Of a stretch of 64,000 nt of DNA, positions 1-64,000 are shown one piece after another. Below the pieces are notes generated by a model. That model did not search any database. It was not told the origin of the DNA and saw only the letters and a program-made list of their open reading frames with translations. The position numbers and the translations under genes were made by a program. This DNA comes from Deuterostichococcus epilithicus (lineage: Eukaryota > Chlorophyta > Trebouxiophyceae > Prasiolales > Stichococcaceae). Each line of letters begins with the position of its first letter. Within the stretch, counting starts at the first letter, position 1. The stretch spans positions 248,001 through 312,000 of the forward strand of contig JAVTLE010000001.1 of the NCBI GenBank assembly GCA_033439295.1. Reading direction: 5' to 3'.

Positions 1-1164
1 TTGTTCCTCAGGTTGTGCTGACACCACCGCAGCGTCTTGGAGTCACCTTGCAGTACCTAGTGTGCCGCTTTCCGCCTTCATGCTGGTTCAGAACTTCGAC
101 ATTTCTATTGATCATTGGCCCGCGAAATCTACTCATTCAATGGTTCCTAATCTGAAACGTTTGCATCGAGTAATGAGGTAGCAATGATATATACAAGTTT
201 TCTGGCAGGCGAAGGCTGATTGAGATGGCAAGTGGCGCCCCACTCCAGAAATGCCTGGTGAGGGGCAGAGAAACTGCAGAGTAATGAATGGAGGAAATTC
301 TAAACCCATGGCGACTGCTAAAATTCGCTTGGCGGGAGGCTACACCCTGCCGCTGCCACCGCTGCACGACCAATGGTGGCGGCTGGTGTGGCTGCGCCTC
401 TGACTTGGCTGCCGTTCATTGAGGTGCAGGCTAGACAGGCAGAGCAGGTGCCCATGTACACCTGTTGTACCATTCTGCAGCGAGTGAGCGAACGAAAAGT
501 TTGAAACCCTGTCCACACAGACATGGCAGTTTCATTTGCTGCACAAGTTAACACAAAGAAACACATGGCGGACACGCCACCCTGATGCAAAGAATCCGAA
601 AGGGCAGCACGAGTGCTCCCTCAATCCGATGAAAATTCGCTGAAGATCGCTGAAGACCTATCTGAAGCGCTGCAAAACCCGCTGCATTTTGGCGGCTCAA
701 AGAAAGCTGGAAACCGCCGGAGGGGGCCCGACTGGTCGTTCTGGGGGCATTGTCGGAATGTCTATGGGTAGCAGGGCCGTGCTCGCAGCACAGGGCCAGC
801 AGGCGCGCTGCCTCGAACAAAGTCTCTGACTGGCTAGAAATGGGAACACAAGAAGGTGCTGAGGGGGCCGCCCGCCCCCCCTCGAGAAAAATGAAGGGAG
901 AAATGAAAGTCGGGCCGCCACAAGCGCGCCAGTGTGCACGCTAGCGCGCTCGTGCGACAATCAGTGCAACTGTTCAGCCCGTGTGCATCACTGACGTCAG
1001 ACGCCGTAAGCAGCGAGCTGCGCGCCGACAAGGACACGAGCCGGGGAGCCCGCCGCTGCCACTGCATGCCGGAGCCTCAGACGGGCAGCCCAGCATGCTT
1101 TGGTGACGCTCTGCGCCGGCATCCGTCCGCCCTGTGCCCCAACGAGCAGCGGTCCGCGCCCGAC
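1..1164. other. Downstream flank of RLK-1, no gene recognised
   Basis: This stretch lies 3' of the minus-strand kinase gene. The open frames here are short, overlap on both strands and show no recognisable domain or splice-consistent partner. It probably holds the 3' untranslated region of RLK-1 and the edge of a neighbouring gene outside the window. Confidence 0.5.
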
Positions 1165-4100
1165 TCACTCGACGCTGTGCAGCGCGGCGCTGGCGACGGC
1201 CTTGAGCTGCGCCTCGGCCGCAACCGCGTGCGCCGCCGCGTCAGCCGCGGCNCCAAGGGAGCCATCCTTGGGCGGCAGCGCAAGGCCCGCGGCCGCGNCC
1301 TCCAGCGGCGGGCCGCCGCCGCTGCCGGCATGCCCTTGCTCCTCCGCCGCGAGCTCGAATGGCGACGGCTGCGGGCACGGCGCCATGAGGCCAGCGCCTG
1401 CGGCAGTGCATGCACAGGTGTCTGCAGGCTGATGAAGGTGGCGACACTCCCCGGCACCCCTGGCAGACGGCAACCCAATAGCCTACATGCAGGAACACAC
1501 AAGAGAGAGCAAGGCAAGGCAAGCCAATGCGTCCGCAAAGCAGCTGACCAGGGACGCTGCGGGCAAGGGGCCACAATCACCAAGCAGCAGCCCCACACAA
1601 TATGTCACTCCGCAGCGCGCCTACCTGTGGTCGCGGGTGGCGGCGGCCGGCCGTTGCCGGCCACCGGCCGCGGCCGCGGCCCCGCCCCGTGGCCTGTGCC
1701 CTGCTCCGGTGCCGAGGATGCCTTGCGCGGGCCATTCACCGGCTGCTGCTGCTCCTGCTTCTGCTGCTGCTGCCGCCGCATCGCCGGCACGGCGCCTGGC
1801 ACTGGCGCCTCCTCTGATGCGGACTGCAGCCGCGGCGGCGCCTCAGACGAGCGCCGGCGGTCCTGCGAGGAGCGGCCGCCCGCGTAGGAGCGGCGCCGCG
1901 CCTCAAGGCTGTAGCGTATTGTGCCGCCCTGCGCGAGGAGCAGGCAGGCTCTAGCCATCAGATCGCTCGCTTGAATGCAGAGCAACTCAGTGATGCTGCT
2001 GCCAGATGCTCTTGCCGGCGGCGGCGACAGCCGACGCCCGAGTGCATGTGCGCGCGCGAGCGCGCGGCCTGCATGCGTCATGAGAGCAGGCCCCCAGCAG
2101 TCGCAGTGGCTGAGGCGGAGTGGTGCAGGCAGCCGACATGTACTCGTAGCACAGGCCGGCTCAATCAGACAGGGACGAGCGCAGACTCCGAAGCGGGCAG
2201 TGCCGGCAACTCCGGCTTGCACCTGCGACATGCCCTGCGCCATCAGGGGTCGGAACCGGTCCCGTGTTGGCGGCTCCTCTGTGCTGCCCTGTGCCAGGAA
2301 GGCCTCGGAGGGGGACAGCGGCGCGGCTGCGGCCCCATTGCCGCTGCTGTGCCTGCGCGTGAGCTCGCTGCCCCTCGCGGCAGCCGCAGCCTGCAGGCAG
2401 GCCGGCACGATGTCAGAGCCAATGTGGGTCAGACAGTGCACGCCGACTGGCGACTGCCGGCAGCAAGGCCAGGGACTCTGCGAAGGACGCGGCACATCTG
2501 CAAGGCAGTGCCTTGCAGCACTCAAGTGCTTCAGCTGCAATGCGAGCAAGCCTTTGGAGCTCCAACCACACCTGGTACGCAGAGGGCCTGGCAAAAGCAG
2601 CCCCTGGCGCAGCCGCTGCCCCAGGAAAAGTGCCAAGGAACGCGCCTGCGGGTGGAATGCGAAACCGTCGGAGGAGAGGCGCGCCAGCTGGGCGCGATCG
2701 AACGACTGCGATGACAGCCGCTGCTGCGAGGAGCTGCCGCTGGCGGCCCGGGACAGCTCCTCGGCGACGTCCGACAGCGCCTCCGCCTGCGGGCCGGCGG
2801 CGGACGGCGGCCTAGCCTGCTTCCTGCTGCCTGTGGCTTCCAGCTTCCTGCTGCCCCTGCCGGCGGGCGCGCCGCCGCCGCCGGAGCCGGCGGGGGACGG
2901 CGGCGCCGCCGCCGGCGGTGCTGAGACGAGGCTTTCGGCAAACGACAGCTCGCTGCTGACGGCCGAGGCGTGGCTGTCTGCGAGCGGCGCCGCGGCGGGC
3001 GCCGCGCCCTCCTACGGCAGGCCACCGGCCGCCGCCGCCGCCGCAAACGGCGAGCCTGCAGACTCCAGGGGCACGGCCCCCGCAGCGGCGACCTCAGTGC
3101 CCTCGGCGGCCGGCGCGTCGGCGCCCGGCGCCGAACGGGGCGCCGGCGGGGTGCCCGCCCGCAGCGACTCAACCGAGTCGCGCGGCGAGGTGGTTGCGGT
3201 GCTTGCCGCCGCCAAGACCACCGCACCGGCAGAGTCCTGTGAGGGGGTGGCACGCCAGTGTCGGCACACAAGGCCTGTGCCCGGGCTGGATACTGGCAAA
3301 CGCAGTGATGCCCACACCACCACCCTGCATGCCCGTCAACGGCTCGCCGCCCGCAGCTGTGCACAGGGCGGGAGCAGGTGAGGTGGCCCTCTGACACCGC
3401 CCCGGCACCCCTGCACCGCCAGCCCCGACGAGCCTCAGCCGGAGCCCCCAGCCTCACCGGCCACTCGAGCCTCACCTCCAGCTCGGGCGGCGTCCCGGAG
3501 CGGCGGCTGGTGGTGGAGGAGGAGCTGCTAGTCTTGCTGTTCTTGAGCGCTGCCCGGCGGGCGGCGGCGCCGCCGGCGCGGCCCCCCTCCGAGTCCGAGC
3601 TGCTGGACTTCTTCTTCGGCAGCAGGTCCCTGCAGGGGGGGCCGAGGACGACCGGTCACCGTCCGCCGCGCTGGTGCGCTCAAGGCGGCGTCTCAACAGT
3701 CCGCGCATGGCAGCGGCGCCCCTGGGTGCCGGGGGAGGTCCAGGCATGGCAAGCGGAGTGCTGGGCGCAGGGCAAAACCTCGCGTTTTGGCAGCAGCCTG
3801 AGAGCCATAGAGTCCTCAACCTTTCGGCCATGTGCCATGTGAACGGGGAGGATGCGGCGTGTGAGCGATGTGCAAGGCAGGGCGGCACAGCCTGGCTCTG
3901 GCAGCCGCGGCAGCAGAGCGGGGTGTCCAGGCACGCACCGCAGGGAGAAGGAGTTGCTGCGTTTCTGGACCAGTGTCGGCGGCGGCGGCGAGGCGGCGCG
4001 TGCGGCGCAGGCCTTGGCCTGGACGGCCAGCTCCCGGATGAGCTCCTCGCAGGTGGGCCTGCCGACGGGGTGAGGCACAGGTCGCCTCCGGATGTGCCAA

Positions 4101-7100
4101 GACGCATGACAGTGCATGCTTGCCACAGCTGCAGACGGGGGCAGAGGCATTGGCGCCACGGCGGCCGCTGCACCAATGCAACTTCGCCCGTCAGGGTTCA
4201 GGCGCGGTGCGGCGGCCAGGCAGCGCAGCCCCGGCGCCCGCCCCTGGGCTCTTCCACCCACCGGGCAGCACGGCAACAACTTTTCCCCACCTCACCCCAG
4301 CAGGGCAAGACCTAGCCCCCATCTCACCCCCGAAATGCCAGAGACGCACTGACGAGTCGCGCTGAGCAGCACCTGTTGCGCGGGTCGCTGTCCCAGCAGC
4401 GCGTCATCAGGGCGCGGTAGTCTGGCGGCATGTCGTCCGAGATGTCGGGCCTTTGCGCCTGGTGCACCACCGCAAACAGCACCGCCGGCATGGACATGCC
4501 CTGGTACGGCTGCGCGCCGCTGAACAGCTGGCCCATGATGATGCCCAGGCTGTAGACGTCCACCTGCAAACAGCGACAGTCAACAATTGGCAACTGAATG
4601 AAGGTCTGCGGCGGTCTGGCGCACGCACCCAGCTCGTGCACAGGGCTGACACCGAGCACGGAGTTGAAAGGGTTGCATCCTGAGCAGTGACACTCGTGCG
4701 TTGACGCCTTGACAATAAAAGAGAAGAGGCAGCGCGGCAGTGCAGGCGGCACTTGCAGCCAGGAGAAAGCGCCCACCGCTTTGGTGAGTCGCTGGTCACG
4801 CAGCATCTCCGGCGGCATGTAGCTGACCGTTCCCTGCACCGGAGGGTTCGGGGCTGTGTGTTCGCACGGACCAGTGTAGCAGAAGCCCGGCCGCACAGTC
4901 CAGTGCGTTGGGACTGGAGGGAATTGAAGCCGGGTGGCAGGACGGGCAGGTGCCGGAAGTGCATGTCGGGATGCGACCTGCCGTCACATGCCACAGCAAC
5001 AAATGCCGACAGACGGTACAGGATGCACCACAGCCAGGGCGCCACGCACCATGGTGGCGGCGCTGACGTGAGTCTTGTGCTCCGACACCAGGCGGCTGAG
5101 CCCAAAGTCGGCCAGCCTGCGGGACAGGACCAGCAACCCAGATCATGCTGCGGCTGAGGATCAGCAGCCGATGCATGCGCAGGGCTGATGTTACAGCCGC
5201 CGCTGGCTGACGCTGAGTCCTGCGATCACGAGCACTGCCGCCCTCATGCGGGCACGTACAAGCAGAAGGCTGCTGTGCCAGCAGTCACCAGGAGAGCGAA
5301 ACAAGCACAGCAGCAGGGAGCCTCCGCAAGCCCCCTGCTAGGTCAAACTGGCTTCCGAAGGAGGGGCAGCTGCCACGCATGACAGCCTGCGTTCTGCAGT
5401 AGGTGTGGACATGTGGAAATGGATTGGGAACAGAATGTGAGGTCGGCGCGCACTTGCAGAGGAAGCCGCGCGCGTCTGTTGCCGTCGACTTGAGCAGCAC
5501 GTTGGCGGGTTTCAGGTCGCCATGCACGATGCCCACGCTGTGCAGGTAGTGGATGCCGTTTGCGATGTCCAGAAGCGTGCGGTAGATCGATCCCTGTCCA
5601 GCATTGCGGGAGGCGTTTGTAACAAATCCAAGGGGTGTGAGCTTGTGCAGGCAGCCCAAGGCCCCCGAAGGTAGGTGTCTCCTTTCCACCTTCAGGAGCC
5701 CCGCAGCAGCATGCGCACGCACAGCAGCCACGGCCAGAGGCGGGGTGCATGCTCAGTGCTCGCGACAGCAGGACCTCATGGTGACGCCGGGTCACAGATC
5801 AGCCATCTGCCCGCCGGCCGCCGCGCCCACCGGCGTGCCGCGCCCGCGGTGTGCGCAGCCGCCATGGGAACCCTACATTCTGTCCCAGGGTGAAGAGAGA
5901 TCTGGGAGGGAGGGCTTGCGGAAGGGCAGACGCAACAGCCTGCAGGCCTGCAAGCACGCACCAGGTCCAGGCTGGCGTCCGAGCGCTTGTAGAAGCGCCG
6001 CGCCTGGATGGCCTGCTCCAGACTGCCACGGTCCGCATACTCCAGCAGCATCCACGTCTCCACGGTGCCGCCCTGCGTCGCGGTGTGGCGCAAAGACTTA
6101 GAAGTGTGCAGCCGCACGCTGGGATGGGATGCGAAACACCCGCTCGGCCGGCGGCCCAAGCGCCGCCCCCGTCCCCGCCTCTCCAGTGGCACGTGACAGC
6201 CGGGTCTTGGCGGTGCCGCCCTCCGCGGAACCCTGAACCCGGTCGGCGGGACACCGATGACCAGGACAGTGCGGCAGCGCAAACCTGCCATGGCCGGCAG
6301 CCATGCGGCACACAGCAGCGGCATGCTCGAGAGGTGCGTCAAGGGCGGCGCCCATGGCGCATCGGTAGCAGTGCGACGGCCCAGCCGCAGTCCTGCACCT
6401 GCACCTTACATGCCGCAAGCTCACGGCTGCACAGTGATCGGACGACCTGGAAACGCACCCTCGACTGGCTGCTGAAGCCCCCGGAGTTGCTGCCGAGGAC
6501 CTCCAGCGTCACGTTCTCATGGCTGCGCGTATCTGTCGTGGTGGCCGTCGCGTCGCTGCCGCTGCCACGCCGGAAGGACGCCGCCTGGCGGGTGGCGACA
6601 GGGCCATCAAAGCGCCACAAAGGCCACCAGTGAGTCGGATGCATCCACGAAGCGAGTGCAGATGTGCCATGCGCCACACATTCGCACGCCCTGCATCAAG
6701 GCAGGGCTGCAGCCGGGAGTGCCTGGGCATTTGCGGCAGTCACCTGCGGCGCCAGAGGCTCGGCGGCAGCTTGCGGGCCGGGCGCAACTGCCGCTGTCGA
6801 AGATGGGGCCGGAGGCAGCTCCTCAGCCTTTGCGCCTGTGGCAAACGCATATGAGTGTGACATGCAGCGACTTGACGCCCTACATGGTTGACGCCCAGCT
6901 GAGTGCAACTGCATTGCGCCCTCTGTTATGAAGCAGGCGGGCACCCCCAACGGCACGTTCGAGTGATTACTGTGCACACTTGCAGGGTCGCGAGCCGCTG
7001 CAACAGCATTTCATCTAAGTCTGTGTGCAGCTAGCGCCACAGCAGGGTCAGTGGCAGCCATCGGAGGTACCCTGAAGCCACACCCAGTCAACAGCGCGAC

Positions 7101-10100
7101 GCTAGTCCCGCTATATACTGTGGAACGTGGGCATGGCTTGAGGGGTAGGGCGCAGAGGCATGGCCAGCGCGTCAGATGGTAAGGAGGGTTTTGCCGGGGC
7201 AGCTGGCGAAAAGGACACACGAACCCCGTGTCCAGGCTGCCACAGCTGCCGCAGCTGCTACCGCCGCCGCCGCCAGGGCGCGGCCGCCTCGAGCAGGGTG
7301 CACCACGCACAGGCAGTCCAGCAGCAGGCCTCACCGGGCGTCGCCTGGGCGGCGGCGACGTCGGCGTCGGTCAGCTGCTGGCTGGCCGCCGGCTGCGGCT
7401 GGCCTTCCGACGAGGAAGTAGCCGTGCGCTCCGGCCCTGGCGTCCGCACTTGGCATATTTTGTAACAAGCCTGCGCGAGGCAAGTGCAGGGTTGCTGCGA
7501 GCCGTCCCTACAAACGCAAGGCGTGGAGCGGTTGCTGCTTGGGGCACACTTGTGCACTCAGCGCGGGGTCCGCCGGCAGGGAGAGAGAGTTGCGAATGGG
7601 GAGCTGGGGCGCAGGCAGCCTGCCACCAGACAGCGACGTTTCGTGCGCTGCGCTCCAGCCTCGTGGGATGTGCACGAATGGCGGGTCGCGGCACCCACGG
7701 CTGTGGAGGCTGCGGCTGAGCGGCGGCACGCAACATTTGAGCCTCCGCCCGTCAAGGCTGCCGCCATGACTACACCAGGTCGACCCAAGGAACGTCAAGG
7801 GAGTCCGGGGGACAGGGGGTGCAGGGGGGGCGGCCCACCACGACATTGGGGTGGGCAATGGACGCCGACAGGAGCGACTCCCGGGCGCTGTCCTCCTCGG
7901 CGCCGGTGTCCAGCTGCGCCTCCACAACCTTGATGGCCACCAGCACCCCCCGCCAGCGCCCTGCTCGGCAACACACGCTGGGCCTCAATCCACGGGCGCC
8001 AGGGCGTCCAGCTGCGCATCCACGACCTTGGTGGACGGCCATCAGCCCCCGTCTCGCCGGCGACCTTTGCGGCGCGGAATGACCTATGCTTGCGTCTCGG
8101 GTCGGTCCCCTACACCAGGTTTGAGGGATTCGGGCTGGTGCCGGCCGCAGGCGTTCAGCTGCCTGCGCAGTGGAGCCAGCCGAGCCACCCCGAGCCAGAG
8201 TAGCCCCCGTGGCAGCACGGGACCAGCAGCAGCATGGAGTCGATCGGGGAACAGCAGGGTCCGATCGGCGGGAAGCGGCGGCGGCAGTCGCTATGACCTG
8301 CATGGCCGCCGACACGCCGCGCCGTGCCTGCATCGATGGGTCCAGGATGTGCATCGTGAGTCTGCAGCAGGATCGTTTGAGCCGCAGCCACAGCCTTGGT
8401 GCCCGCCGGCAACCCCCTGGGAGCAGCTGCGCGGCGCGGACGCGCCCACCTCCTGGACCCAAGAGGGTGCACGAGCTGGGCCTGAGGGCGAGGCCGGCGG
8501 GCTCGGTAACCACAAAACTTTGCCGCGCCGCGCAGCCTGCCGGAGGCAGCAGGCAGCTGTGTGCCGCGGGTGTCGCCTGCGAGGCTGTCTGGGAGCCCCG
8601 CATGTGGCTGCCCCAACTGAAGGGGCAGCGCAGCTGCGTTCCAAGGCTGCACAAAGTGAAGCAGAACCCCAAGTGCATCCACATGCTGGCGCATGTGCCG
8701 GACGCACGCTGTGGGCCAGCGCAGCGCTGCCGCATGCACGCGCGAATTGCGGGGGGGCCTGCTAGAACCCTAAAACCCTCAACCCTTGCCAGGGCTGCAG
8801 AGGAGGTGCAGCTGCGAGGCGGACCTTTGTATACGGCTCCGTACGACCCGCGGCCGAGGATGGGGCCCACCTCCACGCCTTCCAGGCCGCTTTGCAGCCG
8901 CATCGCCACCAGGTGGGAGTGGTATCCGATTAGGCCACTGTCGCGCTGCAGCCCTGCGCATCCAGTGCGGCAGCAGTGGCAAGTTCGCACGGCAAAACGC
9001 ATGCGGGCATGCACAGAGCCCAGCAGGGGAGGGCAACACGGACGACTGGTGTCAGTCGACCCGAACAGTGCGCGCTACATGCCGGATGCTTTGGTGCGGT
9101 TTCCAGGGCACCCAGCACGGTTACCCTTGCACAGTGAGCCCAGGTGCCACATGCGCAGCGCCAGCACACTGCCCGGTTGGCTGGGAAACGAGAAGGCACA
9201 CAAGCAGGGCGTGAGCGCAACGGCGGCGCTCGGGAAGGCAGGACCTGTGGTGGTCTGCCGGCTGCGCCCGCCACTACTGTTCTGCAGCACGTCGCCGTTG
9301 GGCCCCAGCAGCGGCGCCAGCGCTGACGCATTGCTGCCGTCCGTGCCGCCGCCGGCGCCGGTCGCAGACCCCGGCGGCGTCCAGCCGCTGCCGCCGGCGC
9401 CCGGCGTGCCGCTGCCGGTCGTGCCGGAGGTGCCGGTGCCGGCTGCGCCGCCGTCGCCCTGGCAGCGGCAGCATCGCACAAGCATCGCGCAATGAGACCC
9501 CATGACAGGCTGTGGGTCGGACTGCAGGGCAAATTGCTCTCAGCCAGGAAGCCCGGCATCCCCTCCGCTGCGTCGGCAGAGCCATGTGCAAAACGGTTGC
9601 GGGGCTGGGCATCAGTGCAACACCGTCCTCCTGACATTCTGATGTGCGATTGCGGAGCCCCCAGCACCCTGCACCTGCGCATGCTGTTCAGCAATGCACA
9701 CATGATGGCAGGCGGCTAGCAAAGATAGGTTGCGATGCCGGCAGCTGCCGGCGCCTCGCTGCAGGAGCCGTGCCAGTGACGGTGCCCGTCCGCTCCCACA
9801 CCCTGGGCCATTCCCATTCCACCATTCCACGCTCACCTTGGCAGACTCGACGTCGCGCTGGCTGTTGGTGGCTGAGGACGCACGCGACCGCCAGCGCAGG
9901 GCGAACCCGCAAAGCAGGACGCACAGCGCGACTGCGACGATGAGCGCCAGTCCCAGGCCGAGTATGAGCCCCGCCCACCAGGGGAAGTGGGCGCCGCCTG
10001 CCGCGGGGCAGCGACACAAGTTTGTTGATGCCCAGGACGCAAATGGCTCCCACACCCCACCGCAGTGGCTCAACACAAAATGGATGGTGCAGGTTCGCGT

Positions 10101-11969
10101 GGCGGGGTCATGCGATGCTGTTTCCGCACATGCGACAGGCAAGCTGACCCTACGAGAGGGGAGCCATGGGGCAGAATATGGGGTACATGATGACAAGGGA
10201 CTCAAGGCGGGAACCCCTCACCGCCGCTGCTGTCGGCCGCGCAGATGGCGCTGCTGTCCTGAGAGATGTACTCCACGAACCTGTGTGCATAGTGCAAAAT
10301 CGGCTCTCTCATTGGTGCTCACCCGCCGAGGTTCATCAATTTTGACCTCTCCCGGATCACGCTTCGGTTTGCCAGCACATGGCACGATTTCAGGGCGCCG
10401 TCAGTGCGTGCTGCCGCCAGGTGCAGCACGCTCAAGCACCTCGAACCAGAAGTGGGGATGCAGGCGGCCACGCCAAGCTTGCAGGTCATGCATATGAGGG
10501 CGCCAAAATCTCAAGTCGTGCTAGCTTGAGCTCGAGGCGGCAAGCGCCGCAGGCGCCCGGGCCGAGGCAACAGGAAGCAGCGCGCACCCAGAAACGATCT
10601 GGTTGGACGTCACAGGCAGCTGCGCCGTCTGCCGCCCTGTGATGAGCACCTCCTCCGGGGCCGGCTGCGACACCGCGGCTACGCCCAGGAGCTGCTCCAG
10701 CTGCGCTGCCACCCGCGTCTGGTACTGGCTGCAGTTGTTGTAGTCGTTGGGCACCGGGTACTCCGTCGTCGCATTGACGAATCGGAACTGCGGGCAGGGA
10801 ACGTACCGCATGATTGTGGTGCATCTGCGATACATCTGCACTGGCCACTGAACCCCCGTTTCCTGCGTCATGCAGGGCGCAGGCTGGGGTGTGGCAGGGT
10901 CCGCATGCACGCTGAGCCTGCAGCCGGCCCGAGCACCTTGCTGCCACCTTCTCGTGCCCAGCAGAGCATATGTGAATGCAGAGCAGCGGCCGGTCCACTT
11001 GCAGGTGCATCACGGTTCAGGGCGCATGTTTGGTTTTTTAATAAGAATAAAAAGCTCACCGTGGCGCCGGGCTCGCCAGAGACCGAGGGCCACAGGGCGA
11101 GGGACTGAACCACGTCCTCGCCGGCGGCGTCGCCGGCGTCGGCCGAGGCCAGGTGCGCCAGCAGCATGCCGGAGAACGTCAGCACTGCGCCGGGTCTCAC
11201 CTGCGAGCGCGGGTTGGGAGGGCCCATCTTGCCGCAGTCCCATGGCAGCCAAACGCCGAGCACTGACACCCCTGGCTGCCGTCAGCTGCAAGAAACTGCC
11301 CTGGGAAGCGGTTGCGGACATGGCTTCTGGCGAAGGGCCGGCAAGTTCTCGACTTGCACACGGAGGTGCCTATTTTGCACGGGCACTTGATAGCAAAACA
11401 GTGAACAGCAGCAGCCGGCACGCCTCACCTTGATCAGCGACACCCCAGCGTCAAAGTCCAGCGTCGGGCGTCCTGACATGCTGCTGTTGCCGTCCAGAAC
11501 CGTCACATTGTGGTTGAGCAGCACCGTCGGCTGAAAGTCGCTCGCCTGCAGCTTCACCGGCGCTGCAGGGGCAGACACGCAGGCGCTCAGAGCTCGCCCA
11601 GACACATGCTCAGGGCGCCTGCGCCATCCGGCCTGCACCGCAGTGGCCTGCACCGCAGTGCCTGAGCCAGGGAAACTGTAGACACGGCAGGGCAAACGCA
11701 GTCAGGTTGCTCTCAATGGTGCCGCTGCATACGGTCTGACAGCATGCGCATGCATGAGCGAGCTCACATTCAATAATGATGGTGTGGATGTTGGCATCGG
11801 CCAGTGCCTGGGCGAAGCCCTCGCTGGTCAGCACCAGCGTGCTGTTGGTCAGGTTAACGCTGACGAGCTGTGCTGCGACGCTGCCGCCGCCGCCGCCTGG
11901 CGGGCTGCCAGCAAGGCACGCCAGCGCCGCCAGAAGCAGCCATGATTGCCGCAAGGAGCAGGCCGTCAT
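1165..11969 (-). CDS. Receptor-like Ser/Thr protein kinase (RLK-1), TKL-like, non-RD
   Basis: Type I membrane receptor kinase. The start at 11969 begins a signal peptide (SWLLLAALACLAG). An N-glycosylatable, beta-rich ectodomain follows, then a transmembrane helix (exon 9837-9997, FPWWAGLILGLGLALIV) and a Gly-rich juxtamembrane exon (9245-9458). Kinase exons in coding order: 8825-8953 (GRGSYGAVYK loop), 7839-7960 (VAIKVV lysine), 7335-7470, 6744-6835, 6447-6584, 5962-6072 (MLLEYADRGSLEQ), 5454-5593 (HGDLKPANVLL), 5050-5116 (DFG), 4777-4833 (YMPPE), 4373-4563 and 3939-4058 (RPTCEELIREL). Ectodomain exons: 11768-11969, 11429-11562, 11060-11198, 10588-10862, 10323-10439, 10222-10280. The Ser/Ala/Gly-rich C-terminal tail (3476-3629, 3236 to about 1630, then 1165-1397) is less certain: it holds an in-frame TAG at 3012-3014 and ambiguous bases at 1252 and 1298. 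HGD replaces HRD, so it is non-RD. Paralogue of RLK-2. Ligand unknown. Confidence 0.82.
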
Positions 11970-13538
11970 CGTGGCTCGCTCTTCGCCGACGTCAGCAGCT
12001 GGCACAGTTGACAGACCACAACGGGCTGCGAGGTCCTGAGGCTTGTAAGCAATTGGCGCCCTGCTGCCTCATGACGGTGCCATGCCACCCGCTGCCAGGC
12101 ACCGCCAGCTGCAAGCGGCCGTGGCGACTCGTTCCGGCTGCACAGCAGTCCTGCTGCGCTGCGGCTGCAGCGTCAGCAACCCGCGGCGTGCTGATGAGGT
12201 TGCGCCAGTGCCGCAGTCACACCTTCTGGTCTGCACCTGCAGATGTGCAGGTGCTCTTCATCTCATCGCGCACATGACACCATGTTCAAAAGACAGATTC
12301 GGAGCTATTTCTAGTACTATGCTGCTAAGCTAAGGATCCTTGCCGACAGGGCTATGCTGCAGCCCCGTGCATGCCCACATCGACAGCAGCGATGCTTCTG
12401 CAGGCCGTCGACATCCCGGAGGCAGGTCGCTAGCGAATACATATTGACTGCTTTTGGCCGGCGATGGCCAGTCTGCAGATGTCTTTAGGGATCCAGTACG
12501 ATCGCCTCCTCAGTCACAAACCGGCCCGACACTCAAGACGCAACATGGCCTGCAAACCTGAGCACCCTGTGACGTTGCCTCGGTCTCATGATTAGCATAG
12601 CTCAATGGAGGAGATGCTTGCAAATGGTCCATTGGCATTCCAAGACCCCGGCGGCGAAGGCCGTTCTGTGCGGCTTCCCACCTGACTGCCAGCCACCGTA
12701 GTGGGGGCGCTTCAGTAACGCAAAACGAGTCATGCCGCATCGTGTGCCTCGCTGATTGCCTACCCTGAGCTCTGCGAGCCGTCAGAAAGTCGTGCACCCT
12801 CACCGAAAAGTGCACCAAGCCGCGTGAGGCACCGCGTCAATATTCTGTCCGAGCGCGGCGTCCACGGGGCGCGCGTCCAGGTGAGGTGCTCATGCGGGTC
12901 GGGACGCCCTGCACCAGCACGTCGCCGAGCTGCAAGGCTGTGCCAGCCGCTGCCAGGGCGCTTGGGCAGACGCGTTGAGCGCGTCAGGTTTCCTTTTGTT
13001 GCCCCCTTTGGATTCGGTGGAAAGGCCCGGTGAACTGATGGGAGCAAACGAATGGCAGAGAGCTCGCGACTGAAACTTCAGGCGCCCTGTGGCGATACCT
13101 TTTGAAATCTGGCGCCCTGTAATGTCTTTGAGCTCAATATCTCGGACTCGCCAACACAGATGGAAGCTGATGACTGTGCTGGACAGCCCCACAGCTGGTG
13201 GACTGCTTCATCTGAAGCTGTCAAGCTCCGCAAAGCTCCTTCGAACGACGGTCATTGGCTTGCAGCACGTTGTCTTTGTGGTAACCTTTGCAGGAAGGGT
13301 ACATCGACCTGAGTGCCTGACAGGCCGGGCAGAGTACGCCATATCTCACCCAGAGCACCGAAGGCCTATCATCTTGTGAGCCTCAAGGGGTGAACGACTG
13401 ATCGAGAGACGCGTCAGGGCACGGTATGCAGGTAGGCAATGCCGACAGCGCCGTCCGCCATGCGTGCCCGTGCAGACTCTTCACACCGCCGGTCAGACAC
13501 TGAGCGAACATGTTTGCTCACGATGCCATCTACAGGTG
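11970..13538. promoter_or_regulatory. Divergent intergenic region between RLK-1 and VDE-1
   Basis: About 1.6 kb separates two genes transcribed away from each other, so it should hold both promoters. No coding exon is supportable here. The sequence is visibly less GC-rich between about 12250 and 13400 than the flanking exons. No specific promoter element is claimed. Confidence 0.5.
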
Positions 13539-14005
13539 ATGGCTCCCGTCGACTGCCAGGCGGCTGTGCCGCATGGCGCAACCCGTCCACCGCCAAAGAC
13601 TCGCGCCGGCTCCACACGCTGGCGGCCATTCACCACGGCTAGGCCGCGAGTTGGCGCCTTTCAACCAACTCGATATGACGCAGTCGCACGCACCTTTGCC
13701 GGCGACGAAACAGCTTCCGGCCGGAGCCCTGGCGGGGCACTGCCGCAGTGGCTGCGCGGCTTTGCTTCAAAGGCGCTGGCAGCGGGCCTGGCGGCGGGCC
13801 TGGCGTTCGGGCAGCTTGCTCCGGCGGCCGTGGCGGCAGACACCGCTAAAGTCGGCAAATGCCTGCTGACCAACTGCCCGCTGCAGCTGGCGCGGTGCAT
13901 CGCGGACCCGAGCTGCGCCGAGAGCCTGCTGTGCCTACAGCAGTGCAACGGCAAGCCGGACGAGCAGGACTGCCAGGTGAGGCTGCAACAGTGCTGGATC
14001 GTCGC

Positions 14006-14038
<33 letters not shown>

Positions 14039-17000
14039 AGCTGCTGAAGGTCACTGCAGCAGCCGCTGCTGCTGCTTTCGTCCCCCATGCCGCCGCCGTC
14101 GCCGCTGCTACTGTGCACTTGCTACCTGTGCCTGAGCCCTGCCGGTCGGTGCCAGCTGTGCATGCTGGGGCCATTGCTGACAAGGGACGCTTTCCAAGGT
14201 GGCTCCGTCGCCCTACATGCAGATCAAGTGCACGGACCTGTTCGAAGACACCGCGGTCCAGGTGTTCAACGAGTGCGCAATCAGCAGCAACGACTGCGTG
14301 CCGCAGCGCATCGACAGCAACAAGGAGTGGCCGGTAAGCGGTCTGCTGCCGCATCGCATGCTGCTGTGAGCAATCCGCCTTGCCGGCGATTCAGCATGCG
14401 GACCGCTCCTGATGCGAGGCCCGCTCTGCCAGCAGTGCCGGTCCTGCCTGTCGGTGCGCATTGCTGCGTCCGGTCAGTGGTGTGCCAGGCCTCTCGCGCT
14501 TTTAGTTGGTCACATGGGACCTGCTGCCTTGCTGCACGCAGGTGCCACCAGAGTCGGCACTGGATAAGAGCTTCGACCTCAGCAGGTTCACGGGGCGCTG
14601 GTACATTACCGCGGGCCTCAACCAGCTGTTCGATGTGTTCCCCTGCCAGGAGCACTACTTTGGCGTACCACAGCCAGGTCAGTACCGGCCGACAAAGTGC
14701 CTGTGCTCGTTGTGTGCACCTTAGCAAGCTATGGCCCTTCGTCGCTTGCTGCATGGCCCCTGCCATGCCTGCCGCTGAGCCTCCTCATATGCTTAATCTG
14801 TGCAATGTCTGGCGCACTAGCAACCCGCATAGTGTGCTAAAAATTGCGCTGCTCACTCGTGTTTGGGCGTTTGTTCTGCTGGTGTCTCTCTGCTTTGAGA
14901 GCCTGCCTGCGCTGCAATGTCAGTGCATCAAGCAGGGCGTGAATCCAGCTGAAGACATGGTAGAGAGCGCACCCACAGTGACTCAGGAGGGCTGGAGGTG
15001 TAGCACAAATACAAGCACCATGTTCCACCCGCATTTGCCAGGTTCGCTGCTGACACCTGCCCTTGCCGCAGGCAAACTGTATGGAAGGATCAATTGGCGC
15101 ATCCCGAAGGGCGAAGACAACTTCATTGAGCGCACCACCATACAGACCTTCAACCAGCAGGAGAACCCCGCCATCCTGAAGAACTATGACAATGCGTGCG
15201 CGCCCATGCCCCATGCTGACATGCCTGACGCCATTGGGGAGTAGGCTCCGCTCTCGTTGATATGGCACTGCCGTCGCAGGCTGGCAGCGTCCCTGTCAGC
15301 ATGCGCAAAAGAGACGCCACTGCCACGCCCAATAAGTGTCGATGAGGCCGCCAGCCTCTTCCTCCCGTCTAGTTTCCCCTGTTGGGCAGCGACCAGCGCC
15401 GCGTGCGCCTAAAGTTCGATTCTGGTGCCGTTGTGTGCGCAGGTACCTAAACTACACGGATGACTGGTGATCCCTGTTTTGTTGCCACCGCGCATCCCTT
15501 CCCATCCGACCTGTTGTTGGCACCTGCTGCTTGGCGTACTGGTGTACTGTGAGGCACATCAGGTGGTGGCATGTCTGCATGCGGCGTAGTCGCAGCCATC
15601 TGTTGACCTATATGGTGCTGGCTCAGGTATGTCCTGGCATCCAAGCCAGACGAGTATGTCCTGGTCTACTACAAGGGCAGCAACGACGCATGGACCGGCT
15701 ACGGAGGCGCTACAGTGTACACGAGGTGCGTGCCTGCCTTCAAAGCTGTGCTGCCAGCTCGGACAGGTCCCATTTGCAGTGTACACGCACAGAGCCCTTG
15801 TCCGAGAGGGGCCGGGGTTTGCACATGTCAGCTGTCCGATGCGTATGCACTGGCGACCTGTCGACCTGCCACTGTCCTCCTGCGGCAGCCCACGCTGCAG
15901 TCTTGAGGCTCTTCCCACGCTGCAGTCTTGAGGCTGCTCCTCGACACCTGGCCTGCCGGAAGCGATGTGCGGATGTGCGTGTGAGCTGACCGGCGTCGTT
16001 GCCCGCAGGGAGAAGGAGCTGCCGCAGAAGTACGTGCCCGAGATCCGTGCGGCGCTGCAGAAGATCGACCGCCGCTGGGAGGACTTCCAGCTGACAGACA
16101 ACAGCTGCAAGCCGCGGCGGGGCGCGCGGTCGGCCATCGAGCGCATCGGGCGCGCCTTTGAGGCGGTGAGGCGGCCAGAAGAACATGTTCACACCCTCTC
16201 ACGCGAGCCAGCTGGGGCCTGAGGCGTTTGCATTCACAACTAGTCGGCACTCCAGGACCGGAGCAGTCCCGCATGGAAAGCCCTCAGCACGGAGATCCTG
16301 CATGGCACACTGCCCTTGGACTGTTGCCCGGACCTGCCCCGGCAGCCTGACCATCCCTGCCTCTGCCTGCACCCGGTCATCTAACAGCACACGAAAAAGC
16401 GGGCACTGGAAGCTGGCCTTGTCGTATGGCATGCTTTGTGCTGAGTGGTAGGCATTCAGAGTCGGTGCCACGACATGGCGCCTGACGGGCTGATCGTGCG
16501 TGCGCAAACCAGCCTGGGCGCCCTCATGCCGCAAGCAACCCCTTGCAACATGCGCGCAGGGCGTGGGAACCGCTGAGGAGGAGCTGGGGGATGAGAGCGC
16601 AGTGGCAAACGGGCTGCGTTCTTTTGGGCGCGGGTTGACCACCCTGGAGCACCAGCTGACGCCGGACTCCCAGAAGGAGCAGGCGAGTCCGCACCTGGGT
16701 CCATGCCCCGCTTGTGCATGCTTTCGCGGCAGCCTGCTGCTGAGAAAGGTGTGCCAGCCAGGGGTTGCGGCAGGCTGGTGGCTGTGGAGGTTTGACGGCT
16801 GACCGCTTTACCTGTTTAGCAGACCAGCGATGATGCTGAAACCGAACAAAGACCTGCATAACTGGACCTCGTGCAGTGCTGCACTACACGAAAATCGTCG
16901 TCTACAACACACACGCACACCGTTGTGACGTTTTTCGGCGCTGGCATCATGTAGGCGCCGCCCAGCAGTGAGATGGAGGATGCAGAACGGTACTTGCGGA

Positions 17001-17047
17001 AGATCGAGGAGGGCTTTCCAGATAAGCATTACGCCAAGACGAAGTAA
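13539..17047 (+). CDS. VDE: Violaxanthin de-epoxidase, plant type (VDE-1)
   Basis: Thylakoid-lumen enzyme that de-epoxidises violaxanthin via antheraxanthin to zeaxanthin with ascorbate at acidic pH. Nine exons close to 434 aa: 13539-13976, 14223-14333, 14542-14677, 15072-15195, 15443-15466, 15627-15725, 16009-16165, 16560-16682, 16955-17047. The N-terminus (about 110 aa) looks like a bipartite plastid and lumen transit ending near [10 protein letters not shown]. The Cys-rich domain (LLTNCPLQLARC, QQCNGKPDEQDC) is followed by the lipocalin core ([42 protein letters not shown]). The mature part keeps 12 of the 13 cysteines of land-plant VDE. A charged, helical C-terminus ends the protein. The last intron appears to use a GC donor. 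Start choice: the ATG at 13539 is the first in-frame ATG before the transit peptide; an upstream GTG-led extension is not supported. Confidence 0.93.
14008..14039. repeat. CTG/GCT triplet microsatellite in VDE-1 intron 1
   Basis: About ten perfect triplets lie in the first intron of VDE-1, just after the donor at 13977. The run is non-coding in the VDE model. Confidence 0.85.
15890..15935. repeat. Short direct repeat in VDE-1 intron 6
   Basis: Two adjacent copies of a roughly 22-base unit containing CACGCTGCAGTCTTGAGGCT lie in the intron between exons 6 and 7. They look like a simple local duplication. Confidence 0.8.
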
Positions 17048-17811
17048 TGACGTACACCATTTTGATGACATGCGGCCGCCGGCGGGCCAGACCGGCGGCT
17101 GCGTGGCTGAGCCTCTAAAGGACGCACCGTCTTGGATTTGAGATTGTTTCGAACATGAAATGCGGATGAATGTCATCAATGTAGCTTCTGTTGTCTCAGC
17201 ATGTGCCAGGTGCCACCATTCATGTATATTTTTTGCCGATGCTAATAATGTTTGCGCGCTGCGTCTTGGAGCGGAGCGCAATGCAATTTCAACAAATTGA
17301 AATGGCAGAACGATATTGATCATCACTTGCTCGTCTCCAAAATTTTCCATTTGGGAATGAAGATCGAAATATTTCCGTCTGCGCTCCTCTTTGCTCTAAA
17401 ATTTGCTCCTTGGGAAACAACACTTGCTTGCGGCGGCAACAGCGGCGCTTGCAGTAATTTATCTCTAGGCCAGAATCGATCTTGCCAGCGTTTACAAGTC
17501 AGGCAGGTGACTACTTTGAGCATCTCCTCTGTGGCCCAAACCAACGTCGCTGCTTAGCAACGAACAAATACCCTACGTACTTGAACCAGAGAACAGGACT
17601 AGTCATCAAACCCTGGTGACCCTGGTGGGTGGCGCATGTCCCCTGGAAGACTTTTCGACACGTATTCGCAAGAATTCATTCTGGAAGGACCTTCAGGACG
17701 AAAATTTCACGACGGTCAGCTGGCAAGGAACCTTTGATCTGCCGCTTCGACCGCGCACCCGCAATAGAGCGTTTGACGCCCTCGGTGTATACGGGTCGTG
17801 TTGCGCCCCAT
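17048..17811. other. Intergenic region VDE-1 to RLK-2
   Basis: This contains the 3' flank of VDE-1 and the upstream region of RLK-2. It is AT-richer than the exons. An in-frame extension of RLK-2 upstream to about 17629 is open, but it lacks coding character and would bury the signal peptide. No other gene is seen. Confidence 0.5.
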
Positions 17812-20800
17812 ATGGGCCGTCGCGTACTCCGCAGTGCCGCGACCACCGCCCTCTTGTGTCTGGCGATCTGCGCCGCGTCTCGCAGCCACGCCTCAGAGAC
17901 GACAGTGAGGGATAGCAAGTCGTTGGCGGCTGCGCTGTCCGCGCCTGAGGTACTGCGCATCGGCATCCAAGGTGGGCGTCCGGGTGTGCCCCTCAAAGTG
18001 TGGAGACGGGGAAAAAGGGGCGAACCTGGACATCTGGAAACGCAAGGCGTGGGTGCGGAGCGGGCCAGACCGGCAGTGGCTCTGCTTGTCACCATGCGGG
18101 GAGGTGGTGCGAAGCCGCTAAGGGGTCTGCAGAGAAAAGTGTCTAAAAAGTGCTACGTCGAAGCGGCCGCAAGCGGCGTGTGGGGGTGGCACTGTCCGCC
18201 CTGTCTGAGCGGAAGGAAACGTGGCCGGCACTGCCACATTTCTCGGCACGAGTGACAATCCCGCCGACAGCGAGTGGCCAAAGTATGGCCAAAGATATTT
18301 GCAACAGACACTTTGTAAGCGCGATGAGGTCGTTGGACGCCCGATGCAGGCCTATCGACTACAGCTTCGGCTTGCAAATGTTCCAGTGGTAATGTTGTAT
18401 ACTAGGCTGGATCTGCACACTGAACGAAGTTGGCCCACCAGAACTTCCTTTCCCAGATTGCAACTTAAGCACCATAACACAACTCGTCATATGGGCGCAC
18501 CTGCCTATCATGTTCCTGTCAGCTGCCGCCGAGGGATGAAGGGGCAGCGACAGCTCTCGGCAGCATCAGCTGGCGCCTGACCGCAAGCTGTGCACCGCTG
18601 AAGCCCGACTGGCAAACAGCCCGGCTGATGTTTGCTCGGACCTCAGCTTAGATCCCTACTGCCTTGGATCGCAGGCTCCGTTCGCGTGGATCCACGGCAC
18701 TTCCGAACATCTGCATTTGTCGGCGGCGGCCGGCATGTCACCCTAACCTCAGGTGCTGCCGGTGCTGGTGCTCGAACGCTCGTGTTCTGCTTCGTGTCTG
18801 TCTTGCAAATGCGGCCTGGAGAGGGCTGCCTGTCACGGTGCTGCACGGCAGCGACTGTAGCACACTGGCGGCCTGGTGCACAGCCGGGTAGCGGGCCTGT
18901 AGCCTGATGCCTCGCACATTCAACTGCTGAGAAGTGCCCCTCGTGCCTGCAGCTGGCGGCAGCAGCGCCAGCGTGCTGGACTTTGGCGGCACCTCGGACG
19001 TGCTGCATGTCGGCAGCGGCGGGTTGCTGGAGCTGCAGCAACTGCGCGCGGCGGGCTTTGCGCTGCCGACCGAACGCGGTAGCCCGGCTGCCGACAGCAT
19101 CCTCTCGCCCTCCGTGCAGCTCGCCCCCGGCGGCGCGGTGAGAAGAGTTCGTATCACGTCGGTCCCTGCAGTCACGATCTCGTGGTTCGGCGGGCTGCAC
19201 CAATGCGCAGCGCCGGGAGGAACTGTGGATGCCGCCTGCCCGCATCCAGGTCAGAGTTGCTCAACGCTCGGCAACCACGGGGATGCATTGGGTTTGACCT
19301 CGGGCTGCGCACTCTCACAACCATCTGCGCCCCACGCAGATCGGCCTGGACAGTGTGGAGCTTCGCTACCAGCGGCGCGCGGAGTTCGCCGACTGCGGCG
19401 TGCACCAGGCCAGCCTGAGGGCGCTCTTCACCAAGCGCTACGCCGGCAGTGAGGTCCAGCTGCTGCCGTCAGGCGCGCTGCTGGTGGCCGCCGCCGATGC
19501 TGTGTCCGCCACGATCGAGCTGCAGTCGTATGGCCGGCCCATAGGGTGAGCGGCGCACCGTGCCTGCATTCATGCCTTCATCCACCCAGCGGCCGGCTTG
19601 CGATGTGACTGAGCCGCAGCCCCAGAGGCTCAACGTGTGCTTGCGTCGCCACGCGGCTGCGCTGGCGGGCTGCGAGGTTCCAACATTGTGTGTGCCCTAA
19701 TGTGCAGGCAGGCACTGCTGACGGCACGCAACAGCACTTTCGTGTGTGTGGAGGAGCGCGGTTCGTGCGAGAACGAGGCATGTGGAGCCACACCAACAGG
19801 TGAGCTCATTGTGACACTCAGCACATGTGCAGCAAGCACCAGCACACTGCAGCACACATCCACCCCAAGAGCAAGCTTGCCTGGGCAAGACTGCAAGCTG
19901 CTCACTTCGCTGCCTGTCGACTGTTCGAGCCTTCTGCCGCTGCCCTTGCAGCATCATCTCACAGCATCTGCATCTGAGCAGTTAAACCCACACGCGGTCA
20001 CTGGGCGCAGCGTTCTGGCGGCTAGCGGCAGCGGCTTTGCGGCCAGAGTTTGCTGCCGCAGCCTTTGGGACGGCCTTCGCCGTCGCCGCTGTGGCGGTCT
20101 GCAGCCTGCTGGCAGCGCAGGGACGCACGAGGCGCGCCCACGAATCGGCGCTGACAGCGGCAAAGGTCGGTGCAATGCAGCGCCTCTCTGCTGTCGAGGG
20201 TTTGGGGCCCGCTCTGTTCGACTGGCACCTTGCATGAGCCCCCGGAGCATGTCTGTGATGAGACTGGCCGGGCCCCCTGCCAGTGACGTGCCGGCGCAGT
20301 CGCTTCGACATCCCCTGCTGACCCCTGCCCGCTGCCAGAGTAGTGGGCCCTTCATGTGACCGGCAGTCTCCGCTCATTATTCCGTCAGCCGGATACGCAG
20401 GTGGTAGCGGCACAGGCGCTGGCGGCGTCGAGCGGCGGCAGCGCCGACGGCTCGCTACCCAGCCGCCCCGGCTCCATTGAGGGCAGCATGCTTGGCCGCG
20501 CGGCATCGGCCAGCACGCAGCACAGCAGCGGCGGCAGCCTGGTCATGCCCTACATGTGAGGCTGCTGTCGAGGCAGCTTCTGGTGGCTGAGCCCCGCAGA
20601 TTGCAGCGTGCTGCAGGATGTCATGCAATGCCGCAAGCTTCTCATGTCCCATTCCTGCAAGGCAACCCGTCGGCGTTGGGCATGCGGTCCAGCCCCCAAA
20701 CACCTGCAGGCGGTCGGCATTGACGGCAGCACCATGTATTGCTCGTCCCGAGGCTTGGGCCTCCAAAGTGCTCCGGGTACCTTGACCCCTCGACTGGCCG

Positions 20801-23159
20801 CCGTGCCCTGCAAAACCGCCCTTCTCGCCCCTCGCAGGCTGCCCGGCAGCCCGGCCGGCCCCGAGGGCGCGGCGGCATCGTCGCCGGCGCCGCCCGACCG
20901 GGAGAAGCCGGGCGAGTCCTCGCAGTATGGCGACCATCACAGCTACCTGCTCAAAATGCGCATGGAGGGCGGCCTGGAGGGCATCGAGATAGGGCCCCTG
21001 CTGGTGCGTCGAAAACCCTGAAACTTTAGCCAGCCACGAGGGTTGGGGCCCTGACAAACCGGTGAACGCTGTGCACTGCGCTGCCGCCGCTTTAGGGATT
21101 ACCCTACAGCCTCGCAGGGCAGGCCACGGGCGCCACATGCCTCTGTGCTGGGCGGAGCCGTGGCGTGCACATGCCCACGCGTTGCAGGGCTCCGACGCTT
21201 TTCCGAGCGTGCCGCTGCCCAACTCGTTGTGTCAGATAGACGCCGTCTGCCGCCTGCACGATTTGCTGGTGTTAGGGCTTCAAGGGTGGCTGGTGCGCTG
21301 CCCTTGACGAGCTGTGTGTTCGATCGCAGGGTCGAGGCAGCTATGGCAAGGTTTATAAAGGCGAGTCCCTCTGTTGATCCGGTCTCGCTTCGTTTGTGTG
21401 TCTCTTTAGCGTGCTGTCCTTAGTCGTGCTGCCTCGGTGAGTGAGCTGGCTGGCAAGGCGGAGCGGCAGGTGAGGTGCTGCAGATCTCTCGGACCCTCGG
21501 TGTTGCGGGCCGAAGTGCTGGTGCTCACAACAGACCATTGACACCAGACTTTGAGACCAGACGCCTGCCGCCTGATGCCTTCCAGATGCTGTCGCGCCTG
21601 CCGCCCGCTCGCCACCTGCAGGCTGCTGGAAGGGTGCGCTCGTGGCCACTGGGGGTGGCTGATCACAGCCCACCGCGGCCCTGCAGCACTGTGTGACAAG
21701 CCTACCAAGAAGCAGGTGTATGAACGTCGCTCAGTTGTGCAGGCCGGAGAAAAGGGGCCATCACAAGGTGGCGGAGCACAGCAACAGCTGATGTGGCGGC
21801 GACCGTCTCATGAGGCAGGCTGGCGGCCTGAACCCTAAACTCTAAACCCTGCGCACAGGCCGGTGGAAGGGCGCGCTGGTGGCCATCAAGGTGGTGGAGC
21901 ACAACATGGGCGGCACCGCCATTGTGGTGGAAGGCGCCCGGGAGTCGCTGCTGACTGCGTCGGTGTCGCACCCCAATGTGGTGAGTCCAGAGGACTCATA
22001 GAGAGGGACACATAGTGACGGAAAAGCGGCTCCAGCCTGCACTCTGCGAGCCTGCAACACTTGCAGGCGGGCGTCACGGGCTGCAGCGTCGGCGAGCTCA
22101 GGGCAGGCGCTGCGGTACCGGTCGGCTTCGGCGTGGAGGGCAGGGCACAGTCGGATCGCCCTGGCTGCAGCGTTGCTGCGTTCCCAGCTTGTCCACGGAC
22201 CAACTGTTTCGACTGGCCTCAGGCTGCATCAGGCATCAGGCTGTTGACTGCATCCTCCTCCTCGCTGAGGATCCCCACGCAAGGGTTGCCCCCCCCTGCG
22301 CAGATCTGCTGCTACAAGATCTGCTCCGTGCTGATCCATCAAAACGAGGGCGCCACCGACGCGGACGGCTTCCCCACGTCCGTGTCCGGCGACACGGACT
22401 TCAGCTCCCTCAGCAGCACCGGCTTAAATCCATCCATGAGCAACGGCGGCATTGCCGTCGGCGGCCGCAGCGGCGCCGGCGGCGGCGCCGTTGCCACCTC
22501 AGTCACCGCGGAGGAGGCGCAGGCAGTAATCGCCGGCAAGGGCGGCTCAGTGCGATCGCTGAGCACCTGCGGCGGCTCCGCCCGCAGCGGCAGCTACTCT
22601 GGCCATGGCGGTGGACGCGGCAGCGGCGGCAGTAGCGGCGGTCGCGGCAGCGGCGGCGGCGACACGGTGTTCAGCCATGGCTCCGGCAGCACTGAGGCTC
22701 TGGCGGAGCTGCTGTACGCTTCAGACCCCTCGCGAGGTGGGCTGAGATGGTGGCGCAGGCGCGCTGCAGCCTACCTTCGATGCCTCGGTTCCCGCACATG
22801 TGCCGCAGCCCCCCTGGCTGAGCAGCGTGTGCACGAGGGGTAGCAGAACTCCGCGTGGACGCGCTGGCGCCACGGCCGCCCATTGGCTGATCCAGCCAGC
22901 AATGCCGCTCTCTTCCCCGGGGGCGCAGGGCTCATGAGGGGGGCCTCCGGCATCAGGCGGCGCTCGGCGGACACAGTGTTCAAGCCGGCGCACGTAGAGG
23001 TTATCCAGGATCCCGCCATGGAGGTGGCGCCGGTGCCAGAGGCCACACCTGGGGAGCAGGTGAGGTTGGCTGTGTGCGCGCCGCCAGCGAGGCCGGCCTG
23101 CTGAAGCAGAGGTTGCGACCCGCATCCGCTGCGTCCAGCTGCCGCGTCTGCATGGCAAA

Positions 23160-23210
<51 letters not shown>

Positions 23211-26200
23211 GCTGCTGCGTGCTTGCATCCACGACAGCACTCGATGAAGTGATGCAACCCCTGATCTGTGTCGCACGCACGAGACCCCGTGTGTGGAACT
23301 TTTGTGCGTGCCATTTCGCCAGCGCCTCGTCAGCGCCTGCATGCGAGCCTGTCTGCCACGCTGCCTGGATCAGAGCCTGGTAAGGCCTTTCCCGCGCTGC
23401 GGACGCAGAGCCTTGCCCTGGACGGCTCTGACGGTCTGCCAACTCAGGACAGCATCGAGACGTGGATGCTGCTGGAGTATGCGGATCGTGGCAGCCTGGA
23501 GCAGGCCATTCAGATGCGGCGCTTCATGCGCAAGCCGGACAAGAACCAGCTTGACATGGTGCGCCTGTTTCGGAAGCATCTGACACTGGCGCTGGCGCCT
23601 GTTCGTTGGTCTACATCTGCCAACCTCTGCGCATCAACATCGTGGCCTTGAATTCGTCGTTGCCAAGGCCGAGCCGCCAAGGGCCGCCCTTGACGACGCC
23701 CATTGCTGCACCTCGCTGGCGGCGCAAGCTCTGCCCACGGGTGTGACTTGTGCTGGCTGCCAGCAGGGCTGGTGCATGCTGCTTTGCCAGTGGCATTGTG
23801 CGCCCCCGCAGGTGGCAGTGGTCCGCACACTGCTGGACGTGGTCAAGGGGCTGGAGTACCTCCACTCGCTGGGTATCGTGCACGGCGACCTGAAGCCTGC
23901 CAACGTGCTGCTCAAGTCCACCGTCACTGACCCGCGGGGCTTCATCTGCAAGTGCGTGCTCCCTGGACGGCCGCCCTCTGCATCCCGACATCCTGGGCAG
24001 CAGCCTGGCCGGCAAGCAAATTGTGCCCACAACAGCGGTTTGTGTGTTCGGTCGACCGCGGCGGCACTGGTCAGCAGTCGTCGCTTGCGCATTGCAAGCC
24101 AGGCTCGGAGCAGGGGGCGCCGCCAGCGGCTCCTGCTGCGCTCGCGCCCGTGACGCTGATGCCCGTCATGCAGCCTGGCAGCCCATCCTGACACGTTTCT
24201 GTATGACACCCGCAGGCTTGCGGACTTCGGGCTGAGCCGCATGTTGGAGTTCAACGCGACGCACGTGTCAACGCAGACCTTTGGCACTGTGCCCTACATG
24301 CCGCACGAGCTGCTCAGCGACGGGCGCATGGGCAAGTCCGCAGACGTGAGATCCCTCTCCGGCCCGCCAGCGGCCGTCGCTGCCCTGCGCTGGCTTGCCG
24401 CAGCCCCACGCGCCCCAGGAAACCTGCACCTGGGTGTTGTGCCCAGCAACGCGCAATGGTGGACTGTGTGCAGCGGTTGGGCAATCTCCTGCAGCACGTG
24501 TGCCATCGACTGCAGTGCTGCTGTGCATGTGAGCATTGCATTTGGCAAGCTCCTGCATGACAGGATGGTTGTGAGTGCCCCGGATTGATCCCAGCACTCA
24601 CGGCTGCCGCCTGCCTGTCTGTCACAGGTGTACAGCTTTGCGGTCGTCATGTGGTCGCTGCTGACGTCACTGCAGCCGCACCAGGGCATGACCACCATGC
24701 AGGTGACCGCTGCACGCCGCGCAGTGCGAGCAGCACTCCTGATTCTGTCAACATGCAGGCAGTGCATGTCGCTTGCACGTGTGGCACTGGTGTTGCACGA
24801 TGCAGCTGCAATTCGGGGCCTTGCCGGCACCGCACCGGCAACGTCCGCCGCCTGCCGTCCGTCCAGCTCCCGTGGGATGGGCGTGCCGCCCAGCAGTTGC
24901 GCTGGCATTGCCCTGGCGTGACGAACTGCCATTTAAGCGCTCGGGCACCGGGCCACACGGTTCAACGAACCCAGGAACGCTGAGGTCCGTCCACCTTGCC
25001 TTGTTCCTGCTTCACAGCTTGGCTCGCTGACCGCTCCCCCTGCCTCGTGCTGCGCCGCAGGTGATGTACAATGTGGTCAATAAGGGCATGCGGCCGCCGC
25101 TGCCGGAGGAGATGCCGACGCGGTACCGCGCGCTCATCGAGGCGTGTTGGGCGGAACGGCCTGAGGACAGGTGCGCCGGCAGCCTCAGCGGCGGCTCAGG
25201 AGCCGGGGATTCTGCACCGGCAACCGTATCCGCTGACTGCGCCCACTGCGCAGTCGTGCTGTGCATCCGTCCGGGAGCGCTGCGTAGGGGGTGAGAGGCT
25301 GGGGTCAGGGCTGCGGGGGTGGTGGAGGGGAGACCCCGTGTCCGAGTATGGCGAGCTCGGGCATGCTTCCCCACACGCCCCGCACATGGCGTTGGGCCGC
25401 CGCCCTGCAGCGTCCTTGCCTTTTGGGGCGGCAGGCTGTGTCAAGAATATTGCTCGACGCTGCACAGGGTTCAGGCCCGCTTGACGTGGTCTATAACACA
25501 GGATCCACACTTTTTTGTGACATCACCCTGCCGCAGGCCGACTGTACGGCAGCTGGACCGGAAGCTGTCGAAGCTGCTAGACACTGAGCTGGCGGCCCGC
25601 TCGCTGACGGGGCGGGCCATGTCGGGCTGTCTCATTCAGCAGTGGTGCGCCGCGCTCTGCCCCCCCCTCCTCCCCCGCCCGCTCTGTTTCCCCTTCAAGC
25701 CTGTACGCCCTCAAGGCCTGTCGTAGCACTGCGCGTTCAGGATGGACGTCAGCACCCGCTGGCTTCGGAAACAGCGGCCTGCCGCGGCCACAGATCCGGT
25801 GGCAGGCCGCTGCACATCTGCTGGCTCACGTCGGTGGCCCACACCAGGCGGACTTTGGCGCACGACTCATGCAGACCGATGCACCGGCAGCCCCTGCCCC
25901 CCCTCTTTCCGCGCTGGTGACACCACCGCTGGCGCCACCATGCGTGCTGGCGCCGCAGCACTGCTGCCGCACCCCACACGCTGACCGAGTGGCCAGCCGT
26001 GAGTGGCCGCCGCGTCTGCCGCTGGGCGGATCCCCCTCCTGCTCGCTCAACTAGTTGATGAAAATGTTTTCTTATTCTCCTGGAGAACAACGTATTGCGT
26101 GCCTGAAATGCAGGAGCTCGGGCAGCTTGGGCAGCGGCGGGGCGAGGCAGCTCTCCTCGACAGTGTCCTCGATGGCGACCGCGCAGGCCCCCTCGCCGTT

Positions 26201-27791
26201 CGCATCAGGTGGGGATCGGCTACCTGCCTGGCCTCCTGCCTCCCCGCCTCACAACGCTTCCCTGCAATGAGATCGAGACCTCAGCGTCTTGGTTGCTGCC
26301 AGCTCGGTGCGCGATGTTGCCTGTGGGGCACGTCGCTCCTGCCGTGCGGCCATGACACGGTTGGATGGAAATCGGCCAAGCGATCTTTGGGCAGACGCAG
26401 CTGCTGCTCAGGGTTTCTGGCTGTTGCCTGCCTCATTGCCTCGTGTATGGTTCAAACCTAATCCAGCATCCAGGCGGCCGCCCTTTTGCATCGAAATGCC
26501 GCGTTGCACAGCCGGGCACCCATGGTGCCCAGCATGTTGTGGGGTGCAGCACCAGTGCTCTCCGTGGTGCTGAACAGGGCGCCCCGGCCTGGGCGACGCA
26601 GGTCAGGCAGCGGCGTCAGCGTCCGAGGGCACCAGCAGCTCTGCAGCCAGCGGGTGCGCGCCGAGTCCGCGCGCGGACCCCAGCCAGGCTTCCAGCCCGG
26701 GGGCGCACCCGGACCCAGCGGAAAGGTGCAGAGCCTAGCTTCCCGGGACACAGCCTTCCCGGCCACCTGCGCCCCGGATGCGAACATGCACTGCGTGCCT
26801 GCCTCCGCCGCCAGCCGCCCTGGACTCGGCTGCCCCCCGCAAGGAGCCCGGTGCTGCACCTTGCCCTGAGACCGCGTCCGCCACCACGCTCAACCCGCGT
26901 CGCAGCCGCCACCACCTCCCCGCCCCGCCGCGCAGGACCGGCTTGCAGGACCTGGGTGGCGGCGGACCGCCCGACCGCGGCGGCGCGCACTCCGCCGCGC
27001 AGGACCGCGAGTCGAAGGACGACCGCGAGTCGGAGGGCGAACGCTTTTTGCGCCTCGTGCAGCAATCCATCTCGGAGGCGCGCACCTGCAGAGTGTGATA
27101 AGAATTGCGATGGCTTATTTGAAAGTGTTATGAGAATTGGTGCACGCACCAGCAAAGCAAGCCTGCAGACAGCACTCCCCACCCAGCCTGCTGGGCCGGC
27201 CCAGGCCCGCGCCTGCTGCGGTGCACAACGCGGTGCCGGCCGTGGGGCGGGGACGGCTGTCATGCGCCCGCCCTTGTGCGGCCAGCCCGCTGTCGGCTCG
27301 CGCCTCCGAGCATGCAGCTGTCCGCCGCGGCGCCATATCCGGGGCATCTTGGCATCCGGCCCAGGTGCATCTTGAAGACACCGAACATGCAGCGGCGCTG
27401 TGAAACGTCACAAACAGCCACCTTCGCCATCACCATGTAGGGTGGGCCGCTGAACTACAGCATATCCATGCGCTCCGGTGAGCAGTTCAGCTTCGGCGCC
27501 GGCGGTGGCGGCGGCAAAGAGCCAGGGGATGGCGGCGCGTCGCCTGAGCAGCGGCAGCTGCCCACGGTGGGGCAGCTGCCGCAGCAGCCGCTGCTTGCGC
27601 GCAAGCCCAGTCCCATACCGGAGGAGCATGTGGCTCTGCCGCCGGCACAGGCGTCCGCCTTCCGGGATGCCGTGGCGGCGGCGGTGGCACCGCCACCACC
27701 GGAGGTTGACGGTGTCGCCGTCAATGGCCCCGCGCCTGCCGGCGCCCGCGCTGGTGCCGCGGATGCTGGCGCTGCGCCACGTCCCAACTGA
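17812..27791 (+). CDS. Receptor-like Ser/Thr protein kinase (RLK-2), TKL-like, non-RD
   Basis: Paralogue of RLK-1 with the same architecture. The start at 17812 begins a signal peptide (LRSAATTALLCLAIC). Ectodomain exons: 17812-17971, 18675-18752, 18953-19137, 19340-19545, 19708-19799. The transmembrane exon is 20011-20165 (FGTAFAVAAVAVCSLLAAQ) and the juxtamembrane exon 20401-20555. Kinase exons: 20838-21003, 21330-21360 (GRGSYGKVYK), 21859-21980 (VAIKVV), 22304-22736 and 22896-23059 (a long Gly/Ser-rich insert), 23409-23558 (MLLEYADRGSLEQ), 23812-23951 (HGDLKPANVLL), 24216-24345 (LADFGLSR, YMPHEL), 24628-24702, 25061-25170 and 25537-25644 (RPTVRQLDRKL). The tail includes 26114-26208, an exon ending at 27092 (ESEGERFLRLVQQSISEA) and 27441-27791. 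Exons between 26209 and about 26990 are not settled. The HGD motif makes it non-RD. The intron after 21360 appears to use a GC donor. Ligand and substrate are unknown. Confidence 0.82.
21830..21850 (+). repeat. Telomere-like (CCCTAAA) motif at an intron 3' end
   Basis: The stretch carries GAACCCTAAAC followed by CTAAACCCT, directly before the acceptor of RLK-2 exon 21859-21980. It matches the plant and green-algal telomere unit. Similar motifs occur at 8765-8787, 37478-37490, 59403-59420 and 60787-60815, all inside introns. Confidence 0.7.
23161..23209. repeat. CTG triplet microsatellite in RLK-2 intron
   Basis: At least 16 consecutive CTG triplets lie in the intron between exons 22896-23059 and 23409-23558. 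A minus-strand polyQ open frame across it is an artefact of the repeat. Confidence 0.9.
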
Positions 27792-30451
27792 CGGCGCGAC
27801 TTTGTAGCCGGCGGCATGGCTGCTGGCTTGTGTCCGCTTGGGGCCTAGAGCCAATGCCAGGCGACTCGGGGTCGACCAATTGATTGAAGTATCGGATCCA
27901 GACAGTGTTGGTCTCAGCATGCCTCAGGCGTCCGGTTGTGTGTGTCTCCGCTGTTGTATTGTTTCAACTCGCCATCTGGCATTCTGTTCAGGGCTTTGTG
28001 CACAGACACAAGGGTGCTTTGGCGGCAGTCTTTCGTCGCGCGGCAGGAGCTTTGCGATGGTCTCGCCCTGCCGGAAGTAAATTGTGTTCAGACAGGGCGT
28101 GATGGCGTTGCTGGTCGCTGTCTAGGGTGCATTGTCGTTAGGGCGCATGATGGCGACTTTGAGCACATCTGGTGGTGTCGCTGGCGTTGGGGGTTGGGTG
28201 CCACCATCATTGCCACACACATCGTAGTGTTCTGTTTGGGATCTGCAGTTTTGCTGCTGAACGGGCATCGGACAATGACCAGTTCTTTTATAATTTCTCT
28301 TGAGACAAGTACCACCGTGTCTCGTGGATCGCTTGCACCAACATGACCTCAACACAAGTTTCAGTTCCATCATTGCCACGCATTCACTGCATTGACACTA
28401 TTACTGCATGCGCCTGCGCACATCTGGCACCAGAGCACTTACCGACCAGCCTCTTCAAGGTCAATATCTAGCCGGCTTTGCATTGAAGTGCAGGTGCAGC
28501 CAGTTGCGTTTACGAGTCGCAACTCCATTGTGATAGCAGTTCATGCGACTGTATGAGCTCTTATCGCGGTCTGCAGAACCACAACACCTGTCACCTGCGA
28601 CCCTGTCTGATAGACAACATGGCAGCCGTGTGCTATGATAGTCATCGAGTTGACAAGCTCGCTTTAAGTTCTGACCGTGCAGGCCCGGCTCAAAGACGTG
28701 CTGCTGCTGCTGCAGGCACAGGTTGGCAATGGCGGCGATGGCAGGAAAAGCAGTGATGTGGGTCCCCATCCCCAGCAGCGGATGTGGCGACTGCGCAAGC
28801 AGCGGCGGACTGCATGCACATCATATAAAGTTGTATAACTTGCTCAGAAGTGGTTCTGATAGACAGCAGGTCCGATGCAGGTTTGCGCGCCGCATGAGAG
28901 ATCCGAGCAAAGCCCAGCCAGCAGCAGCCGCTGGCGACGCAGCTGCCAGAATCGCAGCTGCGCTGGGTCACTTGGCGCGAGCAGCAGCCATTCTGTCCTG
29001 CTGCCAGCAAGTCGGCTGCACCCCGGAAACTTGATGTAGGCAGTGTCGGCCGCTGTGTCGGCCGCCTGTTGCGGTGCTGCCAGCATCACCGCCATGCCCA
29101 CCATCGACGCTACAGCTGCTCACGGCGGCGCCTGCAGCCTGTCAGCAGTGTGCTGGAATAGCCAGCTGCGCGGCACTCAGCGGTTGACTGCTGGGTCGTC
29201 CGACGTCCTGGGCTGCATGTCATCTGGAAGCTTGAGCCATAACATCCGGAGCTCTCTGCATGCAAGAAAAGGAAGGAGAAGGGGAACGCCACAGAGGGCG
29301 TGTTCGGACAGGCAAAGCCCTTGTGCAGGTACGCCGCGTTCGATAGGGACATCGCTGACGCCAACAGCCGCTGCGGCTTCTTGACATGCGCGGCGCCGAG
29401 GCGCCTGCTGGATCTGCTCATCGCTTATTGGCAGCTTCAGGTCCATTTGTACTGTCGGAGATCGCCCAAAGGCGTCCCGAGACGCCTTCGAAAGGTACGT
29501 GTTCCTGGTAGATGCATGTGACATTCCGTTTTAGTTTCCAAGGTTGTTTCGATTTCCCAGATGTTACGAAAGATCTGAATAAGATCACTGCTTGCCACCT
29601 TCGCCTTTTCGGCAAGCTCTGAAAGCGCGACTAGGGAGCAGTCTTTTCGGACCGATGACATCGCTTATACTTCTGCTTCTGAGTGAGAGCGCGTCTTTGC
29701 AGTGTCGTCCGACCCCACGTGCCAATCCTGGCGCTGGGTCCTCGTCCGGCCATTACGCGCATTGGCGCCGGCAAGCGCACTACTGCTGGTGCGCCCAGAT
29801 GCACTGACTGGATGCGCTCAAAGCACTGCTCGTGCCGTGACACCATAGACGATGTGGGGTCCATGCCGTCCGTTACTGTTGTGAGGGTCGTGCCTGCTGC
29901 ATATACAGCGCAACACGTTGGCGCAGCCGGTAGCATCGCGCGGCGGCACTCGCTTCACGCAGAAGGCCGCTCAGCTGATGATTTCGTGACGGCGTTATAA
30001 CTCTTTGAACGGTTCAACTCCTGTGTCCCAGTGGATTTGACGACATGTGAGATGCTGGCACCGACCCGCCAGCGGTGCGTTGCTGCACGGTGTTCATTGA
30101 TTGAGTGAATTGCGCATGACGCAGGTGAATGGCTGTCTCTTCAAATCCCTGAAACGGTACCGCAGCTCCTCTCGCAAGCTTCCCAGGTGCTTGTCTTTGC
30201 CTGGCAGGTGGCAGCACCTCGCTCGTCGCCAATGACCTTGATGGAAACAGCCGTACTGTCTTGGCAGCACCAGCACCTTTCCGCCACTGTTTGCGTGAGC
30301 CGGAGCCTGGTGCCGGTAGATACCGAGATGCCCGTTGCCTTCCAGCTGCAGTCGACCACCTGGTGCATGTGCTGCCTCGGCCCGCCTACGGGTGCGCTGA
30401 GCGCACGGATCATCCGACCTGTGTCTCATCGTGCTCACTCATATCCTGCAG
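27792..30451. other. Intergenic region RLK-2 to bZIP-1
   Basis: This 2.7-kb stretch has no recognisable domain on either strand. It contains a short CTG run near 28699-28713. It could hide a 5' non-coding or N-terminal exon of bZIP-1, because that gene's first recognised exon starts with a good acceptor at 30451. Confidence 0.45.
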
Positions 30452-30496
30452 GCCAGCCTCCCGCCTCACGCACAGGCGCCTGTCGCAGCCAGTGGT

Positions 30497-32236
30497 ATGC
30501 ACGCCCCCGGAGCGTCGTCTGGGGGCACCCCCAATGGAGGGGGCTGCCATGGCGGGGCAGATGCTGTGGAGCCGCCACGACGGCGCAAGATTGGGCGACC
30601 CATCACCTTCGATGGTGACCCCGACTCCATGGACCTAACCGAGGCGGAACGCCGCCGCCTCAAGAGGTGACACACGCAATGCGGCAGAACGACCGCGCTG
30701 CCCTAGAATTTTGCAAACTGATAGTTGAGGTACGCCGGCAGCTCGACAGATGCCTAAATAGCCGCAGCCTCACCGCAGTCCTGCACCGTTGCTGACTGGC
30801 ATAACCAGCCGCAAGCTCGTGGACAGCCTTGTGCAATCTACGCACAAGGCCCTGTTCACACACGCTGTCCGCTGCGCCAGGCGCGTGGCGAATCGGCAGT
30901 CGGCGCGGCGGGTGCGCCTCAAACGGCAGGAGGCCCTGTGCGACATGCAGATGCGGCTGGAGCAGATAAATGCGCGAGCAGCGACGCTAGCTGCGAAGCT
31001 GCAGGGCGCTGAGTCGCAGTGCGCAAGCCTCGCACGGCAAATCGCCACCATGCGTGCTGAGTCAGCATGCAGGCCCCCGGAGCGCCTTGCGCACCTCAGC
31101 GGCGAGGCCACGAGGGCCATCGCTGCAGCTGGCGGCGGCGTCCAACCAGGCGCTCCGCCCCCGTCGCCGTCACCAGCGTCCCATGAGGTGGGGCGCATTG
31201 GCATGTAGCGGGCCTGGGCCGGCTTCGGTTGTGCAGTGCCCAGCTAAACTGTCCTGAGTTGGGCTGCGGGCTCCCTGCCCGGGTGTATGCACCTGGGAAT
31301 CTGCACCTAGGCGTGGTGACTTACACATGGAGCAGCCGTCAGCTGCTCCGCCGTGCCGTGGTCATCAGGAAGGAATGAGCCAGGCGATCACTGACATGGT
31401 GGCAGCGCAGCTGGGGGACAGGCGTAGTGGCCATTGCCCCTGCTGCAAACGGAAGCCTATCTTCACCATGTTCTCAATGCTCTGCAGGGACCTGGCGGCA
31501 AGCCGCTGCCACTGGAGGGCGCGAATCCACCCGCGCTGCCGCATCCCGCACCACCCGCCACTGCCCTGCTGGCCTCTCCTGCAGTCATCCACAGCAGCGG
31601 CCTCGGCTTTGGTGGCAGTCGCAGCGGACTCAATGCGAGCAGCCTGCGCAACACGTGCGCGGATCCGTACTGCGACGGCCCTGCTACGGACGCCGCCGCG
31701 ACTCCCCACATCTCCCTGACGCCGGCTGCTGGCACTCTGCGGCTGTGCCATGCAGGTATGCGCCTCCCTTAGTGCTGCTCCGAGGTGGAAAGATCTCTTG
31801 GATGTCGTCCTCCTGCGGTTCATCCTGCACTGCTGTGTCAAAGGCAGCAACCCCTGGTGGCACAGGATGCTGAAGTGGGGTGCATTTTGCTTTAAGGTTG
31901 TAATTTTGAAATATGGAATACAAGATGCTGCACATCGTTCGAAGACTGTATGTTCCATCCAGTCACTCGGGGAGTACAGCGTGAATACTGGGCACCTGGT
32001 CTGCTGCAGCGCCGGCGGTCGCGTCGCCATTGCCCGCGCCCCACCTGGCGCCACTGCCGCCGACCGACCTTTGGGCGGCACCCACGGCGCCAACTATGGC
32101 CGCGCCGCCTCAGCCGGCGGACAATCACTGGGCCGCAACAAGCTTGCAGGACCCCCTGGAGTGGCTCCTGACAAAGCCGTGGCCGCCGGGCCCAGAGATG
32201 CTGCCGTCAGCAGCGGACCTGGACCACTGGATGTGA
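30497..32236 (+). CDS. bZIP transcription factor (bZIP-1)
   Basis: Nuclear DNA-binding regulator. Four exons join in phase: about 30452-30666, 30881-31187, 31488-31755 and 32010-32236 (stop TGA). The first intron splits the basic region: ERRRLK before it and VANRQSARRVRLKRQEAL after it. This gives the canonical N-x7-R basic motif and then a leucine-zipper-like heptad region (MQMRLEQINARAATLAAKL). The C-terminus is Pro/Ala-rich and ends in DLDHWM. With the ATG at 30497 the protein is 323 aa. The exon is open upstream to an acceptor at 30451, so the true start may lie in an unseen exon. Target genes are unknown. It sits between RLK-2 and VDE-2. Confidence 0.8.
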
Positions 32237-33666
32237 ATAGAAATGTGTATACCGAGAAATTACACGATGGCGGCGGTGCGGAGGCGGACGCTGCGTGCCT
32301 GCCACGGAACAGTTTGTCCTGTCTCCGGCGGCGTCAGGTCCGCAACAGGGCACGCTTGCCGCCAGTCGGCGGCCGCCTGTGTCGCGTGCGCTGCCGCAGG
32401 CAGCAGCACAAGTGCTGCTGACGGCAGCTACAGCGGCGCTGCCATGCCGCACCACTGACGAGGCAGGGGGAAAGGGCGAAGCTTGCAGCACACCGCCATT
32501 ATTCACTCTAATGGTAGTGAGGGAGCCCTGGGGGAAACTTGTTGGAGGGATGGAGATGCGGTCCCGCTAGGATCTGAGGTTATTCGTATCAGTCTTCTTG
32601 CTATGCATTCGCCGCAATGTCCAGCCGTGGCCGGGTGCTGTTTGCCGGGACGAGACAGGGTCCATCAACCGTTGCAACCATCTGACTGATGGCTCCCTGC
32701 TCAGTCCCGGCGATCAGTTGAGAGGGGATCCTGCCTTCATCTTTTGCGAGGTTTGCTGACCTGTAGATCGCGAGAGGGGGGTTACTGCTGATTTTTGCGC
32801 ATGTTCAACTGCCCCTGCCGCTGAATGCAGCATCTTTTGGTCTTATTTGTTGGACTATGCGCCACCAGATGGCTCCGTCCGCGTTCCAGCTGATTACCTG
32901 CATCAGATTGTTTAGGTGCAAACCATGTCCCTGTCGATGTTCGGAATGTCTTCGAACATCGACAAGGCTGGCTTGCTGTGTTGCTTTGCACATGGCACAT
33001 GTAACCATCATCAAGCAGGTGGATATAGTGACAGCGCCGGAATTTGACAGTGTGCGGCTTGAATTCATGTTTTCCTCATTCAAACAACAACGGGTCGTTG
33101 TTGCCATTTCACGTGTCGCAGCTACTGACAGAATCTGAAGTTTCACTATAACGCATGGGGGCATGAATTGATTGTGAAGAGATATTTACAATTACTTCCT
33201 ACATCCTGCTATCGGATGACACTGACGTGTCGACCAGGTCTCCGCCGTGCCGCGACGATCTGCGCGAGTTTATCCCCTAACCTACGAGTTGACGAGCAGG
33301 TGTTCGTTAGGAAATGCGAATCTGAACCTTTCATCTGCCACTCCGGCGGATTCCTGCTTATTTTTGGTCATCACCGGCACAGCTAGCTCCGTTGGTCCGC
33401 CTCTGCTGCAGACGCGCGCGCGTTTGCGCAGCCGGCTGGATAGCGTGCAGCATCCGTTAGGCGCCTAAGCAGATTTGCCTCCGGCCCAAAGGTGAAGATA
33501 CGGCGAAGCACAGTGTGTGAACTTCACAACAGATGCTGATGTCAGGGCCAGTGACTATATCTCCACCGCGCATATCTTCTGAGCGAAGCACGACCGACTA
33601 CTACTGCGGGATCCTGCTGTGAGTGTTCAGCCGATCCCGCATCCGCTGCGACAGGTGGTCAGCACG
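32237..33666. other. Intergenic region bZIP-1 to VDE-2
   Basis: About 1.4 kb of lower-GC sequence with no supportable exon. It should hold the VDE-2 promoter. An in-frame GTG-led extension of VDE-2 to 33619 exists, but the ATG at 33667 is the better start. Confidence 0.5.
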
Positions 33667-36600
33667 ATGTCGGCAGCGCCGTGCCGCGCCGGCATGGGAG
33701 CGCCACAGGCGCCGCAGCGCGGAGCGCAGCCGCGCACCCACCTGTACTTTCGCAGGGGCCAGCCGCAGCGATTCAGGGGCGCCACGCAGAGCCGTGCCAG
33801 GGCGGGCGGACAGCAGCGGGATGACGAGAAACAGCAGGCCAAGGCGCAGACGCCGCTGCACCGGCGGGTGCTGTCGGGGGCTGCAGCAGCGGCGTTGGCG
33901 GCAACGCTGGTGGCGTCGCCCGTCGGTCGGGCCTGGGCAGCCGACACAGCAAAGGTGGGGCCATGGCGGATCCCTGAGCAATTGTTCCTGTGCGGCAGAG
34001 CCGCGACACCTGCGCAGCAGCGCAGTTGGTCGCAATTCGACGTCAAGGGGGCCAGTAGCTTCCTCTGCTCCTGGCTGCGTCATGTGCTGGCTGCTTGCCG
34101 GGGCCTCCGGTGGTGCTTACTGTGGAACCATAGTGCATCAGGGGCTGCCACGTCATGAGCCGGCATCTTTCCTTTCGGTTGAACCTCGCTCCGTCTGGGG
34201 CTGCACAGCTGCAGTCGATGGAGCATCAGCAGGCGACAGCATTCAGCCCCAAAATGGCTGGTAGAGGCGCTGCCGATGCGCCTGCACTCTAGTATCTGCT
34301 CCGGATTAGGCGGTGTGTGCCTGGTGATGGCGGCGTGCCGCCAGCTGGCTGTTGGCGGCAGCTGGGTGCGTCAGGGGATGTGCTGCTGCCGGAGTCCAGC
34401 GCGGCTCAGTGCAGGCTGAGCACGAGGGTCCCTGAGAACGTGCTCGCCATGCGGCGACGCGCCATGCACCGCCTCCACCAGCAATGCTGCAGCTGGGGTG
34501 CTGCATCACCAAAGCCGCACCTCCAGTGCAGCCCGGGGGGGCGGCGCTCATCATTGGGCTGTTCCAAAGTGCCACGGTCCTAATCAATCCACTCCCCAGG
34601 CAGGCTGCTGGCTTCCCAAATAGCCGCCGCCTGTGGGCGCACCCTGTGGCACTTGGTGCTCATCGAAAATAGTGCGGGACACAGGTCTTGACACAGCCCT
34701 CTGATCGAGTGCCCGGCTGATTCCACGTGCTGCAGGTGGGGACCTGCCTGCTGGAGAGCTGCCAGCTGGCGCTCGCGTCATGCCTCGCGGACGGCAACTG
34801 CCTCCAGGACCTGGTGTGCCTGAACTCCTGCAATGGTGAGCGATGCCGCCCCGCACAGCTGCCCGGCTCGCACCTGCAGCTTGTGAACTCCACGACTTCG
34901 ACCCATGGTTGATTGTCCCGGTCGTCATCGCCGCAGCCGGCAAACACCCCGGGGGCTGAGTTCCTTCCGTCGCTGGCGCAGGCAGGCCAGACGAGACGGA
35001 GTGCCAGGTGAGCATTGTGCACCCGCGGGAACCCCCCCTGGCGTGGGGGGGACTTGAGTCACGCATGCTGTGCCCCCCGCGCGAACTTTCGGCGCCGCCA
35101 AGGGGGGCGCGCCCCCGCATTGAAGTTGCACACGACACCGGGGCGCCGCACCACCCAAGCAACTCCTCACTTCCAGCGGCTCACCGACCTCCCTCGAAAG
35201 CTCTTCCGACCTCGGATTCCTGTCGGCCCCTAGCCCCCACACCCTGTTTCCCCCCGCAGATCAAGTGCGGCGACCTGTACGAGGACAAGGCGGTCCAAAC
35301 CTTCAACGCGTGCGCCGTCAGCGAGAAGAAGTGCGTGCCGCAGCGCGTCGATAACGACAAGTACCCGGTGAGGCCGGGGCTCAAGTTTACTCTACTTGCC
35401 TGGGGCTATCCAGGCTGCCGCCCGTGCCCAGCCCCCCGCGCGCCTCTGCGGGCCGCCGGGCATGCGGGGCAGCCCCAAGTCAGCATGCCACACCTGCGCA
35501 AACGGCGGCACATTGCAGGCTATATAGGGGCCTTGTGCTTGCGGACGTGTGAAGCTCAACAACACCTGCTGCTCGCGCACAGGTGCCGCCGGACTGCGCC
35601 CGCGACAAGAACTTCGACCTGAACATGTTCACGGGGCGCTGGTACATCACCGCGGGCCTCAACCAGCTGTTCGACGTCTTCCCCTGCCAGGAGCACTTCT
35701 TCGGCGTGCCCGAGCCCGGTGCGCGCTTTCCCCCTCGCTTGCATGAGGGTTCCAGGGGCCATCGGTTCGATGTCTAGCCTGAGCTGTTCCTGTACCCTGC
35801 CTCGGCTGGCGCACGGCGCATGGGGAGCGGCCAAGCACTGACATTTCCCTGAGGGTTGTCCCGGTGCCCGTGTCGCCTTTGACCGGCTCGCTTGCCTCGG
35901 TGTCAGCACCATGTCGAAACATGTGTGTGCATGCGCCGGACCGGGTTTGCCCACGGCGTGACTGCCTGCTGCGCAGGCCTGCTGTATGCAAAGATCAACT
36001 GGCGGGTGCCGAAGCCAGACGGCGACTTCCTGCAGCGCTCCGTGGTGCAGACCTTTCGGCAGCAGCCGGAGAAAGACATGCTGTGGAACCACGGCAGTGA
36101 GCCTCCCTTTTCTGCACTCCCCGCTCTCTTTCGTTCCGCATGCGCCACCGCCACCCCAGCTGCAGTGCCTGCCGACCGTTAGGGGTATCCAATGTGTACA
36201 CCTTGCATACCCCTACGGCTATTTTGTGTGGGCCGCGCTGCGGGTGCTGGGCTACAGCACCACGCTGCTGCTCTCAAGTGCCACAGCACTTGCACATACC
36301 ACCGGCTGTCAAGGCAATGCCGCATCGGCATATCGTGCTGCTAACCCCGCCCTGCAGTGGCGCCTGAAGAACAGCGTCCTGACACATGCCCGCGGCTGCT
36401 GCCACTGCAGATGCTTATCTCCACTACGAGGACGACTGGTGAGACGCGCATGTGCTGCTGACAGCACACATGCATTTCGTCTTGCCCAGTGTTGTCGCCA
36501 CAAGCCGTCCTTCGCTGCTCGATCATCTAGCGGCACAATATTTTTTTGGCGACCCTGCTGCAGGTATGTGCTGGCCAGCAAGCCGGACGAGTATGTGCTG

Positions 36601-38281
36601 ATCTACTACATTGGTGCGGCCCCCGCTTCTCGTTGTCCAGTCGTGTTCAGCAAGTCCGTCCCACACTGCAGCCTTGCAGTGAAGTGCATTCCGCTGGTCG
36701 TGGAAAAGCCTTTTATTTTCTGACCATGCCCTTCCAACCTGCACAGCTGTGCGCGGTCCGTCCTGCTTGCTCACAAACCAGCCATCGTTGCTTGAACTTG
36801 TGTCAGTTTCAGGAAAAGGCGAAACGTTGGTGCGCAGGCAACAATGATGCCTGGAAGGGGTATGGCGGCGCCGTGCTGTACACCAGGTGCATGTCCCCCT
36901 CTCTCTTTGACCTCGCTGGCACTGTGAACCATCGCCTTGCAGCCTCGTCACCTGATTTGCCACCAGCGCTCGCCGCCACTCTTGCAAGCGCCGCCGCCGC
37001 CGCATTGGCCTTTCCAGCAGGCGCCTCGGCTCAACATGCTGCATAATGCGGCTCTCGTGAAACCAGCAGTCCCACACTCGTCTCGCAGCACTGGCCCACC
37101 CACGCAGAGGCGGAGGCTGTGGTGGCTGACACAGCCCCCGAGCGTGGTCCAGGGTATGAGGGGCCGCGGGCGCTTGTATTCCCTGCTCCCTTCCCACCAC
37201 TCACCTTGGCTGCCAGGTCCACTGATTTCAATTTGCAAAACCCTGTTTCTCCTTGTACATGCACGCAGGGAGGCAAAGTTTCCGGAGAAGTACGCCCCGG
37301 AGCTGCGTGAGGCGGCGTCCCGTGCCGGCATCTCCTGGGACGACTTCCAACTGACCGACAACAGCTGCCCGGCCAAGCCGCCCATGAAGACCCTGGCGCA
37401 GATCTTCACCGACGACATCACGGAGGTGCTTCTTTTATTTTGATTTTGGTATGAATCATAAGGACGCCCGCCGGCGCTGAACCCTAAACGCCATGCACGG
37501 CGCGCACGAGGCGCCGCCGCTGCTGGGCTGGGGCTGTGTGAGGGAGCTCTGATGTCCCGCGTGAAATGAGAGGATCTCGGATGCGGCGTCGCTCCAGCAG
37601 AGCACGCCGCCGCGGCTGAGGCGCTCGCACCCCGCCTGCCGCCGCCTCGCTGCCGTGCGCCGCAGCCTCCCTCCACATGATACCCCGCAACAAGCAAGCA
37701 GTCGACGCTGATGTGGCACTTTGATGCGGCCGCAGGCGGAGCGGGATGTGGGCCAGCTGGTGACGTCCTTTGGCAAGGGCTTTACAATTCTGGAGCAGGA
37801 GATCCAGAAGGACATCACCGGCGAGGAAAAGGTGGCCTTCCTCGTGTGTTTGCTTTCCATCCTGTCCCTTTCGGTCGTGGGGTGCATTACTAGCAGAGCG
37901 TCAGAGCTGTGCGGCCGCCGGGCAGCACCCTTTCTTCCCATGGTGGCCTCCCCCGCCGCCCTGCCCGTGTTGCCTGCCCGTGAAGCAGGCGAGCTAGGGC
38001 CCAGCCGTGAGCCTTCACATGCACACGTGTCTCCTGCTGGAGCGTTTGTGTTCGGACACCAATGAGATGCCATGTATCGCCGCCAATCTGTGCGGCGCTC
38101 AGACAAGCAACAGCGACTTGGATGTGACTTCCAGCTTCCAGCTTGCAATTGCCGCCTGCAGGAGATCGAACGGGAGCTGCTGGACGCTGAAAAGTACCTG
38201 GCGGGAGTGGAGCAGCAGTACGAGACCGGGCTGCGCGGCCTGTGGCCCTTCAAGTTCTTCCTGGGGAACCGGAGCGGGTGA
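33667..38281 (+). CDS. VDE: Violaxanthin de-epoxidase, plant type (VDE-2)
   Basis: Second xanthophyll-cycle de-epoxidase. Twelve exons close to 425 aa: 33667-33954, 34736-34835, 34982-35007, 35260-35367, 35583-35718, 35977-36096, 36411-36438, 36564-36613, 36838-36886, 37269-37425, 37736-37831, 38162-38281. The N-terminal transit carries a twin arginine before a hydrophobic stretch ([17 protein letters not shown]) and the same ADTAK junction as VDE-1. The Cys-rich domain ([20 protein letters not shown]) and lipocalin core ([42 protein letters not shown]) are intact, with 12 cysteines in the mature region. The C-terminus ([20 protein letters not shown]) is charged and probably coiled-coil, like plant VDE tails. 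Shared exon junctions with VDE-1 show common descent. It has extra introns, for example after ADTAK and inside YYIGNNDAW. Confidence 0.93.
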
Positions 38282-39366
38282 GGCAATTGCGCAGTGAGCT
38301 GCCAGCCGCTGTTCACGCAGTGGCGGCGGGCGGGCAGCACAGCAGCCGGGCAGCACATATCATGGGGCAGTGCAACCCAGGCGAGGCAAGAACCTTGGCG
38401 GCATAGCAGCAGCTGCTGTTGCAGCCTGGAGATGCATGGCATCATGCATGTCATCATGCATGTCATCCGGGAAGTTGCCTGCAGCAAGCCCCCTGTCGCG
38501 GCTGCCTCGTTCTAGGCACAGCAGCGCTGTGGCGTCAGCACCGCTGTCCTTGGCAACTCCGTTTTGTGACATCAACTCGAGCTCATCACTCTCAATGTCA
38601 AGTCACTTGGAAACGTATCCGGATCGCTGACATGGTGTGGTACAGATGAACTCGGCAATAGTTGTGTGATGTTCGATGTTCCCAGGTTGCAATTATTTTT
38701 GAGTGACACGTACAACCTTCACAGCGCTCAAAATCCTTCACTTGCTTTGGATGCAGTTGACGACGCTGTGCCCCAAGCCGACACAATGTAATGTGCCAAG
38801 TGCTTGTAAGCCGACGCTCAGTTTTCTACAGAAACGTTCCACATGTGCACACCGCAGTGCCTACCGACTTGGAAACAGGCTTTCATGCTGCAGCAGCACA
38901 GTTGCTCAAAACCGCCCCTAAAACACAACTGGGAAGCTGCCATGTGGCGTCGTGATATTTGACCTCAGGGAGTGATGGTCACCAGCACGGATGCTGGTGG
39001 CCAGCTCTGATGCCTCCGCTGCAGCGACAGGACCTGGCGGGCATGCTGAAACAAGCAACCGGGTACGCTGATGCTGCCTTGTTCGACGAGGTGCGAAGTG
39101 ACGGCTAAAGGGAGCGCTGCCCTCTGGCTCCCGTGATGCATGCGTCAAGTTTTATTTGCTAACACTGCACCCAACAATACTGCCGCGCCGGTAGATGGGT
39201 TACGACGGAAGTGAGCTAAACAAGGTCGAGGAGAGCAGCACCAAAAACACCCAATGCCACGTCCTGTGATCTCACAGGCGCCAATGCTGCCGTCGAATGA
39301 ACATAATGCGGACCAGGGCTACAGAGCAGCACTGGCTCGTCGGAATGAGTGCCCGCCCTGCCGCCA
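38282..39366. other. Intergenic region downstream of VDE-2
   Basis: Nothing coding is supportable. A small tandem of CATCATGCATGT-like units lies near 38430-38470, in the probable VDE-2 3' flank. Confidence 0.5.
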
Positions 39367-40012
39367 ATGCCGAAGCACCGACTGCTGATGCGTTGCATAA
39401 GTGGAAATTCTGCGTACTGGTTAGGATGTATTTGTGTGCTAGCGGCAGTGGCGGCCGCAGGTGCAGGGCTCATGGGGTCCCGATACGCTCGCCCTCCTTC
39501 TGGGCTGCTGAAACGAGAAGAGCGGACCACTGCAGCCGCCGCCGCCGCCGCCGCCAGCATGATGCATCTTGCAGCGTCGCTGGAGCGGCCGCCAGCGAGA
39601 GGCGGAGCAAGCCACTCAGCGGTGCAGCTTGACGACAGGAGCTCAGCGCCCCACGCGGCCACCCAGCTACCGAGAAGTATCTTCCAGAGTCTAGGACAGT
39701 ACAGGCGTGCAGCGCCGCCGGCCTCATGGGCGGTGTACCACCACCACAAGACACCTAGGTGCTGTCCAGGCCATGAGAGGCGTCGGCGTCAGCCTCGACG
39801 CAACCAAAGGTATCAGCCAGCTTGTCGTGGCCTGGCGATGGCACCTCGACGGGGAATGCCTGCAGGCCAGCAGCGACAGCACCGTCATAGCAGCGCTTGC
39901 GTCCGCACTAAGGGCATGTGGCGAATGCAGGCGGAGCGTGTGTCTGGATGGACACTATGGAATGCGGCAGGCCGGCGCTGGGCGCAGACTGCCAGACATC
40001 ACGCCTGCTTAG
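39367..40012 (+). CDS. Doubtful small membrane protein ORF
   Basis: An ATG at 39367 opens a frame with one hydrophobic segment (WLGCICVLAAVAAAGAGLMG), followed by an Ala-run and a plausible soluble stretch to about 39732. A different frame (GVGVSLDATKGISQLVVAW) continues to a stop at 40012. The two can be joined only by a 37-base GT/AG intron (39733-39769), which is very short, or by a frameshift. Without the join the first frame runs to 40065. The end would overlap the bZIP-2 stop by four bases. An open minus-strand frame also covers 39216-39749. It may be a real type II membrane protein, a pseudogene or chance openness of GC-rich DNA. Confidence 0.25.
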
Positions 40013-40138
40013 AGGTCGACAGAGAGGCGTGCACGACGTGCCAGGCTCAGCATTGGGACGAGTAGCTGCAAAACGAGGCTTCCTGGGGTGAGAGGCACCT
40101 GATGCCTGTCAGTCTCCACGGTGGGGCTGATAGCACAG

Positions 40139-40183
<45 letters not shown>

Positions 40184-40973
40184 GCCGCTGCCGCCGTACC
40201 GGCAATGTGGAGTGTCTGCGGAGCCCACGAGGCGAGAGTGGGCTGCATGCAGCCATCCTGCTGCATACGGCCGTCTGCCCAGTCGGCGTCACCGTCAGGC
40301 TGCGGCCCCGCCGCTGTGTAGTGTGCGATCAACGCGTCCAGGTGTGCCGCCGACATCAGCGCCAGCCCGGCAGCGAGGCCAGCCGCCTGAGGTGCCTCAG
40401 CCGCCTCACGCGCTGCCCCAGTCCCACCGATGCTGCTGTCAGCGCCATGCCGTGGCCGCGCCGGCGGCTTCGGCCGGAACGAGGATGCGGTTGGTGTTGC
40501 CGCAGCGGGCGCGGATGGGAGGGTGTCTGGCGGCGGCTTTGCCAGCAGTGGCGCCTGCCGGCATGCGGCTGCCGCCTCTGCTTCGTGAGCGCCAACGGCG
40601 GCCGAGAGGCACTCCAGCCTGGCCGCCATCAGCTCGTTGCTGCTGCTGCAGCTGTCGATTCTGCAGCTGTCGATTGGCTGCAGCAACGCCAACGTCTTTC
40701 CTCCAGGCTGCTGCAGCCCTGCCGCGACAGAACACACAACATCGATGCCGCCTTCGTCCTTGGGTTCCAAGCCATACCCGCTGCCGTCGCCCGCTGCAGC
40801 GCTCGCGGCGCTGGCCTCGCGGGCTCGGGGACTAATGGGCGGCACAGTCGCCAGCGCCGTTGCCATCGCTGCAGCGCCATCGGCGTAGCCGCTGCAGGTT
40901 TCGCTCCAGTCCATAAACTGTTCCCAGATGCCGTCTCCTGGCGGCGGCGGGGGCGGCGGCAAAGGCGACGGCG

Positions 40974-41005
<32 letters not shown>

Positions 41006-42316
41006 CCCTTCGCAGCTGCCTGCAGCTGGTCACTAGCGGCACCGCCGGCTGCTGCGGGGGACCAGGAAGGTGTGGCGCAGACCCCTGCGCCCTGCAAAAT
41101 CACAGTGGAAGGGCAGTCCAGACGTGCCGCAAAGGGTGCTTGACACACTTAGCAGGGGTGACGCTCTGCTGTAGCTACTGCAAACACAGCACAAACATGT
41201 CCGGAGTGCCTTCCCTGCTGCAGAGTCCGTTGCCTCCGGAAATTTCTGCCAGGTCCCAGCCAATGCTCAAAAGCAGCTCAGCTCCATGCTGTGCGGCCCC
41301 ACCCACGCTGCCATGCACCAAAGTCATGGGGTCACTGAGGAGGTGATCCAAGATCCACGGTGTGGGCAGCACCTCAATGGGGGCTGCGCCGCTGTTCAGC
41401 GGCGCCGATGGCGCCGGCGTCTGCCTCTGCAGGGCCGCGCGCTCAGCCCGCAGCGCGGCAATGTCCTCCTGGTGTCGCCGCAGCTGCGCCTCACGCCCCG
41501 TCACACGGCCGTAAAGCGCACCGTTAGTGTCGCCTGCGGGTTGCAGTTGAGGCGGCGGCTTGAGCGGGGCCGGGCTGCCGGCATGCGTGCAGACTACGCC
41601 TGGCCTTCGCACCCCATGCTCAGGCATGCGCATTCGACCCAGCTATGTGGGAGTAGTCCCAGCTTTCGCGGCTTGAGAGCACCAGACTTGATGCGAGAGG
41701 GAAGCGTACGCAGGGCGGCGACGTTGCCGGCGAGGCCCTGGAGATGGCCCTGTTGCTGCTGACTCTGCAGCGTCAGGCGACGGACATCGTGCTCAAGGCC
41801 GGCGATGTAAGCACGGCGCCGCTGTTTGGACTTCGCCGCCGACTGCCGGTTGGCAACTGCGTGCTGCGGCGGCGCTGGCGCAGCCGCCGACCAGGCCGCG
41901 GGAGCCAATCTCGCGGCTGCAGCATTGGGCGCCAGCCGCAACAGCACGGGCATGGGCACGGGCTTGAGTGAGGGAGCCTGCGTGCAGGCGGTGCCGGCGC
42001 CCGGGGCGGCGAAGGGCGCAGTAGGGGTGGGCGCAGCTGCCAGTGCCACTGCCGAGCATGTAGCCAGTTGTGAGGTGCCGCTGCTGCCGCAGCTCTTGCT
42101 GCTGCTGTCTGGACTGGCGTCGCTGCCGCTGGCGGGCACGCCGCCGGCCGTGCAGAAAGCAGCGCTGCCCATTTGTGTCGCTGAGGGGCAGATCCCCGCC
42201 GTGGCGCTGCTGATGTCCGACAACGACTGCCGCTTGACACCTCGCATGTGTGCGCCCTCAGTCCTCCCCGGGCCCGGGCACGCAGCGGCGCTGGGTGCCG
42301 GTGCCACTTGCATCAT
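40009..42316 (-). CDS. bZIP transcription factor with polyQ tracts (bZIP-2), group-I/VIP1-like
   Basis: Nuclear DNA-binding regulator. Three exons in coding order, 42316-41710, 41533-41193 and 41091-40009, close to 676 aa. The basic region ANRQSAAKSKQRRRAY has N-x7-K instead of N-x7-R. That is the hallmark of plant group-I bZIPs such as VIP1 and RSG. The zipper continues across the first intron (LEHDVRRLTLQSQQQQ, then EAQLRRHQEDIAALRAE). The long C-terminus is Ala/Pro/Gln-rich with two polyglutamine runs, suggesting an activation region. The start is the first ATG pair (42316). The frame is open further upstream to a TAA near 42428, so another first exon is possible. The donor of the second intron (after 41193) is a weak GTGCTG and is the least certain boundary. 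Confidence 0.8.
40141..40185. repeat. CTG/CAG triplet run encoding polyQ in bZIP-2
   Basis: About 15 CTG triplets on the plus strand encode a run of roughly 14 glutamines in the minus-strand bZIP-2. A plus-strand poly-leucine open frame over it is a shadow. Confidence 0.9.
40975..41001. repeat. Second CAG run encoding polyQ in bZIP-2
   Basis: About nine CTG triplets on the plus strand encode a second, shorter glutamine run in bZIP-2, followed in the protein by a polyproline stretch. Confidence 0.85.
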
Positions 42317-43379
42317 CAGGTCCTCGGAGGCTGGGGCGGCGGTCGGCGGCTGCGGCTGGGCCACAGGCGCCTGCTGCAGCAGACTGAGAGTCAGGCGGCG
42401 GTCGAGTGTGGCCGCGTGATGCCCTTACGAGGGCTGTGCTGCGTCCCTGCCCGCAACGCCCGCCTGGCCTGAACAAGCGAGGCACGCCACTCCGGTCAAG
42501 TCTTGGAGCTGTCACTTCTGGGACACGTATACGTACGCGTCAGCGTACAAAAAGCCTCACCGTCCGAGGAACAGCCGACTCGGAAGATCAGGTGTCTGCA
42601 CGTGCGGCTGTATGCGAATATTACAGGCGCGAACGAGCGCTGAATTCGGTTCCAGCAGTCGACGGCCTGATTGGCTCTCCAACTGCAGCGAAGATGGGCG
42701 CTGGGAACGTTGTGGCTGTTTTAGAACGATAAGTGCCTTGTAAAACTATCTTTTACGTACTCTAGCACCAGCTGTTCAAATGTTCATGTGAAGCCGCGGC
42801 CTACGGACAGAACTGCGCCTCTGCACACGATACGGCTCACACAAGCCATGTGTAAGGTGTACTGCGCGGCTGTATAACTGCAGCACCCGCGGCAATTCGC
42901 ATGACGGTCCCCGTCAGGACATTCGACCCCTGCTGACTATGCAAGGGTACGACATGATACCAACCACAGCTTGCAGGGTGGCCGAAGCAAACTGAGAATT
43001 GCTTAGTTGTCAACAGATTGCGGCGCTGCGCCTTTGCGGACCCAAGTGCCGTTTGTTCAAGCCTGTCAGTAGGCTCCACGCGAAGCACTCAGCATTTGCT
43101 GTGGCATTCACCCTCTCCGACCCGGGACGTTCGAAGCATTGGCTTGCTTGACAAGCTTGCTGCCAGCGGGTCTTGCGTGGCTCGCGAGCTTGCGCTAAAG
43201 TTTGCTGCGCCTGATCAGGGTAGGGCGATTTCAAACCCGGCGACTGCAACGGCGTCGCGATGTGAGAGACCAGGCGTCGCCGCAGGGAGGCCCATACACG
43301 TCTGATTCTTCACAGATTCAGCAGCGCTTCTAGCCGAGACGGTCGGCTTCTGCAGACAAGGACACATATTGCGGCGAGC
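42317..43379. promoter_or_regulatory. Divergent intergenic region between bZIP-2 and the CCT gene
   Basis: The two regulator genes are transcribed away from each other across about 1 kb. No supportable exon is seen here, although an upstream bZIP-2 exon cannot be excluded. No defined element is claimed. Confidence 0.45.
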
Positions 43380-46074
43380 ATGCAGGATCTGCAGGGACCG
43401 GTGGCCGTGCCAGATTTCGTTGACTGCTGCGCCCTCTTCACGCCAGGTGGGGCCCGAAATGATTCGGCTGCTGTCCTTGGTGCCTGGCGATGCGACAGTG
43501 TGCGAGTGCTTGTGCAACCGCCGCAGGGCGCAGCAGTTGTGCAGGACAAGCGCCCTGGGAGAAGCAGTTTGAAAACAACCAGATGCACGCGGTATCCTGC
43601 AGCATCAGATACCATGCACAATCGTCGGGCGGTAGTATCGTCGGGCAGTACTTCAATACTTCGTATTGTCTGCGGCGGGGGCCTCGCTGGTTCCCGCATC
43701 ATGCTTGTGCTGACTGCAGTGGATTTGACTGTGTTCCGTCAATCGGCAGATGAGGTGGCATGGGCATGCGAGCTGAGCGAGGGTGTGACTGCGGACGACT
43801 GTTCGAAGAGCTGCTTCATGTTCGATCTTGCGAACCGGGTGGGCGGAAGCTCAACCTGCCTCTCAGCTTGTCCCACCTGGGACTGGTTGCTGTGATTGAA
43901 TGTGATGCAAGCGTGGCAGGTGCACATGCGCGCATTGCTGCTGTGGCACATTGTGATGGATCTCACTTGATATTTGGCAAGTCACCGGCAGGTTGCAGCT
44001 TTCGCGCTTGTACCCTGTCAGAGTCAGAAGTTAGCTCGGGTGAGGTCCAGTCGCTTCCTCGGCATGCAGGTGGACGGGGGGCCGCCTGCTGACCTGGCGC
44101 TGTGCCTAGTGCCGGAAATGGAAGGATTCTGTGTTGGCGACGCCTGCGCGGCGGAGCAGCCATCATCAACAGATGACCTGAACGCGACGTGAGGGGCCCT
44201 TGCCGACCTTTGCCTGCCGAGTGACGAACCCACCGGCTCAGATGTGTGCTTGCGCGGTCGGCTGCTTGTGCGAGTATGGGAAACTTCCAGATGACATTTG
44301 CCACACCCACAGCTGTTTCCAGCTTGCCAGATGGGCCCACCTCTCACTCGTTGCTGTTGCCAGATAATTGGGAACGACAGCTCCCCTCCCAGCTGCAGAG
44401 GCTACCTCGCTGTTGTGCTGCTGAGTTCATGCAGTCTCGTCTGTGGCCCAGCATAACAGCAGTCTTGCCATGCCAAATCACGACCTGTCCGTGGGTTTGT
44501 AGGGCGCCACAAAGTGCGGCGTGGGGGAGCACAGAGCACACCATCCAGGCAAGCAAGTGTGCAATGCCAACAGAGGTGCGCGTCAGGGCCATTCCTGTCG
44601 TCTGGACGAGCGAGTGCACGCGCATCGAAAGCTCTCACATGCCGCATGATGCGTGCGATACATGGTCTGACGATGTAGGCAGCAACGTGAGGCAATGACT
44701 GTGGCGCCGCCAAACCACAGGCCGGGCCGGATGCGTCTCTGTCGGCACCAGACGAAGGCAGCATCATCGTCTGCAGTCCGGCCGCCGTGCCCAAGCTACA
44801 GCTGGACTACAGCAGCGTCCTTAGGTGCGGAGAGGCAACAGGCAGCAGGAAGTCCTGCAGCGCATGCACCGAGCCCTTCAGGGGCATGATGCACCATGCG
44901 GAGGCAGAGCTTGCACAGGAGGAAAAGGGCATGTGCAGGCTTGCAGTGCAAGGCACGCCTTGCACAGTGCTTCGCATCCTTGCATGGCTCCGAAGCAGCA
45001 GGTGTTGCGCCGCCCTTGCAATCCCTCATTCTCTCTCCTTGCCAATGCCACCGCAGCGCCTGGGGACGGATGGGCGGCCGTCTGGCCATCGATGCCGGGA
45101 CCGCGGCGCAGGAGTTTCTCACGCTGTGCATCCCACTGCCGGAGCTGGCAGACGGCATCCGCGCCTCCATGCCGAGCTATGCCGTTTCGGACCCCATTTG
45201 CGCGCCGCTGCTGCCGCCCCATGGCAGAGGGCCTGCCTTCTGCAGCGGCAGTGGTATGCAGAGTATGGCGCCACTGCAGCCCACCGGCCGGCGCGGCAGC
45301 CAGCCGGACGACATGCGGCTCGCCAGGGAGCGCAGCCTGCGCTGCTGCGCCGGCGGCGAGGGCGGTGCGTGGTTGGGTGGGAACAGCGCCTCGTCTTCTG
45401 TGAGCGGTGTGATGGCCCTCGGCTCGCCGGCTTTTGCGCAGCCGCTGGCGAGGATCCCCGCACCGAGCACAGGTGTGACGCTGCAGACTACTGATCGAAA
45501 TCCATCGGTCAGGTCTTGATAGATCTCGCATCAGGGCAGCGTCAGTGGTGTCGTGGCTTCTCTGCATCACAGCCAAGGCCGCATCTCTCATGTGCTCTCC
45601 TAGGTGGCATGCTATCAGCAGCAGCAGGTTCTCGAAGGCCACTGACCTGATTCTTCTGCTGCTGCAGAGTGTGCTCGATCAGCGCGAGCGGCGTGTCTCG
45701 TGAGGCATAAGGTGAAGAAACTCAACCGAATGACAGGGAAGATTCGTTATGCGGTGCGCAAACTCCACGCTGAGAAGCGCCCCCGTTTCAAGGTAAGCAT
45801 ACCTCCCCTGCCCAGCGCACACACCTCCTACCACTCACCCTGGAGGTCTCTCAGCATCGGCGCGCATCTTGACCTGGTGATGAGTTGTGACATCCTTGAA
45901 TGTCCCCTGAACCTGCGATGATGCCTGCTGCGCCTGCACCTGCTGCAGGGCCGCTTTGTGAGGCAAGAGGAGCTGTGGACATTCACGGCGGCGGCAGGCG
46001 GGGCAGTGCTGCCACCCCACCCCGTCTCCGCCAGCATGTGCCAACCGCCCCAGCAGTCAACGAGCCTGTTGTGA
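43380..46074 (+). CDS. CCT-domain protein, CONSTANS-like without B-box (CMF type)
   Basis: Transcriptional regulator. The CCT domain mediates nuclear import, DNA contact and NF-Y interaction. Seven exons agree in phase and close to 339 aa: 43380-43446, 43720-43838, 44070-44188, 44777-44824, 45057-45472, 45668-45792, 45949-46074. The CCT domain spans the last two exons: ACLVRHKVKKLNRMTGKIRY, then AVRKLHAEKRPRFK joined to GRFVRQEELW. A second motif, LQLDYSSVLSAWG, resembles the conserved LxYxxVxxAW box of CONSTANS-family proteins; it is split by an intron. No B-box zinc finger (C-x2-C spacing) is visible in the N-terminal 110 residues, although those are cysteine-rich. The three 5' exons rest on phase agreement alone and are less certain. 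Light or circadian regulation is inferred from the family. Confidence 0.78.
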
Positions 46075-47769
46075 GGTACACTGCGCCGCACCGTGTACCG
46101 CAGCCGCTGGGTTCGCGCTCATAAGTATGAGCAGCCCATAGCAAACTGATGGCGTCCGGCAAGTTCGAGTCAAACAATTGACTCGGCTCTCGGTCGCTCA
46201 TATATTTTGGTACGGTACAGAAGCAATGAGTCTCCGACTTCAGTTGTGCATCTGTGTTGACATGGGCAATTCCTTCATCAGTCTGGCAACATTGAGTCAT
46301 TGATACGATGACTATATATGACACCCAAGCACGCCGCTTCCCAATTCGATTGCAATAAGTTGGCTTCTGTTTTTGAACAGCAGAAAAAGCTTGATGTACA
46401 ATTGCTCCGCTACGTTTTGTCAGCAACGCCGCCCCCTGGTGCCAGCACCACCGCACATGGCTGACAGCAGCATCAACGATCGGCCGACCCCAGTAAAAGG
46501 CAACATCAGTCAGTTCACATGCATTCTGCCAGCCAGCCATGTGCGGCATCCTGATACATTAGCAGCGGACTTCGATTTCCTTTCAATGACCTAGGTATCC
46601 CTTGATATGGGAAATGCCGGCAGAGCAACCCGCTGCTATGTGTACACCAGCTAAACCATAGGTACCTGTCAAAAATTCTTCAGCGCAGCACCCCACGGCT
46701 GCCCACGGCGGCTACAACCTCGATAGGCAATGCATCAATCGTGCCATATTTGCTTAAGATAGTGGTACCTCTCCAATGGCTCCCGCCTGCACTGATGCTT
46801 CGAGCAAATGGCGGTGGCGGCAGCTGCAACCAGAAGTTAAAAGTACCTGATGATGGCCCCAGCAAGCCTGCTGCTGTTCCTTGGGGATGCGGAGCGCTGC
46901 TGCGTGTCATTATTCTTACGTCGTCCCTGTTTTGACTCGAGGGGATGATGTTTGGTTTCTGCAAGCTTGCCTACGGCACCGTTATTGCTGCGGCTCAAGG
47001 GTGCATGGCAGCAGCTGTTGGTGTAACCGACTGGTGACAACGGCACTGCTGCAGCATAGCATCGTTGCGAGCTCTGCATGCATGATCAAAAGGCTGTGTG
47101 TAGGTACTAGCAGGAGTTTCCGTCTGTGCGAGCGGTTTGAGGATGCAATAGGTAATAGCATCAACAGGAAGCCGCACCGTGCAGAGTCACTGGTCAGTGC
47201 GGCGTGGCGCTGTGGCGCATCCATACTACATATGTAGGTACCTATCACAGGTGTTACACGGCATCTCAATGTCATCTGAGTCTAGGTCTACGTCTACCTC
47301 TACCTGCTGCTGCAAAACCGAGGCCTGATGAGTTCGTTCTGCGGTACCTGACCACTATCTACAGGGCCACACAGGGCTATCTATCCCTGTCCACAGGCAT
47401 TGACAAGTATGGGCGCGCTTCGACGGCAGCTCAAATTCTGTTGTCTTGCAATTGCAATATCCGGTCCTGTGCTCGACTTTGTGCGATTCCTGTCGTGTTG
47501 CCAATGTGCCTCACCGAACCCGGCGCCCCCGGTCAGTCGCGCTGCCGCTGCTGCCACGGCGCACTGCTGCGGTGCCAACCCACTAGGTATGGTGCATGCC
47601 CTCACTAAAGCGCAGCACACCCAGCAGCGCCATGCTGCTCTCATGCGCCACTCCCCAGCGGCTTTCGACAGCTGGTCAGACGCGGCCGCGCCGTATGCGG
47701 CAGAGCGCACACGACGCTTGGCGGGACAGCGCCCGCCTGGCTCGGGTGCAGGTGTGGGGCTGCACCTCA
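46075..47769. other. Intergenic region between CCT gene and six-cysteine gene A
   Basis: About 1.7 kb separates two convergent genes. I see only short unsupported open frames and no domain. It contains an AT-richer part around 46130-46600. Confidence 0.5.
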
Positions 47770-49997
47770 TCAGGCCAATGCTGCGAGTAGCGCCACCGAT
47801 GCTGCGGCAGCCAGCGCCAGCATGCTGCCAGCCTGCAGACAGCGGGGTCAGACAGTCTGGGAGCCAGTCTTCAGACTTCCTGTCTCTGCCGGGTGAGATC
47901 ACAACAGGCAGGCTTGATACACATGTGGGCTCCAGTGAGCATTCGCTGCCAAGTGAGACGCATGTAGGGTGTGGAGGCGGTGGTCTGGGGTGCAGCGGTG
48001 CAGCAGCTTAAATGTCCAGCATTCTGCAGCCCAAAGCCGCAATTCGACATACAATTCGCTATGTTGCATGGCAAATGTCGTGCACGTTCAGCAACGGCTT
48101 CTGGCTGAAGCACAGCACGACTCACGTTGCGGGCAACCGACTGCGGCGCGGGGGCCGGCGCCAGCGCAGGCGCCAGCGCAGCGGTGTCGACGGGCGCCGC
48201 TGCTGGGTTGACGGGCGACGCCGCTGGCGCGACAGCCGTCGGTGCCACTGCGGGCGTGACTGCCGGCGCGGCCGCCGGCATGAGCACTGCCACGGCCGGC
48301 GGCGGCATCACAATGATGCCGGGCGCTGCCGCAGGGGCCGTGGCAGGCGCGAGCATCGACGGGGGCGGACCGCCGAGCAGGCCGCCGGCTGGGGGCGCGC
48401 CTGCCAGCGGGCTGGCTGCAGCAATCATCTCTGCGAGCGGCGCCAGCGCCGGCGCAACGGCGACGGCAGCGCCCGGCGATGTCGCATTGCTGTGCACATT
48501 GAGACAGCGGCGTCAGCAGCGACGCACACAAACCGTGGCACTAGGTGAAGAAGAGCAGACTGCACCTGCTCGCAGCAGGTCGCCAGGAGGCTTGTTTCAT
48601 GCAACGAGTCAGCCTGTTTGGATCGCAGTAGCTGCACGAACCCAGAACAAAGCTACTGTTTGCACAGGCAGGCGCTGGCCGGAGGAGAGACGCACGCTGC
48701 CAGGGTGTAGGTGACGTTGCATGCTGCAAATATCATCTGACTGCGAGCAGCAATGCAACAAGGGTCAATACGTCCTGAAAGCCCAAAACGAAGACTCGAG
48801 GACACGATGCATCCTGCTCGCATCATCTGCGCCAACTTGCGACGGTAGACCCTCATCTGCCATGATGTTGTGGGTACTTACTAGGCCTGTGAAGTTGTTG
48901 GGTCAGATGCTAGCGCATTGATGCACCGCTGCCCGACCTGCATGACAGTGTACATATGTGACCAACGTCTCTTAGCAGCAATGCATTCGTTCCGCAGCAT
49001 GTGCATCTGTTGCAAGGCTGGTGAGTGGCACAGCGGCGCCAGCGACGGTGCTTAACAGCCACGACACAGGCCGGCGGCACACGTGAGGATCTTCACTGTG
49101 CCGGCGCTACTGCGGCCGCTGTTTTGATCGATTCCCTTATAGGTCTGCACATTCAACAGGCGCCCGCTCTCTAAAGCCGAGAGGCCGGGTCCTTGGGGCG
49201 CCCACCGTGACAAAGGCTGTGGCGCATTGCACCGGGCAGACCAGGCTCCCCTGCATCGGCTGCAGCCCCGAGCAGTCGTTCGTCACCGCCGGCCCGGTAT
49301 CGCCCGCCGCCGTGCACGCCACAATGAGCTCTGCAGACAGGCACGAAGGGACCTTGATACAAGGGAAACCTCGCGCCGCACGCAAACCTTGCCGCTTGCA
49401 GCGTGTCGGCCTCCAGTGCTGCACTGCTGATCCAGCCCGCAAGACGCGTGGTGTCGGCGTGTCGCAGACCAGGTCTCGCGCAACGGTCGCAGACTTGGCA
49501 GTCCGAAGACAGCCGGCTAAGGTCGCATTGTGGTCCGCAGGACGCTGCCGCCACAGTGGTGCTGTGCTGAAGTGCATCAGCAGGTACGGTGCGACGGTTG
49601 AGCAGGAGCATGCATAGTCAGCGCCTGCACGAGATGCGTTTGACAGGTGTGGACTACCCTGCCTGTTGCAACTGCTGCTGCACCACACCAGCCACACAGC
49701 AGCTGCACAGCTGACATCCATGTCTGCCAGCACGGAGCAGGACCAGCGTCGCTGATACTCTACGATTTACAGGCAGGCCTGTGACGCCATGATCACAGCG
49801 TTGCCAACGTCCAGCACGGCTGCTGCTGCTCGCAGGAGCCACGGTGCAGCGAGCTGCCGACTGCTGGTGCCACCCACATGAACAGGACCAGAGATGTTCT
49901 CGCCTTCTGATTGAGCAGCTGCTGGTTGCGCAATGAGACCCAGCATCAGCACGCATGCCAGTCCTGCGGCTAGTCGGCCAGATCTATAGCGCCCCAT
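47770..49997 (-). CDS. Secreted GPI-anchored six-cysteine protein A
   Basis: Family not recognised. Six exons in coding order, 49997-49889, 49330-49206, 48937-48882, 48740-48696, 48489-48126 and 47832-47770, close to 253 aa. A signal peptide (LAAGLACVLMLGLIA, cleaved near AAAQ) is followed by one six-cysteine domain with spacing C-x13-C-x11-C-x3-C-x10-C-x20-C, including VCPVQCATAF and YQMIFAACNVTY. A 120-residue Ala/Pro-rich stalk follows, then a C-terminal hydrophobic tail (GSMLALAAAASVALLAALA) that ends at the stop. That layout is typical of GPI-anchored surface proteins. It is divergently paired with gene B and shares its exon phases, so the two are ancient inverted paralogues. A wall or surface role is inferred only. 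Confidence 0.8.
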
Positions 49998-50369
49998 GCC
50001 GCTGCGTGACCTCCTTTGCGACGCTGTAATTCCCTCCGTGAGCCGCAGTATCGGCTGGATGGAGCTTTGCGAGCAGGTGGGTCCCGTGGAAACGCTGCGT
50101 CTTCTCGCTGCGGCTGCACTGACGAGTAGTCGAGTACGGTCGGTCGGTGAGCCCTGTTAGTCACGGCCAGACTCTCAAGACTAACTGACCTAGCAACAGC
50201 CGGGAACGAGGGGGGATGATGTGGGGGATGACGATACAAAATCCGGTTTCGGTTTTGCCATGTGGGCTGCGGCATTCCAGCAACCGCGCCGAATCTGCAA
50301 CGTGAGATCAGCTGTTGTCACCGCTCGTGACCTCCTGCAACCGCTGCACGGCCCCTTGACACAAAAAAC
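49998..50369. promoter_or_regulatory. Divergent promoter region of six-cysteine genes A and B
   Basis: Only 372 bases separate the two divergent start codons. The part from 50269 to the gene B start is duplicated upstream of gene C (from 55207). Confidence 0.6.
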
Positions 50370-50452
50370 ATGGCGGCTAGATCGCTGCTGGTGCTGGTGG
50401 TGGCGTTGGTGGTCGCGCTGTTCGGCTCGGCCGCTGCGCAGTCCAGCAGCGG
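50269..50452 (+). repeat. Promoter and exon 1 copy (gene B) of a tandem duplication
   Basis: It shares GCGGCATTCCAG, CGCCGAATCTGCAACGTGAG and nearly the whole signal-peptide exon with 55207-55385. Similarity also continues through the first introns, for example the CATGCGGACGGAG block. Confidence 0.85.
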
Positions 50453-53400
50453 TGAGTCACGCCTCCTTGCATGACATCCCGGCTGCCACTGCCATGCGGA
50501 CGGAGCGGTGCACTCCGCAAGCGTGCCGTGCACCTCGTCGACGGCCACTATATCCTCCAGTGGCGTGACGCTGCCTGTCTGGCAAGCAAGCCGGTCGCGA
50601 CTGCAGATGCTTGTCGCCTGTATGCCATACCGTCCTGTTGTGCGAGGTAATGCAACGTGTCGCTCCGCTGCTTGTGCCGCTGCCGCTCAGGATAACGAGT
50701 AGCTGTGGTAGAAGGTACAATCAGAGTGGGGCACTGGGGCCCCTTCACACTGAATGCGGTAACGTCGAACTCGACAACGTTTGCGTGTCCTGATGGCGCA
50801 ACGATGACCGCAGTTAGTCGCCGCGAGGCAGGTCAAGGTCCGGCCTGTCGCCCGCCACTGTCGTCGCCGGTTTAGTCAGGAGGGAGGGTCGGGCGCTGGC
50901 GCTGGGTTCAACAGCTCAGTGCGTAGATCAATTTGGCTTCCACCAAACGCGCAATTGCCGAGGTCCTGCACTCGTCTGTACAGCGCAGCCAGCGTAGGAA
51001 CCTTCGCTTGATCGGCGGCAGCACCGTCGTTCCAGCGCGGACGCCTCGAGCTGAGTCAGCTGCAAGCACTGTCTATGTCAGTCATCCAGCTCTAATGTGC
51101 TGCAGCAAGAATCATGTTGCGTCTATGCTCCTGACGGCAGCACTCCTCCTGCAATCTGGCACACTGGGTCGTACACATTGCAAACTCAAATCAACAGCGA
51201 CACCACATGCATGGGTGCACTGCGTTTTGTTGTAGCCCCGGTTCACCTGCACACAACCCGAGTGTGCCGCGGTTGGGCTGCAGTAATCAAACTAGACTAG
51301 CTGCGTCTCACCTGAAATTAGCACTCTTAGAAGTTGGCTGGTGCTCGACAGCCTCGGAACGTGCACACCGGCTGCTTGCGCCTCGTTGGTTGCCCTGGTG
51401 CACGGAGACAGCAATGTGGCTGTCTGGGCAGGGTCACTGGGTGTACAGCAATCGCCCAGCACCGATGCAGCCTGCTCCCAGGCGCCGAGGACTTGCGAAC
51501 CCCACATATGGAGCACAAGCAGCTGCTGACACTTTGGGTGCTCTGACCCGCCATGCTGCGCGGCAGCTGCCAGGCAAGCCATGCGGCGAGCGGCACAGCA
51601 CGCAGCGGCACGCTGCTGAGAGTTCCCTGGCTTTGGATATCGGATGCTCATGCTCCAGCACCAGCTGATCTGCAGGCCTGACGGGGGCCGTCGGGGCGGC
51701 AGCCTGCTTCGCCGACTCTGACAACCGGGCGGCGGCGCAGCAGATCGCGACCGACTGCAGCAACCTGGCGAGCTCCATCACCTCCTCGGGCACCAATGTG
51801 GATTTCAACTGCCCCAGCGCCTGCGGCGACGCCTTCAATGAGGTGCGCCATCACCAGACCTGCACCTGGTCCCACTTCTTCCAGCGCTGACCAGTGCCGA
51901 AGCTGAAAGTCAAGACTGTACAGAAATGCACACGTTCGGCTGCTTCACCGAGAAACATCCTGCTTGCGTGCAGCTCACGCAAAGCTGCCGGAACGAAGTG
52001 GCTTCGAGCGACACCCTCGGCTCGAGCTAGTACGCTTCAGCTGGCTCTTATGCCGCCATGTTGCCACATGCAGCATACTGCGTCCGCACCTGCCTGGCGC
52101 CCAGCACGTGTCTGGGCCCGTTGTCAATCAGTTCCATGCGAGGCAGCAACAACTCCCCATGGGCTCAAGTCTTTTTGTGCGGAGGCAGCAGAGGTGCTGA
52201 TAAATGGCGTACCCGTGCCTGCAGCCGGCTCATCTTTGACGCTTGCAACGTCGATTACTCAGCCACCGGCGGCGGCCCCTCTACACCCGCGCCCACCAGC
52301 TCGTCCACTGCAGCGACAACAGCGCCGTCCGGTGCCGGCGCCGTCAATGGGTCGGGTGAGGCGGGGCTGTCGCTAGCTCACGCTCGTAAAAGCTTGTTGG
52401 GGCTGTCTTACTGCTCTGTTGCGCTCAGACATCAACCACTTCAGCAAGTTTCGGCAAGCCTGCCATGACTGGCACTACCCTTCAAGGAAGCGCTGCGCTG
52501 CGCTGTGCCTGCGCCTGTGCCTGCCAATGGCCACCAAGTTGCATGCCCGGCTGCACCACGCAGATGAACCTCTTTCCACCACCCGTGCTGACTGGTTCCT
52601 GACATTCGTCTTGCCACTGCAGATTTTACGTGCCTGACGACGTCGGAGAACATCGATGCAGGCCAAGACTTTGCGCGGTACTGCTCGGGCCTCATGCCAC
52701 AGGCAGACTCGGGCTCCGACTCTGGCATCTCCATCGACTGCCCCGCGCGATGCGCAACAGCCCTCCAGGACGTGCGTCGCTGCTCATGGGCTTCTGATCT
52801 GCGATCGAAACATTTGACTTTGCTCATCTGACAGAGCGCGGCGCGATCTGTCAGCGTCTCTGCCCGCATGCCTGACACCATTCGCACTTCCGAGCGCCGC
52901 AGCGGCATTGCAGTTTCCTCAGCAGTGGTAGGCAGTCGCAGGCCTCGACTTGGTGAGCGGCAGTGCAGCGGCTCACAACATAGAGGACTGCTTGTGCAAG
53001 GGGGTCCTTGCCAGCGTGGCTTGTGGCATTGCAGCGCCGCCCGCTGTCACTTGCACTGACACACGTGTTCAGACGGCTGTCGAATAAGGCATTAAGCTTC
53101 ACTGTGCCTGCAGGTGTCATCAGACTGCATCGACACCATTGCCAGCAGCGACACATTCGGCTCAGTCTAGTGAGTGCGGCGCACGACATCCCCTGCTCCT
53201 CGGTGGCCCTCGCACTGCCCTGAGGCTGCAGCATCCGTGAAGCAGCGCTGACTGTGCAGCTGTCGCGCTAACTCCTGCTCAATAAAGCCATTCTGTCTCG
53301 CAAATGCAGCCGGCTGATCTTTGACGCCTGCGACGTGAACTATGACACATCCTCCAGGTGAGGGTCTGGAAAAGGGGATATCGAGGGAAGGCCCCTCCAA

Positions 53401-54476
53401 CCTTGGATCTCGCTGTGAAAACCTCGACAGACACAACACCTGATGCCGAGTTGCATCCCTTCGTTGCGGCTGGGCTGCCTGCGAAAGCCTGCCGGCAATG
53501 CTTGCTGCCTCACATATATGCTGCTGGCGCCCAAAGCAGCATGGCGCTGTGGCCGCCGCCTTTGCATGGTGCAGTTGCTTTTATTGTTGCTGTGCATGTG
53601 ATCCAAGGAAGCAATGCCCAAATTCTAAGCTTGTCATCCTTTGTACCGCAGCAACAGCACTGATAGCCCCGCCTCCGCACCCTCCAACGCCGAGGAGCCC
53701 ATGGCTGCTGGCGTGCCTGTTTTCAGGTGTGCATGTTATGCCGGCATGCCGGCGCAATGACAGCTGCGGCAGAAGCATGGCGCTAGGTTGTTGCGTCCCC
53801 CAGCTGATGCTGCGCTGGGCAGCCGGCTGGACGGCACCCTCGCCTGGACCCTGTGTTGTGGCCGTTTGCTACTCGATCCTGCATGTGTTCGTGTTCGCAC
53901 AGTCTGTGCCGCTTGCGCCGCAATGCCCCTCATGAGCCAAGGACAGCCAGCAGGAACAACTTGTGTTCACCATGCCGGGCGGGCATATCAGGTCCTAAAA
54001 TCATAGAGGCGTCGTGCTGACAATTGGCCAACCCTTCATGCGCAGCCCTATCGAGTCTCCCTCCGAAGCCGGCGCCTCGCCGACGATGTCCGCTCCCACT
54101 GCTGCCCCCACGCCCGTCATCACTCCGATCTCAGCCGACGGCCCCACCCCGGCGCCCACCGCCGCAGCCGTCACAGACGCAGGCGAGCCGGCACCTGCGC
54201 CTCAAGCCGCATCTCACACGGTGAGTGACGCCTCTGGCGCAGTGCTGTGCGTAGTGGTGTCTGTTAGCAGAGCCCGGCCTCTTGGCATCTAGCAGCCTGC
54301 TCCCCCACTGGCAGTGGCCAGCAGGCATTCAGCGGATGTTGCTTGGCAACCGTGCATTTGCCCTGCTGCTGACCATCTCACGGACAGTGCCCTATTGTGT
54401 CCTGCAGGCAAGCGCCGTGGCGCCCGTCGGGGCGCTTGTTGCCCTGTTCGCTGTGCTGCTGACGCTAGTGACCTGA
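50370..54476 (+). CDS. Secreted GPI-anchored protein B with two six-cysteine domains
   Basis: Same unrecognised family as A and C. Ten exons close to 335 aa: 50370-50451, 51676-51842, 51974-52029, 52225-52355, 52623-52771, 53114-53169, 53310-53357, 53652-53726, 54046-54220, 54408-54476. The signal peptide (SLLVLVVALVVALFGSAAAQ) is followed by domain 1 (C-x16-C-x17-C-x3-C-x10-C-x20-C; NCPSACGDAFNE, YRLIFDACNVDY). A short Ser/Thr/Pro linker leads to domain 2 (C-x16-C-x18-C-x3-C-x10-C-x20-C; DCPARCATALQD, YRLIFDACDVNY). A Pro/Thr-rich stalk and a hydrophobic GPI-type tail (VGALVALFAVLLTLVT) end the protein. Each domain is built from three exons in the same phases (1, 0, 2), so domain 2 arose by exon-block duplication. 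Extracellular anchoring is inferred. Confidence 0.82.
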
Positions 54477-55302
54477 AACATGAGGTACCTGCAAGTGCAG
54501 CTGGGTGCGGCCTGCAGCTCTGACTGTCAGCTGCCTATGGACTGCGCCGCCCGCCTGCCGAGCAGGCCGAATTTAGTTTCCTGAGTGCTTTGCCAGTGAG
54601 CTTGAAGCAGGCTTTGCGGCCCGAAGTTGGAGCACCGAAACATGGAACGAAGACTGCAGCGGCGGGCAAGCGGCGGGTCTGCACGCGTATGATGTTCGTG
54701 GCACGCGTGTGCGGATGGCTGAGCTCGCTAAGCTCGCTGCGTAATCGAGACTTAATTTTGAAGCCTGTGTTTCGTGAAGCGTGGGTGCAACGGTCTGTCA
54801 CACTCGGCTTCTCGTCTTAGCCCTGTCGGGAAAGCTGTGCGTGTCGGCGCAGGGTCAGTGACGGTGCATGGTTCACCGCCTCACTTCTCGTCCGTTCATC
54901 CACCGGCTCTAGTAGCATCCATTTGTACCTTCGAATGTGTCGGCATCTCAAGGGCTTTCCTGTGGACGATGTGGACGTCCGGCGGCACACCGCCACAGCC
55001 GTGCTGAGGTGTATCAGCGGGTGCGGGCTGACGGTCGCGCAGCAGCATGCAGACCCAGGCTGTGCCTACACGAGGTGCGCTTGGCAGGTGCGGACGATTC
55101 TGCCTTCGATCTGCCTTCCACGAATACGGTAGGTCGGTGGAGCAAATATGTCGGAAACGAGGGACGAGTCATGCGACAAAATCTAGTGGCTCTCCGACTT
55201 GGCCCTGCGGCATTCCAGCGCCGAATCTGCAACGTGAGATCAGTTTTAATCACCGCTTGCGACCGTCGTGCACGTGCTGCGCGACCCCTTGACACGCATA
55301 CT
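54477..55302. other. Intergenic region between six-cysteine genes B and C
   Basis: This contains the 3' flank of gene B, which resembles the 3' flank of gene C, and the duplicated promoter of gene C. No other gene is supportable. Confidence 0.55.
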
Positions 55303-55385
55303 ATGGCGGCCCGATCGCTGCTGGTGGCGCTGGTGGCGCTGGTGGTTGCGCTGCTCGGCTCGGCCGCTGCGCAGTCCAGCAGCGG
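55207..55385 (+). repeat. Promoter and exon 1 copy (gene C) of a tandem duplication
   Basis: Partner of 50269-50452, offset by about 4.93 kb. Start codon, signal peptide, donor site and first intron are all clearly alignable by eye. Confidence 0.85.
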
Positions 55386-57876
55386 TGAGTCTCCCCTTCT
55401 CGTATGACCTTCCGGCCGCCACTGACATGCGGACGGAGTGATGCACTCCGCCGGCGTGCCGTGCACCTCTACTTTGACATCGACCGTGTTCTCCGGTGGC
55501 GTGACGCTGCCTGTCCGGCGATCGAGCTGGTTGCAACTGCAGCTGCTCGTCGCTTATGCTCCAATACATTCTTGTTTTGCGAGGGGATGCGACGTGTCGA
55601 TTCGCTGCTTGTGCGCCTGCCGCTCAGGATAACTAGTAGCTGTGGTAGAAGGTACAGTAAGGGTCGTGGGGCAGTCCCTCCACTGTGAACTCGTCGGTGT
55701 CGACAGCGATAGCGTGTCTGGATGCGTAACGACGATCACGGCCAGTCGCCGCGAAGTGGGCTTAGATCCGGTCAGCAGTCGCCAGCTCGCCCCTGTCGTC
55801 GCCGGTTCATCAGGGCGGGTCGGGCACCGGCGCTGGGTTAGTCGCTCAGTGCGTAGGTCAATAAGGCTCCTCATGAAAGCGCAATAGCTGAGTATTACAC
55901 TCATATCAAACAGCGCAGCCAGCGCAGCAACATCTACTTGTCAGCATCTGTCGTTCAGGCGCATGCGGACGCCTCGAGCTGAGTCAGCTGCAAGCACAGT
56001 CTTCGTCAATCCTACGTCCATGCTGCAGCAAGAATCACCTTGGCTCTATGCTGCTGATGGCAGCACTCGTCCTGCATTTCCTTTGACTGGCAGCACGGCA
56101 GGACTGACTGGCACTTCTTGGGTCGTACATATTGCAGATTTAGATCAACCAGCGACACCACAGCATGGGTGCACTGCTTCTTGTCGTAGTTCACCTGAAC
56201 ACGAGTCAAGTGTGCCGCGCAAGGCTGCAGTAATCAAGACCGACTTTTTGTCACCTGAATCTGAGACTCCCAGAAGTTGGGTGGTGATCGACAGCCATCG
56301 AACGTGCATACCGGCTGCGTGCACCTCGTCGTTCGCTTCTGTTTGAGAGGTGCACCCGGGGATAGCAATGTGGCAGTCCAGGGCGGGGTCACTGGGTGTA
56401 CTGCAACCGCCCAGCATGGCAAGCAGCCTGCTCCCTAGCGCCGAGGACGTGTGAACCCCACATGTGGAGCACGAACAGCTGCTGACACGTTGGGTGCTGC
56501 TGGCACGCCATGCTGCGCAGCAGCTGCCAGGCAAGCCACGCGGCGAGCGGCACAGCACGCAGCAGCGTCCTGTGAAGAATTCGATCCGGATGTCGGCCGC
56601 TCACGGTTCAGCACCAGCTGCTCTGCAGGCCTGGAAGGCGCGCTCGGCGCGGCCTCCTGCTTTGCCGATCATGCGCAGCAGATCGCAACCGACTGCGGCA
56701 GCCTGGCAAACTCCATTACCTCCTCGGGCGGCGAAGTCGCCATCAACTGCCCCAGCGCCTGCAGTAACGCTTTTAACGAGGTGCCCGTCGTTTGACCTGA
56801 ATATAAGCACACATCTTCCAGCACTGACCAGTGCCAAGTCAAAGTGAAAGATTGTACAGACATCGCACACGACCGGATGCTTCACTTGAGCATGGTTCTG
56901 CCTGTGCGCAGATCCAGCCAAGCTGCCGAAACAGCGTGGCTTCGGACGACACCCTTGGCCCCAGCTTGTGCGCTTCAGCTCGCATGGCTCTCATGCCGTC
57001 ATGCTGCCACATGCAGCATGCTGCAACCGGGCATGCGTGGCGCCCACGTAGATGAGCTCGATGTCAACGAGTCCTACAGCCGTGCGAGGCAGTGATGACT
57101 CCGCACGGGCTCAAGTCTCCTGATGTACTGCCGACAGAGGTGCTGAAGAAGTGTGCCCTTGCCCGCAGCCGCCTCATCTTTGACGCTTGCAACGTCGATT
57201 ACTCTGCTTCCGGCGGCTCCTCCTCTACCCCCGCGCCCTCCGATGCCGGCGTCTCGCCGACCCCCACCGAGGCCCCCACGAGCGTCATCATTCCAGTCTC
57301 AGGCGACGGCCCCACCCCGACGCCCTCCAGAACCGTCATCCCAATCTCAGCCGATGGCCCCGCCCCGGCGCCGACAACGGCCGGCCCCACTGAGGCCCCC
57401 ACGAGCGTCATCATCCCGGTCTCAGGCGACGGCCCCACCCCAACGCCCTCCAGGACCACCATCCCTATGTCAGCCGACGCCCCCACCCCGGCACCCACCG
57501 CGGCCCCCACACCCGTCATCACCCCAATTTCGGCTGACGGCCCCACCCCGGCCCCCACCGCCTCCTCCGTCGCAAGCGCAGACGCAACCGACCCCGCGCC
57601 CGCGCCTCAGGCCGCGTCTCGCGCGGTGAGTGACGCCTCTGGAGCGGTGCTGTGCGCAGCGGCGTCTGTTGTGGCTGATCATCAGAGCCCGGCCTGCTGG
57701 CGGCTGGCGGATGCCAGGCAGTCTTTTGGTGGATGTTGCTTGGCAACTGTGCGTTTGCCCTGCTGCTAACATCTCATGGACGGTGCGGCCCCTCCTGTGT
57801 CCCGCAGGCAAGCGCTGTGGCGCCCATCGGAGCGCTCGCCGCCCTGTCCGCTGCGCTGCTGACGCTGGTGGCCTGA
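55303..57876 (+). CDS. Secreted GPI-anchored six-cysteine protein C with proline-rich stalk
   Basis: Same family as A and B. Five exons close to 271 aa: 55303-55384, 56629-56780, 56912-56967, 57169-57625, 57808-57876. The signal peptide (LVALVALVVALLGSAAAQ) is followed by one six-cysteine domain (C-x11-C-x17-C-x3-C-x10-C-x20-C; NCPSACSNAFNE, RLIFDACNVDY). The stalk is long and Pro/Thr/Ser-rich with internal repeats (APTSVIIPVSGDGPTPTPSR occurs twice), resembling hydroxyproline-rich glycoprotein stalks of algae. The tail (IGALAALSAALLTLVA) fits a GPI signal. It is a recent tandem duplicate of gene B, whose second domain it lacks. The role is unknown; a wall or adhesion function is only a guess. 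Confidence 0.85.
57266..57453 (+). repeat. In-frame repeats in the proline-rich stalk of protein C
   Basis: A block of about 65 bases at 57266-57330 recurs almost unchanged at 57389-57453 (offset 123 bases). Shorter SADGPTPAPT-like units follow. The offset is a multiple of three, so the reading frame is kept. Confidence 0.9.
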
Positions 57877-58834
57877 AACATGAGAGGTCGCAAGCGCAGC
57901 TGGGTCCGGCGCTCCGGCCCGCAGCTCCGGCTGTGAGCTGCCAATGCACTGCGCCGTCCGCCTGCCGAGCGGGCCGAATAGTTTTTCCTATGTCTTTTGC
58001 CAGTGAGCCTGCGGCAGGCTTCGCGGCCCGAAGTTTGGAGCGCCGAGATTAGGGACGAAGACTGCAGCGGCGGGCGAGCGGCGGGTTACGCGCATGTTGC
58101 ACATGTGCCGGTAGCTCGCTGCCAATCCTGGAGTGTGCTTCTTTCCAGCAGTCATCTCTGATGTCAGACACGCCGTGATTCATCAGAGCAGACGCAGGCT
58201 GCTTGCACGCAGAACACTTCAGAATGGAGGCCCGACCCTGCTATTCACTCAAAGGCTCAACGTCAAGCCCTGCCAAACCCTTTGTGAGGATTGGTTGAAA
58301 TGGCCTGACGCACCCGGATTCTCCTCTCTAGCCCTGTTTACTCGCACTTGGTGGGGAGAGAAGGAAAGCATGGATCAACGGGCACACCACAGCTAGCAAT
58401 AGCTAATCAGGGCTCCAACCTGATCACACAGAACACCTTTCAAGCGTTTGAGCGTTTGCCATTTCGAGGCGCGCGTTCCTCGTGCAGCGTTCCTGCATGA
58501 GAGCTTAAGAGGTTGAGGTCTTGCTTTTGTTTCGGCAAGCTTGGGCTGCATACCAGGGGATCTCTCAAGATTGACTTCAAAAAAACGCTCGAGGACGTGT
58601 TAATGCAGTGTAGGCGTGCACGCCACTTTGCATGTATTAGACAATCGCATCGATCTCCGTTCGTCAATTGAAACGATCTGTCATCTGCCCAAGGATTGAT
58701 TGTGTGGCGCGGGACACAGCCCGACCCTCAAAACCGCCACCCGGTGGGCGCTGAGGGAGCTCCAAGCATACACAAACGGACGGCGTTCCACCTGGATGTG
58801 AAACGACGCGAGCTGTTCGAGCGAAGCTCCCGGC
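57877..58834. other. Intergenic region upstream of the aspartic protease
   Basis: About 960 bases hold the gene C 3' flank (alignable with 54480-54640 after gene B) and the protease promoter. No gene is recognised. Confidence 0.55.
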
Positions 58835-61800
58835 ATGCCGACTCCTCGGAGCAGTCTCGGCCGTATTGGCGTCCTGCTGCTGTGCCTGGCAGCGGCCGCT
58901 GCGGCGTCGGCGCCGCAGCGTAGCAGGGTCCTGCCGCTCAGGCGGCGGGACGGCGTCACCAGGGCACGGGGCCTGCTGCGCAACGCGTCGCTGCCGCTGC
59001 ACGGCGCCATCCGCGACTACGGGTGCGCCGGCGTCTTGTGCGCACCTGCCAGGAGTCCTGACGCCTTGCCCAGTCTCCGGCCAGGACACCGCTTCCCTGC
59101 TGGTTGCCTGCTGGTGATCAAAGCCCAGCTGGTCGGCAGCAAGCCTGCTGTACATGCTGACCTCCAACACAGCCGTGGAGCGCCCTCGAAAGACGGTGGT
59201 GCTGGCAATGCAGGTACTTCTATGCAGCGCTGACGCTGGGCACGCCGCCAGCGGTGTTTGCTGTCATCGTGGACACCGGCAGCACCATCACCTACGTGCC
59301 GTGCTCCAGCTGCGGCGGCGCCTGCGGCCCGCACCACCAGGTGCTTCCTGCTGCCAAACGTCCTGCACTCTCCTGCAACGACATCGGGGACCAAGCTGCT
59401 CTCTGAACCCTAGACCCATGGCGGCGCACGCCGTGCACGACCGCGCGCAGCGCCGCTGTTGGTGTAATGATGTGCGCATGCTCCCTGCCGTGCGCGCCCC
59501 CGGTCTTGCTCACTGCATTTCCCTGAGGCAGTGCAACGCCTCCCGCGCCAGCCTCCCAGGTGGGAGAGTCCCTCAGCAGCGGCGCTGGCCATGCACGCAT
59601 CCGGGCACCCTCGGCTCCCTGTGACTTGAGCAAACGGTGACTCGGGCAGCTGCTGGCGCTCAGGGCTCGGCATTCGACCCGGAGGCCTCGCAGTCGGCGG
59701 CCTCTGTGCCCTGCGGCAGCGCGCAGTGCGCCTGCGGCCGGCCCGCGTGCGGCTGCTCGCCGGAGGCAGAGTGCACTTACTCCCGCACCTACGGTGATTT
59801 CATGTTTTATCTTATCAGCCTTGTGAGTCGGGCAAGGCGGCTGTGAGGAAGGATGCAGACTGGTCAACAGAGAGAAATGCGGCCAGGAGAAGATGTGCTG
59901 CCTTTGTGGCCAAGCGTGATGTCCAGGCTGCCTGGTAAGTGGTCAGGCGCTGCATGGCCGTCACAAGGCGAAAACGTGTTGGTTTTTTGGTTCCATCTGA
60001 GGCGGCGCTCAGTACGTCTGCGGGCGGCGGCCATGGCAGTGCATGTGATGCTCCTGCACAGCCTCCCAGCACCAGTCTTGGATAGCACTGATCCTGTGCA
60101 GTGACGCGCTCCTGTTCCCTCCCGACGTGCAGCGGAGCAGAGCAGCTCCTCGGGCATGCTGCTGAGCGACCTGCTGCACCTGCGCGACGGGGAGGAGCCC
60201 GTGCCGGTGGTGTTTGGCTGCGAAACGCGGGAGACTGGGGAGATCTTCAACCAGGCGGCCGACGGCATCCTGGGCCTGGGCAACTCGCCCGTGTCGCTGA
60301 TCAACCAGGTGCCCAGACACCCTGAGCCCTGAGGCGAAGGAGGAGAGGTAGCCGTGAAGCATGGAAACGCTGCAGAGGTTTGGAAGGTCCTGTTCCCTCG
60401 CGGCTGGCAGGACGCCAGCATGCAGCACCTCCTGTGGTGTGGCAGAGGCCGTTTTGGATGCGATGTCGTGAGGACGCAAGGCGGTGGCATCGGCCCCTTC
60501 TCGAACGGGCGCTGGAAGACGCCAGCGTCATGGGGAGCACTTTGAGTGACCTCCGCCGCCTGTCGGGACCTGTCTTGTGCTCCTAGCTCCCTGCACCTGG
60601 CAGACGCGGGTGCCATCCTATGCTCCTGCCTCAGCTGGCTGGCGCAGCAGTCATGGAGGACACGCTGGTGCTGTTGGCATGAACGAAGTGGTGGCGCAGC
60701 GCACGCCCAGTGCACCGCCAAGCCGCCCAGCCCAGCAGCTGCTCTGTCCGGTGGTGTTGCCGTCGTGCCGCCAAGCCGTTCTCACTTTCTAAACCCTAGA
60801 CCCTGTCGAAACCCGGTCACAGCTGGCGGACGCGGGTGTCATGGAGGACACCTTTGCGCTGTGCTTCGGCGGCGTGGAGGGCGGCGGCGCCCTGCTGCTG
60901 GGCGACGCGCCGCTGCCGGCCGGGACCGCGCTGCTGCACACGCCGCTGCTGGCCAGCCGGGAGCACCCGCACTATTACGTCGTGGGGCTGGACAGCCTGG
61001 GCGTCGGCGGCACGGAGCTCGAGGTGCCGCAGGTGCGCAAACACGAACTGATGTACTTCAATTTCGATTTCGACTGCCTCGAGTCGCTGGTGGTATGACG
61101 GCGCACACCCGGGCGCAGTTCAGGGATGGCAGCACACCCCACGCTGCAGGGCGGGCATGGGAAGTCTGGCGGTGGCGGCGGGCACAGCTGTTGCCAGGCC
61201 CAGATGCATATATGGGTCTGCGGACACCAGCGGGTGCAAGCATGCAGGGGTCCCACCGGTAGGGCCGTGGCACGCTGCTGGAGTGGCGCTGTCTCCTTCT
61301 GGCCTGCAGCCGCTCGTGCCATCTTCTGATGCTGACCTTGAGATTCAAATTTGCTCCCATTCTTCCTTCCTTTCTTCCATTTGTTTTTGATCTTGGCATC
61401 AGGGCACCCATGGGCAGGGCTACGCTGCGATGCCGGAACAGGGGCACGGCACTCGCTCGTTCGCCCCACAGCTTGTGTGGCCCCAGATGCCATCGTTGTA
61501 AGTGCCGACCGATCCTGACCCTGCAGGGCACCTACCAGCAGGGCTACGGCGCGGTGCTGGACAGCGGCACAACGTTCACCTACCTGCCCTCGGCGGCGTT
61601 TGCACCGTTCCTGCTGGCGGTCAAACAGCATGCGCTGTCGCGCGGGCTGGTGATGACGGACGGCCCCGACAAGAACGTGGGCTGCGCCCGCCCCTCCATG
61701 ATTGTCCACTGTAGATTGACCAAAGACAACGTTCAAGACACAATGCCCGAAAACACAGGGCCGGCAGCCCCTCCTGCCCTGCTGCCGCGCGCGGGCGGGG

Positions 61801-64000
61801 CCGGCGCCTGCGGCGGCCACCGACCCGGCGAGCAAGGGTGCCTTGCCCTGCTGCTTCCACGGGACCTGACGTCGCCAGCGCCGCATCCACAGCGTCGCTC
61901 GACCGGCCTGCCCGTGTGCCGACTGGCATCCCCACACCACATCAGATGTCGGCCTGCTGCACCTTGCCGCCAGGCAGCAACGACCCGAGTCTCATGCTGC
62001 TGTCGCTGCGACGCAGTTTCCGGACATCTGCTTTGCGGGCGCGCCCGGGCTGGAGGCCGCCGAGCAGCTGCACGACGTGTTCCCCACCATGGACCTGCGC
62101 TTTGCCGGCGGCGTGGCGCTGCGCGCGGGGCCGCTCAACTACCTGTTCGTGCACGCGGCGCAGCGCGGCGCCTACTGCCTGGGGGTCTTCGACAATGCAC
62201 AGCAGGGCACCCTGCTCGGCGGCATCACCTTCCGCAACGTCCTGGTGCAGGTGCGGATCCATTCACTGTGGTGTCAACCATCTGGCAGTGTCGCCACCAG
62301 TCGTCTGACGACTGCAGTGATGCCACACCCTGCTTGGCGGCAGCACCCTCCGCGGCGTCCTGGCTCAGGTGCGGTTCCCTCACCGGTGTTCCCCGTCTGG
62401 CAGTGTCGTCACCAGTCGTCACAGACTGCGGTGATGCCACACCCTGCTTGGCGGCAGCGCCTTACGCGGTGTCCTGGTTCAGGTGCCAATGCCTTTCTAG
62501 CCGTATGAATGTCCTGCAAACCGGCTTGCACTGGAAAGCAGACGGTTGCACGCAATGCTTCATTTGGCCAGGCGGCACCGCCTTCCGCTGTGTGCTGATC
62601 CCGATGGGAGGCTCCAGCCAGCAGTCGCCGCGGTCTTTGGCTGCGTTCCTGGCTCGCACAGGAGGGACGTAAGTGTTGTCGCCCAAACGTGCTGAACGGA
62701 CTCTTGCTGGGATGCCCCCATGTTGTGGCCAGGAGCTTCACTATGAGATCTTTCGCTTGGCATCCAATCTCGCAGCGCTGCGGCCGGCCGTCTGAACGCT
62801 TGCCGGTCTCCATGCTGCAGTATGATCGGAGGAATGGCAGGGTGGGCTTCGGAAGGGCAGCCTGCCAGGCGATCGGCCTGGCGGCGCAGGCGGCGCCGTG
62901 CACTGGCCGCGGGGGCGACGGCGCCCCATCCGATGGGTCGCGGGAGGACCTGGACTGCGGCGACGGCCTGGCGACGCCGTTGGAGGCGGCAGCAGCCGCC
63001 GCCAGCGGCGGCGCCCAGCAGCAGCAGGCCGGCTCGGGGTCCGAGTATGGCTCAGGCTCGGACGCCGAGGAGGGCGGCGGCGTCGTCGAGGCGGTCGCGG
63101 AAGGCGGAAGCGGCGCCGGCGGCGTCGACGGCGGCGGCGTGCTGGACCCTGGCGGGGCTGGGCTCTCCAACCCGGGGTCGGGGGGCCCCGGGGCGCTCAA
63201 CCCAGTGGCGATGGACGATGCCGCAGCGGCGGAGGACATTGATGTGCCCGTCATCGGCGCGGCGGCGGCCGGCGGCGGCAGCAGCATCAAGCGCAGGTGG
63301 GCTGCTGCATTCTGCCGCCGGGACGAATGCTGGTGTCCTCGCCATCACTATCAGTCATCTCCTGTGCCAGTTGGCTGTGTGGACAGCCTCTGGAATTCCA
63401 AATGTCGGCTAGGAGGCGATCAGTATTTCGATAGTTCCCAGTGGTGAAGGCCACAACCTCCACAAGTGAATTCTAACACTCATCCACTGCAGAGCCCTCA
63501 TACTGGGGCTGGGCGGCGCGCTTGGAGGCATCGCGGCGCTGGCGCTGGTGGCCGCCATTCTGGCACTGCTGGCGCGGCTGCGGCGACGCAGCACATTTGG
63601 CAGCAGCTCCTCACATGCGGTAGGCAGTTGACGGCATTTGTGCTGACATGCTCAAACTCTGTCTCAGGGCACACCTGCGGCACATTACAGCGTCTTGTGT
63701 TCAACCTACTGTTCCACCACCTGGCCGCCTGTGCTTCATACACATGTGCGCCGGCAAAGGGAGGGGGCAGGGGGTTGTGGAGGTGTGGCAGAGGCTGCTG
63801 GTGAGACGCCCAGGCCATTCGCAAAAGCTGTCGCAACAGCTCATGCACACGAAGGCTCCATTGTGGCGTCGTCGACCCCGCAGGCCGCCATGTCTCCCAG
63901 GACGGCAGAGGAAGGCACCGGTCTGCTTTCTGGCGAACACGGCAGCACCGGCGGCCCCCGGCGAGAAGCGCAGCTGTCCGCCATGCCAAAGGCGGCGGCG
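58835..64000 (+). CDS. Membrane-anchored aspartic protease, pepsin A1 / nepenthesin-like (partial, cut by window end)
   Basis: Secretory endopeptidase. Exons in phase: 58835-59022, 59214-59340, 59664-59793, 60133-60308, 60823-61032, 61527-61676, 62017-62250, 62821-63296, 63493-63619 and from 63884 to beyond the window. A signal peptide (IGVLLLCLAAAAAASA) leads to the first catalytic motif DTGSTITYVPCSSC (Asp codon 59273-59275). A Cys-rich nepenthesin-type insert follows, then ADGILGLG and the second catalytic motif DSGTTFTYLP (Asp codon 61560-61562). The domain ends with GAYCLGVFDN and YDRRNGRVGFG. The layout closely follows plant A1 proteases that carry a C-terminal transmembrane anchor. After the protease domain comes a Gly/Ala/acidic linker of about 120 residues, one transmembrane helix (GGIAALALVAAILALLARL) and a cytosolic tail that runs off the window. 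The introns contain copies of exon ends (see 62322-62487). Confidence 0.92.
60589..60680 (+). repeat. Degenerate copy of exon 5 start inside intron 4 of the protease
   Basis: The sequence CTGGCAGACGCGGGTGCCAT, and shortly after GTCATGGAGGACAC, mirror the start of exon 5 at 60823 (CTGGCGGACGCGGGTGTCAT, then GGAGGACAC). It is not in a splice-consistent frame, so it looks like a decayed partial exon duplication. Confidence 0.65.
62282..62487 (+). repeat. Tandem 115-base repeat carrying copies of exon 7 end and its donor
   Basis: Two copies, offset about 115 bases, lie in intron 7 of the protease. Each contains CACCCTGCTTGGCGGCAGC and ends in CAGGTGC, matching the last ~50 bases of exon 7 (to 62250) and its 5' splice site. 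Confidence 0.85.

Follow-up and report, generated by a model that had tools for sequence, protein, structure and literature searches.

Gene organization at the locus

Three genes, A, B and C, are clustered in the window, a stretch of 64,000 nucleotides from the alga Deuterostichococcus epilithicus. Gene A lies on the minus strand, and genes B and C lie on the plus strand. Exon 1 of gene A (49904..49997) encodes a putative signal peptide (MGRYRSGRLAAGLACVLMLGLIAQPAAAQ...); its 3' end is uncertain, with several phase-1 donors at hand for intron 1 (e.g. GC after 49904, GT after 49889 or 49874). The spliced model places domain cysteines C1 to C4 on exon 2 (49206..49330), which also matches a profile of nine related domains, C5 on exon 3 (48882..48937) and C6 on exon 4 (48696..48740). 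An Ala/Pro-rich stalk, recognized by composition, follows on exon 5 (48126..48489), and a hydrophobic C-terminal tail with the stop codon, recognized by hydropathy, on exon 6 (47770..47832). Four of the five introns are GT-AG. A head-to-head region of 372 bp (49998..50369), delimited by the gene-model coordinates, lies between the gene A and gene B start codons; the upstream regions were aligned.

Gene B carries two copies of the domain. In its spliced model, a putative signal peptide (exon 1, 50370..50451) precedes domain 1, which is divided among exon 2 (C1 to C4, 51676..51842), exon 3 (C5, 51974..52029) and exon 4 (C6 and a linker, 52225..52355). Domain 2 is divided in the same way among exons 5 (C1 to C4, 52623..52771), 6 (C5, 53114..53169) and 7 (C6, 53310..53357). 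Stalk is encoded by exon 8 (53652..53726) and by exon 9 (54046..54220), which is Pro/Ala/Thr-rich in composition, and exon 10 (54408..54476) provides the hydrophobic tail and stop.

Gene C has one domain. Its spliced model consists of a putative signal-peptide exon (55303..55384), exon 2 with C1 to C4 (56629..56780), exon 3 with C5 (56912..56967), exon 4 with C6 and a stalk that includes a 123-bp tandem repeat (57169..57625), and exon 5 with the hydrophobic tail and stop (57808..57876). Exon 4 resembles the counterparts of gene B exons 4 and 9 fused into one.

Domain signature and family size

The four domain copies of genes A, B and C share the pattern C-x(11-16)-C-x(11-18)-C-x3-C-x10-C-x20-C in the spliced models. 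A sequence-only reading of this DNA had proposed the cluster, and its coordinates, strands, cysteine spacings, CPxxC core and (F/Y)xxIFxAC end were all reproduced. Three genes and four domains are indeed what the window holds, but the family is not restricted to it: three further two-domain genes (D, E and F) were found in the same genome on contigs C1 and C15, which brings the total to at least six genes and at least ten domains. Each domain is about 75–90 residues long and has exactly six cysteines, none of them adjacent, and all six are kept in 10/10 domains. The last three spacings, x3-x10-x20, had been called invariant from four copies and are kept in all ten. The upper limit of 18 for C2-C3 gave way, with a spacing of 24 in one copy outside the cluster.

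Gene A scored 52.0 bits against a profile of the other nine domains. The best of 2000 shuffles reached 11.6 bits, or 21.0 bits when the gene A cysteines were held fixed, and its membership is therefore not a matter of chance. The first pattern scan was too loose to be of use, with hundreds of matches per strand. Seven other IF-x-AC sites (C1:2560682, one each on C7, C11, C12 and C13, and two on C9) were rejected as chance. In a profile search of the window and 66 loci, the site at C9:1492302 reached 10.5 bits (E 0.35), the lowest accepted exon scoring 16.2, and the remaining six gave no listed match up to E 1. Filtered reading frames were inspected around all seven sites, and every frame around C9:1492302, which appears to lie inside a gene on the opposite strand.

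Splicing, selection and duplication history

Every domain is built from three exons with entry phases 1, 0 and 2. Identical phases had been claimed for the four window domains; they hold there and extend to all six domains encoded by D, E and F. Introns are GT-AG in 40/40 cases among genes B to F. Differences in exon length were multiples of three in 60/60 comparisons, against 12/51 unequal pairs of introns, a test that is partly circular because exon ends were placed by eye with the reading frame as a guide.

Whole-gene dN/dS was 0.33–0.41 in all six comparisons among genes B, D, E and F. Whenever gene B was one of the pair, the domains (0.17–0.32) were more tightly constrained than the stalks (0.41–0.46); among genes D, E and F, the domain range (0.19–0.42) overlaps that of the stalks (0.34–0.46). 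Given these dN/dS values, and paralogues that keep their splice sites and phases and a frame that survives all changes of length, it is very unlikely, close to negligible, that the models are artefacts of open frames in GC-rich DNA with no real gene behind them. TGTAA, the polyadenylation signal of green algae, was inconsistent, occurring within 900 bases in two of the six genes.

All 200 bootstrap trees (100%) placed the domain 1 copies across a single branch from the domain 2 copies, the branch itself having support of 89/86, below the strict mark of the tool; the gene A row was too long for placement in this tree. The topology fits a duplication of the domain that preceded the duplications of the genes. 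The common ancestor of genes B to F probably had two domains, of which gene C lost one.

Searches for a known domain

The sequence-only reading had not recognized the six-cysteine domain from any named family, and no accepted match was found in Pfam, NCBIfam, PHROGs, PDB, IMG/VR or GTDB contigs. Several weak Pfam matches were rejected for partial coverage, namely DUF4141 (best E 0.0052, two of ten domains), LDL lectin (E 0.055, one of ten) and DUF2729 (E 0.14, one of ten), as was PilX_N, which covered part of the leaders (E 0.017). Wherever a cut-off was displayed for these matches, they lay below it. An NCBIfam Zn-ribbon model (best E 0.013, one of four domains) and the PHROG matches (best E 0.022) were rejected likewise. 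The sole PDB match, CV-IIL lectin (E 0.85), aligned residues 9–40 and paired no cysteine.

Some lipid-binding proteins have a similar architecture. Elicitins have six cysteines, disulfides C1-C5, C2-C4 and C3-C6, and a sterol cavity. The domain described here has the same number of cysteines, with a similar close C3/C4 pair and long C5-C6 gap. It might thus belong, as a far-diverged member, to a known family of small helical disulfide proteins with lipid or sterol ligands, or be equivalent to one in structure, the model being either elicitins or GPI-anchored non-specific lipid transfer proteins (nsLTPs); the proteins would then be surface lipid carriers or sensors. Elicitins are described as small extracellular sterol-binding proteins of oomycetes, some annotated with a GPI site, and the GPI-anchored nsLTPs (LTPG) likewise join a small cysteine-rich secreted domain to a GPI-type tail; repeats of the domain occur in a few nsLTPs. 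A helical hydrophobic period is compatible with such a fold: it was found in the C3-C5 segment (3/2000 shuffles equally strong) and more weakly in the C2 segment (54/2000), with no such period in the C6 and C5 segments (374 and 635 of 2000). Against this kinship, hmmscan listed neither elicitin (PF00964) nor any LTP family for the ten domains, even with the limit set at E 10, a setting at which the HMMER filters discard most matches above about 0.1. The elicitin spacings are longer than those found here. Moreover, the nsLTPs are defined by an eight-cysteine motif with adjacent cysteines, and that motif is absent. Genome-wide searches with PF00964 and PF14368 gave no matches and carry little weight, as their controls matched nowhere either. 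On balance, this lipid-binding reading is regarded as somewhat unlikely.

Leader, stalk and tail

The leaders are hydrophobic and have small residues where cleavage is likely; hydropathy peaks at 3.5–4.1 in genes B to F, and the gene A leader was judged by eye. The stalks contain up to 64–70% Pro, Ala, Ser and Thr (PAST) and make up 0.47 of the gene A product, 0.50 of the gene C product and 0.24–0.32 of the others. A Pro/Ala/Thr-rich stalk and a hydrophobic C-terminal tail had been proposed for the three window proteins, and composition and hydropathy agree for each.

Chimeric arabinogalactan proteins have been delimited by a whole-protein PAST of at least 42%, a partial PAST of at least 55%, a glycomodule index of at least 0.15 and at least five glycomodules (PMC5266747). 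All six proteins exceed these values by either way of counting. Overlapping counts gave PAST of 48.5–56.8%, partial PAST of 67.9–76.4%, an index of 0.29–0.38 and 25–48 glycomodules; non-overlapping counts at three joining distances gave an index of 0.20–0.36, 10–25 glycomodules and partial PAST of 67.9–84.3%. Glycomodules were joined by a rule of our own and not by the published script. An additional region beyond the PAST-rich one, as in chimeric proteins, is supplied in 6/6 by the six-cysteine domain. Such proteins also bear arabinogalactan chains on hydroxyproline.

The prominence of the stalk raises the prospect of a mainly structural wall glycoprotein, in which the Pro-rich part does the work and the six-cysteine domain is a wall-crosslinking or folding cap with no specific ligand. 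The stalk is about half of the gene A and gene C products, and that of gene C has been lengthened by its tandem repeat. However, it is the domain that is under the stronger purifying selection in the gene B comparisons, and a mainly structural role is held to be doubtful.

The tails have a Kyte-Doolittle mean of 2.2–2.6 over the last 16 residues in all six proteins. A hydrophobic tail that reaches the stop without a trailing charge is typical of a GPI signal, itself a trait of classical arabinogalactan proteins and common in chimeric ones. The tails here extend to the stop codon with no charged residue after, and all six genes keep an exon of 63 or 69 bases for the tail. Both features speak against a plain membrane anchor or an unprocessed tail, which would leave the proteins without a GPI anchor. 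PMC3446292 reports that the green alga Coccomyxa subellipsoidea C-169 lacks GPI transamidase, which favours that reading, but also that three transamidase subunits have homologues in every other chlorophyte that had been sequenced at the time. We consider a non-GPI tail rather unlikely.

Relation to known systems and proposed role

Genes A to F are supported as one coherent paralogous family predicted to code for surface-type proteins. The sequence-only reading is supported in part, in its surface protein family; the architecture itself belongs to a kind already known. In plants and green algae, chimeric arabinogalactan proteins (fasciclin-like, phytocyanin-like and xylogen-like) combine a leader, a folded domain, a PAST-rich glycomodule region and a C-terminal GPI-type tail, a layout that the six proteins are predicted to share; the family differs in that Pfam scans of its proteins and domains listed none of the fasciclin, phytocyanin or xylogen types. 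Compared with LTPG, it has six cysteines in place of the eight-cysteine motif. Pherophorins (DUF3707), extracellular-matrix proteins of volvocine algae, also combine a Pro-rich rod with cysteine-bearing domains, but the same Pfam scans listed no match to DUF3707; a genome-wide search for it carries little weight, as its control matched nowhere.

We think it reasonably probable that this family, at least six genes strong and subject to purifying selection, encodes surface-type, stalked binding modules at the membrane-wall interface. Each protein starts with a hydrophobic leader, continues with one or two six-cysteine domains and a stalk rich in Pro, Ala, Ser and Thr, and ends in a hydrophobic tail. 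The leader would direct the protein to the ER, and the six cysteines would pair into three disulfides about a core that is alpha-helical in part. The stalk may be stiff and carry O-linked glycans of the arabinogalactan type, and a GPI anchor may replace the tail. The domain would thus stand clear of the plasma membrane, within the wall or reaching through it. The putative ligand of such a module is a wall glycan, a partner-cell surface or a small hydrophobic ligand, and variation in domain number and stalk length would tune reach and avidity. A more specific proposal, that this is a new fold family of one algal lineage acting as a receptor for self or partner recognition (in mating, aggregation or symbiosis), with some genes co-expressed as head-to-head pairs, appears improbable.

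Significance

Judged from sequence, the domain is a candidate new Pfam domain, set in a stalked architecture of the known, chimeric arabinogalactan-protein-like kind. To our knowledge, little cataloguing has been done of wall and surface proteins in unicellular algae other than the volvocine group. The find is real but modest: a small family of predicted stalked cell-surface proteins, tipped by a six-cysteine module, in a photosynthetic alga. With its six genes, clear domain signature and exon structure, this compact family offers a tractable test case for how such unicellular algae may display binding modules.

Extent of the family

The family comprises at least six genes and at least ten domains. 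The sequence-only reading had described a three-gene cluster, and genes A, B and C are present in the window as it reported; the family itself, however, is wider. Gene A (49997-47770, minus strand) has one domain, and the donor of its intron 1 is ambiguous. Gene B (50370-54476, plus strand) consists of 10 exons encoding two domains and 335 residues, and gene C (55303-57876, plus strand) of five exons encoding one domain and 271 residues; in both, the exons are joined at canonical splice sites. In the spliced models, the cysteine spacings, the CPxxC core, the motif at the domain end and the phases of the exons all agree with that reading. A genome search with the domain sequences added three two-domain genes: D (contig C1, about 1236671 down to 1232399) and E (C1, 1237053-1241296), which form a divergent pair, and F (contig C15, 1256961 down to 1252668). 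This search ran exon by exon, so distant members could escape it. At the DNA level, the part of gene D that encodes stalk and tail, used as a query, hit five loci, namely genes B to F. The gene A domain, used as a whole-genome query at the sensitivity that found D, E and F, retrieved only itself. Against a profile of the other nine domains it scored 52.0 bits; the best shuffled control reached 11.6 (n=2000), or 21.0 with the cysteines held fixed (n=2000).

Gene structure and conservation

GT-AG borders were found at all 40 introns of genes B to F, and the four two-domain genes (B, D, E and F) have identical exon phases. Exon lengths among these four differ by multiples of three in 60/60 comparisons (28/28 among unequal ones), against 12 of 51 unequal intron pairs, a test that is partly circular because the reading frame was taken into account when exon ends were placed by eye. 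Identity is 77.9-85.8% in exons and 68.5-77.3% in introns, exons being higher in 6/6 gene pairs, as computed with one exon of F three bases off the final model. Over whole genes, dN/dS is 0.33-0.41. In comparisons with gene B it is 0.17-0.32 in domains and 0.41-0.46 in stalks; in comparisons among D, E and F, the values for domains (0.19-0.42) overlap those for stalks (0.34-0.46).

Gene history and upstream regions

In 100% of 200 bootstrap trees, one branch parts the domain-1 from the domain-2 copies; its own support is 89/86, and the gene A row is too long to place. On the simplest reading, the domain would have been duplicated within one gene, which was then copied. Gene C probably arose as a tandem copy of B, since its first and last introns match B at 79% and 83%, compared with 63-67% for D, E and F. 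Its second domain seems to have been lost: over its first 73 bases, exon 4 of gene C matches exon 4 of gene B at 88%, and pieces between bases 68 and 452 align with exon 9 of gene B at 77-88%. The gene C stalk is lengthened by a 123-bp tandem repeat. Exon 9 of D and E (loci L037 and L057) shows 95% identity, with a dS of 0.23 in the stalk versus 0.41-0.44 in the domains; similarity of this kind at the 3' end is as gene conversion would give.

Genes A and B lie head to head 372 bp apart (49998-50369), and D and E 381 bp apart (C1:1236672-1237052). Two such pairs at near-equal distance suggest shared bidirectional promoters. The genome search for members found no head-to-head family partner for F or C. 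By inspection, a putative AGCCGGGAAC-type element lies upstream of B, D and F.

Host genome

The window covers bases 248001-312000 of contig C1 in a eukaryotic assembly of 46.79 Mb and 21 contigs. A whole-genome profile search gave 39 exon-level matches to light-harvesting protein genes. The window also has a match to the violaxanthin de-epoxidase lipocalin domain (PF07137; 15065-15196, plus strand, within ORF 14048-15244) at 25.3 bits, just below the cut-off of 25.7. Together these mark the host as a photosynthetic eukaryote, presumably a green alga. A bZIP transcription factor basic region and zipper (PF07716) was matched at 41594-42424 (minus strand; 24.7 bits, above the cut-off of 22.3). 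The frame at 61263-62672 (plus strand) contains DSGTTFTYLP, by eye like an aspartic protease active site, and had no Pfam match at E up to 0.01.

Protein architecture and known families

Genes B to F encode strongly hydrophobic leaders, Pro, Ala, Ser and Thr make up 64-70% of the stalks, and the tails have an average hydropathy of 2.2-2.6. The Finding-AGP thresholds, as given in PMC5266747, were passed by 6/6 proteins whether glycomodules were counted with or without overlap; by composition, all six thus qualify as chimeric arabinogalactan-protein-like. The form of the sequences suggests a GPI anchor. As a caution, PMC3446292 reports that the GPI transamidase complex is missing from Coccomyxa subellipsoidea C-169, whereas every other chlorophyte sequenced at that time has homologues of three subunits.

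Within the domain, a helical period is significant at the C3-C5 cysteine segment (3 of 2000 shuffles as strong), modest at the C2 segment (54 of 2000), and absent at C6 (374 of 2000) and the short C5 segment (635 of 2000). Outside the cysteines, the most constant stretch is A-S-x-x-T ... F-x-A-C-x-x-x-Y, from C5 to just past C6, a candidate binding surface.

The earlier view, which recognised no named family in the domain, agrees with the profile and database searches. No accepted match was obtained in Pfam for proteins or domains, in NCBIfam for the four domains searched, or in PHROGs and PDB sequences; IMG/VR gave 36 pattern sites and GTDB species genomes 21, with 0 relatives in either. Literature searches of open-access full text listed no article with a title or abstract opening on this domain. 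Elicitin and LTP_2 models gave zero matches in the whole genome, in searches without a working control. The pherophorin domain (DUF3707) likewise gave zero matches, again without a working control, and the fasciclin model gave two short matches outside the family genes, just above cut-off; on these two results, the surface protein families typical of algae seem to be scarce or divergent in this genome. The six-cysteine domain appears to be unnamed and new within the libraries searched. The architecture is already known, and the six-gene family of stalked surface-type proteins is real and conserved.
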